Shown here piece after piece: positions 1-64,000 of a stretch of DNA of 64,000 nucleotides. The notes under the pieces are model-generated. The model saw only the letters and a program-made list of their open reading frames with translations, was not told the DNA's origin and did no database searches. The position numbers and the translations under genes are program-made. The DNA is taken from contig NC_014762.1 of assembly GCF_000183725.1 (NCBI RefSeq), positions 1,426,001 to 1,490,000 of the forward strand, in the 5' to 3' direction. Each line of letters opens with the position of its first letter. Position 1 is the first letter of the stretch. Origin of the DNA: Sulfuricurvum kujiense DSM 16994 (lineage in GTDB: Bacteria > Campylobacterota > Campylobacteria > Campylobacterales > Sulfurimonadaceae).

Positions 1-2
1 AC

Positions 3-92
3 CCGCGCCATGTCCACGATACCAGTCCGTGCTTCTTTGGTTCATGCGATGAAATAAATGAGGTCATAAGTGTCTATGCAGGACAGCAATAG
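3..92 (+). CDS. possible 3' end of an upstream gene (partial, uncertain)
   Basis: One forward frame is open from the left edge to a TAG at 90-92 and uses natural-looking codons. It would end with residues PRHVHDTSPCFFGSC followed by about 14 more. A second frame ends with TAA at 55-57 and a third with TGA at 49-51, so I cannot tell which one belongs to a real upstream gene. No function is recognisable from so short a piece. If this frame is real, it overlaps the start of the following small gene by 23 bases. Confidence 0.22.
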   Translation, partial: PRHVHDTSPCFFGSCDEINEVISVYAGQQ

Positions 93-270
93 CGTTTATG
101 AAGAACGGCTTGATGCGGCTATGAATGATCTTCAAGAGTGTCAGCAAGTCCAAAATGTGAGCAGCTGCTACGTGTGCGAAAAGTGCATCGGATGTGAAAT
201 TCGAACGAAATACATCCGAAGTGTTTATGAGAGTATGTCCAAGGGTGAAACCGGCGGATTTGATTTTTAA
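70..270 (+). CDS. small Cys-rich conserved hypothetical protein
   Basis: A 66-residue soluble protein of unknown function. Its centre carries closely spaced cysteines (CYVCEKCIGCE, about residues 33-43), a pattern that could bind a metal, although no known domain is recognised. The N-terminal half is acidic and probably helical. The GTG at 70 is chosen as start because an AGG core at 61-63 lies about 6 bases upstream; the ATG at 76 would place that site about 12 bases away. There is no signal peptide or membrane segment. A REP-like repeat follows about 10 bases after the stop codon. The composition is coding-like, so it is probably a real gene. Confidence 0.6.
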   Translation: MSMQDSNSVYEERLDAAMNDLQECQQVQNVSSCYVCEKCIGCEIRTKYIRSVYESMSKGETGGFDF

Positions 271-280
271 ACCTATCTTC

Positions 281-342
281 GTCATCCCCGACTCGATCGG
301 GAATCCACTTTCCCCGTCATTTCGTATCAAGTACGGAATGAC
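281..342. repeat. REP-like double palindrome
   Basis: An intergenic element bounded by GTCAT on the left and ATGAC on the right. It holds two hairpins: CCCGA/TCGGG (287-301) and an 11-base arm pair at 316-326 and 332-342 with one mismatch and a 5-base loop. This layout matches the common bacterial GTCATTCCCG-type repetitive palindromes. It separates the small Cys-rich gene from the toxin-antitoxin pair. Whether it recurs in the genome cannot be tested here. Confidence 0.6.
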
Positions 343-371
343 AAAATAGAACTAGAAAACCCCCTAAACTC

Positions 372-380
372 TGTTATAAT
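372..380 (+). promoter_or_regulatory. extended -10 promoter of mntA-hepT
   Basis: TGTTATAAT is a perfect extended -10 element (TGnTATAAT). It ends 6 bases before the ATG of the antitoxin gene, so transcription should start at or next to the start codon. No Shine-Dalgarno sequence fits between them, which suggests a leaderless mRNA. Confidence 0.6.
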
Positions 381-386
381 TAACTC

Positions 387-704
387 ATGACAAAAAAAGA
401 AGAAATCTTAGCCTATCTCTCATCCATCCGCCCGAAATTAGAAAGCGAAGGGATCGAAAAATTAGGATTATTTGGTAGTTATGCACATGAAAGTGCCGTA
501 TGGGGTAGCGATATCGACATCGTGATGTATACTACTCCCCGTTTTTTACAAGTACATCCCGGATGGGAAGCATTGCGTGTAATCGAAGAACTCCGAAGTG
601 CTATATCGTATCGTTTCGGCGGGAGACGTGTCGATATTTGTGATCTATCAGGATTAGATGACGTCAAAAGAGATAAATTGCTCAAAGAGGCGATTTATGT
701 CTGA
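387..704 (+). CDS. mntA: MntA-type nucleotidyltransferase antitoxin
   Basis: A 105-residue minimal nucleotidyltransferase of the MNT family, the antitoxin half of an HEPN-MNT toxin-antitoxin pair. In characterised members MntA transfers AMP from ATP to a tyrosine of its partner HepT and so silences it. The catalytic signature GSX10DXD is exact: G30-S31, then ten residues, then D42-I-D44; a further acidic residue (VDICD, near residue 92) fits the third carboxylate. The gene overlaps the toxin gene by 8 bases, so the two are translationally coupled. A perfect extended -10 element lies 6 bases before the ATG and no ribosome-binding site is visible. Confidence 0.88.
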   Translation: MTKKEEILAYLSSIRPKLESEGIEKLGLFGSYAHESAVWGSDIDIVMYTTPRFLQVHPGWEALRVIEELRSAISYRFGGRRVDICDLSGLDDVKRDKLLKEAIYV

Positions 705-1074
705 TCTTCGTGACGCAGAACGTGTTCAAACCATCATCGAAAAAATCAATCTTATTCTCGAAATTGTCGATGAAAGCGACGGGATAGTTGCCGCGTTATC
801 GGATACAAAACTCAAACGTCCAGCCATTTTGATGCACCTTGTTGCGATGGCGGAACAGTTTGAAAAACTCAAAAACGATGCCGCTTTCACTATCTTGACT
901 CACTTTGATCGAGAAGACCTCAAAGGCTCATATGATATACGAAATTTTATCGCTCACGATTATGAGGGGATCAATCTTCCGATTATAGAAATGGTGATTC
1001 GCGAAAAACTCCCTCATATCAGATTATGCGCCATAGAAGCTCTAAAAGTTACCGAAAATCAACCTGCAATTTAA
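697..1074 (+). CDS. hepT: HepT-type HEPN ribonuclease toxin
   Basis: A 126-residue, all-helical HEPN-domain protein of the HepT (DUF86) family. Known relatives are RNases that stop growth by cutting RNA and are neutralised when MntA adds AMP near the active site. The HEPN motif RX4HXY is intact as R82-N-F-I-A-H87-D-Y89; Y89 corresponds to the tyrosine that is AMPylated in the Shewanella system. The ATG at 697 overlaps the antitoxin stop and is preferred over an in-frame ATG at 658, which would lie deep inside mntA and add a tail not expected in the family. The active-site residues look complete, so the toxin is probably functional. Confidence 0.88.
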   Translation: MSDLRDAERVQTIIEKINLILEIVDESDGIVAALSDTKLKRPAILMHLVAMAEQFEKLKNDAAFTILTHFDREDLKGSYDIRNFIAHDYEGINLPIIEMVIREKLPHIRLCAIEALKVTENQPAI

Positions 1075-1157
1075 TACTTTCAAATGTAACACCCGATAGA
1101 ATTACGATAATTATTCCATCAATACTGTACGCACGGTCAATTTGTCTAAGGATACCA

Positions 1158-3107
1158 ATGAAAAACTATATTACTACCCCAATTTATTATGTCAACGGTG
1201 AAGCTCATATCGGTCATGCCTACACTACCTTTATTGCCGACACGTTAGCCCGCCATTCGCGCCTCATCGGAAATGAGACCTATTTTCTGACCGGTACCGA
1301 CGAACACGGTCAAAAAATCGAAGAATCGGCAGTAAAACAAAATAAACCGACGCAACAGTTCGCCGATGAGATCAGCGCCACGTTCCGAAATCTGTGGGAT
1401 GAGTTTAATATCAGTTACGATCAATTTATCCGAACGACGGATGATGCCCATAAAAAAGGGGTTCAAGCCGCATTTTTGAAAATGTTCGAAAACGGTGACA
1501 TCTATAAAGATTTTTATGAGGGGAACTATTGCGTCAGCTGTGAAACTTTTTTCCCGGAATCACAGCTTATGGACGGCGGATGCTGTCCTGACTGCGGAAG
1601 AGCGACCACCATCGTCAAAGAAGAGAGCTACTTTTTCCGTCTCTCCAAATACGAAAAACCGCTATTGGACTATTATGAAGCCCATCCGGAATTTATCCTC
1701 CCGAAATCTCGCCGCAACGAAGTAATCAGCTTCGTCAAGGGTGGCCTTAACGATCTTTCGGTCACACGCACCAGCTTTAGCTGGGGAGTGCATTTGCCCG
1801 AATCATTGAACGAGCCGAAGCACGTTATGTACGTTTGGCTTGATGCGCTGATGAACTACGTCACCGCTCTGGGATACGGCTCCGATGAATCGAAAATGCT
1901 CTTTTGGCCGGCAAACGTTCAGCTTGTCGGGAAGGATATCCTCCGATTCCATGCCATTTACTGGCCGGCATTTTTGATGAGTCTCGGCCTTCCGCTCCCA
2001 AAACATATCGGGGCACACGGCTGGTGGACCCGCGACGGTGAAAAAATGTCGAAATCCAAAGGGAACGTTGTCGATCCCAGAGAAGTATCCAAACACTACG
2101 GAGTTGAAAATTTCCGCTATTTTATGATGCGCGAAGTTCCGTTCGGACAGGATGGCGATTTCTCACAACGTGCCCTGATCGATCGCATGAACTCCGACCT
2201 CTCCAATGATTTGGGGAACCTTCTGAACCGTATCATCGGAATGAGCGAAAAATACTCCGACTTTGTCATTGACAGCGGAAATGTCGCACAATATCATGCA
2301 AAAGAGCTAAACGATGCTCATGGCATTTTGGATTCACTTGAAACGTATCTGGACGAATTGCAGCTTCACCGCTATCTTGAAGAGTTGTGGAAAGTGTTTA
2401 CGATCGGCAATAAGGCTATCGAAGAGCATGCGCCGTGGGTTAAGATCAAAGAGGGTCGAACCGATGAAGCGCTCGCAACCGTAGCATTGGTCGCGAATTT
2501 ATTGGCAAAAGCATCGGTTATGCTGAACGCTATCATGCCGGCTACGACGGCAACGATTGCCGATGCGCTCGGATTTGAGATTACGACTGAGAGCTACCGT
2601 AATCTTATAGCCAATAAAGCGCTGCTTGCGACGTTTACCATCAAAAAAATCCCGCCGCTTTTCCCGCGCGTTGAAGAGCCTTTGATGCAAGAAGCCCCGA
2701 AAGCGATGATCGAAGAGGCTCCTAAAGCGGAAACCAAACCTAAAACGGAAAATAAAAAAGAGAGTACGGTAAGTCCTGACGGCCTTATAACCATCGATCA
2801 GTTTTTCCAAACCTCGATTAAAATCGGAACCGTTCTGGAAGCCAAAGAAGTACCTAAAAGCTCAAAACTGCTCAAACTGCAAGTCGATTTGGGTGAGGAG
2901 TCGCCGCGCCAAATCGTTGCGGGTATCCGTGAATACTACAGCGCCGAATCTCTGGTAGGAACCCAAGTATGCGTCGTAGCCAACCTAAAGCCGGCAAAAC
3001 TGATGGGAATGCTCTCTGAGGGGATGATCTTAGCGGCAAAAGATGCCGAAGGGCTCTGCCTAGTCCGCCCGGAAAAACCACGTCTTAGCGGAAGTTCGGT
3101 TGGATGA
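1158..3107 (+). CDS. metG: methionyl-tRNA synthetase
   Basis: A 649-residue cytoplasmic class I aminoacyl-tRNA synthetase that charges tRNA-Met. The HIGH motif is at residues 17-20 and KMSKS at 296-300. A zinc knuckle is formed by C125/C128 and the CCPDC cluster at 142-146. The anticodon-binding helical domain follows, and after a Lys/Glu/Pro-rich linker (about 540-575) comes a C-terminal tRNA-binding (EMAP/Arc1p-like) domain that normally makes the enzyme dimeric. The ATG at 1158 is taken as start because it sits behind AAGGA and begins with the family's KNYITTPIYYVNG pattern; an in-frame ATG at 1026 overlaps hepT. The stop overlaps the next gene's ATG (ATGA). Confidence 0.97.
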   Translation: MKNYITTPIYYVNGEAHIGHAYTTFIADTLARHSRLIGNETYFLTGTDEHGQKIEESAVKQNKPTQQFADEISATFRNLWDEFNISYDQFIRTTDDAHKKGVQAAFLKMFENGDIYKDFYEGNYCVSCETFFPESQLMDGGCCPDCGRATTIVKEESYFFRLSKYEKPLLDYYEAHPEFILPKSRRNEVISFVKGGLNDLSVTRTSFSWGVHLPESLNEPKHVMYVWLDALMNYVTALGYGSDESKMLFWPANVQLVGKDILRFHAIYWPAFLMSLGLPLPKHIGAHGWWTRDGEKMSKSKGNVVDPREVSKHYGVENFRYFMMREVPFGQDGDFSQRALIDRMNSDLSNDLGNLLNRIIGMSEKYSDFVIDSGNVAQYHAKELNDAHGILDSLETYLDELQLHRYLEELWKVFTIGNKAIEEHAPWVKIKEGRTDEALATVALVANLLAKASVMLNAIMPATTATIADALGFEITTESYRNLIANKALLATFTIKKIPPLFPRVEEPLMQEAPKAMIEEAPKAETKPKTENKKESTVSPDGLITIDQFFQTSIKIGTVLEAKEVPKSSKLLKLQVDLGEESPRQIVAGIREYYSAESLVGTQVCVVANLKPAKLMGMLSEGMILAAKDAEGLCLVRPEKPRLSGSSVG

Positions 3108-4108
3108 GACTGGAAAATATCCTCGCACTGAGCAAAGGTTCTCTTTTAGGAGACCCTGCAGTCAGCGTCTTTGAAAATGTCGTATTCGACGCTTCCAAAG
3201 TAAAGCGCGGATCGTTTTTCGTCGCCTATTCGCCCGAGGATATTCCTGAAGCGCTCCAAAACGGCGCATACGGCGTTATGTTCGATAAACCGACACAGAT
3301 CAGTGACAGCGAAATCGCATGGATCAAAGTCGATAATATCGATAATGCCCTCAAAAAACTTCTCCGATTTTACCTTCTTGAAAAAGAGCTGCAAGTGTAT
3401 GCGTGCGATCCGATTACCCTGCATCTCTCAACCATGATTTCCACACCGGCAAACTTTTGCAATATTGAAGGTTCTATGCGCGAGATATGGGAAAAACTAT
3501 GGCCGCTGGAGAAAAAATCGATCGTCCTTTTTTCCCCGACGTTGACCGATCCCGATATTTTTGTCGAACATTCTCAGCTTATCCGTGCTCAAGAAAAAAC
3601 GATCACTATTATCGAGCAAACCCTATTTGAGACCTCGTTCATACACAACGATACGTTTTACGAACGGCAGATGCTCTCACCGTTTTTTATCCCCTATCTG
3701 GAACATATCCTCTTTTTCTACACCTTTTTGCGAATCCCTTTCCAAATCAAAGGATTTAGTAAAATGGGTCACTTTATCCCCGTTTTTACCAATTCAAGAC
3801 TGGAGAGCAAAGAGTTCGGAAGCAGTGACCGGGTAGTGATTTTCGAGCCGCTCTTAGAACTTATTGATGAACAGATCGATTTTCTTGATGTTCAGGCATC
3901 GTGGGCTAAAATCATCTATATCCTTCCCGATTCGATGCGTTCCGCCCTCACCATCGGCATAGAAAATATCTTTTTCTACCGTTATCCCGAAGAGATACTC
4001 TCTATCTTGCAATCCAAAGTCTTTCATTTTGCCCTCGTTGCCGGAGTCGATAAAGGGATTTTGAATCCGTCGCGTTCGGCGATGAAACAACTCGAACTCG
4101 TTTTTTAG
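3104..4108 (+). CDS. MurF-like protein lacking the ATP-binding site
   Basis: A 334-residue protein whose first ~110 residues resemble the N-terminal domain of UDP-MurNAc-tripeptide ligase MurF (FDASKVKRGSFFVAY, then NGAYGVMFDKP). The rest has no GTNGKT-type P-loop or other Mur ligase catalytic motif, so it is not expected to be a working ligase. It might bind a UDP-muramoyl compound or act as a structural or regulatory relative; this is inference. It is translationally coupled to metG through an ATGA overlap and ends one base before the convergent metallopeptidase gene. The N-terminal similarity is fairly convincing; the role is unknown. Confidence 0.6.
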   Translation: MRLENILALSKGSLLGDPAVSVFENVVFDASKVKRGSFFVAYSPEDIPEALQNGAYGVMFDKPTQISDSEIAWIKVDNIDNALKKLLRFYLLEKELQVYACDPITLHLSTMISTPANFCNIEGSMREIWEKLWPLEKKSIVLFSPTLTDPDIFVEHSQLIRAQEKTITIIEQTLFETSFIHNDTFYERQMLSPFFIPYLEHILFFYTFLRIPFQIKGFSKMGHFIPVFTNSRLESKEFGSSDRVVIFEPLLELIDEQIDFLDVQASWAKIIYILPDSMRSALTIGIENIFFYRYPEEILSILQSKVFHFALVAGVDKGILNPSRSAMKQLELVF

Positions 4109-4750
4109 CTAAAGTACCGGCCGGATCGATTTTAATTCGGCACGCAACTTCGATGCCTCGGGCAGATAGCGCTTCACCAAATCGTGAAACGCTCTGGAAT
4201 GATTCATATGACGTAAATGGGCGAGTTCATGGACAATAATGTAATCCATCTGCTCGTAAGAGAGCTGCATCATCATCGTGTTAAACGTGACCACCCCTTT
4301 GGAATCACAGCTTCCCCAGCGGCTTCGAAGACGTTTAAATCGTACAGCACTCGGATGAAGTTCCATCTTTCTAGCGTAATAAGAGACACGGGAAGGAATG
4401 GTCAACAATGCTTCATCTTTGTAAAATTGATGATAATATTTTTCAATATTAAGCTCATTTTTGCATTTTTCGATCTTTTTTTGAAGATTCGGAAGCTGCT
4501 CGATCGAGCGTTTTTCCCCACGAAAACGGATCTCTTTTCCCAATACGGGCCGCTCCTCTAAACTGACCTGCAATGCATTCAGCTTATCTTTTATCCACTC
4601 CTCGCGAAGTTTTAAGATACGGCGGACTGAGGATTCGGTTTTAAGAGGGGTCCGTACCATTACTTCTCCACTATGCGTAATCCGTATGTACGTATTACGA
4701 TTACGGGGACGATATTCGATCGAGACAGGAGAGGTATGCGCGTTAAACAT
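4109..4750 (-). CDS. YgjP-family zinc metallopeptidase-like protein (DUF45)
   Basis: A 213-residue cytoplasmic protein of the YgjP/DUF45 family, related to SprT and WLM zinc peptidases. The zinc-peptidase motif [15 protein letters not shown] supplies the HExxH pair (HELAH), with a third histidine downstream (NHSRAFH). The region before it ([16 protein letters not shown]) is the family signature. No substrate is established for this family. The start overlaps the end of queC by 8 bases, so it is probably co-transcribed with queC. Confidence 0.85.
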
Positions 4751-5408
4751 AGTCTATAGGATCAACCGCTCCGGCACGTTCAAAGCCTCTAAGACGCAGA
4801 CGGCAGCTGTCGCATACACCGCACGCTTTATCTTCGCTTGAGTAGCAGCTCCATGTCAGGTGCAAAGGAACATCTAGCTGTATCGCTTCTTGGACAATCT
4901 GCGATTTTTGGAGGCGGACAAGCGGCATTTCGATGCTCAGATTGGTACTCTCTTTCGTACCGAGATTTGCCGCTTTCGTAAATGCATCGATAAACGATTC
5001 GCGGCAATCGGGATAGCCGCTGCTATCCTCTTCGACGACTCCGATAGCGATAGCAGAACATCCCTCTTTTTCGGCAATTGCGGTAGCGATAGAAAGAAAG
5101 ATTCCGTTTCGAAACGGTACATAGGTGATAGGAACTCCCGGTTCTATTCCCCCGGTTGGGACATCGATGCTGTGATCGGTCAATGCCGATGCCCCGATGG
5201 TTTTAAAAAAATCGAGGTCGATTTCGTATTTTTCATTCACCCCTAGATCTTTGCATATTTCTCGGAAACAGGAGAGTTCTTTTGCAACGGTGCGCTGTCC
5301 GTAGTTAAAATGGAGTGCAACGATCTCATATCCCCGCGAACGCATGATATAGGCGACAAGGGTCGAATCCATTCCGCCGCTCATAATACAAAGTGCTTTT
5401 TTCATCAT
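4743..5408 (-). CDS. queC: 7-cyano-7-deazaguanine synthase
   Basis: A 221-residue enzyme that converts 7-carboxy-7-deazaguanine to preQ0 with ATP and ammonia, on the route to queuosine in tRNA. The PP-loop ATP pyrophosphatase motif SGGMDST is at residues 9-15. Four C-terminal cysteines in [16 protein letters not shown] bind the structural zinc. The length is typical. Two ATG codons in tandem open the gene; either could be used. The metallopeptidase gene follows with an 8-base overlap. Confidence 0.95.
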
Positions 5409-5630
5409 TTATACCTTTGGGCGTGATTGTACCAACGAATCGCTTACGATCAAAATAAGGCTTGAGAAGTTTTGTGCAACACCATTGGGGCAACGAGGTT
5501 CAAGTGTATGAAAGGTATTTTTGACTGCTACAATAAAAAGTTTATTTGCGTTAGGATGTTTATCAGCTTTTTCAATTGCTTCAAAATACGAAGTTATTAC
5601 GGTAGGCGAGATATCGATTAATTCATACAT
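5409..5630 (-). CDS. short hypothetical protein upstream of queC
   Basis: A possible 73-residue protein whose stop codon directly abuts the queC start. The first half (MYELIDISPTVITSYF, then AIEKADKHPNANKLFIVAV) looks coding and loosely resembles the KHPNADKL signature of tRNA-binding (EMAP/PheT N-terminal) domains. The second half does not continue that fold, so it could be a truncated remnant or a chance open frame. It lies at the border where the sequence turns AT-rich. No confident function. Confidence 0.33.
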   Translation of the reverse strand: MYELIDISPTVITSYFEAIEKADKHPNANKLFIVAVKNTFHTLEPRCPNGVAQNFSSLILIVSDSLVQSRPKV

Positions 5631-5673
5631 AAAAAATACTCGTAAAACTTGAACAGTATTGTTTAAAAAAAAA

Positions 5674-6054
5674 TTACTTCAGAATGTCTTTTAACATATC
5701 CGCTATTTGATCAATATCAATTGGTTTAATGGCTACCCTAATATCATAACCTTGTTCTATCAATTTTTCTTCGACCTTAGAAGAACCAGTCAATACCATA
5801 ACCTTTTTTAATACATCTTTGTTAAATGTATCTATGTCTTGAATAATCCCAAATCCATCTTTATGACTTTTTAAAGACAAATCAATATCAATTATTATGG
5901 CATCATAAGCATCAATATTTGAAATATTTGTAAGTTCTTGAGATGTATTGTATTGTGTAATTTGTAGTTGATTATCAAAAGACAACAAATTTATAGCTTT
6001 AAAAGCAGGCTCATGATCAGCATATTCATTTTCAAAGATAAGTATTTTTTTCAT
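5674..6054 (-). CDS. stand-alone response-regulator receiver domain
   Basis: A 126-residue CheY-like receiver with no output domain. The likely phospho-acceptor is D56 (AIIIDIDLS), the switch residue T89 (VMVLTGSS) and the conserved lysine K110 (AIKPI). The N-terminal acidic pair is degenerate (FENE instead of DD). The start overlaps the kinase gene by 23 bases, so the receiver is most likely the kinase's partner. The gene is AT-rich like the two upstream genes and unlike the flanking housekeeping genes, which suggests the three arrived together. A single-domain receiver needs another effector, none of which is evident nearby. Confidence 0.75.
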   Translation of the reverse strand: MKKILIFENEYADHEPAFKAINLLSFDNQLQITQYNTSQELTNISNIDAYDAIIIDIDLSLKSHKDGFGIIQDIDTFNKDVLKKVMVLTGSSKVEEKLIEQGYDIRVAIKPIDIDQIADMLKDILK

Positions 6055-7714
6055 CTGTATCCCTTCCTAATGTTAATGTTGTTGTAAAGTATTTTTCATC
6101 TTCCAAAGATAGTTTACAATGAATATGTAATATATCAGACAATTCTAAAATATGTACCAATCCAAAGCTATTTCTACGGTTAATTTCAAGCCTATCTGCT
6201 CTATTGAAATTATTTATTAATTCTTTCAATTCAGTTTTTTTCTTAGTGGCTTCATGAACTGTATTTTTAAAAATAATTCTAGCTTCACTTCCATATTCAT
6301 ACGTTATAGATTGTTTTCCACTTGAGTATTTTCTTATATTCTCAATGATATCAGTAAAAAAGAATTCAAGTAAATTTCTATTTAATTTAAAGGAAGTTTT
6401 ATCCATATCTTCTTTTGAACAATTAACGATTACATCTGTTTCAGAAAAGTTTTCTAACCATAAAGGCATAATTAACATATAAATGTGTTTTAGCTTAATT
6501 TTTTCCATCTCATAGGATGCAAATGGGCTATTTGTTTTATCTAATACTTGCAATGTTTTTGTTTCGATATTGTGTAATGAAATTAGAGCACGTTCTTTTG
6601 TCTCTTGAATAATTTCTAATAATTGCTCTTTTTTATCAATATCAACTGTCTCAAGTTTTTGTAATAACTGAAAATAACTTTTAATGGGTGAAAACTTATT
6701 CTTTAAAAAATGTATAGATTGAACAACATGATTCACATAATGTAACTCTGCATTTAGTTTTTTCAAATTTGTGTATTTTCGTTTGTTTAAGGCATCTTCA
6801 AAATCAAGAATTTTTGTAATTTTCAATAATATAGGTTTGATTAATTCATCTGTTATAATCAAATAAAGTAAGTTCATAGATTGAATTTCTCTTGAAAAAA
6901 TAAGAAGAAAAATATATTTATTAATCCTTATATATAATGTATTTTTATATACTTTATCATCAATAATTACTGGAATATTGATGCTTTTTTCATTTGATTT
7001 ACTTGCGTCTTCTAAATTTTTTATATCATATTTTAAAATTAATTGCGAAGTGCTTCTTATCTGTAATTCACGCGTTTTTTCTGATTCGACAAAGCATGCA
7101 ATCATCTCGACACTGTTTACTTTTGTAAGAATATTTTCCAAACTTTCAATGACTTTATTATATATTTTAGGCAATTGTAATGAGTTGCTGGTCTCTCCAG
7201 TAATTTTATCTATACTTTCAAAGATATTGAACAAGTCATTTATTATTTTTGTTCGACCTACTTCAGCATAACTTATTAATGTTAAAAAAAACAATCCAAC
7301 TAATATATATATTATTTTGGGATCAAATCCATGTTGATATATAAAAATAATTGAAAATATCAACGATGACAACCCTAAAAGTAGAAATGGATTGCGCTTA
7401 TTATTAAGATGATTTGGTGAATTAAATAATGGGAATAAAAGCAATAGGATATTGTATATTTCTATAATATTTTTATCAAATAAGATTAGGGCTATAAAAA
7501 CATAATCATTTAGTGTACGCAAGAAGTGTTTTTGGTTCTTAAGAAGCTGAAAATAAATGAATATATATATAATAATGATAAATATATACATATACCATGT
7601 AAGTATTGAATTTTGAACAAATAAAAGAAAAATCGAATAAAAAACTAAGATATTACGATATAAAACAGAAATAAATCTTTTGATAGATAAGTCACTATTA
7701 TTAAAAGTTATCAA
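6032..7714 (-). CDS. atypical membrane histidine kinase
   Basis: A 560-residue AT-rich-coded protein. About five or six hydrophobic segments lie in residues 16-150, a GAF-like region at about 180-295, then a coiled helical hairpin at 310-400. H335-F-L-K-N339 resembles the HRxKNN box of HisKA_2-type kinases, making H335 the candidate phosphorylation site. The C-terminal ATPase-like part has an N-box-like stretch (DIIENIRKYS, 455-464) and a G2-like NSFGLVHIL (515-523), but no DxGxG G1 box can be found. It may therefore be a weak kinase, phosphatase or signal-binding pseudo-kinase. It overlaps the upstream membrane-protein gene by 4 bases and the receiver gene by 23. Confidence 0.7.
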   Translation of the reverse strand: MITFNNSDLSIKRFISVLYRNILVFYSIFLLFVQNSILTWYMYIFIIIIYIFIYFQLLKNQKHFLRTLNDYVFIALILFDKNIIEIYNILLLLFPLFNSPNHLNNKRNPFLLLGLSSLIFSIIFIYQHGFDPKIIYILVGLFFLTLISYAEVGRTKIINDLFNIFESIDKITGETSNSLQLPKIYNKVIESLENILTKVNSVEMIACFVESEKTRELQIRSTSQLILKYDIKNLEDASKSNEKSINIPVIIDDKVYKNTLYIRINKYIFLLIFSREIQSMNLLYLIITDELIKPILLKITKILDFEDALNKRKYTNLKKLNAELHYVNHVVQSIHFLKNKFSPIKSYFQLLQKLETVDIDKKEQLLEIIQETKERALISLHNIETKTLQVLDKTNSPFASYEMEKIKLKHIYMLIMPLWLENFSETDVIVNCSKEDMDKTSFKLNRNLLEFFFTDIIENIRKYSSGKQSITYEYGSEARIIFKNTVHEATKKKTELKELINNFNRADRLEINRRNSFGLVHILELSDILHIHCKLSLEDEKYFTTTLTLGRDTDEKNTYL

Positions 7715-8415
7715 ATTTTTTCCACCTTATTAGAAATTTCTTTAACTACAAAATAAGTAATCAAGAAATAAAAATATATTTTCATACTACTCATAAAAAG
7801 CAGTTCAGGCATTGTATTTAAAAGAAGTTTTTTGTTGATATTAAAAATAAAAGCTACAACATTACCAAAATAATTTAAAAAAATATTTTTATCATATTCA
7901 ATTAAAGAAATAGAAAGTAATCTAAAATTTTCTTGTAGATGATAAAAAATACATGTAAATATTATTAATGAAAATAACAAAGTCATAATTAAAGAATATA
8001 AATCATAAAGAGCTAATTTAACAATAAAGCCAAAATAATTATGTTCTTTTAATAAAATATCAAGTTGAAATTTTTTTTTCAGTTGCTTGTATTTATCAAT
8101 TTCATTAGTTCTATGGTGCTGATGCAAAAGACGGATAAAATAATTTAATGCATTAACACGTTCTTCAGTTGGCAAATAAGAAATAGTTTTATATATTTTC
8201 TCATAAACGATTTCATCATATGAAAATTGTTTTTTTTCAATTGATAGTAAATAGTATTTCAACCAAATTTTGAGGTGTTTGTATAAAAGAAATGAATATT
8301 TTTCTTGGTCTCTAATTTCTATTTGAAGAATCAAATTAATACTGGCTAGTTTACTATCTGGTGTTTTAGCATTTTTAAAATTTGATATTGCCTCTTGCAG
8401 TAAGTTTTGCATCAT
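7711..8415 (-). CDS. AT-rich hypothetical membrane protein
   Basis: A 234-residue protein with no recognised family. The first ~130 residues are charged and helical and predicted cytoplasmic. Hydrophobic segments lie at about 139-159 and 208-225, with a weaker one near 178-192. It is the first gene of the three-gene AT-rich operon and overlaps the kinase by 4 bases. Base composition is much more AT-rich than the neighbours, a sign of transfer. It could be the sensor, transporter or effector that the kinase/receiver pair controls, but nothing in the sequence decides this. Confidence 0.6.
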   Translation of the reverse strand: MMQNLLQEAISNFKNAKTPDSKLASINLILQIEIRDQEKYSFLLYKHLKIWLKYYLLSIEKKQFSYDEIVYEKIYKTISYLPTEERVNALNYFIRLLHQHHRTNEIDKYKQLKKKFQLDILLKEHNYFGFIVKLALYDLYSLIMTLLFSLIIFTCIFYHLQENFRLLSISLIEYDKNIFLNYFGNVVAFIFNINKKLLLNTMPELLFMSSMKIYFYFLITYFVVKEISNKVEKI

Positions 8416-8594
8416 ATGATTTTACTTTCAAATAGGTAGATAATATATTTTGAAAGATTATATCGAATAATATTGATATAAAAAGTTTTTACTAATTAAA
8501 AATATCAATAAAAAAGAGTTAGGATTAGGTATTAAGACTAACCTACTTGAGCCATATTAGGTTATGTAGTTTTTTATATAAAAGCGTGTCATCC

Positions 8595-8622
8595 GTGGCA
8601 ACCTTCGTGGCAACCGTTGCCA
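8595..8622. repeat. GTGGCAACC direct repeat plus inverted copy
   Basis: GTGGCAACC occurs at 8595-8603 and again at 8607-8615, 12 bases apart. The second copy continues into a perfect palindrome TGGCAAC-C-GTTGCCA (8608-8622). The arrangement looks like an operator or a recombinase arm-site set between divergent genes. No regulator gene nearby is an obvious match. Confidence 0.5.
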
Positions 8623-8720
8623 TATTGGTACGTTTTCGGTTTGTCAGTGACCGACTTTTTGCCTATTTTAGGTTGATTGAAAGCCCTATTTTTGGCACTT
8701 TTATAAGTATTCAGAACATA

Positions 8721-8729
8721 TGCTACAAT
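8721..8729 (+). promoter_or_regulatory. extended -10 promoter of ybeY
   Basis: TGCTACAAT fits the extended -10 consensus (TGnTAnAAT) and ends 6 bases before the ybeY ATG at 8736. There is no purine-rich ribosome-binding site before the ATG, so the transcript is probably leaderless. Confidence 0.45.
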
Positions 8730-8735
8730 ACCGCT

Positions 8736-9158
8736 ATGATTGAACTAGATAACCGAACCGATAAAACCTATAATTTTCAGCTTTTGGAGCAGATTGCCGA
8801 TTTGCTGAGCGACCGTGAGATAGAATTAATTCTTACCGATAATGTTGAAATCGCTGAAATCAACCGCGAATTCAGAGGTATAGATAAAGCTACCGACGTC
8901 CTCAGTTTCCCCAGCGATCCGTTCCCGGGAGCGCCCCTTGGGAGCATCGTCATCAGTGTCGATAAAGTCGCATCGGTCGCTAATGAGCTCAAACACAGCG
9001 AAGATCACGAAATCGCCCTTCTCTTTATCCACGGGATGCTTCATTTACTCGGATTCGACCATGAAGTCGATAACGGCGAAATGCGTCAAAAAGAGATAGA
9101 GCTCATTGAGACCTTCAAGCTTCCAAAAAGTTTGATTGTCAGAACTTTGGAAGAATAG
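8736..9158 (+). CDS. ybeY: endoribonuclease YbeY (16S rRNA maturation)
   Basis: A 140-residue metal-dependent endoribonuclease involved in 16S rRNA 3'-end processing and ribosome quality control. The zinc-binding signature HGMLHLLGFDHE (HGxLHLxGyDH) is intact, and the upstream TDVLSFPSD block is the family signature. The ATG at 8736 is chosen because the family begins here; the frame stays open back to 8547, but that part encodes a non-homologous stretch and overlaps the repeat array. It converges with mrdA with a 3-base gap. Confidence 0.93.
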   Translation: MIELDNRTDKTYNFQLLEQIADLLSDREIELILTDNVEIAEINREFRGIDKATDVLSFPSDPFPGAPLGSIVISVDKVASVANELKHSEDHEIALLFIHGMLHLLGFDHEVDNGEMRQKEIELIETFKLPKSLIVRTLEE

Positions 9159-9161
9159 AAT

Positions 9162-10991
9162 TTACGGATTCTTCAACGGAGTCGTTGGCGCTTCCGTCGG
9201 CAGGTTCTTTTTGATATAGCCTAAATCATCAAGCTTATTATAGATGGATGATACGATTCCCCCCGTCGCTTCTCCTCCGTGTCCTCCGTGCTCTACCATG
9301 ACCGTTACAACAAACTGCGGATTATCGGCCGGTCCGTAGGTTGTAAACCATGCATGCGAACGTTTAAAATAATCCATCGAATACTCTTTTTGACGTTCTT
9401 TGACCGTTTGGGAAATCCCGGTCGTCTGTGCAGTACCCGTTTTTCCGGCAATCGGAAAGCGGGTATAAACATACGCTTTTGCCGTACCTCCCGGATCATT
9501 ACATACGCCGCGCATTGCCTGTTGGATAATAGGGAGCTTTTGTTTTTCCGCAGGGGTCAAAACATCCAACGGGGCAGGAGTATACGGAGCATTGCCGATC
9601 ATTTTGGCTATATGGGGAATCGGCAGCATTCCGGTCGCCATTAATGCGGTTTGCTGTGCAATCTGCATCGGCGTAACCAGCATATCACCCTGCCCGATGG
9701 ACGTATTGAGCGTTTCGCCCTGATACCACGGTTTATGGAATTTTTCACGTTTCCAGGTACGGCTCGGTACGGTCCCGATAAATTCATTCGGCAAATCGAT
9801 GCCGGTTTTTTTGCCCAATCCCATCCGCATCAATCCGTTGCTCATCCGATCGATTCCGACTTGCAAGGATCCTTGGTAAAAATAATCATCACAGCTCTCT
9901 ACGATAGCTTTAGTAATGTTCGTAGGACCGTGTCCGTTCTTTTTCCAGTCGCGAAACGTCCGATTCCCTAATCGCATCGATCCGGTACTGTTGATCGTCG
10001 TATATTCGTTCCATACCCCGGAGTTGATGTAGATCAACCCCATATTATTTTTAATCGTCGATCCGGGAGGATAAAGTCCGTTGATCAATTTGTTCGTAAA
10101 AGGTGAATCGACACTGCTCATCAGTGCGTTCCACTCTTCCGAACTGATTCCGGAGACAAACCGGTTGATATCGTATTCAGGATAGCTTCCGGCGGCATAA
10201 ATCGCACCGTGGATATCCATAACGATAATAGCTCCCACTTTGGTTTCAAATGCCTGTGTAATGAAGCTTTGAAGGTTCATATCGAGATTCAATACAAGAT
10301 TATGGTTTTCCTGTGTCGCACTTCGTCCCAACTCTTCAATTTCGACATTGTGCGCATTGACTTTAATACGTCGTTCTCCTGCAACACCTTGCAAGTATTT
10401 GTTGTAATATTTTTCAATACCGTTTTTCCCCACATGTCCCAACAGCTGCAATGACGGGTCGGCATCAATCTCTTTTTGATTGGCTTTTGCGACGTATCCG
10501 ATAAGATGTGCTCCGATAAGACCATAAGGATAAAGCCGTTTCGGTGATGGGGAAATTTTAATCGAATCACGCAGATTCATCAATGCATAAATCGGGATGA
10601 TTGTCTCATGGGGAACAAAATCGACGACATCGATATAAGCATGATTGTAATACGAATCTTGCATCTTATAGGTTTTTGCTATTTTTTTCGCATCCAGTGT
10701 CGGAATCATCGATACCAGATAGGAAATTTCAGCATCCAGCCGAGAGCTGTCTTTTCCTTTTGTCAAATGAGGTGCAAATGCTATTTTAAAGCCCAGTTCA
10801 TTAATCGCCACCGGCTCTTTGTTACGATCGAGGATTTCACCCCGTACCGGTGCGGAGAGCTCAGATTTGATACTGTTGTTCTCAGAAAGGTTTTCATAAT
10901 ATTCGTTAAACTGAACGGCAAGGTGAAATACCCTTACTATCAATCCGATCCAAACGATGATAAAGATGGACAATAATATTTTAATTTTCAT
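9162..10991 (-). CDS. mrdA: penicillin-binding protein 2 (elongation transpeptidase)
   Basis: A 609-residue class B PBP that cross-links peptidoglycan during rod elongation. It has an N-terminal membrane anchor (KIKILLSIFIIVWIGLIV), a PBP dimerisation domain, and a transpeptidase domain with the catalytic serine in YPPGSTIKN, an SxD-like SCDD motif and KTGTAQ near residue 515. The ATG at 10991 is chosen because it overlaps the mreD stop as ATGA; an in-frame ATG 18 codons upstream lies inside mreD. It is the last gene of the recN-to-mrdA operon and works with MreD and the rod complex. Confidence 0.95.
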   Translation of the reverse strand: MKIKILLSIFIIVWIGLIVRVFHLAVQFNEYYENLSENNSIKSELSAPVRGEILDRNKEPVAINELGFKIAFAPHLTKGKDSSRLDAEISYLVSMIPTLDAKKIAKTYKMQDSYYNHAYIDVVDFVPHETIIPIYALMNLRDSIKISPSPKRLYPYGLIGAHLIGYVAKANQKEIDADPSLQLLGHVGKNGIEKYYNKYLQGVAGERRIKVNAHNVEIEELGRSATQENHNLVLNLDMNLQSFITQAFETKVGAIIVMDIHGAIYAAGSYPEYDINRFVSGISSEEWNALMSSVDSPFTNKLINGLYPPGSTIKNNMGLIYINSGVWNEYTTINSTGSMRLGNRTFRDWKKNGHGPTNITKAIVESCDDYFYQGSLQVGIDRMSNGLMRMGLGKKTGIDLPNEFIGTVPSRTWKREKFHKPWYQGETLNTSIGQGDMLVTPMQIAQQTALMATGMLPIPHIAKMIGNAPYTPAPLDVLTPAEKQKLPIIQQAMRGVCNDPGGTAKAYVYTRFPIAGKTGTAQTTGISQTVKERQKEYSMDYFKRSHAWFTTYGPADNPQFVVTVMVEHGGHGGEATGGIVSSIYNKLDDLGYIKKNLPTEAPTTPLKNP

Positions 10992-11443
10992 ATAAATACC
11001 GAAACGATCAAAAATTCTATAATCATATAAAGCCACATATGCCAATCAATGACCGGCGGGCTCAACATCAATACTTGATTTACAAACCACATAAACATCC
11101 AATATCCGGGATAGGCCAGAGCGACCAAAACTGCCGCAAGACAAATTTTACATCGGATAGTCTGTTCGACTTTCGGCAGCATATACTGCGTTATAACCGT
11201 AAAAAACACAAGTGTACTGCCGAACCAAAACCCTTTTTCAGCTTCAAAAATCAGCAGCATCACCGCAACGGTGACCAAAGAAAAAAGGTCATGTTTGCTT
11301 AGCGCGTCATAATAAAGAAAAAAAAGGACGGCCAGCAAAGGGGGCATCAGCAAGTACATGCTGCTTAGGCTGATATAAAAAACGAAAAGAACGACTAAAA
11401 GCAGCCGGCTTATAACGTTTTGATAAGAGAAACTTCGTTGCAT
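10988..11443 (-). CDS. mreD: rod shape-determining protein MreD-like
   Basis: A 151-residue integral membrane protein with about five hydrophobic segments. Sequence identity to MreD is weak by eye, as is usual for this family, so the call rests on size, topology and position directly before mrdA (ATGA overlap). MreD links MreB filaments to the peptidoglycan machinery. It starts 34 bases inside the end of the acetyltransferase gene. mreB and mreC are not in this window. Confidence 0.72.
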   Translation of the reverse strand: MQRSFSYQNVISRLLLVVLFVFYISLSSMYLLMPPLLAVLFFLYYDALSKHDLFSLVTVAVMLLIFEAEKGFWFGSTLVFFTVITQYMLPKVEQTIRCKICLAAVLVALAYPGYWMFMWFVNQVLMLSPPVIDWHMWLYMIIEFLIVSVFI

Positions 11444-11871
11444 ACCGGAAAGTGTTTACATTTAATACAATCAGCCCAGATTTTGTGTTCCGGGATTGAC
11501 TCTTTGGGAATTTCGACAAACCCCAATCTTTCAAAAAAACGTTGCTGATACGTTAGAGCCAGAACCTCTTTAAGACCTAAACGGCGCCCCTCTTCGCACG
11601 CATTTTCAACCAAGGTAGTACCGATATTACGACCGCGGTACGCCGTGTCTATAATCATCGATCGCAGTTCCGCCAATGCCGGAGAGTGTATATGCAAAGC
11701 TACGAATCCTACCAGCTTTTCACCGTCCAGTGCCAAAAAATACGATCGGATATTGGTAGCGATTTCATCATTGCTGCGTGGCAAAATAACCCCGCTTTCG
11801 ATTTCAGGAGCAACCAGCTGCTGCATGGCGGGAATATCAAGCAATGTTGGTTTTTTATAGGTGATATTCAT
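11410..11871 (-). CDS. GNAT N-acetyltransferase (short ArgA-like)
   Basis: A 153-residue GNAT-fold acetyltransferase. Motif A, which binds acetyl-CoA, is visible as IDTAYRGRNIGTTLVE (R/Q-x-x-G-x-G/A type), and RSMIID and FFERLGF are typical neighbours. The C-terminal block with WADCIKCKHFPVCNE matches short N-acetylglutamate synthases, the single-domain alternative to E. coli ArgA, so a first step of arginine synthesis is likely but not proven. It overlaps engB by 4 bases and mreD by 34. Confidence 0.8.
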   Translation of the reverse strand: MNITYKKPTLLDIPAMQQLVAPEIESGVILPRSNDEIATNIRSYFLALDGEKLVGFVALHIHSPALAELRSMIIDTAYRGRNIGTTLVENACEEGRRLGLKEVLALTYQQRFFERLGFVEIPKESIPEHKIWADCIKCKHFPVCNEVSLIKTL

Positions 11872-12479
11872 TGCTCGTCACTTTTCAGCAGACGGTAAAG
11901 GTGCTCGACGATCGCATCGACACCGCGGCGTTTTGTATTCGAAACCATAATGGCTCCGGGAAACCTTTTTTTAAGTTCAGAAAGCTCTTTTTGGTTCAGC
12001 TTGTCGATTTTGGTAAAAATAGTCACGATAACCTGATCCGGAGAACAAATTTCATGCAAATACGCGTCTACCGAACGGTCGATTTCCAAATCGGGATGAC
12101 GGCAATCGATAAGATGGACAAAAATACGGATCTGCTTGCGTTCGGCGATAAAACCTGTAAGATTGCTCTCCCAATCGGTTTTGAGCGATTTGGCTACCTT
12201 AGCGTATCCGAAACCCGGCAAGTCGACAAATTTTGCACTGAGGCGCTCATTGGTCTCCCGATCGGCGAACACTACGTCAAAATAGTTGATCAATCGCGTT
12301 TTCCCCGGCGTCGCCGAAACCTTTGCGAGTGATTTGCGTTTGGTCAACGTATTGAGCAACGAACTTTTCCCGGTATTGGACCTGGCCATAAAAGCGACTT
12401 CGTTTTGGTACTCATTCTCCGGCGTCAACCGGATATTCGGTGCCGACGTTACAAAAGAAGAATCAATAATCTCTATCAT
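11868..12479 (-). CDS. engB: ribosome-biogenesis GTPase EngB/YsxC/YihA
   Basis: A 203-residue TRAFAC-class GTPase needed for assembly of the large ribosomal subunit. G1 is ARSNTGKSS, where most family members have GRSNVGKSS; G3 is DLPGFGYA and G4 is TKID. The G2 threonine lies in SATPGKTRLINYF, the family signature. Length is normal. It overlaps lptA by 4 bases and the acetyltransferase by 4, deep in the envelope operon. Confidence 0.95.
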   Translation of the reverse strand: MIEIIDSSFVTSAPNIRLTPENEYQNEVAFMARSNTGKSSLLNTLTKRKSLAKVSATPGKTRLINYFDVVFADRETNERLSAKFVDLPGFGYAKVAKSLKTDWESNLTGFIAERKQIRIFVHLIDCRHPDLEIDRSVDAYLHEICSPDQVIVTIFTKIDKLNQKELSELKKRFPGAIMVSNTKRRGVDAIVEHLYRLLKSDEQ

Positions 12480-12967
12480 TTAGTCGAACTTTTGGCTTTT
12501 GATTTTTTCTCTTGAAGGGTGAACGTCATAACGACCGGCTCATTATTGGCACTCTCGGCAGAAGCTTGTCCGTAGACCGTGTTAACGATGACTTTATCCC
12601 CTTTAACACGCCGGTAATCATCAATTCGGATCAAATCGACTTTTTTAGAAAAATGGTATTCATTCTCATTCGGAAAATAGATTGCGACTTGGGATTTTCC
12701 TTTGTATCTCTCTTTCATTTCCGTCACGATGTAAAAAGAGACATCGCCTTCCGCAACATATTTAACCGGCTTTTTGTCTTTGTCCGTGAAAATCGTCACT
12801 TTAGATGCGTTCAATTCATCCGATCCTTTGGTCAATTTCACATCACCGGTAAATACGGAAATCCCTTTTTGTTGGTCCCCTTTGAAATTGTCAGAAACAA
12901 CCTTAAGCTCTTCACCCCATGAGAGTGCGAAAAAGAGAGGAACTATAAATAGCAGTTTTGGTATCAT
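12476..12967 (-). CDS. lptA: LPS export periplasmic bridge protein LptA
   Basis: A 163-residue protein with an N-terminal signal peptide (MIPKLLFIVPLFFALSWG) and an OstA/LptA beta-jellyroll domain: VVSDNFKGDQQKGISVFTGDV and ASKVTIFTDKD show the repeating pattern of the fold. LptA oligomers carry lipopolysaccharide through the periplasm from LptBFGC to LptDE. A lysine/serine-rich tail (KKSKAKSSTK) closes the protein. It follows lptC by 12 bases. Confidence 0.9.
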   Translation of the reverse strand: MIPKLLFIVPLFFALSWGEELKVVSDNFKGDQQKGISVFTGDVKLTKGSDELNASKVTIFTDKDKKPVKYVAEGDVSFYIVTEMKERYKGKSQVAIYFPNENEYHFSKKVDLIRIDDYRRVKGDKVIVNTVYGQASAESANNEPVVMTFTLQEKKSKAKSSTK

Positions 12968-12979
12968 GAATGTATATTC

Positions 12980-13489
12980 CTATTTTATTTGGTAACTGCC
13001 GCGGATTTTGTTCGCGGATACGGTATCTTCTTCTGTGTTGTAATTCAATGCCGTACCGTCGATACGATTCGCATTCTGTGTAATTACAAACGGACCTTTT
13101 GTCTGAATCAAAGACTCTTCGGTATTATAAATACCCTCATTTGATCGAAATTCAAGCCCGTCTTCGCGGGCATAATGGACATTCCCGTCAACTTTGATAA
13201 TGTCATTTCGATAATCGGCGTTATCAGAGCGTATGGTTTGAAATAGATTTTTCGTATTATCGCCAAATTTTGCTGATGTTATCACATAATAGTTGTCAAA
13301 CTTTTTCCCCTCTTTCCCTTCCAGGACATGTTCAATCCTTTTATGGGAAATTTCATATAAGGTAAAATCGCTTAACTCAATTTTCGGGATATTACGGTTG
13401 TCTTGCAAAGCTTTATAATCGGGGGTAAAATAGCTGTACATCCCTATCAGCAGGCCCAACAAAAAAACAAAAAACAGATTGATCGACAT
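12980..13489 (-). CDS. lptC: LPS export inner-membrane protein LptC
   Basis: A 169-residue bitopic protein: one N-terminal transmembrane helix (residues ~3-22) and a periplasmic LptC/OstA-like domain that passes LPS to LptA. The late segment (FRSNEGIYNTEESLIQTKGP) shows the family pattern in which short strands repeat. It directly abuts kdsC and precedes lptA, the order known from E. coli (kdsC-lptC-lptA). Confidence 0.9.
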   Translation of the reverse strand: MSINLFFVFLLGLLIGMYSYFTPDYKALQDNRNIPKIELSDFTLYEISHKRIEHVLEGKEGKKFDNYYVITSAKFGDNTKNLFQTIRSDNADYRNDIIKVDGNVHYAREDGLEFRSNEGIYNTEESLIQTKGPFVITQNANRIDGTALNYNTEEDTVSANKIRGSYQIK

Positions 13490-13981
13490 TTAAATCCAAA
13501 GCGCCAAAAATTTTTCTTCTTCGCCGTTGCGACGGATCACTTTTTCGATCATTTCCCGGACGCAAGCATCGCCTCCGCAGCGGTCCAGCACTTCGGCAAA
13601 TGTCTTGAGATAATCAGAACCGTCTCTCGGAGTATAAGCCAACCCCGCCCATTGCATTAGATTATAGTCGTTCAAATCGTCACCGATCACCGCTACTTCA
13701 TGCGGCTCGATGCCGAGCTCTGAACACATGTTCATTGCGACGGAACGTTTATCCTTGACCCCCTGATACAAATGGGCTATATCAAGCTCTTTTGCTCGAT
13801 GTTCAACGATGCTTGAATCTCGTCCGGTAATGATTGCGGCACGATGCCCCATCTTTACCCATGCCTTGATCGCAAAACCGTCTTTTACATTGAAATTTTT
13901 TAGTTCCAGACCATCGGCAGTATAGATTATCTTGCCGTCACTCATACAACCGTCGACATCCAGAATCAACAATTTGATCAT
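13490..13981 (-). CDS. kdsC: 3-deoxy-D-manno-octulosonate 8-phosphate phosphatase
   Basis: A 163-residue HAD-superfamily (C0 subclass, no cap) phosphatase that removes phosphate from KDO-8-phosphate for LPS core synthesis. Motif I is DVDGCMSDG (D8xD10), motif II the threonine in ITGRDS, the conserved lysine in QGVKDK, and motif III GDDLND. Typical length. It overlaps hisB by 4 bases and abuts lptC. Confidence 0.95.
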   Translation of the reverse strand: MIKLLILDVDGCMSDGKIIYTADGLELKNFNVKDGFAIKAWVKMGHRAAIITGRDSSIVEHRAKELDIAHLYQGVKDKRSVAMNMCSELGIEPHEVAVIGDDLNDYNLMQWAGLAYTPRDGSDYLKTFAEVLDRCGGDACVREMIEKVIRRNGEEEKFLALWI

Positions 13982-14550
13982 AAAACACCTTTGGTACTCG
14001 GGACACCTGCTCTGTCATTATGTGCCAAAGCGCGGCGAAGCGCGACGGCGAGCGATTTAAACGCCGCTTCGATAATATGATGCTTGTTTTTACCGCGAAC
14101 CATGACGATATGTGCCGTAATTCCGGCATTAAAGACAACGGCACGAAAAAACTCTTCGGCCAGTTCAGTATCGAAGCTGCCGATTTTTCCCGACACCGGG
14201 ACATCATAAACGAGAAACGGCCGATTACTCAAATCCAAATCACAGGTCACAGCAGCTTCATCCATAACGACGGTGGCACTTCCGAAACGTTCCACTTTTT
14301 CAATCGGGTAAATAGCCTCACGGAGTGCTTGTCCTAAAACGATACCGATATCTTCTACGCTATGGTGATCGTCAATATGAATATCCCCGTCACAGGTGAC
14401 CGTTAAATCGATTTGGGCATGTTTGGCAAAACTTTCCAGCATATGATCCAAAAAACCTACTTTGGTCGATATCGTACTTTTGCCCTCTCCGGCAATTCTT
14501 AATGACAAGTCGATATCGGTTTCTTTAGTTTGACGTTTTTTTTGGATCAT
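13978..14550 (-). CDS. hisB: imidazoleglycerol-phosphate dehydratase
   Basis: A 190-residue monofunctional IGPD catalysing the sixth step of histidine synthesis. The paired metal-binding motifs are present: DHMLESFAKHA and HDxHH-like DIHIDDHHSVED in the first half, and KNKHHIIEAAFKSLA in the second. The histidinol-phosphatase domain found in E. coli HisB is absent, as in most bacteria. It lies between cell-envelope genes, an arrangement common in Campylobacterota, and overlaps kdsC by 4 bases. Confidence 0.96.
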   Translation of the reverse strand: MIQKKRQTKETDIDLSLRIAGEGKSTISTKVGFLDHMLESFAKHAQIDLTVTCDGDIHIDDHHSVEDIGIVLGQALREAIYPIEKVERFGSATVVMDEAAVTCDLDLSNRPFLVYDVPVSGKIGSFDTELAEEFFRAVVFNAGITAHIVMVRGKNKHHIIEAAFKSLAVALRRALAHNDRAGVPSTKGVL

Positions 14551-14551
14551 G

Positions 14552-15358
14552 TTATTCCCCTATGATAAAAGAGCCCTGAAAGTAGCCCCGTGAAATGAAA
14601 TCGCGAGCTTCGGCTTCACTTTTAAATCCGCTCAGCCATACACGAAATAGTCGTTTGTTATTATACTCTGTATCTTTAATAATTGCAGAGTACCCGTGAA
14701 ATGAGGCATATTTTTCTTTGGTATATTTTGCCCCTTGAAAGCGTGAGAACGAACCTATTTGAACATAAAAAGTATTGAGCACCGATTGTTGAGGACCGGA
14801 TGAGAGCTGAGCCATATTGATGGTGCGCATAGAACCCGGCTCAAACCCAAGTACTTCCAAAGTCACAAACGCCGTCCCTTTTTTTGCAAGACCGATCTGA
14901 TCGGCTGCCGCATAGGAGAGATCAATAATCCGGCTCTCTACGAACGGCCCCCGGTCATTGATCCGAACAATCGTTTGGGCGTTATTTTCGGTATTGGTAA
15001 CTCTGACCACCGTATTCATCGGCAGTGTTTTATGTGCAGCCGTCATAGCATACATATCATACGCTTCGCCGTTGGAGGTAGATTTACCGTGAAAATCCGG
15101 TCCGTACCAGCTTGCTCTTCCGTTAAACGTATCTCCGACGTGAACAACGGTCGGATAATACTTTTTTCCCATAACGGTATAGGGGCGCATGGTGGCTTGA
15201 AGATCGCCGTTTTTTTTGAAAACATTGGATGAGCTCATTGCAAGTTTTTCTGAAGGATATTTTTGAGACGATTTGGCCGGGTGGTACGAATAAGAACCGC
15301 TTTTCATCGTACATCCGCTAAATAAAACCAATAAAAATGTTAAAAATACTCTAATCAC
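14552..15358 (-). CDS. rlpA: septal ring lytic transglycosylase RlpA-like lipoprotein
   Basis: A 268-residue probable lipoprotein: signal peptide ending in a lipobox (LFSGC, Cys at about residue 16), a double-psi beta-barrel RlpA domain (GRASWYGPDFHGKSTSNGE and NDRGPFVESRIIDLS) and a C-terminal SPOR domain of about 75 residues that binds denuded septal glycan. In Pseudomonas RlpA cleaves such glycan strands. It overlaps the upstream transglycosylase gene by 8 bases. Confidence 0.93.
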   Translation of the reverse strand: MIRVFLTFLLVLFSGCTMKSGSYSYHPAKSSQKYPSEKLAMSSSNVFKKNGDLQATMRPYTVMGKKYYPTVVHVGDTFNGRASWYGPDFHGKSTSNGEAYDMYAMTAAHKTLPMNTVVRVTNTENNAQTIVRINDRGPFVESRIIDLSYAAADQIGLAKKGTAFVTLEVLGFEPGSMRTINMAQLSSGPQQSVLNTFYVQIGSFSRFQGAKYTKEKYASFHGYSAIIKDTEYNNKRLFRVWLSGFKSEAEARDFISRGYFQGSFIIGE

Positions 15359-16571
15359 CTATTTTTACTTCCTCTCCCTCATACAGTATACTTGTAATAA
15401 ACGGGTTTTTTAATTTTAACTGTTCAAGTTTTATATTATACAATTTTGCGACTGAAGCGAGGGTTTCACCCGATTTTGCTTTGTGAAGCCGTGGATTTGT
15501 CAAGAACGGCTTATTGATCGGTATTTTGACACGGCGGTTAAGATTTCGTCCGTCATCGGTTCCGATCATATTTTCCATCATAATGGCTGTTTTAGGAACG
15601 TTGTACCGTTTTGAGAGCTGTTCCAGTGTCTCTCCTGATTTTGCAGGGTCCAGAACGAAATACCCTTTTAGCTCTTTTGTACGGTATTTTTTACGAAATT
15701 CATCCAGTTTATTTTGCGGTATGTAAACGGGATAGGATTGCTCGTTCGGCGGTGTAATCCCTTTTTTCAGATGGGTATTCAGTACCACCAGTTTCTTTTT
15801 TGGCATCTCCAGCACCGCTGCGATCCGATCGAGGTTTTCCCCCTCCGGAAGATAGACCGTAGCGATCGGGCTCTCCTGCTGAGTGTTGGCAAACGTGTCA
15901 TATTGCATCTTCGATATAAAAACGTCATCCGTCGCCAGCAAAGATAAAGCGATAACTTTTCGGATATATTTTCGGCTCTCAGGCGGCAGATAGGCACGCT
16001 TCGGATCGGTTAATACCCTGATATCGCTGGTTCCGGCTTTGGCGATAGCACGGCTGAGCCTCCCGTCACCGCAATTGTAGGCGATAAGCGCCAAATACCA
16101 TTTACCGAACTGCTTTTTCAAGCCGCTCAGATAAGCGATAGCGGCACGGGTAGATTTGATATGATCGCGCCGCTCATCTACAAACTGGTCAATCTGCAAT
16201 CCCTGAAGTTTTCCGGTTCCCTCCATAAACTGCCATAATCCTGCAGCACCCCGTGAGGAGGTAGCGCTCCCTTCCAATTGTGATTCAACCAGTACCACAA
16301 ATAAAAATTCGCTCGGCAAATCCGATTGGGCTATGAGCGATGAGAGCATCGGAATAAAAACATCGCTGTTCTCAGAGGTATCGGCAAAGCCTTGGAGGGT
16401 ACATTCGCGTTTTTTCTGATCGTACATATCGTGCAGGTAAGGGTCTTTTAAATAGGAAGCGGGGATATCGAAGTGGCTAAGAACTTCTATTTTTTTAGGA
16501 TCTGTCGGGTCAAATCCTGACCCTAAAAGCCATAGGGGGATAACCAGTATCGATGCTAATAAATGCTTCAT
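15351..16571 (-). CDS. mltD: MltD-like lytic transglycosylase with LysM domains
   Basis: A 406-residue exported murein hydrolase. A signal peptide (MKHLLASILVIPLWLLGSG) precedes a goose-lysozyme-like SLT domain with the catalytic glutamate in LVESQLEGSATSSRGAAGLW and the GLWQFMEGTG and AYNCGDGR blocks. The C-terminal part carries LysM-type peptidoglycan-binding modules, the clearest at VLDPAKSGETLEQLSKRYNV and KAKSGETLASVAKLYNIK. It is followed by rlpA with an 8-base overlap, so two glycan-cleaving enzymes are coupled. Confidence 0.92.
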   Translation of the reverse strand: MKHLLASILVIPLWLLGSGFDPTDPKKIEVLSHFDIPASYLKDPYLHDMYDQKKRECTLQGFADTSENSDVFIPMLSSLIAQSDLPSEFLFVVLVESQLEGSATSSRGAAGLWQFMEGTGKLQGLQIDQFVDERRDHIKSTRAAIAYLSGLKKQFGKWYLALIAYNCGDGRLSRAIAKAGTSDIRVLTDPKRAYLPPESRKYIRKVIALSLLATDDVFISKMQYDTFANTQQESPIATVYLPEGENLDRIAAVLEMPKKKLVVLNTHLKKGITPPNEQSYPVYIPQNKLDEFRKKYRTKELKGYFVLDPAKSGETLEQLSKRYNVPKTAIMMENMIGTDDGRNLNRRVKIPINKPFLTNPRLHKAKSGETLASVAKLYNIKLEQLKLKNPFITSILYEGEEVKIGD

Positions 16572-16586
16572 ATCCCCTCCATAACG

Positions 16587-17363
16587 CTATCCTATGCCGA
16601 ATAAAGTTTTTGCGTTTCGTGTCGTCAGTGATTCGATCGTTTCTCTGCTTAAACCCAGTAAATCACCCATCTTGTCCGCAACCAAACGGGTGTATGAAGG
16701 TTCATTCCGGCTCCCGCGGTGGGGGTGCGGGGTAAGGTAGGGACCGTCCGTTTCAATCAGCAGTTTTTCCTGAGGGATGCGGGGAAGAACATTGACCAGC
16801 TTTTTGGCATTTTGAAACGTAAGGACTCCGCCGATGCCGAAATAAAACCCCTCTTTGGAAAGAGACAAAAGCTCATCATCTGCGTTATAGCAGTGGAGCA
16901 CTCCGCCGACTTCCCCTGCCCCCTCTTCCAGCAATATCATTTTGGCATCATGGCTGGCATCGCGTATGTGGACGATGAGAGGCTTTTTGACCTTTTTGGC
17001 AAATCGGATATGAAAACGGAATACTTCATCTTGCCGACTCTTTTCCGCATGTTTCTCTTCATCGGAGCCTTCAAGTCTGAAATAATCCAAACCGCATTCT
17101 CCGATCGCCACACATTTCGGGTGGGCCGCATATTCTTCAAAATCAACCGATTCGATATGCTCCATATCATAAGGGTGAACGCCTATCGCAAAATAGACAT
17201 CGTTATAGTTTTCGCAAATCTCTACGGCTCTTTCCAAGGTTCCCGGATGTGCTCCGGGGATAATAAACGCTTCCACTCCCGCTTCGCGGGCACGTGCCAT
17301 CATAGCATCGAAATCCTCTCTGTAGCGTTCATCATCCAAATGGACATGGGTATCTATAATCAT
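16587..17363 (-). CDS. tatD: TatD-family metal-dependent DNase/hydrolase
   Basis: A 258-residue TIM-barrel hydrolase. Metal ligands are visible: the HxH of DTHVHLDD, the glutamate of GECGLDYF, the histidines of IVHIRDAS and HCYNAD, and the aspartate of ETDGPYLTP. TatD proteins act as 3'-5' exonucleases in DNA repair, while some relatives (YcfH, YjjV) have unclear substrates. It overlaps recN by 4 bases, which supports a repair-linked role here. Confidence 0.93.
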   Translation of the reverse strand: MIIDTHVHLDDERYREDFDAMMARAREAGVEAFIIPGAHPGTLERAVEICENYNDVYFAIGVHPYDMEHIESVDFEEYAAHPKCVAIGECGLDYFRLEGSDEEKHAEKSRQDEVFRFHIRFAKKVKKPLIVHIRDASHDAKMILLEEGAGEVGGVLHCYNADDELLSLSKEGFYFGIGGVLTFQNAKKLVNVLPRIPQEKLLIETDGPYLTPHPHRGSRNEPSYTRLVADKMGDLLGLSRETIESLTTRNAKTLFGIG

Positions 17364-18901
17364 GCTATTCCTCGGGAACGTTCAAATAAATCTCTGGCAA
17401 ATCCCAGGGCTTCCGCAGTGACACTTTCACCGCTGATGATACGGGCAATCTCCTCGATCCGCTCATTATCATTCAGTTCCCGCACACGGCTCTCATCCTC
17501 TTTGTAGATTAAAAAATGCTGCTGCCCCATCGAAGTGAGCTGAGGCTGATGGGAAATGACAAAAATCTGATAGCGAGATGAAAGATGACGCAATACCTTC
17601 GCAACGCTCATCGATTCCTCCCCGCTCAAATTGGCGTCGATCTCATCAAGCATCAATACTCCGCCGTTGCCTTTCATACTTTCAACGCCCATAGCCAATA
17701 ATGCCAAGCGCAGACGGTTAAACTCACCCGAACTCAATTTATCGAGTTTTGTCCCTTCTAAACCCAAAATCGCTTTATCACATCCTGTCGCACTTAAAGG
17801 GGAATCCTCAATCTCTAACGTTGCTTCGCGTAAATAAAGCATACCCAGATACGAATTTAATGAATTAACAGCTTCATTGAGAATAGCTTGTCGGTTTAAA
17901 GAGAGTATTTTGGCAGATTTGTCCAATGCACCTTTAAGAGATTCAATCTTTTTGACCAAATCATCTTTGGAGTGTTCAATCGTCTCATACGATTCAAGTT
18001 CCCGCATCTTCTGATCTCTGTAAAGCAATGCTTCTTCAACTCCCCCGTAACGGCGTTTAAGTTCTGAAATCTGTTCAATCCGATCAAGTACGGACTCGAT
18101 CGAAACCTCTTCAAGTTCATCGAGACGTTCAGAGGCACTCTCAAAAACGCTTCGCAGCTCATTCATCGCATCATCAAAAAAGGCACTGTCGGCTTCCAGC
18201 AGACCCAAAGCGGAGCTTACCGATGATTCATAAGAAAAAATTGCTTGTGCCGCAGATATAGCCGATTCTATTTTCTCTTTTTTGGAGAGCTGTTTTTTGA
18301 TTAAATTCAGCTCTTCATCTTCACCGATTCGAGGTTTTATAGCATCGATCTTGCCGATCTCAAATTGGGCAAACTCTTTGAGGTCAGATAAGTTTTTTTC
18401 TTGTTCTTCTATCGCTTTTAGCTGATCCGTGAGAGATTTGTACGCAGAGTAATTGTTTTTATGCTCGTCCAGAATTCTTAGATGATCAGGAGATTTGATT
18501 CCGATACGTGCATCGATAAGACTAAGCAGCGATGAGGGTTCAAAGTCACTGTAGTCTTTGAGACTTAAATGACGCAGATAGAGTGAGCTTATCGACTCCA
18601 TTGAACTTTTTGAAGTACTCTGGTTATTAATAAAATAGCGGGTCTTCTCTTTTTTGACATGGCGAAAAATATTCGTTGATTCATTTTGAATGCCGTAGAG
18701 TTCTTCATCGATATCCCAGGCAACGCTTGATTCGCAGATGTGCGCGTCGACGTTGTCCAATCCGACCGAAGCCAAAATAGAACGCATTAAAATCGATTTA
18801 CCGCTCCCGCTCGGTCCCGTAAAAACGACAAGCCCGGGATGAAACTCCAAATCCGCCTCTTTAAAGGTTAAAAATTCTTTTAAATAGAATCGCTCTATCA
18901 T
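17360..18901 (-). CDS. recN: DNA repair ATPase RecN
   Basis: A 513-residue SMC-like protein for double-strand break repair. Walker A is GPSGSGKSI near residue 30, a long coiled-coil region spans about 150-345, and the C-terminal half has the signature LSSGEFNRLRLAL, Walker B VLMLDEIDANLSG and an ISHQPQ switch. It is somewhat shorter than E. coli RecN (553), mainly in the coiled coil. It is the first gene of the long leftward operon ending at mrdA. Confidence 0.94.
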   Translation of the reverse strand: MIERFYLKEFLTFKEADLEFHPGLVVFTGPSGSGKSILMRSILASVGLDNVDAHICESSVAWDIDEELYGIQNESTNIFRHVKKEKTRYFINNQSTSKSSMESISSLYLRHLSLKDYSDFEPSSLLSLIDARIGIKSPDHLRILDEHKNNYSAYKSLTDQLKAIEEQEKNLSDLKEFAQFEIGKIDAIKPRIGEDEELNLIKKQLSKKEKIESAISAAQAIFSYESSVSSALGLLEADSAFFDDAMNELRSVFESASERLDELEEVSIESVLDRIEQISELKRRYGGVEEALLYRDQKMRELESYETIEHSKDDLVKKIESLKGALDKSAKILSLNRQAILNEAVNSLNSYLGMLYLREATLEIEDSPLSATGCDKAILGLEGTKLDKLSSGEFNRLRLALLAMGVESMKGNGGVLMLDEIDANLSGEESMSVAKVLRHLSSRYQIFVISHQPQLTSMGQQHFLIYKEDESRVRELNDNERIEEIARIISGESVTAEALGFARDLFERSRGIA

Positions 18902-18916
18902 AATTACATCCTATAC

Positions 18917-18995
18917 GCCAAGGGAGCAAAGCCCCCTTTGGCTACGCTAACGCTTAGTTCTCTTCGGCAGAGTGCCCAATTACGCTTGCGTAATT
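18917..18995. repeat. intergenic palindromic element between recN and nadK
   Basis: About 80 bases with two hairpins: GCCAAGGG/CCCTTTGGC (18917-18942, one bulge) and a perfect 8-bp AATTACGC/GCGTAATT (18978-18995, 2-base loop). The stretch between them (GCTACGCTAACGC and TCTTCGGCAGAGTGCCC) has the look of a dispersed intergenic repeat. The second hairpin lies just beyond the nadK stop and might also stop transcription, but no T-run follows on the minus strand. Confidence 0.5.
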
Positions 18996-19001
18996 TTGTC
19001 A

Positions 19002-19856
19002 TTAATTCCCCCACCCTAATTTCTCTTTTAGAACTTCAAAATAGTTAAACTCTTTTCGATGGATCAACTGCGCCGCGCCCGATGCAAGTTTGATATGAAC
19101 CGTATCGCTGTCACTGATTTCAACCAGATCCTGCCCGTCAACAATCACCAAAGCACTGGCATCGGGAGTTTTCATCTCAATTTCAAAATGTCCCGGCAGA
19201 ACAACGGGACGCTGTGTCAATGAATGGGGGCAGATAGGCGTCAGTGCAAAAACCTGTGTCAGAGGAAAAAGTACCGGTCCGCCGGCAGAAAGGTTATAGG
19301 CCGTAGAGCCGGTAGGAGTAGAGATTACGACACCGTCTCCGTAGTAGGTGTTAAAGCTTCGGCCGTCGACAAAAGTTTCCAAACGAATCATCTTCGCAAT
19401 GGAGGGACGGGTAAGGACGATATCGTTGAAAGCAAAGATTTCGCTTTGGCCGTTAGGGGATGTAATGGTAGCTTGCAAAACAGCCCGTTGATCGATGCGG
19501 TATTCACCTGCAAGCATCTTATCCACAAAAATTTCAAGCTCGGCAAAATCAAGATCGGCTAAAAAGCCGAGTTTACCCGCATGTATCCCTAATACGGGAA
19601 GCTGATAGCGGTATGAGCGGCGAACGGCGGAGATAAGGGTACCGTCACCGCCGATGGTAACCAGAAAGTCGCTGTTTTGACACAACATCTCAAACGGCTG
19701 CCCCATGACATCAATCATACCGCCGCTGATGTTATCGATGATGACTTCGATCCCGCGCGATTCGAATATCCGTTTCGCTTCAAAAAACATCTCTTTGAGT
19801 TCCGGAGTCGAGGGGCGAAGAAGCATTCCGACACGTTTAATATTAGTTAATTTCAA
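19002..19856 (-). CDS. nadK: NAD kinase
   Basis: A 284-residue ATP/polyphosphate-dependent kinase that makes NADP. The GGDGTLISAVR motif, the NDIVLTRPS block and the TPTGSTAYNLSAGGPV loop are all intact. The start codon appears to be TTG at 19854-19856, placed behind an AAGGGG ribosome-binding site; starting at the first ATG would remove part of the first strand. A TATAAT element at 19885-19890 gives a likely promoter of its own, although the gene also follows ppx on the same strand. Confidence 0.95.
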   Translation of the reverse strand: MKLTNIKRVGMLLRPSTPELKEMFFEAKRIFESRGIEVIIDNISGGMIDVMGQPFEMLCQNSDFLVTIGGDGTLISAVRRSYRYQLPVLGIHAGKLGFLADLDFAELEIFVDKMLAGEYRIDQRAVLQATITSPNGQSEIFAFNDIVLTRPSIAKMIRLETFVDGRSFNTYYGDGVVISTPTGSTAYNLSAGGPVLFPLTQVFALTPICPHSLTQRPVVLPGHFEIEMKTPDASALVIVDGQDLVEISDSDTVHIKLASGAAQLIHRKEFNYFEVLKEKLGWGN

Positions 19857-19916
19857 TATTTCGCCCCTTTTTTCTTTGTTTTTTATTATAGCTAACTTCC
19901 CGTTCAGGTCAAAATT

Positions 19917-20798
19917 TTAGTGCAATTTGAAATATTCCAATGCGATGCCCTCACGCAATCCGTCATCAATGATTAGCGCTTCCTCATGCCCTGAAGCCTC
20001 ATAAATCGCCGTTACCATTAAGATTCCGGCCATAATGAGATTTTCTCGCCCGACGCCTACATAGCGCGTACGAGTTACTTCATCCATCGCTAAGAGTTCA
20101 TCATAAACGCGAAAACAATCTTCTAACCGCAAAAGGGTTCCGTTGATTTTGTCCGGATCATAATTCTGATAATCCATCCCGTTGAGATAAGCTGCGATGG
20201 TAGTCGGCGTACCGGCCGTGAGGACTAGCGTCTCAGCTATTTTCGTGCTGAGCGACTCGCTTACCTTGCACTTAAACTGAGAAATTTTTTCTTCCAATAG
20301 GTTTGAACCGATAGAACTCTCCGAGAGGGTAACAATCCCCATATTGATACTTTCCGATTGAACCGCCCCATTCTCGTAGCGTATCAGTTCGGTAGAACCG
20401 CCTCCGATATCGGCGAGAATAAACGATGAAGGTGTAATCCCCAGTTTGCTCAGGCGAATATGGACGGCATTCAGGGTAAGGGCGGCTTCTTTTTGCGCAT
20501 CGATGATGGCAAAAGAGATACCCGTTTCCTCTTTTATCCTTTGTAATACGGCTGTACTGTTGTTGGCGAGTCTCATCGCAGCCGTGGTATACCCCGCAAT
20601 GCTTTGTTCCGAAAGATCTATTTGTGTTCCTGCCTCATTAATAGCATCGATAATCCTATTGATTGCCTTTTCGCCGATGACTCCGGTTTCATAAAGCCCC
20701 TCGGCGGTACGCACGATCTTTTCAAAGCTTTTGCCCCATCTCTCTCCGTCAAATTCGATAAAACGGATTGTATTGGAACCTAGGTCTATCGCTACCAT
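19917..20798 (-). CDS. Ppx/GppA-family phosphatase
   Basis: A 293-residue member of the exopolyphosphatase/pppGpp phosphohydrolase family with the ASKHA fold. AIDLGSNTIRFIEFD (phosphate-1 loop) opens the protein and ADIGGGSTELI (phosphate-2 loop) lies near residue 145. Only the two-domain catalytic core is present; the C-terminal HD and extra domains of E. coli Ppx are missing, as in other Campylobacterota. Substrate choice (polyphosphate or pppGpp) cannot be read from sequence. It shares one base with the upstream propeller-solenoid gene. Confidence 0.88.
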   Translation of the reverse strand: MVAIDLGSNTIRFIEFDGERWGKSFEKIVRTAEGLYETGVIGEKAINRIIDAINEAGTQIDLSEQSIAGYTTAAMRLANNSTAVLQRIKEETGISFAIIDAQKEAALTLNAVHIRLSKLGITPSSFILADIGGGSTELIRYENGAVQSESINMGIVTLSESSIGSNLLEEKISQFKCKVSESLSTKIAETLVLTAGTPTTIAAYLNGMDYQNYDPDKINGTLLRLEDCFRVYDELLAMDEVTRTRYVGVGRENLIMAGILMVTAIYEASGHEEALIIDDGLREGIALEYFKLH

Positions 20799-22927
20799 TA
20801 AGCTATTACCGTAATATCATCAATCCGCATGGCGGGTGTCCACAACACGGATGGAGCTTGCTCGAATGTCTCAATATCCAGTGGCGATTCATACAGCAAT
20901 TTAAAATAATTATTTACGCTTCGAATCCCTTCGTCCAATCCGAATATGGAGATGTACTGACGAATACCGTATTCGATATTTTCCTGAGGAGCTTTGAACT
21001 GTATTTTTTGCTCCAGCTGTACACAATACGCTTGTGCCATTACCCCTCCCATCGCTCTAAATTTATCACGTATTCCGAAATAAGGTTCAAAAACCGCCAA
21101 AGTTTCCTGCACGCTTCCTGTCGAAGCGAATCGTTGCGCATTATCGGTAATAGCGTTCCATTGGCGCTCGATCAACTGAGCTTCCGGAAGCTCATACAGG
21201 AGCGGATAGGAACTGAGATAAGAAAACGCATTGGAGAGATCATTTGCGGCAATCGCCTGGAAAAAGAGATGTTTAATACGGATCGTATCGTCCATTTCCT
21301 GAGCCTCTTTGGCATAATCCGGAAAAGAGATCAGAATTTTGCATGCTTTGCGTACCGTCGCAAAGTCACCTTTCGCATATGCTTTTTGCGTCTGTATATA
21401 AAGAATATCCCCATATTCCATTGTCGATGCATACTCAGAAAATTCTTTCAAAAACGGGTACATTTTTATGAGTCCGAAAAACTTGACGTAATCGTTTTGA
21501 GAAAGGATCTTCTTCATGTACAAATACATTTTACGCTGTTCAAACAGCTGCTGTATCAGCATCGTTTTATCCGAAATACCGCGATAGGGAGCCAGTAACG
21601 CTCGTGCTTGTTCCTCCCCGTTCGGAGCTAAAATCAGCTCTTGCGCTTTGAAAAAAATCTTTTTCCATTGCAATTCCATCTTGCGATAGTGTTCCGACTC
21701 CTGAAACACGGGATATTGCTTGGCTAACGAATAGGCTAGAGGAAGACGTCCTATTTTAATGTAGTTTTGAAACATTCCGAATTTTTCATACGCACTGAGC
21801 ATCTGATTGATTACGGCCGTTTTTTTCGGAATTCCCATGAAAGGGGCAAATAGCTCTTTCGCATTTTCGGATTCATTTTCTTCCAGATACGCACGACCTT
21901 TTTCGATGGCGTACATCCAGCTTTTTTCAGCCAATTCATATGCTTTGGAATAAAGCAGCATCGGATTATCTTCAAGAGCGTCATAAAATGCTTTGTATTG
22001 CCCATCTAAAAGCATCTGCAAATATCCCTCTTCATCACCGAACAGCGAATAGACATAAACATTCCCCTTTAGGGTACCGATAGCCAAACGCTCAGGATTG
22101 TTCATGAAAGCGAGGGAGGATATTTCCTCGGATATTTTAATAAACCGTTTTGAAACCATCTCCGCCGTATGCAAATCATAAAGCGCCACATACCCCTGCT
22201 TCGTCCCGACAAAAAGGAAATGCTTATTTGAACTTACACAAACACAACTGACTTCATCCGCCAGTTTCGGGAGCCGTTTTATCAGCTTCCCGTCGCTCAT
22301 ATCCCATAATATTATTCCGCCGCTGCGATCGAGCGAAAGAAGTTTCGCTTCCGGCATAAATACAATTTCTTTGACCATATCGGCGTGTCCGCGCAGCCTC
22401 ATGGCCTCATTCATCGTCGCGATATTCAGTAAATTTATTGATTTGTCGTAGCTTCCGGTTGCGATCCATTGTCCGTCGTCGTTAAAGGTGACCGCACTGA
22501 CAAAGTCGGCATGAGGCGGAAGCGAAAACGCCAGACGGGAAGTTTTAAGAACCCAGGCAAACGACTTGCCGTCTTGGCCGGATGTGACAAAATACCGACC
22601 GTTCGGATCCATACCGACACTTTCGACTTCACCGTCATGAGAACCGACTTTATAAATTTGTTTTCGCTTGGATAAACTAAAAATGACGGCTTGATTTTTA
22701 TCCGTATCGGTCGAAACCATATATTCCCCGTCATGGGTCATATCGACATAACTGCTGAGATGCCGTCCATGGGTAATATTGGTTTTAAAGCCGTCAATAA
22801 CGACATAAAGCGACGTATCGATAATACGGAGAGTGTTTTGGGTGTCGACGATACCCAAATTTCCGGTGCTCAGCGTTTTAATAAAAAGAATGGGATCTTT
22901 AAAATTTAATGATTTTAAAACATCCAT
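20798..22927 (-). CDS. WD40 beta-propeller plus alpha-solenoid repeat protein
   Basis: A 709-residue cytoplasmic protein with no signal peptide. Residues 1-295 are WD40-like blades: recurring GxYDKSINLL, DRSGGIILWDM and TKQGYVALYDL strand ends about 40 residues apart. Residues 305-680 form four helical repeats of about 84 residues, each anchored by NP/YP + E: NPMLLYSKAYE (321), YPVFQESEHYR (405), YPFLKEFSEYA (490) and YPLLYELPEAQ (574). Three also carry an APYxGIxDKT-like turn (361, 446, 614). Such propeller-then-solenoid order is typical of coatomer-like scaffolds. The function is unknown. It shares a base with ppx/gppA and lies 11 bases after ilvA. Confidence 0.82.
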   Translation of the reverse strand: MDVLKSLNFKDPILFIKTLSTGNLGIVDTQNTLRIIDTSLYVVIDGFKTNITHGRHLSSYVDMTHDGEYMVSTDTDKNQAVIFSLSKRKQIYKVGSHDGEVESVGMDPNGRYFVTSGQDGKSFAWVLKTSRLAFSLPPHADFVSAVTFNDDGQWIATGSYDKSINLLNIATMNEAMRLRGHADMVKEIVFMPEAKLLSLDRSGGIILWDMSDGKLIKRLPKLADEVSCVCVSSNKHFLFVGTKQGYVALYDLHTAEMVSKRFIKISEEISSLAFMNNPERLAIGTLKGNVYVYSLFGDEEGYLQMLLDGQYKAFYDALEDNPMLLYSKAYELAEKSWMYAIEKGRAYLEENESENAKELFAPFMGIPKKTAVINQMLSAYEKFGMFQNYIKIGRLPLAYSLAKQYPVFQESEHYRKMELQWKKIFFKAQELILAPNGEEQARALLAPYRGISDKTMLIQQLFEQRKMYLYMKKILSQNDYVKFFGLIKMYPFLKEFSEYASTMEYGDILYIQTQKAYAKGDFATVRKACKILISFPDYAKEAQEMDDTIRIKHLFFQAIAANDLSNAFSYLSSYPLLYELPEAQLIERQWNAITDNAQRFASTGSVQETLAVFEPYFGIRDKFRAMGGVMAQAYCVQLEQKIQFKAPQENIEYGIRQYISIFGLDEGIRSVNNYFKLLYESPLDIETFEQAPSVLWTPAMRIDDITVIA

Positions 22928-22938
22928 ATCATTTCTTT

Positions 22939-24150
22939 TTAGTGCTCTTCGCTGCTGAGATAACGGTGTTCTTTGAGCAAAGCACGAATTTGGGACTGAT
23001 GTTCTGAGCCTTTTGTTTCCAAATGGATCATAACGTTGGCATCACCGTACGCCAAAGTTGTCGAAGTTCTATCGTATGCGATATGAACGATATTGGCATT
23101 TAAATCTTGCAGCATACGGGTCAGCTGCATCAATGCACCCGGCTTATCGATCAGCGTTACGGTCAGTTTCATCTTACGACCCGATTTGATCAGACCCTTT
23201 TCGATAATAACGGAGAGAAGCGTCACATCCATATTGCCGCCGCTGAGGACGACTCCCACTTTTTTATTACGGAAATGATCCAATTTATGATGCAGCAATG
23301 CGGCGACACCGACGGCCCCGGCCCCTTCAACCACAAGTTTTTGCTTCTCAAGAAGAAATAAAATCGCATTGGCGATCTCTTCATCATCGACACTGACAAA
23401 CTCATCTACCGTTTCAAGAATATGAGACAAGGTTATCGGAGACGTATCCCTCACAGCGATTCCGTCCGCAATCGTACGGACACTGGTACTGTCAATCGCC
23501 TGCTTAGCATCATACGATTCGCGCATTGCCGGTGCGCCTACCGCACCGACACCGACTACACGGATATGAGGGGCAAGTGCTTTGATCGCCGATGCCATAC
23601 CGGATATGAGTCCGCCGCCGCCGACAGGGATCACAATCGCATCCATGTCATTCATCGATTCGATCATTTCGATCGCAATGGTCCCCTGCCCCGCCATAAC
23701 CGCTTCATCGGCGAACGGATGAACGAACACCATTCCGTGCTCTTCCCCGTAACGAGCCGCGTATGCATAGGCTTCATCGTAATTGCTCCCCGCTAAAATA
23801 ACCTCCGCACCGTAATAGCTGACCCCGTTAATCTTCGTCAGCGGAGTCGACTCCGGCATGACGATAAGGGCACGTGTCCCAAATATTTGGGCCGCCATAG
23901 CAACACCCTGGGCATGATTTCCCGCACTGGCCGCGATGACTCCGCGAGAACGCTCTTCATCACTCAGCGATGCGATTTTATTGTAGGCACCCCTGATTTT
24001 AAAAGCACCGGTAACCTGGAGATTCTCTTTTTTCAGATAGACATTGCATCCCGATTCCTGACTAAGTCTCGGGGCATGGGCAAACGGTGTTTCTGTGATC
24101 ACATTTTTGATGCGTTCATGCGCTTCATATATTGTTTTTAAATCGATCAA
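22939..24150 (-). CDS. ilvA: threonine ammonia-lyase (threonine dehydratase)
   Basis: A 403-residue PLP enzyme that deaminates threonine to 2-oxobutyrate, the entry to isoleucine synthesis. The PLP lysine is in GAFKIRGAYNKI, and the glycine loop is VGGGGLISG. A C-terminal ACT domain (KLTVTLIDKPGALMQLTR onward) provides amino-acid feedback. The form with one ACT domain and about 400 residues is usual outside enterics. It sits 9 bases after the CoA-binding gene in a leftward operon. Confidence 0.94.
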   Translation of the reverse strand: MIDLKTIYEAHERIKNVITETPFAHAPRLSQESGCNVYLKKENLQVTGAFKIRGAYNKIASLSDEERSRGVIAASAGNHAQGVAMAAQIFGTRALIVMPESTPLTKINGVSYYGAEVILAGSNYDEAYAYAARYGEEHGMVFVHPFADEAVMAGQGTIAIEMIESMNDMDAIVIPVGGGGLISGMASAIKALAPHIRVVGVGAVGAPAMRESYDAKQAIDSTSVRTIADGIAVRDTSPITLSHILETVDEFVSVDDEEIANAILFLLEKQKLVVEGAGAVGVAALLHHKLDHFRNKKVGVVLSGGNMDVTLLSVIIEKGLIKSGRKMKLTVTLIDKPGALMQLTRMLQDLNANIVHIAYDRTSTTLAYGDANVMIHLETKGSEHQSQIRALLKEHRYLSSEEH

Positions 24151-24159
24151 GCTTTCCCT

Positions 24160-24591
24160 TTAAGAATGGAGGAGACGATGCTCGACCATACTGCAATGAT
24201 TTTGTACCACACGCATCCCCGCATTGCGGGCACGTTCGGCTGCTTCGTTGTTAACGATCCCTTTTTGGGCCCAAAATACTTTCACATCACCGCGGGCTAT
24301 ACACGCATCGGCGATTGCATCGAGCGCATCGGGTTTACGGAATATATTAACCATATCAACGGCAAATGGGATTTCCGCAAGAGAACGGAACACTTTTTCT
24401 CCCAGTATCGTCTCTTCCTTCGGATAAACGGGAATAATCGTATATCCGGCATTTTTAAGATATTCCGCTACGCGGTAGCTGTCTTTGCTCGAATCGGGAG
24501 AGAGCCCTAATACCGCAATTGTTTTGACTCCTTCCAAAATAGTTTTAATTTCGGTATTCGTTGCATTGACCGTGGGGAATTCGCATTCCAT
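24160..24591 (-). CDS. CoA-binding domain protein (YccU family)
   Basis: A 143-residue Rossmann-fold protein. IAVLGLSPDSSKDSYRVA followed by GYTIIPVYPKEETILGEKVF is the signature of the YccU/CoA_binding_2 family, which shares its fold with the CoA-binding half of succinyl-CoA synthetase alpha. Members bind CoA or a related nucleotide; no reaction is established. It is the first gene of the leftward operon with ilvA and diverges from the multi-PAS kinase. Confidence 0.88.
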   Translation of the reverse strand: MECEFPTVNATNTEIKTILEGVKTIAVLGLSPDSSKDSYRVAEYLKNAGYTIIPVYPKEETILGEKVFRSLAEIPFAVDMVNIFRKPDALDAIADACIARGDVKVFWAQKGIVNNEAAERARNAGMRVVQNHCSMVEHRLLHS

Positions 24592-24792
24592 AAAAGGCTC
24601 CTAAAAAAGGTAAATATCACTTATTATACCAAATTTACCGACACAACTTCATATTTCAGATAGTGATTTATCCGACTTGATTCATTTCATTTAGTATAAA
24701 TTAACATTTTAAGGTAAAGGCAAGAGCGTCTGCAATAAAATCGTTGCTCTACAGCAAACGGATACTCTGTAAGAAATCAACGGGAATATTTG

Positions 24793-27700
24793 ATGAATAT
24801 TTTTCAAAATGGGCGCAAAGAGATACATTTTGTATTGATTATTTTTATTCTTATCGCCGTTCTTATCATTGGTTCCAAAATCAATACCCTGCATCAGATC
24901 GGTGTCATGAAGAAGGATACAAAAGAGATTTTTGAGTTTCCTTTTCAAATCTCCAACGCAGCCCTGATCGTGCAATCGGAAGTATACAAAATGCACCGCG
25001 ATATGAAGGATATCGTTCTCTCCGTATCCGATGAGGAGTTGGAGAGAAAAATCAACGAAGTCAACACTCACGAACGCCATGTCTATGACTACTTATCGGT
25101 TGTTCGAGAAAAGGTGAGAGATGAAAAAGGAAAACAGCTCGAAAGGCAAACTCGTGAGCTGTCTCGTGCATGGAAACCGATCCGGGACGAAGTGGTCGAA
25201 TTGGTCAGAGGGGGTCACCGCGCCGAAGCGATTGCCATTACCAAAGGCAAAGGGGCTAAACAAGTCTTAGAGTTGGAACATTCGACGTCAGCCCTCTATC
25301 AATATGCCAACAATGAAGCCCATCGTTTTAAAAACCATTCCAATGCCATGCATTCGCAATACTATCTCATCAGCCTTGTCAACGGCGCGGCAGTATTGCT
25401 CCTTTTGTTTATAATCGCCTATTTCACCCTAAACAGACTCTCTCGCTATATCTCAAAAAGCAGCCATCTGACCGATGTATTGTCCGTTATCCGCAATGTC
25501 AATCAGCTCATTGTCCGAGAGAAGGATGTCCCTAAACTCATTCAAGAGATATGCGACATTCTTATCGCCAACCGTGTCTACAGCAATGCGTGGATTATCC
25601 TCTACGATCAAGGACAAAAAGCCAACTATATTGCCAGTACCGATACATCCGAAAATTTCACCGCAATCAAAAATAAAATGGATGGTGGATGGATTCCCCC
25701 CTGCGTCCACAGTGAAACCGACCGGAGCAAAGGATATCTCATCATCGAGAGTACCAAAGAGAGTTGTCCCCAATGCCCTTTTGCCGATATGTACGAGAAC
25801 AAAGGGGCGTTTAGTATCCAGATCAAACACAACGATAAACTCTACGGTAATCTGACCCTCTCTGTGAATGCGGCCTATCTCAAAGATGACGAGGAACTTT
25901 CGCTCTTGCAGGAAGTCGCAAGCGATATAGCGTATGCACTGTATAATCTGGAAACGGAAGAGCACCTCAAAACCAGAGAGTGCTCTCTTTATCATACCAA
26001 AGAGCTCTACGAAAATATCATCGACAGCGTCGACAACATCATTTTCGTCAAAGATACTGACTTTACATATACCGTCTGCAATCAGGCATTCGAAAAATTC
26101 GTCGGAAAATCTAACGATGAAATCGTCGGTAAAACCGACTACGAGCTGTTTGACAAAGAGGTCGCCGATTTTTTCCGTGAACATGACACGATCATGCTCG
26201 CGGAAAAAAGGGCAAAAGCCAATTTTGAGTGGGTTACCTATCCCGATGGCCGTAAGGTCTACCTTTTCACCGTCAAATCCCCTCTGATCAATGCAGAGGG
26301 AGAGCTACTCGGTCTCGTCGGCAACTCTGCGGATTTAACGGAACAGAAAAATACCGAAGATGCGCTCAAAGAGAGCGAAGAGCGTTTTACTCTGATGATG
26401 CGCCAATCCCCTTCCGTCATCGAGCTGTATGACCTTGAAGGGACACAAATCGAAGTCAATCGTGCCTACGAAGAGCTTTGGGGCTTTCCTGCCGAACAAA
26501 CGCTTCACACGTTCAATCTGTTCAAAAGTACTGAAGTTGAAAAAACAGGATTGCTCCCCTATATTCAACGTGCTTACAACGGCGAAATCGTGCAGATTCC
26601 TCCTTACAAGTACGATCCGACAGGACCGACCGAAGCATCAGGATTGGGACGAAAACGGTGGTTAAAAACCCGCATATACCCGCTCAAAGAGAGTTCAGGC
26701 GCCGTCAAAAATATCGTTATCACCCACGAGGATGTAACCGAAGAGATTACCTCGAAAAACGCCTTGCGAAAAAGTCAGGAAAACTATCAGCTGTTAACCG
26801 AAAATGCCCTCGATATGATCTGGAAAATGGATATGGAACTCACCTTTACCTATGTCAATCCGACCGTCAAAGCATTGTTAGGATACGAGATAGAAGAGTT
26901 TATCGGTACCAAGCTGAATCACCATTTTTCGCCTGAAGAGTTTAAAAAAGCCCACGAAATCATATCCGAAATAGTACGTACGAACTCTGAAGAGGGGGCA
27001 TCGCTAGAGATCGCCATGTATAAAAAAGACGGCACTACAGTACCGCTGGAAGTCAACGGCAAATTGATCTTTGACGAAAACCATACACCGATCGGCTTTC
27101 AAGGCTCGGCACGAGACTTCACAGCACAAACCGAAGCACGAAAAAAACTGAACGAACTCCTCGCCGCACTCGAAATAAAATCCAAAGAGTTGCAAACGAT
27201 TCTTCAAGAGGCTCCCAATCCCATTATGCTCCACAACGAAAATGGAGAAGTGGTCATGGTCAATCGTGTTTGGCAGTCTCTCAGCGGGTATACGTATGAT
27301 GAGATCAATACCGTAGATAAATGGGCGGAGCTGGCTTGTTCCAAAAACAAACCGTTAATGAATCAGTATATGGATTCGATATATTCTCTGGAACATAAAA
27401 TAGATATGGGAGAAGCTTCGGTAAATACAAAAGACGGAAATACCCTTATCTGGCAGTTCAGCTCGGCTCCGCTAGGGATTATCGACGGCAAACGTACCAT
27501 CGTCACTACGGCTATGGACATTACCGAGCTGAAAAAGAAAGATGAAATGATGATGGCACAGTCCCGTCATGCCGCGATGGGTGAAATGATCGGAATGATC
27601 GCGCATCAATGGAGACAGCCTATTGCAAGCATTGCGATGGATGCGAATAATATGCTGCTTGATATAGCCTTTGAAACGTTTGATAATACCTCGGCAGCAG

Positions 27701-28269
27701 AATATACCCAGGATATTTTAGATCAAACCAATCACTTATCCAAAACCATCGATGATTTTAGAAACTTTTTCAAACCGGACAAATCGGTTTCAGCCGTCAA
27801 CCTTGAAAGTATTTTTGAAGAGACGCTTGCCATAGTCAAAGAGAGCCTTGCAAGCCATTCGATAGCTCTTAAAACATCATATCTGTCAAATACGCTTGTC
27901 AATGCTTTTCCTCGCGAGCTGATGCAGGTGTTTGTGAATATTATCAATAATGCCAAAGACTCATTAGTGTCCAATCATATCCAGAACGCTCTGATAGAAA
28001 TCAAAGTTTATGATGAAGAGAAGTATGTCTGTGCTGAAATATGCGATAACGGGGGAGGCATTGATACGACGATTATGCCCAAAATATTTGATCCTTATTT
28101 CTCGACAAAAGATGAAAAAACAGGAACCGGGCTGGGGCTGTATATGTCTAAAATGATTATCGAAGAACATCTTCACGGTTTTATTGATGCTTCAAACAAT
28201 AAAGACGGCGGGGCATGTTTTACAATACGGTTATTGAAAAATCATGAGACCGACCATCAAGAAATTTAA
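24793..28269 (+). CDS. membrane sensor histidine kinase with 4HB, GAF and four PAS domains
   Basis: A 1158-residue hybrid-input kinase. Order: TM1 (about 10-30), a periplasmic four-helix-bundle sensor (45-190), TM2 (195-215), a GAF domain with a CPQCPF motif (230-390), four PAS domains (about 405-525, 535-665, 675-800, 805-925), HisKA with the phospho-histidine in MIAHQWRQPI, and HATPase_c (NIINNAKDS N-box, CDNGGGID G1, GTGLGLYMSK G2). All catalytic motifs are intact. The ATG at 24793 is preferred to the TTG just before. The HD-GYP regulator follows 17 bases downstream and is its obvious partner. Confidence 0.94.
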   Translation: MNIFQNGRKEIHFVLIIFILIAVLIIGSKINTLHQIGVMKKDTKEIFEFPFQISNAALIVQSEVYKMHRDMKDIVLSVSDEELERKINEVNTHERHVYDYLSVVREKVRDEKGKQLERQTRELSRAWKPIRDEVVELVRGGHRAEAIAITKGKGAKQVLELEHSTSALYQYANNEAHRFKNHSNAMHSQYYLISLVNGAAVLLLLFIIAYFTLNRLSRYISKSSHLTDVLSVIRNVNQLIVREKDVPKLIQEICDILIANRVYSNAWIILYDQGQKANYIASTDTSENFTAIKNKMDGGWIPPCVHSETDRSKGYLIIESTKESCPQCPFADMYENKGAFSIQIKHNDKLYGNLTLSVNAAYLKDDEELSLLQEVASDIAYALYNLETEEHLKTRECSLYHTKELYENIIDSVDNIIFVKDTDFTYTVCNQAFEKFVGKSNDEIVGKTDYELFDKEVADFFREHDTIMLAEKRAKANFEWVTYPDGRKVYLFTVKSPLINAEGELLGLVGNSADLTEQKNTEDALKESEERFTLMMRQSPSVIELYDLEGTQIEVNRAYEELWGFPAEQTLHTFNLFKSTEVEKTGLLPYIQRAYNGEIVQIPPYKYDPTGPTEASGLGRKRWLKTRIYPLKESSGAVKNIVITHEDVTEEITSKNALRKSQENYQLLTENALDMIWKMDMELTFTYVNPTVKALLGYEIEEFIGTKLNHHFSPEEFKKAHEIISEIVRTNSEEGASLEIAMYKKDGTTVPLEVNGKLIFDENHTPIGFQGSARDFTAQTEARKKLNELLAALEIKSKELQTILQEAPNPIMLHNENGEVVMVNRVWQSLSGYTYDEINTVDKWAELACSKNKPLMNQYMDSIYSLEHKIDMGEASVNTKDGNTLIWQFSSAPLGIIDGKRTIVTTAMDITELKKKDEMMMAQSRHAAMGEMIGMIAHQWRQPIASIAMDANNMLLDIAFETFDNTSAAEYTQDILDQTNHLSKTIDDFRNFFKPDKSVSAVNLESIFEETLAIVKESLASHSIALKTSYLSNTLVNAFPRELMQVFVNIINNAKDSLVSNHIQNALIEIKVYDEEKYVCAEICDNGGGIDTTIMPKIFDPYFSTKDEKTGTGLGLYMSKMIIEEHLHGFIDASNNKDGGACFTIRLLKNHETDHQEI

Positions 28270-28286
28270 AAGTTAAGGGTAAATGC

Positions 28287-29858
28287 ATGGATATCGAACT
28301 TCTAAAGAAAAAAGTCGAATCACTAAAAAATAAAACGAAAGGTCTTAACATTCTCTATGTCGAAGATGAAGCTGGTCTTCGAGAAAAAGCTTCTCACTTT
28401 CTTAATAAAATTTTTGAGAATGTAGAAACCGCTTCAAACGGTGCAGAAGCACTTGAAAAATACGTAAGTAACTCTTATGACATCGTTCTAACCGATATGC
28501 TGATGCCCGTCATGAACGGTTTGGAACTAATTCAAAATATCCGCCGACATAGTGATAAGCAAGAAATTATTGTCCTCTCTGCCGATACCGATTCCGAAAT
28601 TTTGTCGAAATGCATCCAATTGGGGGTAACCGGCTATCTGATAAAACCGATTGATTTTAACCAAGTACTGACAGTACTTGATCAATCGGTAGACAAACTG
28701 AATGCATTTCGCGAAAACGAGATTTACAGAACCAAGCTTGAATCTTTGGTCAATGAACGGACTCAAAAGGTGCTCCTTTTACAGAATGAACAGGCATCCA
28801 ACTATGATCATGTCATTCGTTCCCTCGTCAAAATGATAGAGGGACGGGATACTTATACAGGGGGGCACAGCGAACGGGTTGCCCTCTATTCCCAAAAAAT
28901 TGCGGAAGCTATGGGATATACTCAGGAAGAGTGTGATTTGATTTATCAGGCCGGTATACTACACGATATCGGAAAAATCACAACCCCTGACGCTATTTTG
29001 CTCAAGCCGGGGAAATTATCCAAAAATGAATATTCTTTGATCAAAAACCATGTGTCGGCAGGATATGACATACTCTCCGAAGTACCTATGTACAGTAAGT
29101 TTGTCGATATCATCCATGCACATCATGAACATTATGACGGGAGCGGTTATCCTCGGTTTCTCAAAGGGGATGAAATTCCGATGGCTGCACGCATTATGGC
29201 GGTAGCCGACGCTTTTGACGCCATGACGACGGGGCGGATATATAAATCGAGAAAAACATCCGCCGAAGCAATTTCCGAATTAAAAGAACTGAGCGGTGTC
29301 TGGTATGACCCAACGGTCATTGAAAGTGCATTGAATGTTTTGCAAGCCTTCGATATCGTTGAAGATATAAGCCAGGAACCCACTTCTGAGATAGACTATG
29401 AACGGTTTGCCTATTTTTATAAAGATCCGTTGACACATCTCTACAATCACGACTATCTTGACTTCGTCCTTAGAAAAAGCAAAGATAGAGATGAAAAAAT
29501 CTGTTTGCATTTGATCAATATTAAAAATTTCACCTCCTACAACCAAAAACACGGCTGGAGCGAAGGTGATGTATTATTAACAAACTTTAGTACCTATTTA
29601 GAATCCGAATTTTCAAATTTTCAAATTTTCCGTATCTTCGGCGATGATTTTGCCCTGTTGAATACGGTTCATCAAGAGATTGATATTGATAAGATCAATG
29701 CCCTGCCTCTACTCAGTGAAAACGATCTTTATTGCGAATATAATCATATTGATTTGCCCAAAACGGAAATCATTTCCTATAAAGATTTACAAAGCTATTC
29801 TCCGAATGCGAATGATTGGAAAAAAAATTATAGTGACCGGTTAGATTCTCCGATGTAG
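28287..29858 (+). CDS. response regulator with HD-GYP and degenerate GGDEF domains
   Basis: A 523-residue protein. The receiver (about 15-135) has the phospho-aspartate in DIVLTDMLMP and lysine in LIKPI. The HD-GYP phosphodiesterase domain (about 165-335) has HDIGK, HHEHYDGSGYP and DAFDAMTTGR intact, so c-di-GMP hydrolysis is expected. A C-terminal GGDEF-like fold (about 370-500) starts with DPLTHLYNHDYLD but has FGDDF in place of GGDEF, so it is probably a non-catalytic sensor or GTP-binding module. Its last 31 bases overlap the convergent gltA gene. Confidence 0.93.
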   Translation: MDIELLKKKVESLKNKTKGLNILYVEDEAGLREKASHFLNKIFENVETASNGAEALEKYVSNSYDIVLTDMLMPVMNGLELIQNIRRHSDKQEIIVLSADTDSEILSKCIQLGVTGYLIKPIDFNQVLTVLDQSVDKLNAFRENEIYRTKLESLVNERTQKVLLLQNEQASNYDHVIRSLVKMIEGRDTYTGGHSERVALYSQKIAEAMGYTQEECDLIYQAGILHDIGKITTPDAILLKPGKLSKNEYSLIKNHVSAGYDILSEVPMYSKFVDIIHAHHEHYDGSGYPRFLKGDEIPMAARIMAVADAFDAMTTGRIYKSRKTSAEAISELKELSGVWYDPTVIESALNVLQAFDIVEDISQEPTSEIDYERFAYFYKDPLTHLYNHDYLDFVLRKSKDRDEKICLHLINIKNFTSYNQKHGWSEGDVLLTNFSTYLESEFSNFQIFRIFGDDFALLNTVHQEIDIDKINALPLLSENDLYCEYNHIDLPKTEIISYKDLQSYSPNANDWKKNYSDRLDSPM

Positions 29859-31096
29859 CGCTGTCTCGGACGGGCAATCTTCATCTCCTGATCATTTTTA
29901 AGCTCGATCCACTGGGCAACCCACCCGACTGAACGTCCGATGACAAAGATAATCGTAAACATCGATTTCGGTATTTTCAATGCGGTCAAAATAAGCCCCG
30001 AATAAAAATCGATATTGGGATAAAGCTTGCGCTTAATAAAATATTCATCGCTTAGAGCGATCTGCTCGATCTTCTCCGCAATTTTGAGCAAATGGTTATC
30101 GACACCCAGTTCGTCTTTCAGCTGATCGAGAAGGTTTTTCAGTATTTTGGCTCTCGGATCGAAATTTTTATAGACCCGATGACCGAATCCCATCAGTTTA
30201 AATTCATCGTTCGGATCTTTTGCCCGTGCGATAAAACTATCTACATTCTCGACACTTCCGATGTATTCCAGTTGAGCGATGACCGATTCGTTTGCTCCTC
30301 CGTGCGCCCTGCCCCATAATGCGTTTATCCCCGCGGAAAGCGAGGCGTAAGGATGTGCTCCCGTAGAAGCGACAGCACGAACGGTCGACGTCGAAGCGTT
30401 TTGTTCATGATCGGCATGGAGTGTGAAAATGGTATCGAGCGCTTTAACCTCGACATCCCGGATTTCAAGATTCTCCCCCGGATAAGCACGCAGCATATAG
30501 AGGAAATTTTCGGTAAACGGGCGTTCAATGTCGGGGTATATATAGGGAATCCCGAACATCCTGCGATGGGTAAACGCAGCCAGAGTCGGAATTTTTGCGA
30601 TGATACGCCGTGCCATGACCTGCGCTTCTTCCTCGTTGCTGACATTGAGGTGTTCAAAATAAAAGGTTGAGAGAGCCGATACCGCCGAAGACATCATCGC
30701 CATCGGATGAGCTTTATCCGGAAAAGCATCGAAGAGCCGTTTGAGCCCCTCATGAATAAAGGAGCGTTTACGCAGTTCCATATCGAACGAAGCCCTCTCC
30801 TGCTCGTTTGGAAGTTTACCGACGAGCAATAGGTAGGCTACATCCAAATAGCTCTTTTTGGTTGCCAGATCACTGATATCGTATCCGCGATAAAGGAGCT
30901 GCCCTTTTTCGCCGTCAATATAGGTGATGGTGGAACTGCAGCTTGCCGTGGAAGTAAACCCCGGATCATAGGTGAACATCCCCGTCTCTTTATAAAGAGA
31001 ACGGACATCTATAACGTCCGGTCCTATACTGGGACTTAGGATCGAAAATTCATAACTCTTGCCTGTACGATTATCGGTAAGGGTAACAGTTTGCAT
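29828..31096 (-). CDS. gltA: citrate synthase (type II)
   Basis: A 422-residue enzyme condensing oxaloacetate and acetyl-CoA. The active-site histidines are in HADHEQNAST and GFGHRVYKNFDPRAKIL, and the aspartate in IDFYSGL. The N-terminal beta-rich extension (MQTVTLTDNRTGKSYEF) marks the hexameric, NADH-sensitive type II form. Its presence beside oor and icd allows the cycle to run oxidatively. The 3' end overlaps the HD-GYP gene by 31 bases in antiparallel fashion. Confidence 0.96.
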   Translation of the reverse strand: MQTVTLTDNRTGKSYEFSILSPSIGPDVIDVRSLYKETGMFTYDPGFTSTASCSSTITYIDGEKGQLLYRGYDISDLATKKSYLDVAYLLLVGKLPNEQERASFDMELRKRSFIHEGLKRLFDAFPDKAHPMAMMSSAVSALSTFYFEHLNVSNEEEAQVMARRIIAKIPTLAAFTHRRMFGIPYIYPDIERPFTENFLYMLRAYPGENLEIRDVEVKALDTIFTLHADHEQNASTSTVRAVASTGAHPYASLSAGINALWGRAHGGANESVIAQLEYIGSVENVDSFIARAKDPNDEFKLMGFGHRVYKNFDPRAKILKNLLDQLKDELGVDNHLLKIAEKIEQIALSDEYFIKRKLYPNIDFYSGLILTALKIPKSMFTIIFVIGRSVGWVAQWIELKNDQEMKIARPRQRYIGESNRSL

Positions 31097-31126
31097 ACCT
31101 GCTCCTTCTTGATTTCATTAAAAGAC

Positions 31127-31135
31127 AATATAGCA
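31127..31135 (-). promoter_or_regulatory. extended -10 element for gltA
   Basis: On the minus strand TGCTATATT fits TGnTATAnT and lies 30 bases before the gltA ATG, leaving room for the AAGGAG ribosome-binding site. No -35 box is obvious. Confidence 0.42.
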
Positions 31136-31223
31136 TTATTTGTAGAAATTTTTCCGTTTCAAGAGTTTTTTTGATGTATATAGTATAAAATAACCTTATC
31201 TCTGATTCAATTGAAAGGGTCGT

Positions 31224-32729
31224 ATGAACGATCGCCATTATGAAGTGCTCATCGTCGGAGCGGGAATATCGGGATGTGCACTGGCGTATGAGCTGGCCCG
31301 ATATACCGACATCGGCAAAATTGCCATTCTTGAAAAGTACGGCTCCGTCGCTACATTGAATTCCAAAGGGACCGCAAATTCCCAAACGATCCATGTCGGC
31401 GATATTGAAACCAACTATACGCTGGCAAAAGCGGCTGTCACCAAAAGAACGGCTAAAATGGTGGAAAAATATTGTCTCCAGTACGGCTATCAAAACAGCA
31501 TACTTTTTTCTCACCAAAAAATGGCACTCGGAATAGGCGATAAGGAGGTTGAATTCCTGCTGCACCGCTATGAAGAGTTTTCGGAGCTTTTTCCCTATTT
31601 GGAAGTATGGGACAAAGAAAGGCTCAAAATCTTAGAACCGCGCGTCGTGTACGATGAAAATGGGGAGGAACGCCCCGAAGCGATCGTCGGAATCGGGGCA
31701 CGCGGCCAGTGGACGACGGTAGATTACGGGAAAATGGCCCAGTCGTTTATCGACAATGCCAAACGTGAACCGAATACGACAGTCGATCTGTTTGTAAACT
31801 CACCCGTTACCGCCATCGAAAAAAATCCTCTGCGCGGTTATACCGTCCGAACACCCGACGGAATGTATACTGCCGACTTCATCGTAACCGATGCCGGGGC
31901 ACACAGTCTTTACCTGGCGCACGGTATCGGCCACGGACTCGACTATGCCTGCCTCCCCGTAGCCGGAAGCTTTTATATCACATCCAAACATCTTTTGAAC
32001 GGCAAAGTCTATATGATCCAAAATCCGAAGCTTCCGTTTGCGGCACTCCATGGTGATCCCGATATTCTCGCTGAGGGAAACACCCGTTTCGGTCCGACGG
32101 CCCTCGTCCTCCCGAAACTCGAACGCTTTAGCGGCGGAACCTATTTAGACTTTTGGAAAACGCTCCGGCTTGATCACAACGTCATAAGCGCATTGTGGAA
32201 ACTTCTTCGGGAAGCCGATATCCGCAACTATATCTTCCGTAATTTTCTGTTTGAAATCCCATGGATGAATAAACGGCTTTTTTTGCGTGATGCGCGTAAA
32301 ATCGTCCCCTCCCTTCAACTCGACGAGTTTGAATACGCACATGGATTCGGCGGAGTACGTCCGCAGGTCATTGATAAAAAACAGCAGAAACTGATGTTAG
32401 GCGAAGCTTCTATCAATACGGGGGAAGGGATTATTTTCAACATGACTCCCTCCCCCGGTGCGACAAGCTGTCTGGGAAATGCCGAGCGTGATCTGCGTTA
32501 CATCGTTCAATATTTAGGAAAATCTTTTGATGAAGAGCGGTTTAACAATGAGCTTACCGACGGAGAGTACTGTGTGCTGTCCGAACCGATTGAAGCGCAA
32601 AAACTGACAGTCAATGCTATCCGCGAAGCGATGCAAAAACATGAAAAAGAGTATTATGAGGAGATCCATGTCGGAAAACCGAACGAATCGTTTTGGCACC
32701 GACCGCACAGTTTATGGAAAAGAAAATAA
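31224..32729 (+). CDS. mqo: malate:quinone oxidoreductase
   Basis: A 501-residue FAD-dependent peripheral membrane enzyme that oxidises malate to oxaloacetate and passes electrons to the quinone pool. The N-terminal dinucleotide motif is IVGAGISGCALAYELARY, followed by EKYGSVATLNSKGTANSQTIH-type residues of the Mqo family; GGVRPQ and TPSPGATSCLGNAE lie in the C-terminal FAD-binding part. Length matches Mqo. L-2-hydroxyglutarate oxidases are related, so the substrate is inferred. It converges with the globin gene with an 8-base gap. Confidence 0.85.
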   Translation: MNDRHYEVLIVGAGISGCALAYELARYTDIGKIAILEKYGSVATLNSKGTANSQTIHVGDIETNYTLAKAAVTKRTAKMVEKYCLQYGYQNSILFSHQKMALGIGDKEVEFLLHRYEEFSELFPYLEVWDKERLKILEPRVVYDENGEERPEAIVGIGARGQWTTVDYGKMAQSFIDNAKREPNTTVDLFVNSPVTAIEKNPLRGYTVRTPDGMYTADFIVTDAGAHSLYLAHGIGHGLDYACLPVAGSFYITSKHLLNGKVYMIQNPKLPFAALHGDPDILAEGNTRFGPTALVLPKLERFSGGTYLDFWKTLRLDHNVISALWKLLREADIRNYIFRNFLFEIPWMNKRLFLRDARKIVPSLQLDEFEYAHGFGGVRPQVIDKKQQKLMLGEASINTGEGIIFNMTPSPGATSCLGNAERDLRYIVQYLGKSFDEERFNNELTDGEYCVLSEPIEAQKLTVNAIREAMQKHEKEYYEEIHVGKPNESFWHRPHSLWKRK

Positions 32730-32737
32730 TTCGACTC

Positions 32738-33187
32738 TTATTTAGGGGTCGGAATATTGACAAGAAGACTTGAAAAGCGCTCCAAATAATTCCAAAATGA
32801 TTGGATATACTCAGGGTCAATCCCTTCCTCTTCAAGTTTGGGCAAAAGGGATGCAAAAGACTCAAGCCAAATCTGCCGCCCCCGCTCATCAATCCGAAAA
32901 CGCTGATGGCGCGCCAACATACGCGGATCACCGCGTGTTTGGGAAAAATAGTCCGGTCCCCCGCATATCTGTATAAAAAAATCGGCTGCGTGCTTTTTTA
33001 CTTTGACAAATTCATCGGGATAATCAACCGGAAACATAAAAGCAATATCACTATGACGGATATTTTCATAATGTTCATCCACAAGTTTGCGAAAACGCTC
33101 TTCACCTACTTGCGTGAAGAAACCGGGATTAGGTTTAATGATCGGCGAATCGACGCCTAATATGCTCTCTTTGATCGTAAAGTTCAT
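32738..33187 (-). CDS. truncated haemoglobin (group II-like)
   Basis: A 149-residue 2/2 globin. The proximal histidine is H94 in RMLARHQRFRID, and GGPDYFSQTRGDP plus RQIWLESF (W107) are the group II signature blocks. An N-terminal extension of about 20 residues is present. Such globins bind O2 or NO and are linked to nitrosative stress or O2 handling. Nothing nearby fixes its role, though the convergent mqo feeds electrons to the respiratory chain. Confidence 0.85.
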   Translation of the reverse strand: MNFTIKESILGVDSPIIKPNPGFFTQVGEERFRKLVDEHYENIRHSDIAFMFPVDYPDEFVKVKKHAADFFIQICGGPDYFSQTRGDPRMLARHQRFRIDERGRQIWLESFASLLPKLEEEGIDPEYIQSFWNYLERFSSLLVNIPTPK

Positions 33188-33266
33188 TCTAGCCTTTTCC
33201 CTTGTCTCTCATGTAATCATTAAAAGTTGGGCATCAATACGATAAGTGGTATGCCGAAAAAGAAAA

Positions 33267-33353
33267 TTAAAAGAGTTCCTCAGCCCATGCGCCGAAAAAA
33301 GATTCGATAATTTCAAGTATTTCTGAATAGCCACTATACAAAGCAATAGTCAT
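33267..33353 (-). CDS. possible 28-residue small protein
   Basis: A short frame (MTIALYSGYSEILEII, then ESFFGAWAEELF) with an AAGGG ribosome-binding site about 6 bases before its ATG. The peptide is amphipathic with an acidic, aromatic end. It lies in the otherwise empty stretch between the globin and the next small gene. Chance cannot be ruled out at this length. Confidence 0.3.
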   Translation of the reverse strand: MTIALYSGYSEILEIIESFFGAWAEELF

Positions 33354-33441
33354 AACAATCCCTTGAATCAACAATATGCTAACCTTAAGCAAAATTCATT
33401 CCTAAAAATTGTTATGGAAAAGTAACTAAACCCCTAGTAAA

Positions 33442-33693
33442 TCACTCCGCTTCGTATGCCATTTTGATATAACCCTCAAGTTTTCCGTCCATAGCCGTCA
33501 TGATTGATGAAAGAATTTTATCTTTTTCATCATCGGAAAGTTTATTCCCTGTTGATTTTTCAATTGCATAGATTGCCGTTGAAGCCGCAGTATCGAGTAC
33601 ATAATTATTCAATGCCATCGCCATTTTAGCCGTATGGTCACCGACTACCTGAGCGATATGATGCTGCAATTCTAGTAACATTTGTTCATTCAT
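33442..33693 (-). CDS. small helical hypothetical protein
   Basis: An 83-residue acidic, all-helical, soluble protein with no recognised domain. Residues run MNEQMLLELQHHIAQVVGD at the start and DGKLEGYIKMAYEAE at the end. An AGGAA ribosome-binding site precedes the ATG. It stands alone on the minus strand and diverges from the antiporter gene, with a shared 227-base upstream region. The codon pattern and clear start make it likely to be real. Confidence 0.6.
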   Translation of the reverse strand: MNEQMLLELQHHIAQVVGDHTAKMAMALNNYVLDTAASTAIYAIEKSTGNKLSDDEKDKILSSIMTAMDGKLEGYIKMAYEAE

Positions 33694-33920
33694 TTGTAAT
33701 TCCTCTTTATTTTATAATCGTCATTATAGCTGATGCTCTATCAACAGTACGAACGCATCTGTTTGTTATCATGATTAAAAAATAGGGCAACTTCATCCGG
33801 AATGTTCGGCATTCTCAACTATCACAAATATAAGCTGCGATACACTACCTCCCTAAATCTATACAATAAAATACTTTTGTACTGTATTCCGCATTTACCT
33901 CATACATAAGGAATTTACCT

Positions 33921-35249
33921 ATGACTGTACCCGTTGCCGATTCAGCGGCTATCAATTTTGTAGGTCATCCGTTCGGATGGCTGTTACTTGCTATTTTTAT
34001 AGTCGGTTACTACTTTATCGCGTCTGAAGAGAAATACCATATCGATAAAGCGAAGCCCGCACTCTTTATCGGTACACTGATGTTTATCCTCATCGGGCTC
34101 TATTATGTCTCAGTCGGTGCGGATTTGACTCCGTTCGAACACGAAGTGGATCACATGATTTTGGAAATTGCCGAAATCTTCTTTTTCCTGTTTGTCGCAA
34201 TGACCTATATCGAAGCCTTGATTGAACGGGGAGTGTTTAGCGCTTTGCGCGCAAAACTGATTGCCAAAGGATACAGTTACCGTGAACTTTTTTGGATTAC
34301 GGGAACATTGGCATTTTTTATCTCTCCAGTGGCCGACAACCTTACGACGGCCTTGATCCTCTCAACCGTTTTGTTGACTATCGACAACAAAACCAAAGAA
34401 TTTCTGGTTCCCAGCGCAATCAACGTCGTTGTTGCAGCCAATGCCGGAGGTGCATGGAGTCCGTTTGGGGACATTACGACATTGATGGTATGGGCTGCTG
34501 AAAAAGGTGCATTTGTCGACTTCCTTTATCTCTTCCCCGCATCCTTTATCGGTTGGGCCGTTACGGCATATCTCCTGAGCCGATACGTTCCCGATCTCGA
34601 TCCCAATAAAGACGGAGACCCCGAAGCGGCAGAGAAAATTGAAATACTTAAGGGGGGAAAAGTCATTATTGCTTTCGGCGCATTGACTATTGCCCTGGCT
34701 GTCGCAGGCAAACAGATTATACATCTGCCTCCGATGTGGGGTATGCTGTTCGGTTTGGCGATCTTGCAGCTTTATATGTATTTTCTCAAACAAAAGCATA
34801 ATGTCGACGTCAGTATTTTTCAGGCAATGAGTAAAATCGAAAATAATACGCTGCTCTTTTTCTTCGGTATTCTTGCAGCTGTCGGCGCCCTGCACTTCAC
34901 CGGTTTTCTAGCGTACGCGGCAAAATTGTATGAAATGTTCGATCCGACCATCGTCAATATCGGTGTCGGATTCCTCTCCGCTATTGTTGACAATGTTCCC
35001 GTTATGTCGGCGGTTCTCAAAGCGAGTCCGGCAATCGATCATGCACAGTGGATGCTGGTAACGATGACGGCAGGTATCGGCGGTTCATTGATTAGTTTCG
35101 GCAGTGCGGCCGGTGTCGGAGTTATGGGTAAAATGGCAGGTATCTACACCTTCGCTTCCCACATTAAACTAGCTTGGACTGTCCTGATAGGCTACATTGT
35201 TTCTCTGGCGGTATGGTATTTCCAATTTGTTTTTTTAGGATTCTACTAG
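33921..35249 (+). CDS. nhaD: NhaD-type sodium/proton antiporter
   Basis: A 442-residue polytopic membrane protein of the ion-transporter (ArsB/NhaD) superfamily with about 11-12 hydrophobic segments. SPVADNLTTALILSTVL and NAGGAWSPFGDITTLMVW are the paired intramembrane signature loops (the second shows the conserved WSPxGDxT), and the late repeat AIVDNVPVMSAVL completes them. It exports Na+ in exchange for protons. It is transcribed alone. Confidence 0.93.
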   Translation: MTVPVADSAAINFVGHPFGWLLLAIFIVGYYFIASEEKYHIDKAKPALFIGTLMFILIGLYYVSVGADLTPFEHEVDHMILEIAEIFFFLFVAMTYIEALIERGVFSALRAKLIAKGYSYRELFWITGTLAFFISPVADNLTTALILSTVLLTIDNKTKEFLVPSAINVVVAANAGGAWSPFGDITTLMVWAAEKGAFVDFLYLFPASFIGWAVTAYLLSRYVPDLDPNKDGDPEAAEKIEILKGGKVIIAFGALTIALAVAGKQIIHLPPMWGMLFGLAILQLYMYFLKQKHNVDVSIFQAMSKIENNTLLFFFGILAAVGALHFTGFLAYAAKLYEMFDPTIVNIGVGFLSAIVDNVPVMSAVLKASPAIDHAQWMLVTMTAGIGGSLISFGSAAGVGVMGKMAGIYTFASHIKLAWTVLIGYIVSLAVWYFQFVFLGFY

Positions 35250-35284
35250 ATCGATTTAAACTGCCCTCATCACGGGCGGCTCAT

Positions 35285-36526
35285 TTACTCGGCAAAATGT
35301 TCTTCATAAAAATCATTTGACCAATTATAGCTTTCCGTCGCCATTGCGTTTAGTTTATCTTCGTCAAGACCCAATTTTGTCATACTCTCTTGAAGATTGG
35401 AAAACTTCTCTTCCTCTATGGAAATTACCAATGACAGCATTTCCCAAAGTCTCCCATCATTATCAATCAATGCGGATAAGATAGAATCGTCTAGATTAAT
35501 GCCTGAAAGTACCTCTTTCATAGGCATTCCGAACATTACGTCAAACAAAGAGATCAAACCGGTCAAAAATGCCTCATCTTGCATGGATGATGTCGTACAG
35601 GATGCTATACAGCTCATCATTTTTCCTCTAAAGAGAGCTGATAAAAGTATCGGCTCCGAAAACATCGGTCCGGTTGCATCTGCGTAGAGAAATAACAAAA
35701 TCCACTGTTTTAAAGATTGTCTGCCGAGTAACGACATAGCATGCCGCAAAGAAGAGATCGGCTCTCTTACCCCTATTTCAACTGAATTGATATATTTCAA
35801 AAGATTTATGATCAGATTCGGACAATTAAGCAGTTTTCCTTCGAGTTCTTTTATATCGGCGTTGGCATCGATCAGCGCAATTACTTCTAATAGGACGCGA
35901 TGGGAAGGATCAAATTTCTTTTGGCTGAATACCGTCGGTTTTTCATAAAAATAGCCCTGAAAATAGGCAAATCCGAGTTTTTTATAATATTCGTAATCCT
36001 CAATGGTTTCGACTTTTTCAGCCAGAAGTTTTATTTTCTTATACGGTTCGAACAAATTGATTTTTTTTACGATTTTCTCTTTGCTCGCTGAAAACAAATC
36101 GATTTTGACATACGACAAATATTCAAGCAACGGTTCGAATCGTTCAAACATCTCTTCACTTAAGTCCATATCATCCAAAGCAAATGAGTATCCTTGATCT
36201 TTGAGGTTTTTAACATTTGATATAAACGAATCATCGACAAAGGTATTTTCTAAAATTTCCAAAACAAATTTTTCTGCAGGGATGGCGTTAAAAAGAGGCG
36301 TGTTAAAAAAAGTATGATCGATATTGATAAAGCCGAAATGCTTTCCGAGAAGTTTACGTGAACCGAAATTATTAAGGGCATTGACCAAAACACGGCAGGT
36401 TGCCTGTGTATTGCAAGAAATTGGGGCCGCATAGTTGTCTAAACTCTGACGAAATAATAACTCATACCCGTAAATATGCCCATTCAGATCAATAATAGGC
36501 TGTCTGCCGATAAAAATGTTATGCAT
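35285..36526 (-). CDS. EAL-HDOD domain signalling protein (YuxH/CdgJ type)
   Basis: A 413-residue cytoplasmic protein. An N-terminal EAL-type domain (1-200) opens with IFIGRQPIIDLNGHIYGYELLF, so the EAL motif reads ELL and the DDFG loop reads DDMD; some metal ligands remain, but activity is doubtful. A HDOD domain (about 210-400) follows. Proteins of this layout link c-di-GMP to motility or surface behaviour in Vibrio (CdgJ). It is monocistronic and converges with nhaD. Confidence 0.9.
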   Translation of the reverse strand: MHNIFIGRQPIIDLNGHIYGYELLFRQSLDNYAAPISCNTQATCRVLVNALNNFGSRKLLGKHFGFINIDHTFFNTPLFNAIPAEKFVLEILENTFVDDSFISNVKNLKDQGYSFALDDMDLSEEMFERFEPLLEYLSYVKIDLFSASKEKIVKKINLFEPYKKIKLLAEKVETIEDYEYYKKLGFAYFQGYFYEKPTVFSQKKFDPSHRVLLEVIALIDANADIKELEGKLLNCPNLIINLLKYINSVEIGVREPISSLRHAMSLLGRQSLKQWILLFLYADATGPMFSEPILLSALFRGKMMSCIASCTTSSMQDEAFLTGLISLFDVMFGMPMKEVLSGINLDDSILSALIDNDGRLWEMLSLVISIEEEKFSNLQESMTKLGLDEDKLNAMATESYNWSNDFYEEHFAE

Positions 36527-36684
36527 ATAATCCCTATATTTGGTTTTTTATATGATATCAAATGAAAGAACTATTAATACTTAATTACTTAGCTAATTAA
36601 CTAATTATTACAAAAATATTACATTATCTATAAAAAGTGAGATTTTTGAGAGTTGTAGAGTGCGTAGAAAATTTAAAATCAGTT

Positions 36685-37041
36685 TTATACTGATTTCTGG
36701 CTCAACTTTTTTTCTTCATACGACAAAATGGATCCGCTAAACATTTCATACAATTTTTTGCATTTTTCAATGTCTACATCAACGTATATTTTTTTGCCTT
36801 CTCTGAAACTCTTGATCAGTCCGGCTTTTCTGAGTATATCTATATGTGCCGAAATCGTCGGCATGGAATAACTGAATAATGATGCAATCTCCGTAATACA
36901 CATCATGCCATTTTTATGGATACTTTTATCCCCGTTTGACAGTATTTGTTCAAAAATCTCAAGCCTTGTTTTATTTCCGAGTGCCTTATAAATATTTACT
37001 TTTTCATCAAACGTCATTTTTCTTTTATCGATAAAAGACAT
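36685..37041 (-). CDS. ArsR-family winged-helix regulator
   Basis: A 118-residue DNA-binding protein. ALGNKTRLEIFEQIL, then CITEIASLFSYSMPTISAHIDILRKAGLIKSFREGKKIYVDV, match the ArsR HTH and wing. The usual CxC/CxH metal site in the recognition helix region is absent; a single cysteine lies in MMCITEI and another in KCKKLYE, so an inducer cannot be assigned. It diverges from the nucleotidyltransferase-like gene across 257 bases, which are AT-rich and hold promoters for both. Confidence 0.88.
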   Translation of the reverse strand: MSFIDKRKMTFDEKVNIYKALGNKTRLEIFEQILSNGDKSIHKNGMMCITEIASLFSYSMPTISAHIDILRKAGLIKSFREGKKIYVDVDIEKCKKLYEMFSGSILSYEEKKLSQKSV

Positions 37042-37298
37042 ACCCCTCCTTTTTGTCCTGTCGTATAATAAATTTATATCATTGTATATTAGATTCGTAT
37101 TAGATGCATAGGCAAAATTGAGTGAGAATGAATTTTTAAGCTCTTTTAAAAATTATCCTCTGAATCTATCTCCTATTACTATAATCTAATTATAATAGTG
37201 TAACGTTGCACCAGTGTTGCATTGAATCGATATAATAAAAGTTTGATGTTAGAGAAAATTAGATAGATAAGATAATTCTAGCCGGATGAGGAGATAAA

Positions 37299-38030
37299 AT
37301 GATTTACGATTTTTGGAAAGACTACGATCAGCTGCTTTCGTATGAGCAGGCCTCCCTGCTCGACTATAGGCTCGATAGCATCGCCATAAAACTCAATATC
37401 TTCTTCCAAAGACTGATTATCGAACATATAGAGAAACGGGAAATCCATTTTTATCTGGCCGGTTCATGTATCAAGGCCGACACATTCAGAGACCTTGACA
37501 TGTTCTTTCCCTCGAAAGAGGATCAGGAGCTGATCAACAATGCGATGAACAAGGACTATTTCGAGTACGAAAACAACTCGTATACCTACAAATACAAAAA
37601 CGATATTTACCAGCTTGTCTATAGGGAGAGGTTTAAAGATGCGACACTCGAAGAGCTGGTGGACGGATTTGATTTTGATTCGACAAAGATCGCATTTGAG
37701 TGCCGTTACGACACACTCAAGAGGCTCTTTACGATTGTACGATGCGACATGAGAATCGAATTCGTCAACTATATCAACACCCGCGTCAACCGTTTATCCA
37801 AAGTCAGCCTTAACCCGTTTGTATCGCTCCAGCGGGCAATCTACTTTTTAAAACGGGGAGATGACGTCCCTTATGAAGTGTTTTTGCAGATTTGCGCAAA
37901 AATCGCATCGCTGCCTTTGGAGGAAGAGAACGACATGTCGGTCTATTTTAAAAATCTTCAGGGTAATCCGAATAAGCTGGTCAATATAAAAAGTGCGATT
38001 GAGCATTATGTGGAGGAGCAGAAAAAGTAG
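37299..38030 (+). CDS. nucleotidyltransferase-like hypothetical protein
   Basis: A 243-residue soluble protein with a nucleotidyltransferase-fold signature: FYLAGSCIKADTFRDLDMFF provides GS and a DLD pair eight residues later, and a third acidic residue may be in RCDMRIEFV. The C-terminal half is helical (NPFVSLQRAIYFLKRGD) as in poly(A)-polymerase-like enzymes. It is not in the MNT family. It is preceded by AGGAG and ends exactly where rnpB ends on the opposite strand. Substrate unknown; nothing partner-like is adjacent apart from the divergent ArsR-type regulator. Confidence 0.65.
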   Translation: MIYDFWKDYDQLLSYEQASLLDYRLDSIAIKLNIFFQRLIIEHIEKREIHFYLAGSCIKADTFRDLDMFFPSKEDQELINNAMNKDYFEYENNSYTYKYKNDIYQLVYRERFKDATLEELVDGFDFDSTKIAFECRYDTLKRLFTIVRCDMRIEFVNYINTRVNRLSKVSLNPFVSLQRAIYFLKRGDDVPYEVFLQICAKIASLPLEEENDMSVYFKNLQGNPNKLVNIKSAIEHYVEEQKK

Positions 38031-38350
38031 GTACAACGTAAGCCGGGTTCTGGATGAAGTGATAATTAATCTACTGCCTAGATCGCTCTAGGCCTCTAGC
38101 GAAACAATAGCAATGTAGGACGCTAACCATCTGTTTCTTGCTGCGCGGTTGGGTTTACATAGCTCCCCTGATTGCTCAGGGAACTGGTGGGCTCTTACCC
38201 CGCCGTTTCACCCTTACCTCTTTCGAGGCGGTTTCCTCTCTGTTGCACTTTCCCTCACGTTACCGTGGCCATCCGTTAGATGGAACCGTGTCCTACGGCA
38301 GCCCGGACTTTACCTCTTGAGCTGTGACTCAAGCTATCACCTGTTGTACC
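38030..38350 (-). ncRNA. rnpB: RNase P RNA (M1-type)
   Basis: The catalytic RNA that matures tRNA 5' ends. The P1 helix pairs perfectly: GGTACAAC at the 5' end (38343-38350) with GTTGTACC at the 3' end (38030-38037). The conserved 5' core AGGTAAAGTCCGGGCTGC and the 3' core CAGAACCCGGCTTACG are both present. Size (about 321 nt) fits bacterial type A. A TATAAT box lies 6 bases before the 5' end. The 3' end touches the stop codon of the convergent gene, and no terminator is seen before that coding region. Confidence 0.95.
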
Positions 38351-38356
38351 TGCATA

Positions 38357-38362
38357 ATTATA
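38357..38362 (-). promoter_or_regulatory. -10 box of rnpB
   Basis: TATAAT on the minus strand ends 6 bases before the first base of the RNase P P1 helix, the expected spacing to a transcription start. No good -35 box is visible, as is common in Campylobacterota. Confidence 0.6.
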
Positions 38363-38451
38363 GGAGATAATAGATTAATTCCCCATATTGCCTATGTTAT
38401 CGGCTTTTTGGAGACTAATCATCTACATGCCCCATAATAGTCATAATATTT

Positions 38452-40410
38452 CTAAACAGTGCCAGCAATTATTTCAACCCGATTTCTTCCGCTTGACTTA
38501 GCTTTATAAAGGGCTTCATCGGCACGCTTGATCGTTTGCATGATTTTCTCTTCAAAATTATGCAATGTTACACCTATACTGCACGTTATGTGTTCAACTT
38601 CTTCAAAATATGCTGTTTCTATCGTGTGTCGGAGATGTTCTGCAACCTTGAGTGCTTGTTCATCTGATTCGACGGCAAGCAGGAGAATAAATTCTTCTCC
38701 TCCCCAACGGATGAGAACATCTTCATTTCGGATAGACTCATTAAGTACGTTGACAAAATATTTCAGAACATTGTCACCCCGATTATGCCCATAGGTATCA
38801 TTAACTTTTTTAAAATAATCGATATCGAACATCATGACACACAGTTCTTTTTGATGGTAGCCGATTTTCTGAACAATTCGATCATAATTGCTTTCCAAAA
38901 AAGTCCGGTTATATGCTCCTGTGAGAGGGTCGTGAGTCGCTTTTTGACCAAGGTCGATAAAATCTTGCATGGTTGAACTGATGTCGCTAAAACTGAGAAT
39001 ATAGCGCTGATCATCAAACGGGGCAATGGATAACGTAAACGCATGTGGAATATGGTGACGGTCAATCATAGAGACAATCCGCTTATTATCACTAAGTGCG
39101 TTTAGAGCCTCAATCCAAGTTTGATTGGGTTTAATCTTTCCGGTATGAAAATAAAAATCCATAGGTATAAAAAGTTCATGTACCGATTGATGCAGCTTGA
39201 AAAATTCTTCCATAGAGTCATAGCCGGTAAATTCGAAAAAAGCAGGATTTGCATATTCTGGATGATCGATACCGGTTAGCACAATGATATTTTGTTGAAT
39301 TTCCATCATCTTTTGAAAATGTTCGGAAAACTCTTTAAGTTCTTTTGTTTGCTTTTGAACAAGAAAATTAAGCCGTTTGTTGTTGAGATAAAGAAAGAGC
39401 GCGATCAAGCTTAAAAAAGCAACGCCGCCTAATAGAGGATACAAATAGCGCTTTAATTCGTTGGGCTTTTCATTAGGATTGTAAATCAGGTCTTTAAGAG
39501 CCTTGTTTAACGTCCCCTCTTTTGCCATTCCCAAAGAGAGATAGAGATTGGAAATGACCTCAAAACGCTCCTGACTGGTTGTTCCGATGGGGATAACTTT
39601 TGGCATAATGAGCTGTTCCGTCATACCGGCCTCATACCATAGCGCATCCACATCATTCTTAGGATTAAGTCTTTTGATAGCCATGACGGATTCTTCGGTG
39701 TGGTTAAATGCGTATTGCCACCCCTCAATCGTTGCCAAAACAAACCGTTTGACCCGATCGGGATGATTTTTAATCTCTTGATCGGTAGTAATAAGATTGT
39801 CGCCATAAAGGTCGATGCCGTAACTCATCGGATTCAAAATATTGATGTCATGTCCGCTTTTTTTATATTTAAACGGCTCATTGGTAATATATGATTCGAT
39901 TGCATCGACTTCACCGCTGATTAGTTTTTTATGCCCAAAATCATGAGGAACATGGGTATAATCCCCAGCCTCCAACCCTGCAAAACTGAGCATAGCAGTG
40001 ATTGCGGCATCGTCTAATCCTTGCTGATAGGCGACGATCTTCCCTTTAAGGTCATAAGGGCTTAGAAGACCCGAATCCCGACGTGTTAGCAAGACTAGCG
40101 GATTGTGCTGAAAGATGGATGCGATAACTCTGAGAGGATATCCTTGTGCACGGTATAAAAGAATACTCGAATCGGCAATCCCATATTCGGCTTCCCCGTT
40201 TGCAACCTGTAGAACATTATTTTTCTTCGGGTCACGTTCAATAATATCAACATCCAGTCCATATTTTTCGTATATCCCTTTTTCTTTGGCCATAACAATA
40301 CCGGCAAACTGGTATTGGTAAAACCATTTTAAAGCGATTCGAACTTTTTCGGTCTCTTGAGCGTGTACAGCTATGACCATACCAATAAATATTAAAAAAA
40401 TGTATTTCAA
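38452..40410 (-). CDS. NMT1-type periplasmic sensor diguanylate cyclase
   Basis: A 652-residue membrane protein: signal peptide (residues 1-17), an NMT1/THI5-like substrate-binding domain (about 20-300; RIALKWFYQYQFAGIVMAKE start), a transmembrane helix near 328-346, a PAS-like domain (about 365-480) and GGDEF (about 490-650). The cyclase motif is WGGEEF, with a product-inhibition RxxD site (RNED) five residues before it, so the enzyme is expected to be active and feedback-controlled. The ligand is probably a small amine or pyrimidine-like or sulfonate compound, judged only by family. It follows the GGDEF-EAL gene by 26 bases. Confidence 0.92.
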   Translation of the reverse strand: MKYIFLIFIGMVIAVHAQETEKVRIALKWFYQYQFAGIVMAKEKGIYEKYGLDVDIIERDPKKNNVLQVANGEAEYGIADSSILLYRAQGYPLRVIASIFQHNPLVLLTRRDSGLLSPYDLKGKIVAYQQGLDDAAITAMLSFAGLEAGDYTHVPHDFGHKKLISGEVDAIESYITNEPFKYKKSGHDINILNPMSYGIDLYGDNLITTDQEIKNHPDRVKRFVLATIEGWQYAFNHTEESVMAIKRLNPKNDVDALWYEAGMTEQLIMPKVIPIGTTSQERFEVISNLYLSLGMAKEGTLNKALKDLIYNPNEKPNELKRYLYPLLGGVAFLSLIALFLYLNNKRLNFLVQKQTKELKEFSEHFQKMMEIQQNIIVLTGIDHPEYANPAFFEFTGYDSMEEFFKLHQSVHELFIPMDFYFHTGKIKPNQTWIEALNALSDNKRIVSMIDRHHIPHAFTLSIAPFDDQRYILSFSDISSTMQDFIDLGQKATHDPLTGAYNRTFLESNYDRIVQKIGYHQKELCVMMFDIDYFKKVNDTYGHNRGDNVLKYFVNVLNESIRNEDVLIRWGGEEFILLLAVESDEQALKVAEHLRHTIETAYFEEVEHITCSIGVTLHNFEEKIMQTIKRADEALYKAKSSGRNRVEIIAGTV

Positions 40411-40436
40411 TTCCTTACTTCATCCTTTTAAAAGTT

Positions 40437-42395
40437 TTAGATTGATTTTCCATCAGTAACAGATGAAGCATAATTGGTTCGGAGCAATTCAAAAAAAGTC
40501 TTTTCAGGTACCGGTCTGGAAAAATAGTATCCCTGATAATATCCGCAGCCGCGATTTTTGAGATATTGCATCTGATATTCCTCTTCCACCCCTTCGGCTA
40601 TGACATGCAAATTAAGCGTCTGGCCCATGGCGATGATGGTATTGAGCAAAATAGTTTCATTTTGTTCACAGCAAGAAATATCGTCTACAAAGCTTTTATC
40701 GATTTTCAACGAATCGATAGGGAGTTGACGCAAATACGACAACGAAGAATAGCCCGTACCGAAATCGTCCATACAGATATTGACTCCCAATGCTTTTACT
40801 TTTTTCAATGTTTCCAATGTTATTTCAAGATAATCCAACATGACACTTTCGGTTATTTCAATCGCCAGCAACTTAGGATTAATTTTGTTCTTTTGAATAG
40901 CGTTTTTTATTTCTCCGTACAGATTGAGATTTTGAAATTGCCGCGTCGAGACATTGCACGATATGTGTACCCTGTCATATCCCGCATCTTGTAACCGTTT
41001 AATCGTATGTGCCGTCTCTTCGATTATCCATGTACCGAGCTTTAAAATGAATCCGGTATTTTCGGCAATGTTAATAAAATGGTCCGGAGAAATCATCCCT
41101 TTTTGATAATGGTTCCATCGAATCAATGCTTCGGCTCCGACAATCTTGCCGCTTTCGATATGTATTTTCGGCTGATAATAAAGTTCGAATTCACCATCCG
41201 AAAATGCTCGATACATATCATTGGCGATAGCAACCTCTTCATGCACTTTTGCGTTCAGCGTTGTCGTAAAAAAACTAAACTGATCACGTCCCTCCGATTT
41301 CGCTTTGTACATTGCGATATCCGCATATTTCATCAATTCATTGATATCTTTTGAATCATCGGGATAGACCGAGACACCGATACTGGTAGAAAGTCGAAGA
41401 AAATGGCTTTGTATTCTCCACTCTTGATGAAACATATCCAGAATTTTCGAAATTACGGGTTCTATCGTCACCGCATTGTTAAAGTCGCTCAATATCATAA
41501 TAAACTCATCGCCGCCGATACGGGCGACAATATCATTTTCCCTGACAATCGAATTTAATTTTTGTGCAACTGCTTTTAAAAGCTCATCACCCACATGATG
41601 TCCGAGCGTATCATTGATATTTTTAAAATGATCTAGATCTAAAAATAAGACGGCAAATTTTCGGTCGTATCGATTGGCATTGGCTACCATCAGTTTCATC
41701 TGCGTATAAAGACTGTGACGATTAGGCAGCCCCGTCAACGAATCATGCAGTGAGGCGAAAGTAAGCTCTTCATTAAGGCCTAGAACTTGGTTTTCGGTAC
41801 GGTTGAGCTCGATGGCATGTTCCATCTGCAATTTAACGATGTATGCGATCACCATAGCCTCTGCAATAACAAAAACACCGTGTAAAATGACGATATCCAT
41901 CCCGCAGCCGTAGTTAAACACCATTACCGGCATACCGAAAAGGGAAACTTCGTAGAACTGCAAAAAATTAAATACGAAATGATGAACAATCGTCGTAGCC
42001 GCAGCTACTACAATAGGAATGATATCTTTATAGAGAGACAGAATGGCCAAAGCGATGAACACATGAAAATGCATCTCGATACGTCCGAGATGCTGTTGGA
42101 TGTAGATCAGCGAAAAGAGCATCATTCCTACACCCATTAAAGCACGCATTACCTGCGTTCCCTTAAATGTACGATAAGCCCAAAAAAGGATAAGGGTTAT
42201 TAACCCTCCCCCCACAAACCCGTACAAATAGGTATCATAAGTGATCGAGGTAATAAAAGTTGCTATAAACCACTGAATAACGATCAACACCAACATCACT
42301 TTATCGGCTTGTAAAAAATGGTCGTTAAAATTTTTTTCCGCAAATACGGGAACTTTCGGCAATCGGAATAATTGATTAAAATCTATAGTACTCAT
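40437..42395 (-). CDS. histidine-rich membrane GGDEF-EAL protein
   Basis: A 652-residue protein with five or six TM helices in residues 33-190 that carry an unusual set of histidines: H102, E107-M-H109-F-H111, H138-H139 and H172. These match an uncharacterised membrane sensor domain (EMHFHxF...HH) found before various output domains. GGDEF (294-298) is intact with an RxxD inhibition site at 285-288. EAL (422-424), DDFGTGYSS and AEGVEEEYQ are intact too, so both synthesis and hydrolysis of c-di-GMP are possible. The start overlaps the SCO gene by 4 bases. Confidence 0.92.
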   Translation of the reverse strand: MSTIDFNQLFRLPKVPVFAEKNFNDHFLQADKVMLVLIVIQWFIATFITSITYDTYLYGFVGGGLITLILFWAYRTFKGTQVMRALMGVGMMLFSLIYIQQHLGRIEMHFHVFIALAILSLYKDIIPIVVAAATTIVHHFVFNFLQFYEVSLFGMPVMVFNYGCGMDIVILHGVFVIAEAMVIAYIVKLQMEHAIELNRTENQVLGLNEELTFASLHDSLTGLPNRHSLYTQMKLMVANANRYDRKFAVLFLDLDHFKNINDTLGHHVGDELLKAVAQKLNSIVRENDIVARIGGDEFIMILSDFNNAVTIEPVISKILDMFHQEWRIQSHFLRLSTSIGVSVYPDDSKDINELMKYADIAMYKAKSEGRDQFSFFTTTLNAKVHEEVAIANDMYRAFSDGEFELYYQPKIHIESGKIVGAEALIRWNHYQKGMISPDHFINIAENTGFILKLGTWIIEETAHTIKRLQDAGYDRVHISCNVSTRQFQNLNLYGEIKNAIQKNKINPKLLAIEITESVMLDYLEITLETLKKVKALGVNICMDDFGTGYSSLSYLRQLPIDSLKIDKSFVDDISCCEQNETILLNTIIAMGQTLNLHVIAEGVEEEYQMQYLKNRGCGYYQGYYFSRPVPEKTFFELLRTNYASSVTDGKSI

Positions 42396-42973
42396 TTTTT
42401 CTCTTTGCTCATTTTTTCTATATCGCTTATCAGCATTTCACTCTTCAGCGGATGCATGGAATAAATTGATTTTAATATCAGGGTTCCATCCTTTTGTTTC
42501 TTTACGAGATAAAGGTTATCGCTGTGATCGATCTCCGCAGTATCTCCGATACTTTTTGAAAAATAGACCCCCAGTTCTCTGTCTAGACTCATCAGCTGTT
42601 TTTGGGTCAAATAGACCCCTTTAAATGACGGATTAAATGATTTGGCGAATAGATCGGGCTGATCCGGTTCTAATTCCGGCATTAAATTGACAAACATCAA
42701 ATCAACATTCCCTTTATTCTTGGCGAATTCTTTTGAATCGTACAGTTTGTCCAACTCCTGCAAGATCGGTGTACATACTTTCACACACCCTACATATCCG
42801 AAAAAAACCAGCATCATCTCTTTTTCCGAGCCTTGAAGATAAGGGGCGACGAGTTCTTTATCAATGACCATTTTACCTGTCGTATGCCCTGCAAACAACA
42901 TTGTTTGAACTGCAGGAATGACAAGAATCATTACGATAAAGAAAAAAGCGGAAAGAACTATTCTTTTAGTCAT
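42392..42973 (-). CDS. SCO1/SenC-family thioredoxin-like protein
   Basis: A 193-residue membrane-anchored periplasmic protein (N-terminal TM, residues 5-25). The copper or thiol site C63-V-K-V-C67 and the partner H150 (IDHSDNLYLV) are intact, the three ligands that bind Cu in Sco1. SCO proteins usually deliver copper to cytochrome oxidase or act as thiol reductases. Here no oxidase gene is near; the gene is coupled by overlaps of 8 and 4 bases to a binding-protein gene and a c-di-GMP gene, which points to a sensing role. Confidence 0.87.
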   Translation of the reverse strand: MTKRIVLSAFFFIVMILVIPAVQTMLFAGHTTGKMVIDKELVAPYLQGSEKEMMLVFFGYVGCVKVCTPILQELDKLYDSKEFAKNKGNVDLMFVNLMPELEPDQPDLFAKSFNPSFKGVYLTQKQLMSLDRELGVYFSKSIGDTAEIDHSDNLYLVKKQKDGTLILKSIYSMHPLKSEMLISDIEKMSKEKK

Positions 42974-44129
42974 TTTGCTCTTCCGAGTTCTTTTCTCTCA
43001 GAGCGATTTTCAATGTCTCAATCTGATTATTTTTTTGATGAAGCATAAATATTACCGCAACGATAAAAACAAAAAACAGAACAAAGGTGATAAACGTCAC
43101 ATCCAATATAATCTCGTGAAACCGCTCAAAAAAACTCTTTTCTTTATGTAAAATAACTGCATCGCGCACTGTATATTCTGAGAGTATTAAACGAGAATTC
43201 TTAAACGCATCGTGATCGAACATATAAATATTCGGACTTTTTAAAACCGAATGGATTGATTTTAGATCTTCACCTTTCAAATAACGGACGACTAAATCAG
43301 CCGCATGTTTACCCTGACTCGTTCCACTGGTCACAAAACCGCCGATCACTCCGCCTGTAACATACGCATCTTCCATACTGCATACAATCAGATTCGGGTT
43401 TTGTGTCAAATGTTCTATTGACTCTTTAAGTGTCAAATTGTGCCCGTCTTCGTCATTCCATCCACCTATAGTTGTTAATAATACAAACGATTGAGGAGTG
43501 TTTGGGAGCTTTTCGATAATATCATGGATATGTGCGGAAGCAATAATATGGAAGGTATATTTAGGGTAATTGACGAGATGTTTTCGGATATCGGCTTCAA
43601 TCGATTTATACGTCGTAGAATCGTCACCGAGAATCCAAATATCTCTCGTTTGGGGCGAAAACTGCCGTATTAATTCAATATTTTGGACAATATCTTTGGT
43701 TTCATACACTCCGGTATATCGTAAAGGATCAATCGTTTTGGCAAGTGAGAGATCGTTGACACCGGAGAAGAAGACGGGAGAATGCCGAAACAGCCGGTTC
43801 CCATGATTTAGAAAAAATTTCAACGCGTTATCGTCTGTCACATAAACGGCGTCTGGAAGATAGTTTTTATATTTTGTTTCCAGATACGTTAAAAAAAACT
43901 TCTGATACTCTTCTGAGAATTCAAGCCGCTTCGTATCCAAATATTCCACTGATATCTCAATGGGTAAAGGAAAATTATCTTTTAACTCAGAAACAAAGCT
44001 CTCATTTTGACGTTTTGTCCATTCATATTCCTGCGAATAAGAGTGAAGGATAAAAATGCGTTTTTTTACCGCTGTATTTCCATGCAAGGACAAAAATAAA
44101 AGAGCAATCAAAACTATAGATTTAAACAT
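42966..44129 (-). CDS. membrane-tethered periplasmic binding protein (ABC_sub_bind-like)
   Basis: A 387-residue protein with a signal peptide (MFKSIVLIALLFLSLHGNTA), a two-lobed substrate-binding fold (about 21-315; FILHSYSQEYEWTKRQNESF, FFSGVNDLSLA, GGFVTSGTSQGKHAADLVV), one TM helix (about 340-365) and a short charged cytoplasmic tail. The layout equals the input half of a sensor kinase without the kinase. No ABC permease genes are adjacent. The ATG at 44129 is chosen over one 13 codons upstream because it gives a proper signal peptide. It overlaps the SCO gene by 8 bases. Confidence 0.85.
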   Translation of the reverse strand: MFKSIVLIALLFLSLHGNTAVKKRIFILHSYSQEYEWTKRQNESFVSELKDNFPLPIEISVEYLDTKRLEFSEEYQKFFLTYLETKYKNYLPDAVYVTDDNALKFFLNHGNRLFRHSPVFFSGVNDLSLAKTIDPLRYTGVYETKDIVQNIELIRQFSPQTRDIWILGDDSTTYKSIEADIRKHLVNYPKYTFHIIASAHIHDIIEKLPNTPQSFVLLTTIGGWNDEDGHNLTLKESIEHLTQNPNLIVCSMEDAYVTGGVIGGFVTSGTSQGKHAADLVVRYLKGEDLKSIHSVLKSPNIYMFDHDAFKNSRLILSEYTVRDAVILHKEKSFFERFHEIILDVTFITFVLFFVFIVAVIFMLHQKNNQIETLKIALREKNSEEQND

Positions 44130-44231
44130 AAAAATTTTGCCTTTCGCTTGTTTTTCATAGTAACACAATATTGTTGAAATTTAAAAATAATGATGGAAAA
44201 GAGAAGAAGGAAGAGGGAAAGTATTTTATGT

Positions 44232-44249
44232 TTCCCGCAAAAGCGGGAA
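44232..44249 (-). terminator. hairpin after oorC
   Basis: TTCCCGC-TTTT-GCGGGAA forms a 7-bp stem 8 bases beyond the oorC stop. The bases after it are A/T-rich but lack a solid U-run, so it is a weak or Rho-assisted terminator candidate, or a small REP unit. Confidence 0.4.
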
Positions 44250-44257
44250 GAGAGGAT

Positions 44258-44821
44258 TTACATCCCAAGTTTTGCTTTAGCTTCTTTGGCGTATTTGATA
44301 CCCAAATCCCAAGCTTTGTTGTTCACTTCGTGAACTTTTTTCGGTACTTTCGAAAGCATAACCTCTTTCAAGGTTTCCGGTTCCAAAACTCCGGTAAATT
44401 CGTTTGTAATACCGAGTGCAACAACCGATTGGGTAATAACGTTTCCGACCTCTTCTTTTGCGATCGTAATAATCGGAATCTCAACGATGATCCATTTTTT
44501 ACGGTCTTCTTCCGTCGGATGAACCAGGTTCGGTTCAACGACGATGATTCCGCCCGGTTTAACACCGTTTTTGAACTGTTGGTAGCTTACGTTTGCAACG
44601 GAAAGCATGAAATCGATTTCACCCTCATTTGCGTACGGGTAGAAAATTTCGTTATCATCAAGGGTGATATCAACAACCGTTGCCCCACCGCGAACTTGTG
44701 ACGTATACGTAGCTGTTTTCAGCCCATGACCGCCAAGTTTGATTTTAGCCGCAGCCATAATCTCACCGGCGAGAAGAACCCCTTGTCCACCGACGCCTGT
44801 AAATCGTATCGTATGTCTCAT
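44258..44821 (-). CDS. oorC: 2-oxoglutarate:ferredoxin oxidoreductase gamma subunit
   Basis: A 187-residue subunit of the CoA-acylating 2-oxoglutarate oxidoreductase. FTGVGGQGVLLAGEIMA is the typical start of the gamma subunit, and TYTSQVRGGATVVDITLDD follows. The four-subunit OorDABC complex interconverts 2-oxoglutarate and succinyl-CoA + CO2 with ferredoxin (or flavodoxin), the carboxylating step of the reductive TCA cycle. It is the last gene of the operon, 9 bases after oorB. Confidence 0.95.
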   Translation of the reverse strand: MRHTIRFTGVGGQGVLLAGEIMAAAKIKLGGHGLKTATYTSQVRGGATVVDITLDDNEIFYPYANEGEIDFMLSVANVSYQQFKNGVKPGGIIVVEPNLVHPTEEDRKKWIIVEIPIITIAKEEVGNVITQSVVALGITNEFTGVLEPETLKEVMLSKVPKKVHEVNNKAWDLGIKYAKEAKAKLGM

Positions 44822-44830
44822 GGTTTCTCC

Positions 44831-45685
44831 TTAGATTTTTTTCGCAAAGTCGTCTTGCGTGATTTTCGCGCGTTTGCCTTGTGCCGCTTCGATGACCATA
44901 TCGTAAAGATCACAATACTCCGCCTGCTCTACTTCACGTAATACACCCGTCGGGAATTTGTTCATTTGCTCTTCAGGGCTTAATGCTTCCCATTTTTTCA
45001 ACGGTGTCGTAATGCTGTCAATCCATGCAAGGTTTTCCATCGCATTTGCCATTTTGTTTTTACGGCCAAGGTTGATATGGCAGTTAGACATAATGTCAAA
45101 GAACGAGAATCCTTTGTGTGAGAACCCTTTTACAAGAACTTTTTCCAATTTTTTAGGATCAAGCATAGTCTCGCGCGCTACAAACGACGCACCGGCTCCG
45201 ATAGCAAGTTTACACGCATCGAACGTAGGATCGATATTCCCGTTTTGCGCCGATACACACCACATACCCTGCGGAGTTGTCGGAGAGATTTGGGAATTGG
45301 TCAAACCGTAAATAAAGTTGTTGATAAGAATAAAATTCAAATCGATATTACGGCGGCATCCGTGAATGGTATGGTTACCACCGATCGCAAGACCGTCACC
45401 GTCACCCGCTACAACGATAACGTGTGCATCAGGACGGGTCAATTTGATACCCGTAGCATACGCAACCGTACGTCCGTGAGTCGTATGTACCGTATTACAG
45501 TTGATGTATGAACTGAAACGGCCTGAACATCCGATACCCGATACGACACAGACTTTGTCCATATCCCATTGCATCTTTTCAATGGCACGGATAACAGCTT
45601 TTAAGATAACACCGTCGCCACAACCCCAACACCAAAGTGTCGGCATTTTATCTACACGTAAATATTGATCGTAATTGAAAGCCAT
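44831..45685 (-). CDS. oorB: 2-oxoglutarate:ferredoxin oxidoreductase beta subunit
   Basis: A 284-residue thiamine-diphosphate-binding subunit. The TPP motif runs from GDGDGLAIGGNHTIHGCRRN to NFILINNFIYGLTNSQ, and cysteines in LWCWGCGDG plus SGIGCSGR fit the cluster and cofactor environment of the family. No large C-terminal iron-sulfur domain is present; ferredoxin-type clusters are on OorD. It shares one base with oorA. Confidence 0.96.
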   Translation of the reverse strand: MAFNYDQYLRVDKMPTLWCWGCGDGVILKAVIRAIEKMQWDMDKVCVVSGIGCSGRFSSYINCNTVHTTHGRTVAYATGIKLTRPDAHVIVVAGDGDGLAIGGNHTIHGCRRNIDLNFILINNFIYGLTNSQISPTTPQGMWCVSAQNGNIDPTFDACKLAIGAGASFVARETMLDPKKLEKVLVKGFSHKGFSFFDIMSNCHINLGRKNKMANAMENLAWIDSITTPLKKWEALSPEEQMNKFPTGVLREVEQAEYCDLYDMVIEAAQGKRAKITQDDFAKKI

Positions 45686-46836
45686 TAGAACATCTCCTTA
45701 ACTTTAGCTACCATTTCAAGCGGCGCAATCGGACGACCGTTTGCTTTATGAAGCGTACCGAAATCGCTACGTCCTGTTACACGTTCGATCTCTTTGAGGT
45801 ATTGACCCATATTAAGCTCGGTTACGAAAATTTTGTCAAATTTTTGACCGATCTCTTTAAGTTTTTTTACCGGGCTCGGCCAGATAGTAATCGGGCGGAA
45901 AAGACCTGCTTTAATACCGTCATTGCGAAGTTTCATTACTGCTTCTTTCGCACCGCGAGAGATACTTCCGTATGCGATCATACATACTTCGGCATCATCA
46001 AGCATGAATTCTTCGTAATCCGGCTCATCATCCAAACCGTCATTTTCAAGTGCAACCGTGTTGATTTTACCGACAAGGCGCTCGATGTTGAATTGGCATT
46101 GTGCCGCATCTTCCGTCGGGAAACCGGTCGGGCCGTGATGCAATCCCGTAAAGTGGAAACGGTACCCTTCAAACATCGGGTTCAAAACCGCAGGTGTGTT
46201 CATCGGAACATCGTACGGACGATAGTCTTCCGGTTTCCCGTCGAATCGTTTACGACTAACATTTTTTGCACGGATCTCTTCCAAATCAGGAAGAACCGCT
46301 TTACCGTGCATGTGACCGACTGTTTCATCCAAAAGGACGAAAACCGGAGTCATATACGTTTCTGCCAAGTTAAACGCACGTACTGTCTGCGTATAACACT
46401 CTTCAAGAGAACCGGCACACAAGGTAATTGATGCATAGTCACCGTGCGTCGGATATTGTGCTTGACCGATATCGGCTTGGGAAACACGAGTCGGAAGACC
46501 GGTTGAAGGACCTCCGCGCATAACGTTAACGATAACCAACGGAACTTCGGCGATAAAGCCGAGACCGATTTGTTCCGCTTTTAGTGAAATCCCCGGTCCT
46601 GACGTTGCCGTCATAGACTTTGTACCCGCCATAGAAGCACCGAGCGCAACCGAAATACCGGCAATCTCATCTTCCATTTGGATAAATTTTCCACCCACTG
46701 TCGGCAGAAGATCAGACATCTCGTGCATTACTTCAGACGATGGAGTAATCGGATATCCGCCAAAAAACATACATCCGGCATCAAAAGCACCAAGTGCTGA
46801 TAATTCGTTACCTGTAGAAATTACTTCTCTTGCCAT
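45685..46836 (-). CDS. oorA: 2-oxoglutarate:ferredoxin oxidoreductase alpha subunit
   Basis: A 383-residue subunit with the pyrimidine-binding TPP domain and a CoA-binding domain. FFGGYPITPSSEVMHEMSD is the classic 2-oxoacid oxidoreductase alpha motif (YPITPS), followed by EDEIAGISVALGASMAGTKS. It shares a base with oorD upstream and oorB downstream, so the complex subunits are tightly coupled. Confidence 0.97.
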   Translation of the reverse strand: MAREVISTGNELSALGAFDAGCMFFGGYPITPSSEVMHEMSDLLPTVGGKFIQMEDEIAGISVALGASMAGTKSMTATSGPGISLKAEQIGLGFIAEVPLVIVNVMRGGPSTGLPTRVSQADIGQAQYPTHGDYASITLCAGSLEECYTQTVRAFNLAETYMTPVFVLLDETVGHMHGKAVLPDLEEIRAKNVSRKRFDGKPEDYRPYDVPMNTPAVLNPMFEGYRFHFTGLHHGPTGFPTEDAAQCQFNIERLVGKINTVALENDGLDDEPDYEEFMLDDAEVCMIAYGSISRGAKEAVMKLRNDGIKAGLFRPITIWPSPVKKLKEIGQKFDKIFVTELNMGQYLKEIERVTGRSDFGTLHKANGRPIAPLEMVAKVKEMF

Positions 46837-47165
46837 TATTTCACTCCTGCTTGGTCTAAAGACATATATTTATTCGCAATAATAGCCGCTTGACGTGCTT
46901 TTGCATCATCCGTCAATTTTGCAAATTTATAGTCTGCTTTGTCCGCAACATAAATTGCAAAGTCTGGACAAGTAAGCTCACACTCATTGCATCCGATACA
47001 ACTCTCAGGGTGATCGATCGAGATCATGGCACCCAAAGTCGATGTAGGCTCATAACGCATACCGAGTACACCTGATGGACATACTGATACACAAATATCA
47101 CACGCTTTACAGTTATCGGTGTTTACCCATACAGGGACATTACCGGGATTGATCGTTTTAAACAT
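46836..47165 (-). CDS. oorD: 2-oxoglutarate:ferredoxin oxidoreductase delta (ferredoxin) subunit
   Basis: A 109-residue 2x[4Fe-4S] ferredoxin-like subunit. The two cluster motifs are CKACDICVSVCPSGVL and CIGCNECELTCPDFAI. It passes electrons between the TPP centre and the external carrier. It follows the heavy-metal-domain gene after a 96-base gap that contains no evident gene. Confidence 0.95.
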   Translation of the reverse strand: MFKTINPGNVPVWVNTDNCKACDICVSVCPSGVLGMRYEPTSTLGAMISIDHPESCIGCNECELTCPDFAIYVADKADYKFAKLTDDAKARQAAIIANKYMSLDQAGVK

Positions 47166-47261
47166 CTGCTCTCCTACCTTTTAGTTTTGAACATCACGGA
47201 AAATCTCCGCGTCTATACTGGCCGATACGGCACCGAATCTACACCATCCGGTGAAATTCAC

Positions 47262-47564
47262 TTACTGATTCGTCTCTTCGTTTGTTGAGAATTTCCCTAC
47301 AGCACATGAGACAAAACTCTTGAGCTTCAGGGCGGCATTTTCGATAGCCCCCTCTTCCTCACCGATTAGAGGATAGCCGAGCTTTCTTAATATCATTTTA
47401 AACTGTGCTAATTGCGCCTCTTCCGCTATCGCAGCGGAAACTTTACGAGGCTCGCACGAGAGGTCAACATTGACCTCAGTAAATCCAGCTTCATTGAGAG
47501 CCTTGGTAATCGTATTAGCGCAACCGCCGCAACGAATATTTGCAACCTCAAAGATCTGAATCAT
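47262..47564 (-). CDS. heavy-metal-associated (HMA) domain protein
   Basis: A 100-residue protein with an N-terminal HMA (CopZ/Atx1-like) ferredoxin fold of about 68 residues. The metal loop is IRCGGCANTI, i.e. CGGC where copper chaperones mostly have MxCxxC; a further cysteine lies in VDLSCEP and one in the C-terminal FVSCAVG. The last ~30 residues are a charged extension. Its ATG overlaps the sucD stop (TAATG), so it is coupled to sucD inside the TCA operon. Copper or zinc handling is inferred; a role for the enzyme complex is a guess. Confidence 0.83.
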   Translation of the reverse strand: MIQIFEVANIRCGGCANTITKALNEAGFTEVNVDLSCEPRKVSAAIAEEAQLAQFKMILRKLGYPLIGEEEGAIENAALKLKSFVSCAVGKFSTNEETNQ

Positions 47565-48439
47565 TATTTTTTTGCCATCACTTCAGCAACCGCTTTTCCG
47601 ATATCAGCCGGAGAAACAACGACTTTAACACCTGCCGCTTCAAGAGCCGCCATTTTTTCCGCTGCCGTACCTGACCCGCCGGAGATAATCGCACCTGCAT
47701 GTCCCATACGTTTGCCCGCCGGAGCCGTTTGACCCGCGATAAATGCGACAACCGGTTTAGTAACGTGTTCTTTGATATAAGCAGCCGCTTGGATCTCCAA
47801 GTCACCGCCGATCTCACCGATCATGACGATCGCATGCGTTTCCGGATCCGCTTCGAACATCGGGAGCAATTGTTTATACGACAAACCGATGATCGGGTCA
47901 CCGCCGATACCGACCGCAGTCGTAATACCGAATCCCTCTTTAACAACCTGATTGGCTGACTCATAGGTCAACGTCCCCGATTTAGAGATAAGGCCGATAT
48001 TTCCTTTTTTGAAAATAAAGCCCGGCATAATCCCGATTTTGCACTCATCCGCCGTAATGATACCCGGACAGTTCGGCCCGATAGTCATCATGTTTTTCTT
48101 AACGGCATACGCTTTTGCATACATCATGTCTTTTACCGGAGCACCTTCGGTAATGATAACCGCAAGTTCAATCCCGGCGTCTGCCGCTTCCATAACCGCA
48201 TCGGAGACGAAAGCAGGCGGAACGAAGATCATTGAAACAGTAGCGCCCGTTGAGCGAACCGCTTCTTCTACCGTATTAAATACCGGTTGACCGAGGTGTT
48301 CTTGTCCACCTTTACCCGGAGTAACCCCACCGACGATTTTTGTACCGTATGCGATACATTGCTCAGCGTGGAACGTACCCTCTTTTCCTGTAAAACCTTG
48401 AACGATTACTTTCGAATCTTTATTGACCAAAATAGACAT
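47564..48439 (-). CDS. sucD: succinyl-CoA synthetase alpha subunit
   Basis: A 291-residue ADP/GDP-forming ligase subunit. It carries a CoA-binding Rossmann domain ([19 protein letters not shown]), IGPNCPGII, and the phospho-histidine in [14 protein letters not shown]. With SucC it interconverts succinate and succinyl-CoA with ATP. The gene lies 4 bases after sucC. Confidence 0.97.
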
Positions 48440-48443
48440 TTAT

Positions 48444-49613
48444 TTATGCTCCTTTTGCTGCTGCAACGGCTTTACGCGCACCGTCTGCAAGATCGGTAGC
48501 AGCAATGATATTTGAGATTCCGGCATTGTTTAAAATTTCAGCCGCTTCAATTGCGTTGGTTCCATCCAGACGAACGATAACCGGTACATCGACTTTCGTC
48601 AGTTTTGTCGCTTCCAAAATACCGTTTGCAACACGGTCACAACGAACAATTCCGCCGAAAATATTGACAAAAATCGCTTTTACGTTCGGGTCTTTCAAAA
48701 TGATTTCGAACCCTTTTGCAACGGTTTCGGCATTTGCTCCGCCGCCCACGTCAAGGAAGTTAGCCGGTTTTCCGCCTTCATAGTTGATCGTATCCATCGT
48801 ACCCATCGCAAGACCGGCACCGTTAACCATACAACCGACGTCACCGTCAAGTTTGATATAGCTAAGACCGAATTTGCCCGCTTCGATTTCAGTCGGTTCT
48901 TCTTCGCTCAAATCACGCATTTCATTCACTTGCGATTGGCGATAAAGGGCGTTGTTATCAAATCCCATTTTCGCATCAAGCGCCAAGAATTTGCCGTCAC
49001 CCGTTTTGATCAACGGATTGATTTCGATCATCTCGGCATCGTGATCCATGTAGACACGATAAAGTGCGGATGCAAATTTGATAAACGTATTGATCTCTTC
49101 GACCGGAAGTCCGAGACCGAACGCCAATTTGCGCCCGTGGAAACTTTGAAACCCTGTCAACGGATCGATGGCTACTTTGATAATCTTTTCCGGAGAATCG
49201 TGTGCAACATCTTCAATCGCCATACCACCCTCAGTTGATGCCATCATGATCGGCATTTCCGATGCACGGTCAAGCAACATACCCAGGTAGTACTCTTTTT
49301 TAATGTCCGCACCCTCTTCTATGTAAACTTTTTGTACGAGTTTACCTTCCGGTCCAGTTTGATGTGTAACGAGCTGCATACCGAGAATTTGACTGGCCAA
49401 TTCGCGTACTTCAGAAGTAGAACGGGCAAGTTTAACCCCGCCGCCCAAACCGCGTCCGCCGGCATGAATTTGAGCTTTAACCACCCAAACACTGCCGCCG
49501 AGTTCTTGTGCCGCTTTAACAGCCTCATCCGGTGTAAAAGCAATGTGACCGCGCGGTGTCGGTACGTTGTATTTTTTGAATAGTTCTTTAGCTTGATATT
49601 CGTGAATATTCAT
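48444..49613 (-). CDS. sucC: succinyl-CoA synthetase beta subunit
   Basis: A 389-residue ATP-grasp subunit that binds nucleotide and succinate. [18 protein letters not shown] opens the protein, [18 protein letters not shown] is the ATP-grasp loop, and [13 protein letters not shown] lies near the end. Typical length. It follows fumC by 20 bases, with AGGAGGA as ribosome-binding site. Confidence 0.97.
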
Positions 49614-49633
49614 CCATTCCTCCTGTTATAAGT

Positions 49634-51025
49634 TTACGCTATTGGTCTTGTCATCTCTTCCGGGATGACATATTTATCGAACTCTTCCGCTGTAAGAAGA
49701 CCGAGTTTGATCGCGGTCTCTTTCAATGTAGAGTTTTCTTTATGCGCCGTTTTGGCGATTTTTGCCGCATTTTCATATCCGATATACGGATTTAGTGCCG
49801 TTACCAGCATCAATGAGTTGTTCAGATATGCATCGATTTGCTCGCGAACCGGCTCGATACCGACGGCGCAGTTATCATTGAACGATACGATTGAATCAGC
49901 CAATAAACGGACCGACTGCAAAAAGTTATACGCAATGACCGGTTTGAATACATTAAGCTCAAAGTTCCCCTGGCTCGCCGCAAAACCGATACACGCATCG
50001 TTACCCATGACTTGACACGCAACCATCGTCACCGCTTCGCTTTGTGTCGGGTTGACTTTACCCGGCATAATCGATGAACCCGGCTCGTTTTCAGGAATCG
50101 TAATCTCGCCGATGCCGCAGCGAGGACCGCTCGCCAACCAACGGACATCATTTGCGATTTTCATCATATCTGCCGCAAGGGCCTTAAGGGCTCCGTGAGC
50201 GTATACGAGAGCGTCATGAGAGGTCAACGCATGAAACTTGTTCGGTGCGGTAACAAACTGATGCCCTGTGAGCTGTGATAGTTTTGCCGCTACGCGCTCG
50301 CCCAATTCAGGGTGTGCATTAAGTCCTGTGCCGACCGCTGTCCCGCCGAGTGCCAGTTCTCTAACCGACTCCAGAGAATCTTTCGCCATTTTCTCGCATT
50401 TGTTGAGCATCTCTACCCATCCGCTGATCTCTTGGCCGAGAGTAAGCGGAGTCGCATCTTGCAAATGGGTACGTCCGATTTTAACGATATCGCTGAACGC
50501 TTCAGATTTAGCTTGCAGCGTTTTACGCAAATGATCGATTGCCGGAAGAAGACGTGTCTCAACCGCAATGACTGAAGCAACGTGCAATGCCGTCGGATAG
50601 GTATCGTTGGAGCTTTGTGATTTGTTGACATCATCATTCGGATGAACCAATTTTTGAGTACGGAAATCACCGCCGAGAATTTCGGTAGCACGGCTAGCCA
50701 ATACTTCGTTGTTGTTCATATTTGATTGCGTACCTGAACCCGTTTGCCATACGACAAGAGGATAATGCTCATCGAGTTTGCCTGAGAGCATTTCATCTGC
50801 AGCCTGAGCGATCGCATCGGCTTTTTCTTTGGATAGCATTCCAAGATCGCAGTTAACCAAAGCAACCGCTTTTTTCAGATAAGAGAATGCACGTGTGATT
50901 TCATACGGCATTTTCTCTTCCCCGATTTGGAAGTTTTCCAAAGAACGCTGTGTTTGCGCTCCCCAGTAAGTGTCGTTCGGTACCCGAACTTCACCCATCG
51001 TATCCTTTTCGATGCGATAACTCAT
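49634..51025 (-). CDS. fumC: class II fumarate hydratase
   Basis: A 463-residue iron-independent fumarase. [29 protein letters not shown] and the superfamily signature [15 protein letters not shown] are all intact. It interconverts malate and fumarate and is oxygen-tolerant. Campylobacterota that run the reductive cycle often have other fumarases, so this placement next to mdh is informative. It shares one base with mdh. Confidence 0.97.
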
Positions 51026-51984
51026 TATTTGGCTCCTTCAAAAAATTTATTGGCATTCAACGTATCGATCAATCCCTGAACCGATTTGCACGATGCGGCA
51101 AACATCGCTTTTTCCGTCTCATTGAGTGTGACTTCGATAATTTTTTCAGCACCGTTGGCTCCAAGCATTACCGGTACACCGCTGACAACATCGTTAAATC
51201 CGTATTCGCCCTCGAGATAGACGGCACACGGATGGATTTGTTTCGTGTCTTTTAAAATCGCTTCGACCATAATCGCTGTTGCTTTTGCCGGAGCGTAGTA
51301 CGCTGATCCCGTTTGGAGCAATGCAACGATTTCGGCTCCCCCTTTACGGGTACGCTGAACGATCTCATCGATCTCTTCATGCGTCAATACATCCGACAAC
51401 GGTACACCCGCAACGGTCGAATAGCGAGGCAGCGGAACCATGTCATCGCCATGCCCCCCCATGACCGAAGCACGGATCTGCCCGCCTCCGTATCCGAGTT
51501 TTTCTTGGATAAATGCCGCCATACGGGCACTGTCCAAAACGCCCGCCATACCGATAACACGGCTTCGGTCAAATCCGCTTTCGCGCAATGCGACGTAAGT
51601 CATAGCATCCAACGGGTTAGAGACCATAATGACGATAGCGTTCGGAGAGTATTTTGCAACCCCTTCGATCACTTCACGGGTTACTTTTGCATTAATCATC
51701 AATAAATCATCACGACTCATACCCGGAAGACGCGGGCTTCCTGCAGTGATGACAACGACATCACAATCGGTCATATCCGCCATGCTCTCAGCTACGGTAA
51801 CAATAGAGTGCGATCGTACCGCCGCTGCGGCTTGTGACATATCGAGTGCTTTACCTTTGGCAATCTCGATTTTATTGTCGCGTAAAATAATCTCATGGCA
51901 AGAGCCGAGCATTGCAAGCGAGTAGGCAATCGTCGATCCGACATTTCCTGCCCCTACGATTCCGACGCGTTTTCCTTTTACCAT
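51025..51984 (-). CDS. mdh: malate dehydrogenase (LDH-like type)
   Basis: A 319-residue NAD(P)-dependent enzyme. The dinucleotide motif is [18 protein letters not shown], and [20 protein letters not shown] with the catalytic histidine in [15 protein letters not shown] match the LDH-like malate dehydrogenase group. The mobile-loop residues (RLPGMSR) indicate malate rather than lactate. It is the first gene of the reductive TCA operon. An AAGGAG ribosome-binding site precedes the ATG. Confidence 0.95.
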
Positions 51985-52013
51985 TCCATACTCCTTGTGT
52001 CATATCACTATTG

Positions 52014-52113
52014 CTCTCTGAAAAACAGAGAGAAATAAAAGACGATTCAATCGCCTTTTATCTATAGAAAAGCATTCTACAGATAAAAAGCGATCGGGGA
52101 GTTTCCCCAATCG
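52014..52113 (-). terminator. tandem hairpins between icd and mdh
   Basis: Read on the minus strand after icd: a hairpin at 52113-52091 (CGATTGGGG/CCCCGATCG, one G-T pair) followed by CTTTTTAT; a hairpin at about 52085-52061 (TATCT..AGATA); a third at 52055-52041 (GGCGATT/AATCGTC) followed by TTTTATTT; and CTCTCTG-TTTTT-CAGAGAG at 52032-52014. The first and third are good intrinsic terminators, so icd is largely insulated from the mdh operon. Confidence 0.7.
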
Positions 52114-52123
52114 TTGCTATCGT

Positions 52124-54319
52124 TTAGATAGCGGCAATAATTGCGTTAAGTGTAGCACTTGGACGCATTGCTTTTTCAGTTTTAGCAAAATCAGGGTGGA
52201 AGTAACCGCCGATATCTTGTGCTTTACCTTCTACTGAAAGAAGTTCTTCCATAATTTTTGCTTCATTTTCACTCAATGCTTTAGCAACCGGAGCAAAACG
52301 TGCTGCCAATTCAGCATCTACCGTTTGATTTGCAAGAGCTTTTGCCCAGAATTGTGCCAAAAAGAAGTGGCTAGCTTTGTTATCCGGCTCACCCGCTTTA
52401 CGAGAAGGCTCTTTATTGTTGTCCAAATAAGCCGCATTTGCTTCATCAAGCGCAGCAGTCAATGCCGACAACTTGTTGCTTTTTTCGGTTTTGTTAATGT
52501 GACGCATCGCTTCTGCCAAAGCAAGGAACTCACCGAGTGAATCCCAGCGAAGGTGACCCTCATTAACAAATTGGTCTACGTGTTTAGGAGCAGATCCGCC
52601 CGCACCTGTTTCAAACAATCCGCCGCCCGCAAGCAATGGAACGATAGAAAGCATTTTAGCAGATGTTCCGAGTTCTAAGATAGGGAACAAGTCTGTCAAA
52701 TAGTCACGCAAAACGTTACCGGTTGCAGAAATCGTATTTTGTCCTGCACGTACACGTTTTAGTGAGAACGCCATCGCTTTTTCAGGAGCCATGATGTGGT
52801 ACTCAACGTTTGATTTGTTGAATTCCGGAAGATACGCGTTCACTTTTTTGATGATGTTTGCATCATGTGCACGGTTTTCATCCAACCAGAAGACTACCGG
52901 AACGTTTTCGATTTCTGAACGCTCAACCGCAAGACGTACCCAGTCTTTAACCGGAATGTCTTTTGTGCGGGACATACGCCAGATATCACCTTTCTCAACG
53001 TTGAAGCTCATCAAAGCACCGCTTGCATCGCTTACCGTTACAACACCGTCTTCGTTCATTTCAAATGTTGTCGGGTGTGAGCCGTACTCTTCCGCTTTTT
53101 GAGCCATCAAACCGACATTCGATACCGATCCCATTGTAGTAACGTCGAATTGACCGTTGATTTTACAATCTTCGATGATTTCCGAGTACATTGTCGCATA
53201 ACAACGATCCGGGATTGTAACGATACATTGGTTTACTTTTCCGTCCGGTCCCCACATTTTTCCGCCGTCACGTACGACAACCGGAAGCGACGCATCAATG
53301 ATGATGTCGTTCGAGAAGTGAAGATTTGTAATCCCTTTATCCGAATCAACCATCGCCATCGGAGCGCGTGATGCGTATACCGCTTGCATTGCAGCATTGA
53401 TTTCAGCTTGTTTTTCTGCTGAAAGTTTTTGCATTTTCTTCTCAAGATCGCCAAGACCAAGATTCGGGTTAACACCGACCGATTTGAAATCGTCCGCAAA
53501 TTTTTCATAAACGTCTTTGAAGAACACTGAAACCGCATGGCCGAACATGATCGGGTCACTTACTTTCATCATCGTGGCTTTAAGGTGAATCGACCAAAGA
53601 ATCCCTTTTTCTTTTGCTTCATCCATAGACTCAGCCAAGAAAGAGCGAAGTGCTTTAGCAGACATAAATGTACCGTCAAGAACTTCTTTGTCTTTTGCGT
53701 CGATCTCTTTAAGAGTTTTTCCGTTCAAAGCGATCGTCACTTTACCGTCACCGTTTTTGATGATTGACTGCTCGTTTGCATAGAAATCACCGCTGTTCAT
53801 GTGGGCAACGCGAGTTTTTGAACCCTCATCCCATCCACGAAGTTTGTGTGGATTTTTCTTAGCAAAGTTTTTAACCGCAACCGCCGCACGGCGATCCGAG
53901 TTACCTTCACGAAGAACCGGGTTAACCGCTGAACCTAAACATGCAGAATAGCGTGCTTGGATCTCTTTTTCTTCATCATTTTTAGGCTCTTCCGGGTAGT
54001 TCGGAAGATCATAGCCTTGTGATTGAAGCTCTTCAATACACGCTTTAAGCTGTGGAATCGAAGCTGAAATGTTCGGTAATTTGATAATAACACCGTCCGG
54101 TTGAGTTGCAACTACGCCTAATTGTGCAAGATTGTCCGGAATACGTTGAGCGTCTGTCATACGTTCTGGAAATGTTGCGATAACACGACCTGCGAGTGAG
54201 ATATCACTTGTTACGACTTCCACGCCTGCTGCTTTTGTGAATGCATTTACGATCGGTAGTAGCGAGTATGTCGCTAATGCCGGTGCTTCATCAATTACTG
54301 ACCAAATGATTTTTGCCAT
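52124..54319 (-). CDS. icd: monomeric NADP-dependent isocitrate dehydrogenase
   Basis: A 731-residue enzyme of the monomeric IDH class (about 740 aa, unrelated in length to the 415-aa dimeric form). MAKIIWSVIDEAPALATYSL is the class N-terminus; NSDRRAAVAVKNFAKKNPHK and PMAMVDSDKGITNLHFSND follow. It decarboxylates isocitrate oxidatively, or carboxylates 2-oxoglutarate in the reductive cycle. An extended -10 element and AGGAG lie upstream; its terminators separate it from mdh. Confidence 0.97.
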   Translation of the reverse strand: MAKIIWSVIDEAPALATYSLLPIVNAFTKAAGVEVVTSDISLAGRVIATFPERMTDAQRIPDNLAQLGVVATQPDGVIIKLPNISASIPQLKACIEELQSQGYDLPNYPEEPKNDEEKEIQARYSACLGSAVNPVLREGNSDRRAAVAVKNFAKKNPHKLRGWDEGSKTRVAHMNSGDFYANEQSIIKNGDGKVTIALNGKTLKEIDAKDKEVLDGTFMSAKALRSFLAESMDEAKEKGILWSIHLKATMMKVSDPIMFGHAVSVFFKDVYEKFADDFKSVGVNPNLGLGDLEKKMQKLSAEKQAEINAAMQAVYASRAPMAMVDSDKGITNLHFSNDIIIDASLPVVVRDGGKMWGPDGKVNQCIVTIPDRCYATMYSEIIEDCKINGQFDVTTMGSVSNVGLMAQKAEEYGSHPTTFEMNEDGVVTVSDASGALMSFNVEKGDIWRMSRTKDIPVKDWVRLAVERSEIENVPVVFWLDENRAHDANIIKKVNAYLPEFNKSNVEYHIMAPEKAMAFSLKRVRAGQNTISATGNVLRDYLTDLFPILELGTSAKMLSIVPLLAGGGLFETGAGGSAPKHVDQFVNEGHLRWDSLGEFLALAEAMRHINKTEKSNKLSALTAALDEANAAYLDNNKEPSRKAGEPDNKASHFFLAQFWAKALANQTVDAELAARFAPVAKALSENEAKIMEELLSVEGKAQDIGGYFHPDFAKTEKAMRPSATLNAIIAAI

Positions 54320-54350
54320 CAGGTTCTCCTGTTATTTTTTTTATGCAAGC

Positions 54351-54359
54351 ATCATAACA
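54351..54359 (-). promoter_or_regulatory. extended -10 element for icd
   Basis: TGTTATGAT on the minus strand lies 31 bases upstream of the icd ATG, leaving a leader of about 25 bases that contains AACAGGAG. It fits the TGnTATnAT pattern seen before other genes here. Confidence 0.5.
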
Positions 54360-54420
54360 CTGTAGTTCGATTTTTTTTCACTTTGTAACATCACAGGAGG
54401 GCAAAAGTTGACAAAGTGTT

Positions 54421-55416
54421 TCATTTTGTAGCATTTACTATGTTTTTATGGTGTGTAGAAAAGTAACTACTGTAGACATGCTCCCCATCCTTACCTCGTA
54501 CGAAATAAAGATAATCGGTATGTGCGGGATGGAGTGCCGCCGCAATGGCTTCTTTGGAAACATTGCATACGGGATATTGAGGCAAACCTTTGTTTTTATA
54601 AGTATTATAGGGGCTTGTATCGGTTCTTATACGACGTGCCGTAACCTTTTGATGTGAGAATTCTCCATAATTTAACGTACCGTCCATTTGGAGTCTCATC
54701 CCTTTTTTGATCCGATTGTCAATAACGGAGCTCACATACGGCATATCGCCAACAGATGAGGCTTCTTTTTGGATAACGGACGCTTTTGTTACGATTTGTA
54801 ACCATTTTTCACTATCGGGTTGTAAAAGATTCTCAGAAGCTATCTTTTTCATTATTCGATCAGATTCGTTCAAGAGATGAACGATCAGTTTCTCTTCACT
54901 GAATTCATTGGGAATGCTGTAAGTTTCAGGGACAAAATTTCCCTCTTTCAAACGGGCATGTTCGTCATACGCTTCACGAAGTTTATTGAGGTCTAATGAA
55001 AGTTCTTTTGCGAGCTGTTGTAAAAAAATCTCCGTAGTCTCTCCCGGAATCAATGTGACGGCTCTGCTCACCGCTTTTGCCGTTGTAAGCCGATAAAGAT
55101 ACCCTATACGTGTCATATTTTCGTCTTTAATGTCAATCCATCCCTGTTGGGGTTTGCCCAATAAACGTAAAATAAATGCATCGATTTTATAGACGTTGAC
55201 CCCTTCGTTTTGGAGGTGTGATATACTTTTAAAGACGGAACCTTTCGGAATATATACGATTTTGGGTGATGTGACGGTGGAGAACAGGTAGGTCATGAAA
55301 GATATAATCATCACCAAAATCATTCCGAAAACCCATAAGAGTATTTTACTTTTTTTAGTTTTTACTTTTTTTCTCGGTTTTTTCACGTTTGTCGCTTTGC
55401 TTGAGGGATTTAGCAT
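54421..55416 (-). CDS. mltG: endolytic murein transglycosylase MltG (YceG)
   Basis: A 331-residue inner-membrane lytic transglycosylase that ends glycan-strand synthesis. A cationic N-terminus (KKPRKKVKTKKSK) and one TM helix (about 28-48) precede the YceG domain. The catalytic glutamate is in ASVIQKEASSVGD, and RIKKGMRLQMDGTLNYGE and GLPQYPVCNVSKEAIAAALHP follow. With the start at 55416, the first 122 bases overlap the divergent YhdP-like gene; a later start (e.g. residue 33) would shrink the overlap but lose the basic tail. Confidence 0.92.
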   Translation of the reverse strand: MLNPSSKATNVKKPRKKVKTKKSKILLWVFGMILVMIISFMTYLFSTVTSPKIVYIPKGSVFKSISHLQNEGVNVYKIDAFILRLLGKPQQGWIDIKDENMTRIGYLYRLTTAKAVSRAVTLIPGETTEIFLQQLAKELSLDLNKLREAYDEHARLKEGNFVPETYSIPNEFSEEKLIVHLLNESDRIMKKIASENLLQPDSEKWLQIVTKASVIQKEASSVGDMPYVSSVIDNRIKKGMRLQMDGTLNYGEFSHQKVTARRIRTDTSPYNTYKNKGLPQYPVCNVSKEAIAAALHPAHTDYLYFVRGKDGEHVYSSYFSTHHKNIVNATK

Positions 55417-58400
55417 TGATCACCTGAAATTAGGTAAGGTCAAAGTTGAGAAATTATACCTAAAATGGGACAACTCCCTTCAGATAAAAGCATCAAAAAT
55501 AGATTTAAGCGGCTTAAAAAACAGTGATGAGCCTTTTACGCTAAAACCCCTCTCTAAACTTCCCCGATACATACGCTGGACTGAAAAGTGGGTAGAATCC
55601 ATTCAAATTGATATTATTAAGTATGACGACAACGTGGCTTCATTGTTTTATCGTAAAGGTGAAGTAGGTACACTATCCGTAGGAGATGAATCGAACCGTA
55701 CACAAGGGACATTTGAGCTTAATGAGAGGGACTTTGCCGTCACTTTGCCCTCCTATGCATTGAAAAACGGTATTTTTTCAACCAAACTGCATATTAATCT
55801 TCTTAATCAGCATCTTAACGCCGCCATCATGGCGAATTTTCCACAAACACCTCGCTTAACACTCAATATTTCCGGAGATTCCGATTTGCTGAGTTTCTCC
55901 CTCTTCGCCGATAACTCGTTGACAACACTCAAGCCGTTAATCGATTTTTTCAATCTCGATCCCGAAATTACCCCATGGATTGTCGACTACGCAAAAGCCT
56001 CATCTCTACATCTAAAGCGATTACACGGGACATGCCATTATGATACCCCCGAAGAGCTTATAGAAACACTTACGGCGGATGCTACCGTCATTGATGCGTC
56101 ATATACCTTTGCTCAAGGGTTTGAGCCTATTCGCTCCCCTCAAATCGATTTGAATTTTCGCAAAGGAAAACTTTATATCTTCCCTAAAAATGGGACGTTT
56201 TATACGCTTCCTACCGAACAGAGCCATGTAATCATCGATTTTATGACACCGCATACTATGCTGGATGCCTATATCCGGACACAGCATGCCAAACTCAATG
56301 ATCCGATTTTATCTCTTTTGACATTTTACGATATCCATTTGCCGATCAAACAACAAAAAGGGGAATGTGCGGTAGATTTAAATCTCTCCATTAATCTCCA
56401 TTCGCTGGATACGACCGGCAAAGGGGAATTCATCCCTACCGCTTCTGAAATCCTACTCGATAAAATCTTGCTCAACACCGAAAACGGGATCGTAAAAGTC
56501 AATCGAAATCATGTAACGTTTGAAAATTTTATCGCCCATTACGGCAATGACGTTGCCCATGCGAACGTCACCGGTGAGTACGATACCAAAAAAGAGAGAG
56601 GGGTCGTTTCCATTAATGCCTACGCAGTCTCACCCGTAAAAGGGAGCCTAAGCCTTTTTGATTCTAAAGAGCCGCTTCGTGTCGCCTATGTCATCGCCCC
56701 GGACGGCGATACTCTCAATGTAGAAAAATCTCACTGGAACCTTTTAGGAGAAAAATTAACGATTGAAGGGTTCCGTGCTCCGTTTGATTATCATCGTGCC
56801 TATACGGCAATCAATTCAGTCCCTTTTATCCTCTCCGATTCCGTTAAAGGAAAAATCAATGCCGCATTTGACGGTACAAAAAAACTATCCGACATTAAAG
56901 TCCGTCTGAATGAATTTAAACTTGGCGAAGTCAAGCTCAACCAATCCCAATTTGATGTAGATTTGCACTACAGTGACGAAATGCTGAAACTACGGATCAG
57001 CAGCGCTTCCGCATGGTCGATTCATCAGCTCCCTCTTCTCGTATCCCCCTTTAGTGCAATCCTTAAAAATGATCTTATAACATTTGATCAGATTGAAACT
57101 GTACTGGGTGATTTATTCAAAGGGAACTTTACGGGAACCTATCGCATGAATACCCATAAGGGGACAATCCGCCTGAGTAACATGATTCCTATTTCTCCTA
57201 AATTGACCCCGATCATAGAATCTAAAGAGTCGATCAATTTAATCGTTGACGCTACAAGCGATCCGATCCAAATCGATGCCCCCGAGCTAAAAGCCCATTT
57301 TTCGACCATATCAACCGGATGGAAAATTTTATTGAACGACATTTCTCTGATTTCCAAAAAATCCCCTATTTTACGACGCTACAATATCAATAACGGCTAT
57401 TTGAATCTCTACTATACGGGAGAGAGTTCCCGCTTCCTTTTTAACGGAGAAATTGACTACCTCTATCCGCTCATGGTCGTCAACAATCTTCCGATAGAAC
57501 ATTACAAGTTTAGCGGCTCACATCAAAACGATGTCACACAAATCAGGGTTAACGACCGTTTAACGATTACCCATTCTCCCGAAAATATCTATATACGAGC
57601 TAACAATACCGGCCTGAACATGCCGGTTTTATTCAAATTTCTCTCTGCACACACCGAAGAGAGTGATGTATCATCATCTGACGATGCGTCAAAGCCCATC
57701 AATATTCATGCGACCAATTCCTATTTGTATCTCATGAAAGACAGAAAGATCGTGACCGATACGCTAGACGCGACACTCAACAACGATAATTTCGATGCAT
57801 CGCTCCAGCATATGAACGGTTCGGCAACCCTCAAAATACGAAATAATCTTTTCTCAATCAACGGGAAAGGATTTAACGATAAGTTTATGGAACATCTTTT
57901 TGCCCTCAGCGATTTCAGCGGCGGAACCTTTGCTTTCGAAGCAAAAGGGAAAACCGATTCTTTTGACGGATTGATGAGAGTTGAAAATACCATTCTTAAA
58001 GATTATAAAGTCCTCAACAACGTACTGGCATTTGTAAATACCGTCCCATCCTTGGCAACATTTTCCCTTCCGACCTATAATTCCAAAGGGTTGCCGGTTA
58101 ATGAAGGATATGCCCATTTCGCTTATCAAAAAGGGATCGTTTCCGTCGACAATTTCACCCTTAACTCGCCTGAAATCAAAATCACCGGTAACGCTCAGGC
58201 CAATTTTAATGCCAATCAGCTTGATGGGGTACTGACACTGAAAACCGATTTGGGATCGAAACTCGGCAAAGTGCCGATGGTAGGGTATATTCTTCTGGGG
58301 GAAGACGGCTCGCTCTCTACTACGCTGACGCTCAGCGGAAAACTCGATGATCCTAAAATCAGTACCGCTATCGCCAAAGAGATCGTCACCGCACCTTTTA

Positions 58401-58465
58401 ATATCCTGCGAAGAACGTTGGTTTATCCGTTTTTATGGATGCTGGACGATAAAAATAAAAAATAA
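55295..58465 (+). CDS. YhdP/AsmA-like envelope protein
   Basis: A 1056-residue protein with one N-terminal TM helix (about 16-38) and a very long beta-rich periplasmic region of the AsmA-like superfamily (DUF3971/YhdP type). The C-terminal AsmA-like segment (NANQLDGVLTLKTDLGSKLG, then LSGKLDDPKISTAIAKEI) is typical. YhdP-like proteins form grooves that move phospholipids to the outer membrane; this role is inferred. It starts inside mltG on the other strand and ends one base from the convergent kinase gene. Confidence 0.88.
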   Translation: MKDIIITKIIPKTHKSILLFLVFTFFLGFFTFVALLEGFSIDHLKLGKVKVEKLYLKWDNSLQIKASKIDLSGLKNSDEPFTLKPLSKLPRYIRWTEKWVESIQIDIIKYDDNVASLFYRKGEVGTLSVGDESNRTQGTFELNERDFAVTLPSYALKNGIFSTKLHINLLNQHLNAAIMANFPQTPRLTLNISGDSDLLSFSLFADNSLTTLKPLIDFFNLDPEITPWIVDYAKASSLHLKRLHGTCHYDTPEELIETLTADATVIDASYTFAQGFEPIRSPQIDLNFRKGKLYIFPKNGTFYTLPTEQSHVIIDFMTPHTMLDAYIRTQHAKLNDPILSLLTFYDIHLPIKQQKGECAVDLNLSINLHSLDTTGKGEFIPTASEILLDKILLNTENGIVKVNRNHVTFENFIAHYGNDVAHANVTGEYDTKKERGVVSINAYAVSPVKGSLSLFDSKEPLRVAYVIAPDGDTLNVEKSHWNLLGEKLTIEGFRAPFDYHRAYTAINSVPFILSDSVKGKINAAFDGTKKLSDIKVRLNEFKLGEVKLNQSQFDVDLHYSDEMLKLRISSASAWSIHQLPLLVSPFSAILKNDLITFDQIETVLGDLFKGNFTGTYRMNTHKGTIRLSNMIPISPKLTPIIESKESINLIVDATSDPIQIDAPELKAHFSTISTGWKILLNDISLISKKSPILRRYNINNGYLNLYYTGESSRFLFNGEIDYLYPLMVVNNLPIEHYKFSGSHQNDVTQIRVNDRLTITHSPENIYIRANNTGLNMPVLFKFLSAHTEESDVSSSDDASKPINIHATNSYLYLMKDRKIVTDTLDATLNNDNFDASLQHMNGSATLKIRNNLFSINGKGFNDKFMEHLFALSDFSGGTFAFEAKGKTDSFDGLMRVENTILKDYKVLNNVLAFVNTVPSLATFSLPTYNSKGLPVNEGYAHFAYQKGIVSVDNFTLNSPEIKITGNAQANFNANQLDGVLTLKTDLGSKLGKVPMVGYILLGEDGSLSTTLTLSGKLDDPKISTAIAKEIVTAPFNILRRTLVYPFLWMLDDKNKK

Positions 58466-58466
58466 T

Positions 58467-59669
58467 TTATTGAACAGTTATAGAAAAACAGTGCTCTTCA
58501 TTTTCATATCGATAGGAGAGCAAAAAGCCGTGTTTGGCAACAATTTTACTGACAATATTTAGTCCGAGTCCGAAGCCATCGGTCGTGCGCGAACTTTCCT
58601 GACGGGTAAAGGGTGTCAGAAAATAACTGAACTCTTTTTCCAAAGGATCTCCGTGATTATAAATATTAATGCTCTTTGACGCGGCTTCCAGCCGTATCGG
58701 CAGCCGATCCGCGTATTTCAGCGCATTATCGAGCAGATTTTTTAACGCAAGCGATAAATACTGCAAATCGCCCGTTATCGAAAAATTCTCTTCGATACGG
58801 ACCTCGATATTCGATTCATCGATCAGATAGAGTTTTGAAAGGGCCTCCATAACGAGTGTTTCGGCACTGAAGCTCTCCGATTGGATCGAATCGGTTGCCT
58901 GAAGTTTTTCGATCTCTAAAAGCTCCTGAGTCAGTTGCTCAAGCTCTTTAAACGAATGTTTCAGCGAATCGCGTATGTTCGATTCCTCCAACTGTTCCAG
59001 CGCAAACATTCCGCGCGCTATCGGGGTTCTAAGCTCGTGCCCCACATCCCGTAAAAGTTCCTGACGCGACCGTATCAGATTCTCTATCGTTTGCGCCATC
59101 TCGTTGTAGCTGCGTGCGACTTCGCCTATCTCGTCACGCGAATGTATCGGACTGCGGCTGCGGTACTCTCCCTGCGCAAATCGGCGCATGCTCGCCGTTA
59201 TCGAATGGAGTGGTGAGAGCATTCGAAGGATGATAAAAAATATAATGGCCAAAACAACGATATCGGCGATAACAAGGACATTGAGTATCCACCCCTCTTT
59301 CTGAGCCCTCTGAAGTGTTATATCGCGCAAATAGATATCATCGTCGAAGTAGCGGATATGGAGAATATAATCCCCCTCATCCGCCTTTAGGATTTCCAAT
59401 AATCCAAAGGTGTGCGATTGGCGCAACATAACCAGTTTCGAATCCACAGGAGATATCTTGACCAAATTCAGGCTCCGAAATCTGTCGTTAAGCTCATCGG
59501 CGGTTGACGTTGCCATCCAACTAAATATTTTTCGTCCGTCAAGGAGATATTTTTGTAGAACGACCGATTCGTATTTTTGGGTATTGATCGTATCGATTTT
59601 GTACCCTATCCCGACCATCAGAGCCAGACTGATCAAAAATAATACGGTGATTTTTGTAAAAATAGACAT
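58467..59669 (-). CDS. sensor histidine kinase (OmpR-partner type)
   Basis: A 400-residue two-TM kinase: TM1 about 5-22, a small periplasmic domain (about 25-125), TM2 about 128-150, HAMP (about 152-205), HisKA with phospho-histidine in DVGHELRTPIARG, and HATPase (NLLDNALKYAD N-box, DGFGLGLNIV G2). The G1 box is degenerate (NHGDPL). The architecture equals CpxA/ArsS-type sensors of Campylobacterota. It follows the response regulator by 3 bases, last in the haem-protein operon. Confidence 0.93.
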   Translation of the reverse strand: MSIFTKITVLFLISLALMVGIGYKIDTINTQKYESVVLQKYLLDGRKIFSWMATSTADELNDRFRSLNLVKISPVDSKLVMLRQSHTFGLLEILKADEGDYILHIRYFDDDIYLRDITLQRAQKEGWILNVLVIADIVVLAIIFFIILRMLSPLHSITASMRRFAQGEYRSRSPIHSRDEIGEVARSYNEMAQTIENLIRSRQELLRDVGHELRTPIARGMFALEQLEESNIRDSLKHSFKELEQLTQELLEIEKLQATDSIQSESFSAETLVMEALSKLYLIDESNIEVRIEENFSITGDLQYLSLALKNLLDNALKYADRLPIRLEAASKSINIYNHGDPLEKEFSYFLTPFTRQESSRTTDGFGLGLNIVSKIVAKHGFLLSYRYENEEHCFSITVQ

Positions 59670-59672
59670 ACG

Positions 59673-60344
59673 TTACCCCGTAAATTTATAGCCGATACCC
59701 CATACCGATTTGATATAGCGGGGCTCTTTGGCATCGTCACCGATTTTGAGGCGAATATTGCTGATGTGCATATCGACGGTGCGATGCTTCATCTCATCTT
59801 CAAGCCCTAAAGAACCGATGATCTGATCGCGTGAGAGGTTTTTACCGCGATTTTTAATCAGAAGTATAAATATATCGAACTCGATCCGCGTCAAGTCGAT
59901 CGGATACCCCTCCATCATCACTGTCTTATTGGTTTCGTCAATCGTAAAATCGGATACGACGAGCTCATTTTTACGCCCGTAGCGGCGCAATACCGCCTCG
60001 ATGCGAAGGACAAGCTCGCGAGGCTCATAGGGCTTGTCAAGATAATCATCGGCTCCTAAATCGTAGCCGTATATTTTGTTTCCGATATCGGTGCGGGCGG
60101 ATGAGATAATGATGGGAATATCCAACTGAGATTTAATCATCTTTGCCACATCGAATCCGTCCATCCCCGGCAGCATCAGATCCAATACGACGATGTCAAA
60201 CGGTTCTTTCTCCACCAGCAGCCGATCAAGCGCTTTTTTCGGATCGGCATATCCGGCTGTTTCAAATCCGTACGATTTCAAAAAAGAGATAATCAATTCC
60301 TGAAGCGAAAGATCGTCTTCGATCAACAATACCTTTCTACTCAA
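59673..60344 (-). CDS. OmpR-family response regulator
   Basis: A 223-residue DNA-binding regulator. The receiver has acidic EDD near residue 9-11, phospho-aspartate in DIVVLDLMLPG and lysine in YLDKPYEPREL; the winged helix spans about 125-220 (LTRIEFDIFILLIKNRG, RTVDMHISNIRLKIG). It is partnered by the adjacent kinase. It starts 8 bases inside the Spy-like gene, so its level is tied to that gene. Confidence 0.95.
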   Translation of the reverse strand: MSRKVLLIEDDLSLQELIISFLKSYGFETAGYADPKKALDRLLVEKEPFDIVVLDLMLPGMDGFDVAKMIKSQLDIPIIISSARTDIGNKIYGYDLGADDYLDKPYEPRELVLRIEAVLRRYGRKNELVVSDFTIDETNKTVMMEGYPIDLTRIEFDIFILLIKNRGKNLSRDQIIGSLGLEDEMKHRTVDMHISNIRLKIGDDAKEPRYIKSVWGIGYKFTG

Positions 60345-60717
60345 TGTCCCACTCCTTTATATGGGCGATAAAGCGCCGTTTTTGCTCAGAAGTCAAAATA
60401 GTATGAAGCCGCTCGAATAACCGGGTACGAATCTCTACGGAAGCTTTCTCCCTCTCCAGGTTTTTAGCCCGGAACATCTCCGCATCGAACGTCGGATTCA
60501 AAAACAAGGCATTAAGTTCTTCTTGGGTTTTCTCGCTTTGATGATGATAGCGGCGATAAGAATGCTGATACTCTTTCATAGCCTCTTCAACGGCTCGATG
60601 CTGCTGCTTGTTCAATCCCAAATCATGAAGATCCATCGGAAGACGATGATCGTCGGCATATAAGGGATTCATTCCGATCAGAAACATTAGCGTCAATACA
60701 AAGACAATCCGTTTCAT
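60337..60717 (-). CDS. Spy/CpxP-like periplasmic protein
   Basis: A 126-residue exported protein with a signal peptide (MKRIVFVLTLMFLIGMNPLYA) and a helical mature part. The LTxxQ-type motif LTSEQKRRF near the C-terminus and LGLNKQQHRAVEEAMKEYQ near the N-terminus are typical of the CpxP/Spy family. In enterics such proteins chaperone misfolded envelope proteins and damp the Cpx kinase. Here the gene overlaps the regulator gene by 8 bases, consistent with feedback on the adjacent kinase. Confidence 0.85.
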   Translation of the reverse strand: MKRIVFVLTLMFLIGMNPLYADDHRLPMDLHDLGLNKQQHRAVEEAMKEYQHSYRRYHHQSEKTQEELNALFLNPTFDAEMFRAKNLEREKASVEIRTRLFERLHTILTSEQKRRFIAHIKEWDIE

Positions 60718-60730
60718 CTTATCCTCTTTT

Positions 60731-61834
60731 TCATATCGCTTTTATGGCGTTATCTTCGATGGTCCCCTGCTCTATGTCACTGTGACACACTTTACAGTTT
60801 GCGCGGCTTTTGACCTTCTCGCTTGCAAAGACGTCAGCCGCGATATTTTTATGTCTCTTTTTCCAAAACGGCGTTTGGGTAATTGCTATCATATCGCGTT
60901 TTTGAAGCGATTGCACCATTTTTACCGACATCTCCTGCGTCGAGGTTTCTGCCGAGTGGGCTAAAAGATACGCTAATATCGTTTGGTGATCGGCGGGGTC
61001 AAGCGAAGCATCATCGCCGAAATGGTTTGACAAATCCCCCATCAACGCCGACCATGATTCTTTCGGAAGAAGGGTCGGCGGATAGAGGGTATGGCACGAT
61101 GCGCATTCGTTGACGAAGACCGGATTTTCCTGCTCATAAGCTACTTTTTGGTTGTGTCCCGCAATCAACGGATTATTAGGAACACTCAGAGTGTAAATGA
61201 GCAATCCGATAGCTCCGCCGATGCCGATGAGAGCGACCGTTTTCTGCGGTACAGTGAGAACAGCACTCTCCCCCTCACTGTTTTTGTGCCCGTCGATCAT
61301 AGAGGGGAGTGTCCGTTCCTCTTTATGCAACATTCTATCGACGATGACACCGCCTACGTGAGCCGCGATTAAAATCCACAAAAGATTGACGAAAAATTCG
61401 TGTACCTCTTCAAACACCTTCATCTCTTGGAAATATCCGCTGTGCAAAAATGCCAAAATACCGCGGTTTTCCTGTATTCCGTATGCGAATATTCCGCTGA
61501 TCACGGCCAATACGACCGTCAGAAGCATAGCGATCATCACATAGCTTGCCGCGGGATTGTGACCGACATAGTGCCGTGATGGGTTCAGGAGAGTCATCAG
61601 ATACTCTTTGAGGGCATCAAATCGAAGTGTAAAATCGCCGAAACGGGAGTATTTTGGACCGATTATCCCCCACACGATCCGAAACACGACCAATACACCC
61701 GCCGCCATTCCCGCCGCTACGTGCAGTGAAAGCCAGCGATCTTCCAAGGAAGCAATCCAGCTGATAAGGATCAGGGAAACAAACAGCCAGTGAAACAGCC
61801 GTGTAGGCAGTGTCCAAACATATACCCGTTTCAT
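60731..61834 (-). CDS. cytochrome b561 fused to dihaem cytochrome c
   Basis: A 367-residue membrane electron-transfer protein. The N-terminal part (about 1-175) is a cytochrome b561-type four-helix domain with haem-ligand histidines in RLFHWLFVS, LSLHVAAG and IAAHVGGV. A linker with a further TM (about 200-220) leads to a periplasmic dihaem c domain with CASCH and CKVCH motifs, similar to the separate DHC gene next door. It likely moves electrons from quinol to DHC and SHP. The fusion means two DHC copies in one operon. Confidence 0.92.
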   Translation of the reverse strand: MKRVYVWTLPTRLFHWLFVSLILISWIASLEDRWLSLHVAAGMAAGVLVVFRIVWGIIGPKYSRFGDFTLRFDALKEYLMTLLNPSRHYVGHNPAASYVMIAMLLTVVLAVISGIFAYGIQENRGILAFLHSGYFQEMKVFEEVHEFFVNLLWILIAAHVGGVIVDRMLHKEERTLPSMIDGHKNSEGESAVLTVPQKTVALIGIGGAIGLLIYTLSVPNNPLIAGHNQKVAYEQENPVFVNECASCHTLYPPTLLPKESWSALMGDLSNHFGDDASLDPADHQTILAYLLAHSAETSTQEMSVKMVQSLQKRDMIAITQTPFWKKRHKNIAADVFASEKVKSRANCKVCHSDIEQGTIEDNAIKAI

Positions 61835-61853
61835 AGTTGACTCCTAGAGTGGT

Positions 61854-62393
61854 TTAATCTTCCCAGCGCCCGTAATTCGGGATGCGGATTTCACGTTCGC
61901 GATAGCTTCCGCTTGATGCTTGGGTATGGCATGCATTACAGTTTGCGAAACTTTTTACTTCCGGCTGTGTGACCATTTTTTTGGTTACTTCACGGTGTTC
62001 ACGTACGAAATACGGTGTTTCCGATATACGCAGAGCAACCGCTCCCTTCATATCGCTTGTGCGATCGTTTTTAGACGCATGGGTCGCCAAATAATTTTGG
62101 ATCGTTTTGTGGTCGCTTGGATCGAGCGTGGCATCGGTACCGAAATGGTTCTCCAACGTATTCATCGTCTTGTCCCATGACCGCTTCGGCAGAAACTGCG
62201 GCTGATAGGCCATGTGACACGATCCGCACTCTTTTTGATACAACGCAACGGTCGATTTTTCTTGCGGCGTCATCGGTTTTGCTACAACGCTTGAAGAACG
62301 GTGTTCATGCTCTTCATGTTCATCTTCTGCATACAGATAAACTCCGCCGGCTAAAATTAGAGCGGCTACGGATAGATTTAAAAACTTCATCAT
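61854..62393 (-). CDS. dihaem cytochrome c (DHC)
   Basis: A 179-residue periplasmic protein with a signal peptide and two CxxCH motifs, ECGSCHMAY and CNACHTQ. PKRSWDKTMNTLENHFGTDATLDPSDH is near-identical in pattern to the C-terminal domain of the b561 fusion, so one arose from the other by duplication. In Rhodobacter and Shewanella DHC donates electrons to SHP. It lies between the fusion and the SHP gene. Confidence 0.93.
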   Translation of the reverse strand: MMKFLNLSVAALILAGGVYLYAEDEHEEHEHRSSSVVAKPMTPQEKSTVALYQKECGSCHMAYQPQFLPKRSWDKTMNTLENHFGTDATLDPSDHKTIQNYLATHASKNDRTSDMKGAVALRISETPYFVREHREVTKKMVTQPEVKSFANCNACHTQASSGSYREREIRIPNYGRWED

Positions 62394-62408
62394 TGTGGAT
62401 CCTTTAGT

Positions 62409-62816
62409 TTAGTTTTTCATGATATAGGTGAGAACATCACCTTTTTCCTGTGCGCTCCCCTCACGGGCGTACACATCCATAAAATTGCGTTTGAGCCATT
62501 TATTCACCTCTTTGGTGCTGGTAAGACGCTGCGGATTCGCACGGGGCGAGAGCGGCTCGATCACTTTTCCGGTAAGAGAGTTTTTCCCCGGATTTGCAAG
62601 ATTGAGTGTATGGCAGCTGGTACATGCCATCGGCTTGCCCTGCTTTCCGGTGTGGGTAGAGGTAAAAATCTCTTTTCCTCTGGCGGCATCAAAGCCGTTA
62701 AATGCACTGTTTTCGGCTTTAGCCGTTTTTGAGAGATCATTCATATACTGGAGCACTTCCGGCGATGCCGCCATAAGTGACATTGAGAACATTGTGACGA
62801 TTGCAAGGTATTTCAT
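62409..62816 (-). CDS. shp: SHP-type monohaem cytochrome c (DUF1924)
   Basis: A 135-residue exported c-type cytochrome. The haem motif is ACTSCHTLN, and KWLKRNFMDVYAREGSAQEKGDVL matches the SHP/DUF1924 signature; in SHP an asparagine is the unusual sixth haem ligand, released on reduction so that O2 or NO can bind, and N in KRNF is the candidate. The first gene of the six-gene operon; a strong AGGAGG site precedes its ATG. Confidence 0.9.
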   Translation of the reverse strand: MKYLAIVTMFSMSLMAASPEVLQYMNDLSKTAKAENSAFNGFDAARGKEIFTSTHTGKQGKPMACTSCHTLNLANPGKNSLTGKVIEPLSPRANPQRLTSTKEVNKWLKRNFMDVYAREGSAQEKGDVLTYIMKN

Positions 62817-62959
62817 AACCTTCCTCCTGTTTTTTGATGCTCTAATGCTACGCCAAAGTTGTCAATCCCTCACGTAAAATCCCTTGACACTTTCTTGACA
62901 TTTAACAAATAGTGATTTATGACCGATATAACCATGAACCCCATTTAGGAGGTTACAAA

Positions 62960-63148
62960 ATGGATCCGATCAGCAGCAGCAATTTAGGTAGTGGACTTGA
63001 AATCTATGCGATGAAAAAAGCGATTGATATTCAGGGACAGGGAATAATGAAAGTGTTAGAGAGTGCTATGCCTATGTCAGGTAGCTCGGGCACCGCTTCC
63101 GGCTCAGAGCTTACCGGCCTAGGTCAAAATCTTGACATAAAAGGTTAG
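62960..63148 (+). CDS. YjfB-like putative motility protein
   Basis: A 62-residue small protein. MDPISSSNLGSGLEIYAMKK, then AIDIQGQGIMKVLESAMP, resembles the YjfB family (DUF near flagellar loci, function unknown). The ATG at 62960 is chosen because AGGAGGT lies 8 bases before it; an in-frame ATG at 62912 lacks a ribosome-binding site. The tail is rich in Gly, Ser and Thr. It stands alone and diverges from the SHP operon. Confidence 0.7.
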   Translation: MDPISSSNLGSGLEIYAMKKAIDIQGQGIMKVLESAMPMSGSSGTASGSELTGLGQNLDIKG

Positions 63149-63149
63149 T

Positions 63150-63172
63150 CTACAGCTATACGCTAGCTGTAG
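63150..63172 (+). terminator. hairpin after the YjfB-like gene
   Basis: CTACAGCTA-TACGC-TAGCTGTAG is a perfect 9-bp stem starting 2 bases after the stop codon. Only a mixed CCTCTCTATTCATTT tract follows, so termination is likely but not certain. Confidence 0.5.
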
Positions 63173-63271
63173 CGCCTCTCTATTCATTTCTGCAAATTAT
63201 CACTTCAACGATTTTGAAAGCTTTTTTAATCCAATATCGTACAAAAACAATGCAATCGCAAGCACACGGAC

Positions 63272-64000
63272 TCAAATAGATATGTGAAAATTCTGTGTCA
63301 CAAGATCGGCTGCCATAGGTTTGAAATAATAATATCCTTGGGCGATCATACACCCTTCTCTTAACAAGAATTCTCCCTGCTCTTTTTGCTCAATTCCCTC
63401 TGCTACAATAGTCAGATTTAGCCCTTTGCATAAGTGAATCGTCGATTTTACGATTTCACAATCGGCTGCCGCAAACGGGAGATTATCAACAAAAGATTTA
63501 TCGATTTTAAGTTTATGAATCGGGAGATTTTTCAGATATGCCAAGGAAGAATATCCCGTACCGAAATCATCGATCGCCAATTTGAACCCTTTTTCGGACA
63601 AGAGTGTGAGAATATTTTTGGAGTATTCCGGATCCTCCATCAAAATGCTCTCTGTCAGTTCCAATTCAATCCATTCGGGCTTGCAACCGTATTTATCGAG
63701 GATCAAAGGGATCGTTTTTTCTAGATTTCCGTGCATCAGCTGTTTAGCAGAGATATTTACCGCTATATAGCCTATCTCTACTCCTTCGCTCTTCCAATGC
63801 ACAATTTGACGACATGCTTCATCAATAATCCATTCGCCTATGCTAATGATCAGCCCTGTCTCTTCCGCGATCGGAATGAATTTTACCGGCGGTACCATTC
63901 CCATGTCCGGATTATTCCAGCGTACCAGAGCTTCGACACCGATTATTTTGTTCTCTGACATATCGACCTGCGGCTGGTAATGCAAAATAAGTTCATTGTT
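63272..64000 (-). CDS. EAL-domain c-di-GMP phosphodiesterase (partial, 5' end outside)
   Basis: The C-terminal 240-odd residues of a protein that continues beyond the right edge; the frame is open to base 64000 (NNELILHYQPQVDMSENK). The EAL domain has EAL in GVEALVRWNNPDMG, the DDFGTGYSSLAYLKNLP loop, KIDKSFV and AEGIEQKEQ, all intact, so hydrolysis of c-di-GMP is expected. The approach to the domain (LHYQPQVD) is usual for GGDEF-EAL proteins, so an upstream GGDEF or sensor domain is likely. Confidence 0.9.
   Translation of the reverse strand, partial: NNELILHYQPQVDMSENKIIGVEALVRWNNPDMGMVPPVKFIPIAEETGLIISIGEWIIDEACRQIVHWKSEGVEIGYIAVNISAKQLMHGNLEKTIPLILDKYGCKPEWIELELTESILMEDPEYSKNILTLLSEKGFKLAIDDFGTGYSSLAYLKNLPIHKLKIDKSFVDNLPFAAADCEIVKSTIHLCKGLNLTIVAEGIEQKEQGEFLLREGCMIAQGYYYFKPMAADLVTQNFHISI

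Follow-up and report, generated by a model that had tools for sequence, protein, structure and literature searches.

The gene considered here encodes a protein of 709 residues in Sulfuricurvum kujiense DSM 16994 (Campylobacterota), and was analysed as part of a stretch of 64,000 nucleotides (contig NC_014762.1, positions 1,426,001 to 1,490,000), referred to throughout as the window; coordinates are those of the window except where a locus label precedes them. The protein is predicted to consist of a WD40 β-propeller followed by a helical solenoid. The setting given in the original prediction, a Campylobacterota genome (Sulfuricurvum) with ilvA, ppx and nadK alongside, is borne out by annotation, and the features of the locus are as follows.

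24160 to 24591, minus strand: CoA-binding domain protein, a conserved neighbour (Pfam PF13380)
22939 to 24150, minus strand: ilvA, threonine ammonia-lyase, 11 nt upstream of the propeller–solenoid coding sequence and conserved (NCBIfam TIGR01127, synteny)
20798 to 22927, minus strand: coding sequence for the WD40 propeller plus helical solenoid, 709 residues, ATG start
22046 to 22921, minus strand: seven-bladed WD40 β-propeller, residues 3–294, 28 strands (Pfam WD40, AlphaFold2 model, VIA Z about 33 against LIS1 and Gβ)
20894 to 22033, minus strand: helical solenoid, residues 299–678 (AlphaFold2 models of the full length and of the C-terminus alone)
21752 to 22003, minus strand: solenoid repeat 1, residues 309–392, anchor NP at 321 (profile self-comparison, as for the next three)
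21497 to 21751, minus strand: solenoid repeat 2, residues 393–477, anchor YP at 405
21245 to 21496, minus strand: solenoid repeat 3, residues 478–561, anchor YP at 490
20993 to 21244, minus strand: solenoid repeat 4, residues 562–645, anchor YP at 574
19917 to 20798, minus strand: Ppx/GppA phosphatase, overlapping the end of the coding sequence by 1 nt, a neighbour in part of the clade only (Pfam PF02541)
19002 to 19856, minus strand: NAD kinase, a neighbour in the closest Sulfuricurvum only (domain search, synteny)

Some minor features of the region may be mentioned at this point. Two antisense open reading frames, of 276 residues (20768–21598, plus strand) and 262 residues (16719–17507, plus strand), resemble shadow frames of the coding strand. 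An open reading frame of 1159 residues resembling a multi-PAS histidine kinase (24790–28269, plus strand) diverges from the CoA-binding gene, and two close relatives (L061, L063) also have one of this kind in the vicinity of the locus. The window gene is duplicated in tandem in two close Sulfuricurvum relatives (L061:7837-12130 and L062:3061-7360).

Architecture and the 84-residue repeat

The full-length AlphaFold2 model, calculated from an alignment of 79 rows (the protein itself and related sequences), has a mean pLDDT of 91.9 and a pTM of 0.84. It places 28 strands, arranged as seven blades of four, in residues 3–294, while residues 299–678 are modelled exclusively as helices; when the C-terminal part was modelled separately these helices were nearly unchanged (pLDDT 91.4, pTM 0.60). 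A propeller of about 295 residues and then an α-solenoid had been proposed from the sequence, with modelling as the suggested check, and it is this arrangement that the model returns; neither a second propeller nor a globular C-terminus, the two outcomes named beforehand as contrary, is found in it. The N-terminal part matches Pfam WD40 with an E-value of 3.6e-20, placing it among the WD40 propellers, and further Pfam matches (THOC3, WDR3, Prp19 and others) were set aside as reflecting only the common WD40 fold. In the C-terminal half the Pfam search matched no family, and no transmembrane stretch was found in the 709 residues. A role in a defence system was considered and rejected, as the single PADLOC match, to a large HEAT/ARM-type model, spans only propeller residues 37–199; no case of the solenoid being carried on a plasmid was found.

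A letter-by-letter check places the repeat anchors at N321-P322, Y405-P406, Y490-P491 and Y574-P575, so that the positions and the spacings of 84, 85 and 84 residues are exactly those originally predicted. Profile self-comparison over residues 300–700, using 79 orthologs, likewise recovers the 84-residue unit for which a repeat-detection check had been suggested: the top lags are 169, 84, 85 and 42, and the highest lag score is 10.2, as against a maximum of 6.3 across 2000 block shuffles. The observation of a propeller plus a repeat is well above chance. Units 1 and 2 share 21 identical residues out of 85, and units 2 and 4 share 23 out of 78. Because the lag of 42 also scores highly, each 84-residue unit may correspond to two helical hairpins. 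Periods of 84 and about 170 are present in three further subfamilies as well.

Likeness to coats, TPR proteins and other propellers

As regards the propeller, the closest structures (LIS1, Gβ, WDR5 and the prokaryotic PkwA, 5yzv) are likewise seven-bladed WD40 domains, with a VIA Z of about 33 over some 287 residues at 15–21% identity, whereas in the window protein the propeller is fused to a C-terminal repeat solenoid that belongs to no Pfam family. With TPR and TPR-like solenoids such as P58IPK, SPINDLY and kinesin light chain the protein has stacked helix pairs in common, and a profile match likens residues 35–62 of the unit to a TPR-like hairpin. However, the unit is of 84 residues and probably comprises two hairpins, compared with 34 residues for a TPR, and there is no significant match over the full length; the protein is not a TPR protein by family assignment (the C-terminal half matches nothing in Pfam) or by period (42 and 84, not 34). 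The repeat unit does give a profile match in the PDB to the TPRs of kinesin light chain at an E-value of 3e-14, but since no single stretch is separately significant this is taken as a weak resemblance to TPRs.

The comparison with membrane coats calls for more care. An N-terminal propeller followed by a C-terminal solenoid was found, among the proteomes screened in PMC2799638, only in eukaryotes and PVC bacteria, and the argument had been made that eukaryotic coats and PVC bacteria alone have this order. In the AlphaFold2 model of the window protein an N-terminal propeller leads directly into a C-terminal α-solenoid of stacked helix pairs, as in the PVC membrane-coat-like proteins and the eukaryotic coats, so that the predicted layout is coat-like; coat identity finds no support beyond the domain order. 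Taken alone, the solenoid is not matched significantly by Foldseek (best E-value 0.19, mostly generic TPR-like solenoids) or, by sequence, in the PDB, and its VIA Z is below 8 throughout, bearing in mind that absence from a match list does not prove non-membership. Because the solenoid has no significant PDB match by sequence or by fold, the domain order is all that is held in common with coats, and coat membership was rejected as an assignment. The original prediction had called the order a hallmark of coatomer, clathrin-adaptor and IFT scaffolds: as a description of domain order this stands, but the kinship it implied is not supported by the Foldseek and VIA values or by the Pfam search.

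That the protein might be a membrane-coat or vesicle scaffold, a bacterial relative or analogue of coatomer, clathrin or IFT subunits, is nevertheless an explanation with something to be said for it: besides the identical domain order and the PVC precedent (PMC2799638), IFT-A chains are among the nearest, insignificant matches of the solenoid, and TPR_IFT121 and RIC1 were matched in one ortholog with E-values of 0.018 and 0.026. However, the solenoid matches no solved coat significantly, there is no membrane segment, and the protein is shorter than the known coat proteins, with one propeller and just four units of a regular 84 residues. Moreover, some Campylobacterota members are linked to sensor genes (see below) rather than to internal membranes, and this linkage points to signalling. 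We regard a coat function as very improbable.

Neighbours of the window copy

A full copy is present at 77 related loci, 4 of which start too near a contig end for the upstream gene to be assessed; ilvA lies directly upstream in all 73 of the remainder, and the CoA-binding gene precedes ilvA in 66 of the 77. In Sulfurimonas, Sulfuricurvum and Hydrogenimonas the linkage to ilvA is strong, but it is not universal, because the clade members in one family (f16) adjoin polA- and mobA-like genes, not ilvA. In one genus (g26) the ortholog is found elsewhere on the chromosome, and there ppx follows ilvA; ilvA is also present without the propeller–solenoid gene in other members of the phylum. In several genomes from which the gene is absent at this site (G003, G006 and others) ilvA runs directly into ppx at a distance of about 0 to 40 nt, and it follows that the propeller–solenoid gene has been cleanly inserted or lost.

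These observations bear most directly on the idea that the protein is a scaffold or regulator specific to this operon, which would bind IlvA, the CoA-binding protein or both, and tune threonine deamination. The unbroken association with ilvA at the 73 loci, where the CoA-binding gene usually comes ahead of ilvA, would fit such a role, and gaps of a few nucleotides suggest co-expression. However, the relatives beside polA- and mobA-like genes, the displaced ortholog of genus g26, the occurrence of ilvA without the gene and the location of other subfamilies in unrelated operons (dprA, ispG) all count against it, and we consider it unlikely, though not far-fetched.

The link to Ppx is weaker than that to ilvA: ppx is the downstream neighbour at 27 of the 77 loci. 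The suggestion originally made, of a response to nucleotide or stringent signals, thus loses its footing, the constant neighbours being ilvA and the CoA-binding gene; a role of this kind acting through Ppx was rejected, the adjacency being partial and ppx following ilvA even where the gene is missing.

The wider family and its sensor genes

A family of about 710 residues is present across much of Campylobacterota, and the window protein, with its propeller and a solenoid of 84-residue period at about that length, belongs to it. Among the matches listed, most open reading frames are of about 690–750 residues. The genome of S. kujiense itself holds five copies, namely the window protein and four diverged paralogs at 19–24% identity. 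In a tree of 74 members the window protein groups with orthologs from other Campylobacterota families; the clades located next to dprA, methyltransferase and recJ-like genes are separate and well defined, and an ispG-linked group is likewise separate. The family is apparently undescribed, none of the titles and abstracts found in a literature search naming it; PMC5587647 counts WD40 proteins by phylum, but Campylobacter, Epsilon and TPR do not occur in its text.

When some 60 paralogous loci were examined, a large group of paralogs was found to lie directly 3′ of sensor genes, with gaps of −25 to +75 nt, and sensor neighbours were found for about 16 distant family members. The sensors are of varied types (receiver proteins, receiver-PAS, PAS-PAS, and a membrane sensor with a Tll0287-like region), and they have in common a C-terminus of about 110–140 residues that is PAS-like and carries the motif IPxPSxIID...N..F...DWK. 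A profile built from the other groups still detects this domain in each held-out group (E-values of 3e-9 to 8e-27), while no other open reading frame of the sensor loci matches it even at an E-value of 10. No kinase or MCP output domain was found by Pfam in the partner sensors. The input PAS domain of one sensor has its closest matches in MmoS, Aer and NifL, proteins that bind FAD and report redox state. The resemblance to these three lies in the input domain of the paralogs' partner sensor; the partner sensors differ in ending in the common PAS-like domain, beside a propeller–solenoid gene.

An unbiased scan that covered 298 genomes of the phylum, with a strong match to the PAS-like domain defined as one of at least 50 bits, gave 22 strong sites, and all but one adjoin a family member or a copy of the domain that does. 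The exception (G338) has two adjacent domain copies, beyond which the contig stops after some 130 bp, and a family fragment at the edge of another contig. Weaker matches (about 20–45 bits), mostly without an adjacent family member, may be ordinary PAS domains. Since the profile was built from neighbours of the family, recall is biased toward family-adjacent cases. The sensor domain is entirely absent from many genomes that have an ilvA-linked copy. In the tree, sensor-linked members fall in the opposite half from the window clade, except for the long-branched L171, the root being weakly supported.

The domain is found twice in S. kujiense, adjoining a family paralog each time (L003, L004):

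L251:5706-7250: sensor ending in the common PAS-like domain, beside a propeller–solenoid paralog (L251:3526-5655)
L252:4329-5135: sensor with the same end, likewise beside a propeller–solenoid paralog

One of these sensors has a Tll0287-like region and the other is a receiver protein beside a histidine kinase. A further sensor/adaptor pair is encoded at L169:7086-8375 and L169:4957-7110. The paralog L003 (L252:5146-7247) is frameshifted into open reading frames of 530 and 150 residues, and may be a pseudogene or reflect a sequence error; a similar split is seen in G278 (L254:3010-5159), where the family member adjoining a strong domain copy is in two open reading frames.

The pairing of several of its relatives with sensors makes a signal relay likelier than membrane coating for the protein. 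It also bears on the proposal that the protein is a general factor for assembly or quality control (of ribosomes or a large enzyme complex, for instance), like many eukaryotic WD40 and TPR proteins, with its neighbours incidental. The nearest propeller matches are indeed generic WD40 scaffolds, neighbours differ between subfamilies, and the operon stays intact where the gene is absent; but so strict a linkage to one sensor domain would be unexpected of a generic factor, and the family's distribution is patchy, with a match in 101 of the 298 genomes. We would call this proposal decidedly unlikely.

The reading that we prefer, tentatively and with slightly less than even confidence, is that the protein is a soluble cytoplasmic adaptor or scaffold of a sensor-linked family, the window copy being a docking scaffold with another partner. 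Its propeller and its four-unit, TPR-like solenoid would provide two interaction platforms, going by the model. In the sensor-linked branches the varied inputs (receiver, FAD-type PAS, haem-type) would sense a signal, the common PAS-like end would act as an output domain docking on the propeller–solenoid protein, and the latter would relay the signal through the binding or release of a client. We infer docking and the adaptor role from the observed architecture, repeat, family and gene linkage, gene adjacency itself being a sign of linkage and not of binding. No sensor gene with the common PAS-like domain was found beside the window copy, which sits in the CoA-binding–ilvA operon, and its partner is for this reason taken to be a different one; the copy might work in the same docking-scaffold mode, with a partner that could conceivably be encoded in its own operon.

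More broadly, and with greater doubt, one may envisage a Campylobacterota signalling module in which sensors of varied input (phosphoreceiver, redox-type PAS, c-haem type) would act through a dedicated PAS-like output domain on a cognate, eukaryote-like propeller–solenoid adaptor, the ilvA-linked protein of the window representing a branch of the adaptor that has a different partner. No description of a comparable sensor/adaptor mechanism was found in the literature searched. The family provides sensor/adaptor pairs that lend themselves to testing, since their input domains are swapped and their output domain is a single conserved one. In addition, a widespread Campylobacterota family that has the coat-like order and is apparently tied to sensors implies that this order cannot by itself be taken as the marker of a coat.

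Two further arrangements within the family may be recorded. In one family of the phylum (f14) the paralog lies between a divergent polysaccharide deacetylase gene and dprA, in an order conserved at L160-L164, L174, L176, L191, L200 and L201, and in most of these loci minD is two genes upstream. Another subfamily is found near or next to ispG (GcpE), at L166, L167, L172, L173, L202, L205, L210, L213 and L217; in L172, L173, L210 and L217 hypA also adjoins the paralog.

Follow-up and report, generated by a model that had tools for sequence, protein, structure and literature searches.

The first codons of mltG and of a yhdP-like gene in Sulfuricurvum kujiense DSM 16994 are written on the same DNA and read in opposite directions. 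This locus raises the question of how one short stretch can encode two membrane anchors, where the promoters of two such genes can lie, and whether the layout links the expression of one gene to that of the other. The locus was analyzed within a window of 64,000 nucleotides, the whole stretch of DNA under study, whose numbering is used below, and was compared with the corresponding loci of relatives.

Two membrane anchors on one stretch of DNA

MltG was identified by its YceG domain in Pfam (PF02618; 200.1 bits against a curated cut-off of 32.4, 6.6e-59), and TIGR00247 also matched this protein. The product of the divergent gene matched the YhdP model PF13116 with 104.7 bits (curated cut-off 46, 4.9e-30), the best match covering the C-terminal part alone (model positions 1026-1224). 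On their coordinates, the two genes form a predicted divergent overlapping pair with opposite strands and common 5' coding ends (Table 1). The overlap measures 122 nt if mltG is read from ATG 55416 and 92 nt if it is read from GTG 55386, and the coordinates place third codon positions opposite third and first opposite second. The initial annotation had stated that the first 122 bases of the two genes are shared in antiparallel orientation and that both strands encode a cationic or polar start followed by a hydrophobic helix; the ORF coordinates and the hydrophobic windows agree with these statements. The two helix windows abut back to back, that of YhdP running from 55343 on the forward strand and that of MltG from 55344 on the reverse strand, and each helix sits mostly opposite the polar or basic head of the other protein.

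Table 1. Features of the mltG/yhdP locus, in window coordinates.
Feature	Position	Strand	Details and basis
mltG (endolytic murein transglycosylase, YceG family)	54421-55416	-	331 aa; ORF, Pfam, TIGR00247, start codons of relatives
mltG starts	ATG 55416; alternative GTG 55386	-	ORF list, start codons in relatives
yhdP-like gene	55295-58465	+	1056 aa, ATG start 55295; ORF, PF13116
Coding overlap mltG/yhdP	55295-55416	both	122 nt; third codon positions facing
MltG membrane helix, best 19-residue hydrophobic window	55288-55344	-	
YhdP membrane helix, best 19-residue hydrophobic window	55343-55399	+	
Shine-Dalgarno-like AGGTGATC for mltG ATG 55416	55418-55425	-	duplex energy -9.1
Shine-Dalgarno-like AGGTAGGT for yhdP ATG 55295	55286-55293	+	duplex energy -6.4
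Predicted yhdP promoter, extended -10 TGATATACT	55219-55227	+	inside mltG codons 64-66
Predicted mltG promoter, -10 TATAAT	55453-55458	-	inside yhdP codons 53-55 (K-L-Y)
Predicted overlap of mRNA 5' ends	55234-55446	both	about 213 nt; inferred from the two -10 elements

Membrane anchors that share DNA are easy to obtain, because a phase with facing third positions turns a Lys codon into Phe or Leu on the opposite strand. When the MltG head was recoded at random with synonymous codons, 55% of the sequences gave an open antisense frame with a helix, and shuffled MltG heads did so in 24% of cases (0% in the other two phases). The idea that two helices on the same DNA are surprising in themselves was rejected on these figures; the double helix is cheap, and its preservation is the notable part. 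The overlap offers a simple code-level reason for two membrane anchors sharing DNA. Within it, the facing third positions were the most variable, with an entropy of 1.0-1.1 compared to 0.3-0.8 at first and second positions. Outside the overlap, third-position entropy reached 1.4 in mltG and 1.7 in yhdP.

The extent of the overlap depends on the start codons. A predicted Shine-Dalgarno-like site, which is a strong one, stands ahead of the mltG ATG at 55416. The yhdP ATG occupies the same position in most relatives within the family, and the mltG start position shifts between relatives. Codon 1 of mltG is ATG in S. kujiense and ATA in its closest relative (L003); across Sulfuricurvum, it was ATG in 16 of 35 loci and ATA, ATC or ATT in 15 of 35. 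Codon 11 (55386) was GTG or ATG in 20 of the 35 loci, including 18 of the 19 that lack ATG at codon 1. Taken together, 34 of 35 loci had an mltG ATG at the position of 55416 (relative position 0) or an ATG or GTG at relative position -30. S. kujiense has both ATG 55416 and GTG 55386, the GTG being common to its nearest relatives, and elsewhere in the family an mltG ATG often lies at -51. Every one of these options (codon 1, codon 11, -51) still gives an overlap. According to the initial annotation, the overlap would largely vanish if MltG began near residue 33, and the mobility of mltG start codons among relatives could be taken to favor such a start-site artefact. However, a start at or after residue 33 would truncate the helix, and the start codons of the 34 loci also argue against it; we found this case unsupported and consider it extremely improbable.

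Conservation of the arrangement

mltG was found in 36 of 41 Sulfuricurvum genomes and yhdP in 33 of 41, 4 of these 33 being weak fragments. Order-wide, mltG was present in 293 and yhdP in 265 of 298 genomes. The initial annotation had pointed to relatives as the place to check the overlap, and there it persists: a divergent frame 150 codons long or longer lay opposite mltG in 143 of 153 genomes (16 families, 47 genera), a count that is not an unbiased frequency because the 153 genomes were chosen. In all 143, a YhdP tblastn hit was obtained at the same locus on the strand opposite MltG. The 10 genomes without a divergent frame were 7 of Sulfuricurvum, with yhdP broken or gone, and 3 of family f6. 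The same pair is presumably represented by Cj0529c/Cj0530 in Campylobacter jejuni and HP0587/HP0586 in Helicobacter pylori.

The sample consisted of 36 genomes of the genus, 24 loci from an order-wide mltG search, 75 stretches selected from the results of that search rather than every result listed, and 18 of 20 loci taken by the place of yhdP; relatives are non-independent samples in all counts given here. Loci L032-L053 stand outside the 153, and most of them appear to be repeats of the same genomes. Four of these left-out loci were checked, among which L049 (Sulfurimonas) and L051 (Helicobacter) carried both -10 sites, described below, in the expected form. L161 and L162 (genus g39) were also set aside, with no MltG hit in the fetched stretch and the two genes not adjacent; since their genes are apart, they count against universal conservation.

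When the last ATG before each helix was taken as the start, the overlap was positive in all 120 genomes with ATG on both sides, 23 of the 143 falling outside this count for want of an ATG on one side or the other. The median was 66.5 nt, with values from 2 nt up and at least 50 nt in 98 of 120, and a few of the large overlaps depend on far-upstream ATGs (G037, G041). When any start codon nearest each helix was allowed, the overlap was positive in 136 of 141 genomes and absent in 5. Helix edges lay at most 15 nt apart in 131 of 143 genomes, and one locus (L176) had no helix in the divergent frame near the overlap. The back-to-back geometry of the predicted helices is more than chance and recurs in relatives. 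A phylum-wide search with the motif pattern matched 2 of 397 genomes, all inside the order, and a class-wide search gave matches from the order only, the arrangement not being found outside it in these searches. As judged from the genomes compared, the head-to-head overlap of these genes, which encode two predicted envelope proteins anchored in the inner membrane, is old and has been kept across most of the families examined of one order, taken as Campylobacterales.

Second copies and other neighbors of mltG were also observed. Some genomes of family f5 carry two mltG-like copies (L211, L212, L213). No divergent yhdP was seen at the second mltG copy in G063 or at either copy in G078. In G102 (L217), yhdP lies on a separate contig, and the mltG start is faced by a different open frame of ~440 codons.

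Predicted promoters in the codons of the partner gene

Synonymous codon identity, corrected for amino acids, was raised in the overlap and past it on both sides. In the genus, it was 0.677 in yhdP codons 18-37 (0.474 expected) and 0.722 in yhdP codons 51-60 (0.536 expected). mltG codons 61-70, with 0.701 against 0.517 expected, spell TGATATACT ahead of yhdP. On the other side, yhdP codon 53 ended in A in all 29 genus genomes and codon 54 was TTA in 26 and GTA in 3; read on the opposite strand, these codons give TATAAT (or TATACT) ahead of mltG. The sigma-70 promoters of C. jejuni and H. pylori carry TGxTATAAT or gnTAnaAT and no clear -35, according to passages of PMC3656092 and PMC3847290. TGATATACT is one base off TGxTATAAT, and the mltG site in this window is TATAAT without the TG of an extended -10, so that both have the form of putative Campylobacterota sigma-70 -10 elements. 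A scan for -35/-10 combinations found no pair, and the group has no clear -35 boxes.

At the mltG site, TANAAT was found in 119 of 131 genomes (12 of the 143, with no recognisable motif, were left out) against 39.4 (sd 4.5) expected from the amino acids and each genome's own codon usage; with one genome per genus, the figures were 37.1 against 13.7, of 40. Counted by position, the mltG -10 was present in 119 of 143 genomes versus 302 of 3146 background windows. The extended -10 of yhdP, under a strict pattern of TGN followed by TATAAT, TATACT or TACAAT, was present in 123 of 143 versus 20 of 1006. The distance from -10 to -10, start to start, was 231 bp in 101 of 115 genomes. Neither codon usage nor background comes near to explaining how strongly the two predicted -10 elements are conserved. 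The strict yhdP -10 was missing in 20 of 143 genomes; the two g49 genomes in the sample and 3 of the 4 from family f14 belong to this group. Among these 20, 13 keep GNTANAAT in the same stretch, and the two g49 genomes have neither form. The mltG -10 was missing throughout f14 (0/4), f4 (0/1) and f15 (0/1), and was absent in 11 of 59 genomes of f1. The proposal that each promoter lies inside the coding sequence of the other gene, made in the initial annotation, accords with these two conserved predicted elements. A shared bidirectional promoter between the genes was rejected, as the conserved -10 elements flank the shared stretch and point toward one another.

Natural losses and separations of yhdP served as controls. 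Within Sulfuricurvum, the yhdP -10 was present in 29 of 29 genomes with intact yhdP and in 0 of 7 without it (Fisher p 1.2e-7, kinship ignored), and the mltG frame was open in all 7. yhdP is lost or broken beside the open mltG in L019, L020, L022, L028, L054, L082 and L083; L019 lies at a contig end, where an early stop was the sole basis for calling yhdP lost. Among the seven, the decayed promoters vary in sequence, which suggests several separate loss events. Decay is slight in L019, L020, L028 and L082, where the hexamer is one base off TATACT, the hexamer of the genus. Of the seven genomes, L019, L028 and L083 have an exact mltG -10 near its place, L020 and L082 have one with a single mismatch, and none was found there in L022 and L054. 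With slight decay at the yhdP site in four genomes and an exact mltG -10 in no more than three, the two sites contrast only modestly. The yhdP -10 was also absent from all 16 other mltG loci without a divergent yhdP, which are other families or second copies (3 belong to the 153); L211 has TATAAT without TG. In both g39 genomes read (2 of 2), mltG and yhdP are open and sit on separate contigs; neither mltG carries the yhdP -10, and the mltG -10 codons are absent from the yhdP of L161 and were not located in that of L162. This is the only genus, among the genomes read, in which both genes were found apart, and since both are open there the arrangement is not indispensable. These comparisons link the predicted yhdP -10 to the presence of yhdP beside mltG.

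Other conserved elements were seen in mltG. An inverted repeat, GTTACGATTTGTAAC, lies inside the gene at 54788-54802. Its codons are near-invariant in the genus (GTA 30/30, ACA 30/30, TTA 29/30), and GTTAC-N5-GTAAC occurs nowhere else in the window. A single exact copy of the 18-base form exists in the genome. The repeat has the look of an operator or some other DNA element. At the 3' end of mltG, the final 31 codons (54424-54516) had a synonymous conservation of 0.77 against 0.54 expected; they may belong to the promoter region of the next gene downstream (52124-54319).

Possible coupling, rival explanations and known systems

Transcription starts were placed 7 nt past each -10. Each predicted sigma-70 promoter is written in the codons of the other gene, and the two would fire toward each other from ~231 bp apart. 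Since the promoters face each other, the predicted mRNAs overlap at their 5' ends (Table 1), and this overlap would take in the ribosome binding sites of both genes. Colliding polymerases and double-stranded RNA at the 5' ends would be expected, and strong use of one promoter would damp the other gene; from collision and 5' pairing we hence infer mutual damping and not co-activation. The layout may tie the expression of mltG to that of yhdP, and a link of peptidoglycan termination to outer-membrane lipid supply, as suggested in the initial annotation, is possible, but facing promoters predict a sign opposite to that of a joint supply model. Persistence would probably be helped by lock-in, because neither gene could move without losing its promoter. 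To a single explanation that combines the conserved overlap, the two anchors, the embedded facing promoters and mutual damping, we assign a probability of roughly 0.62. That the overlap is a selected, order-wide mutual-repression switch, setting the ratio of glycan-strand termination by MltG to phospholipid transport by YhdP, seems doubtful to us.

A serious rival is frozen lock-in without regulation, in which an ancestral chance overlap left two immovable genes and collisions are too rare to matter. The phase makes an antisense helix easy, as the 55% of MltG-head recodings indicate, so the origin of the overlap needs no selection for coupling; in addition, where yhdP is lost its promoter stops matching and mltG persists. 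On the other hand, the g39 pair is separated with both genes open, which means that lock-in is not absolute, and 101 of 115 genomes have a spacing of exactly 231 bp, which constraints on the coding sequence could nevertheless account for. We regard frozen lock-in as a real possibility at clearly less than even odds. The -10 elements might also be look-alikes, produced in A+T-rich genomes by conservation of the proteins (of KLYIKLD, and of those residues in MltG that are encoded opposite the yhdP site), and in most families KLY is conserved as a motif. The 119 occurrences at the mltG site, however, stand against an expectation of 39.4 that already allows for amino acids and codon usage, wherever Leu precedes Tyr in the genus its codon was TTA (26 of 26, expected identity 0.24), and the yhdP -10 is gone where yhdP is lost or elsewhere and MltG is kept. 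An origin as by-products is thus very unlikely.

Coupling could also be positive. RNase III would then trim the paired 5' ends into shorter, better-translated mRNAs and raise both genes, a model put forward for divergent S. aureus genes, whose overlapping 5'UTRs are described as processed in this manner in PMC3386247. At the present locus the overlap spans start codons and coding sequence, and for this reason cutting would be expected to destroy the messages rather than trim them; positive coupling appears improbable. For the choice between mutual damping and lock-in, the many-family overlap, the predicted embedded promoters, and the natural losses and separations as controls make this locus a clean place to test regulation against lock-in.

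In the excludons of Listeria and other bacteria, one transcript is the mRNA of one gene and the antisense RNA of its divergent neighbor, and RNA mapping has revealed the long antisense leader on which such systems depend. The predicted mltG or yhdP transcript would likewise be antisense to the divergent neighbor; unlike in an excludon, the transcript overlap is short, coding and predicted from -10 elements. Divergent mRNAs with 5' ends that can pair are also known for tagG/tagH and pdf1/SA0943 of S. aureus, in the relevant part of PMC3386247, where the overlap of untranslated leaders was measured. In mltG/yhdP, the RNA overlap is predicted, and it would include coding sequence and ribosome binding sites too. 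Antisense promoters in E. coli repress in proportion to promoter strength, in the portion of PMC4731013 cited here. The mltG and yhdP promoters would similarly fire against each other's genes, but the interference system of that paper is synthetic.

Searches of open-licence papers found no title or abstract opening that deals with the mltG/yhdP overlap. Of 46 genes for which C. jejuni and H. pylori both show antisense starts, only 2 have them at the same position, according to the cited part of PMC3847290, so an arrangement as widely kept as mltG/yhdP stands out. In the 58-species table of PMC2174442, the divergent type makes up 331 of 14,958 overlaps by our own sum. Passages of the same survey describe divergent overlaps as the least frequent bacterial class, probably because promoters need space, and give 123:213 as their commonest phase. 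mltG/yhdP resembles these pairs in its antiparallel 5' overlap and its 123:213 phase, and differs from them in a long overlap kept in many families, in its two anchors, and in having both predicted promoters within codons. The divergent overlapping pair is thus an already known and rare kind of gene arrangement, of which mltG/yhdP, on the genomes compared, is an unusually conserved variant.
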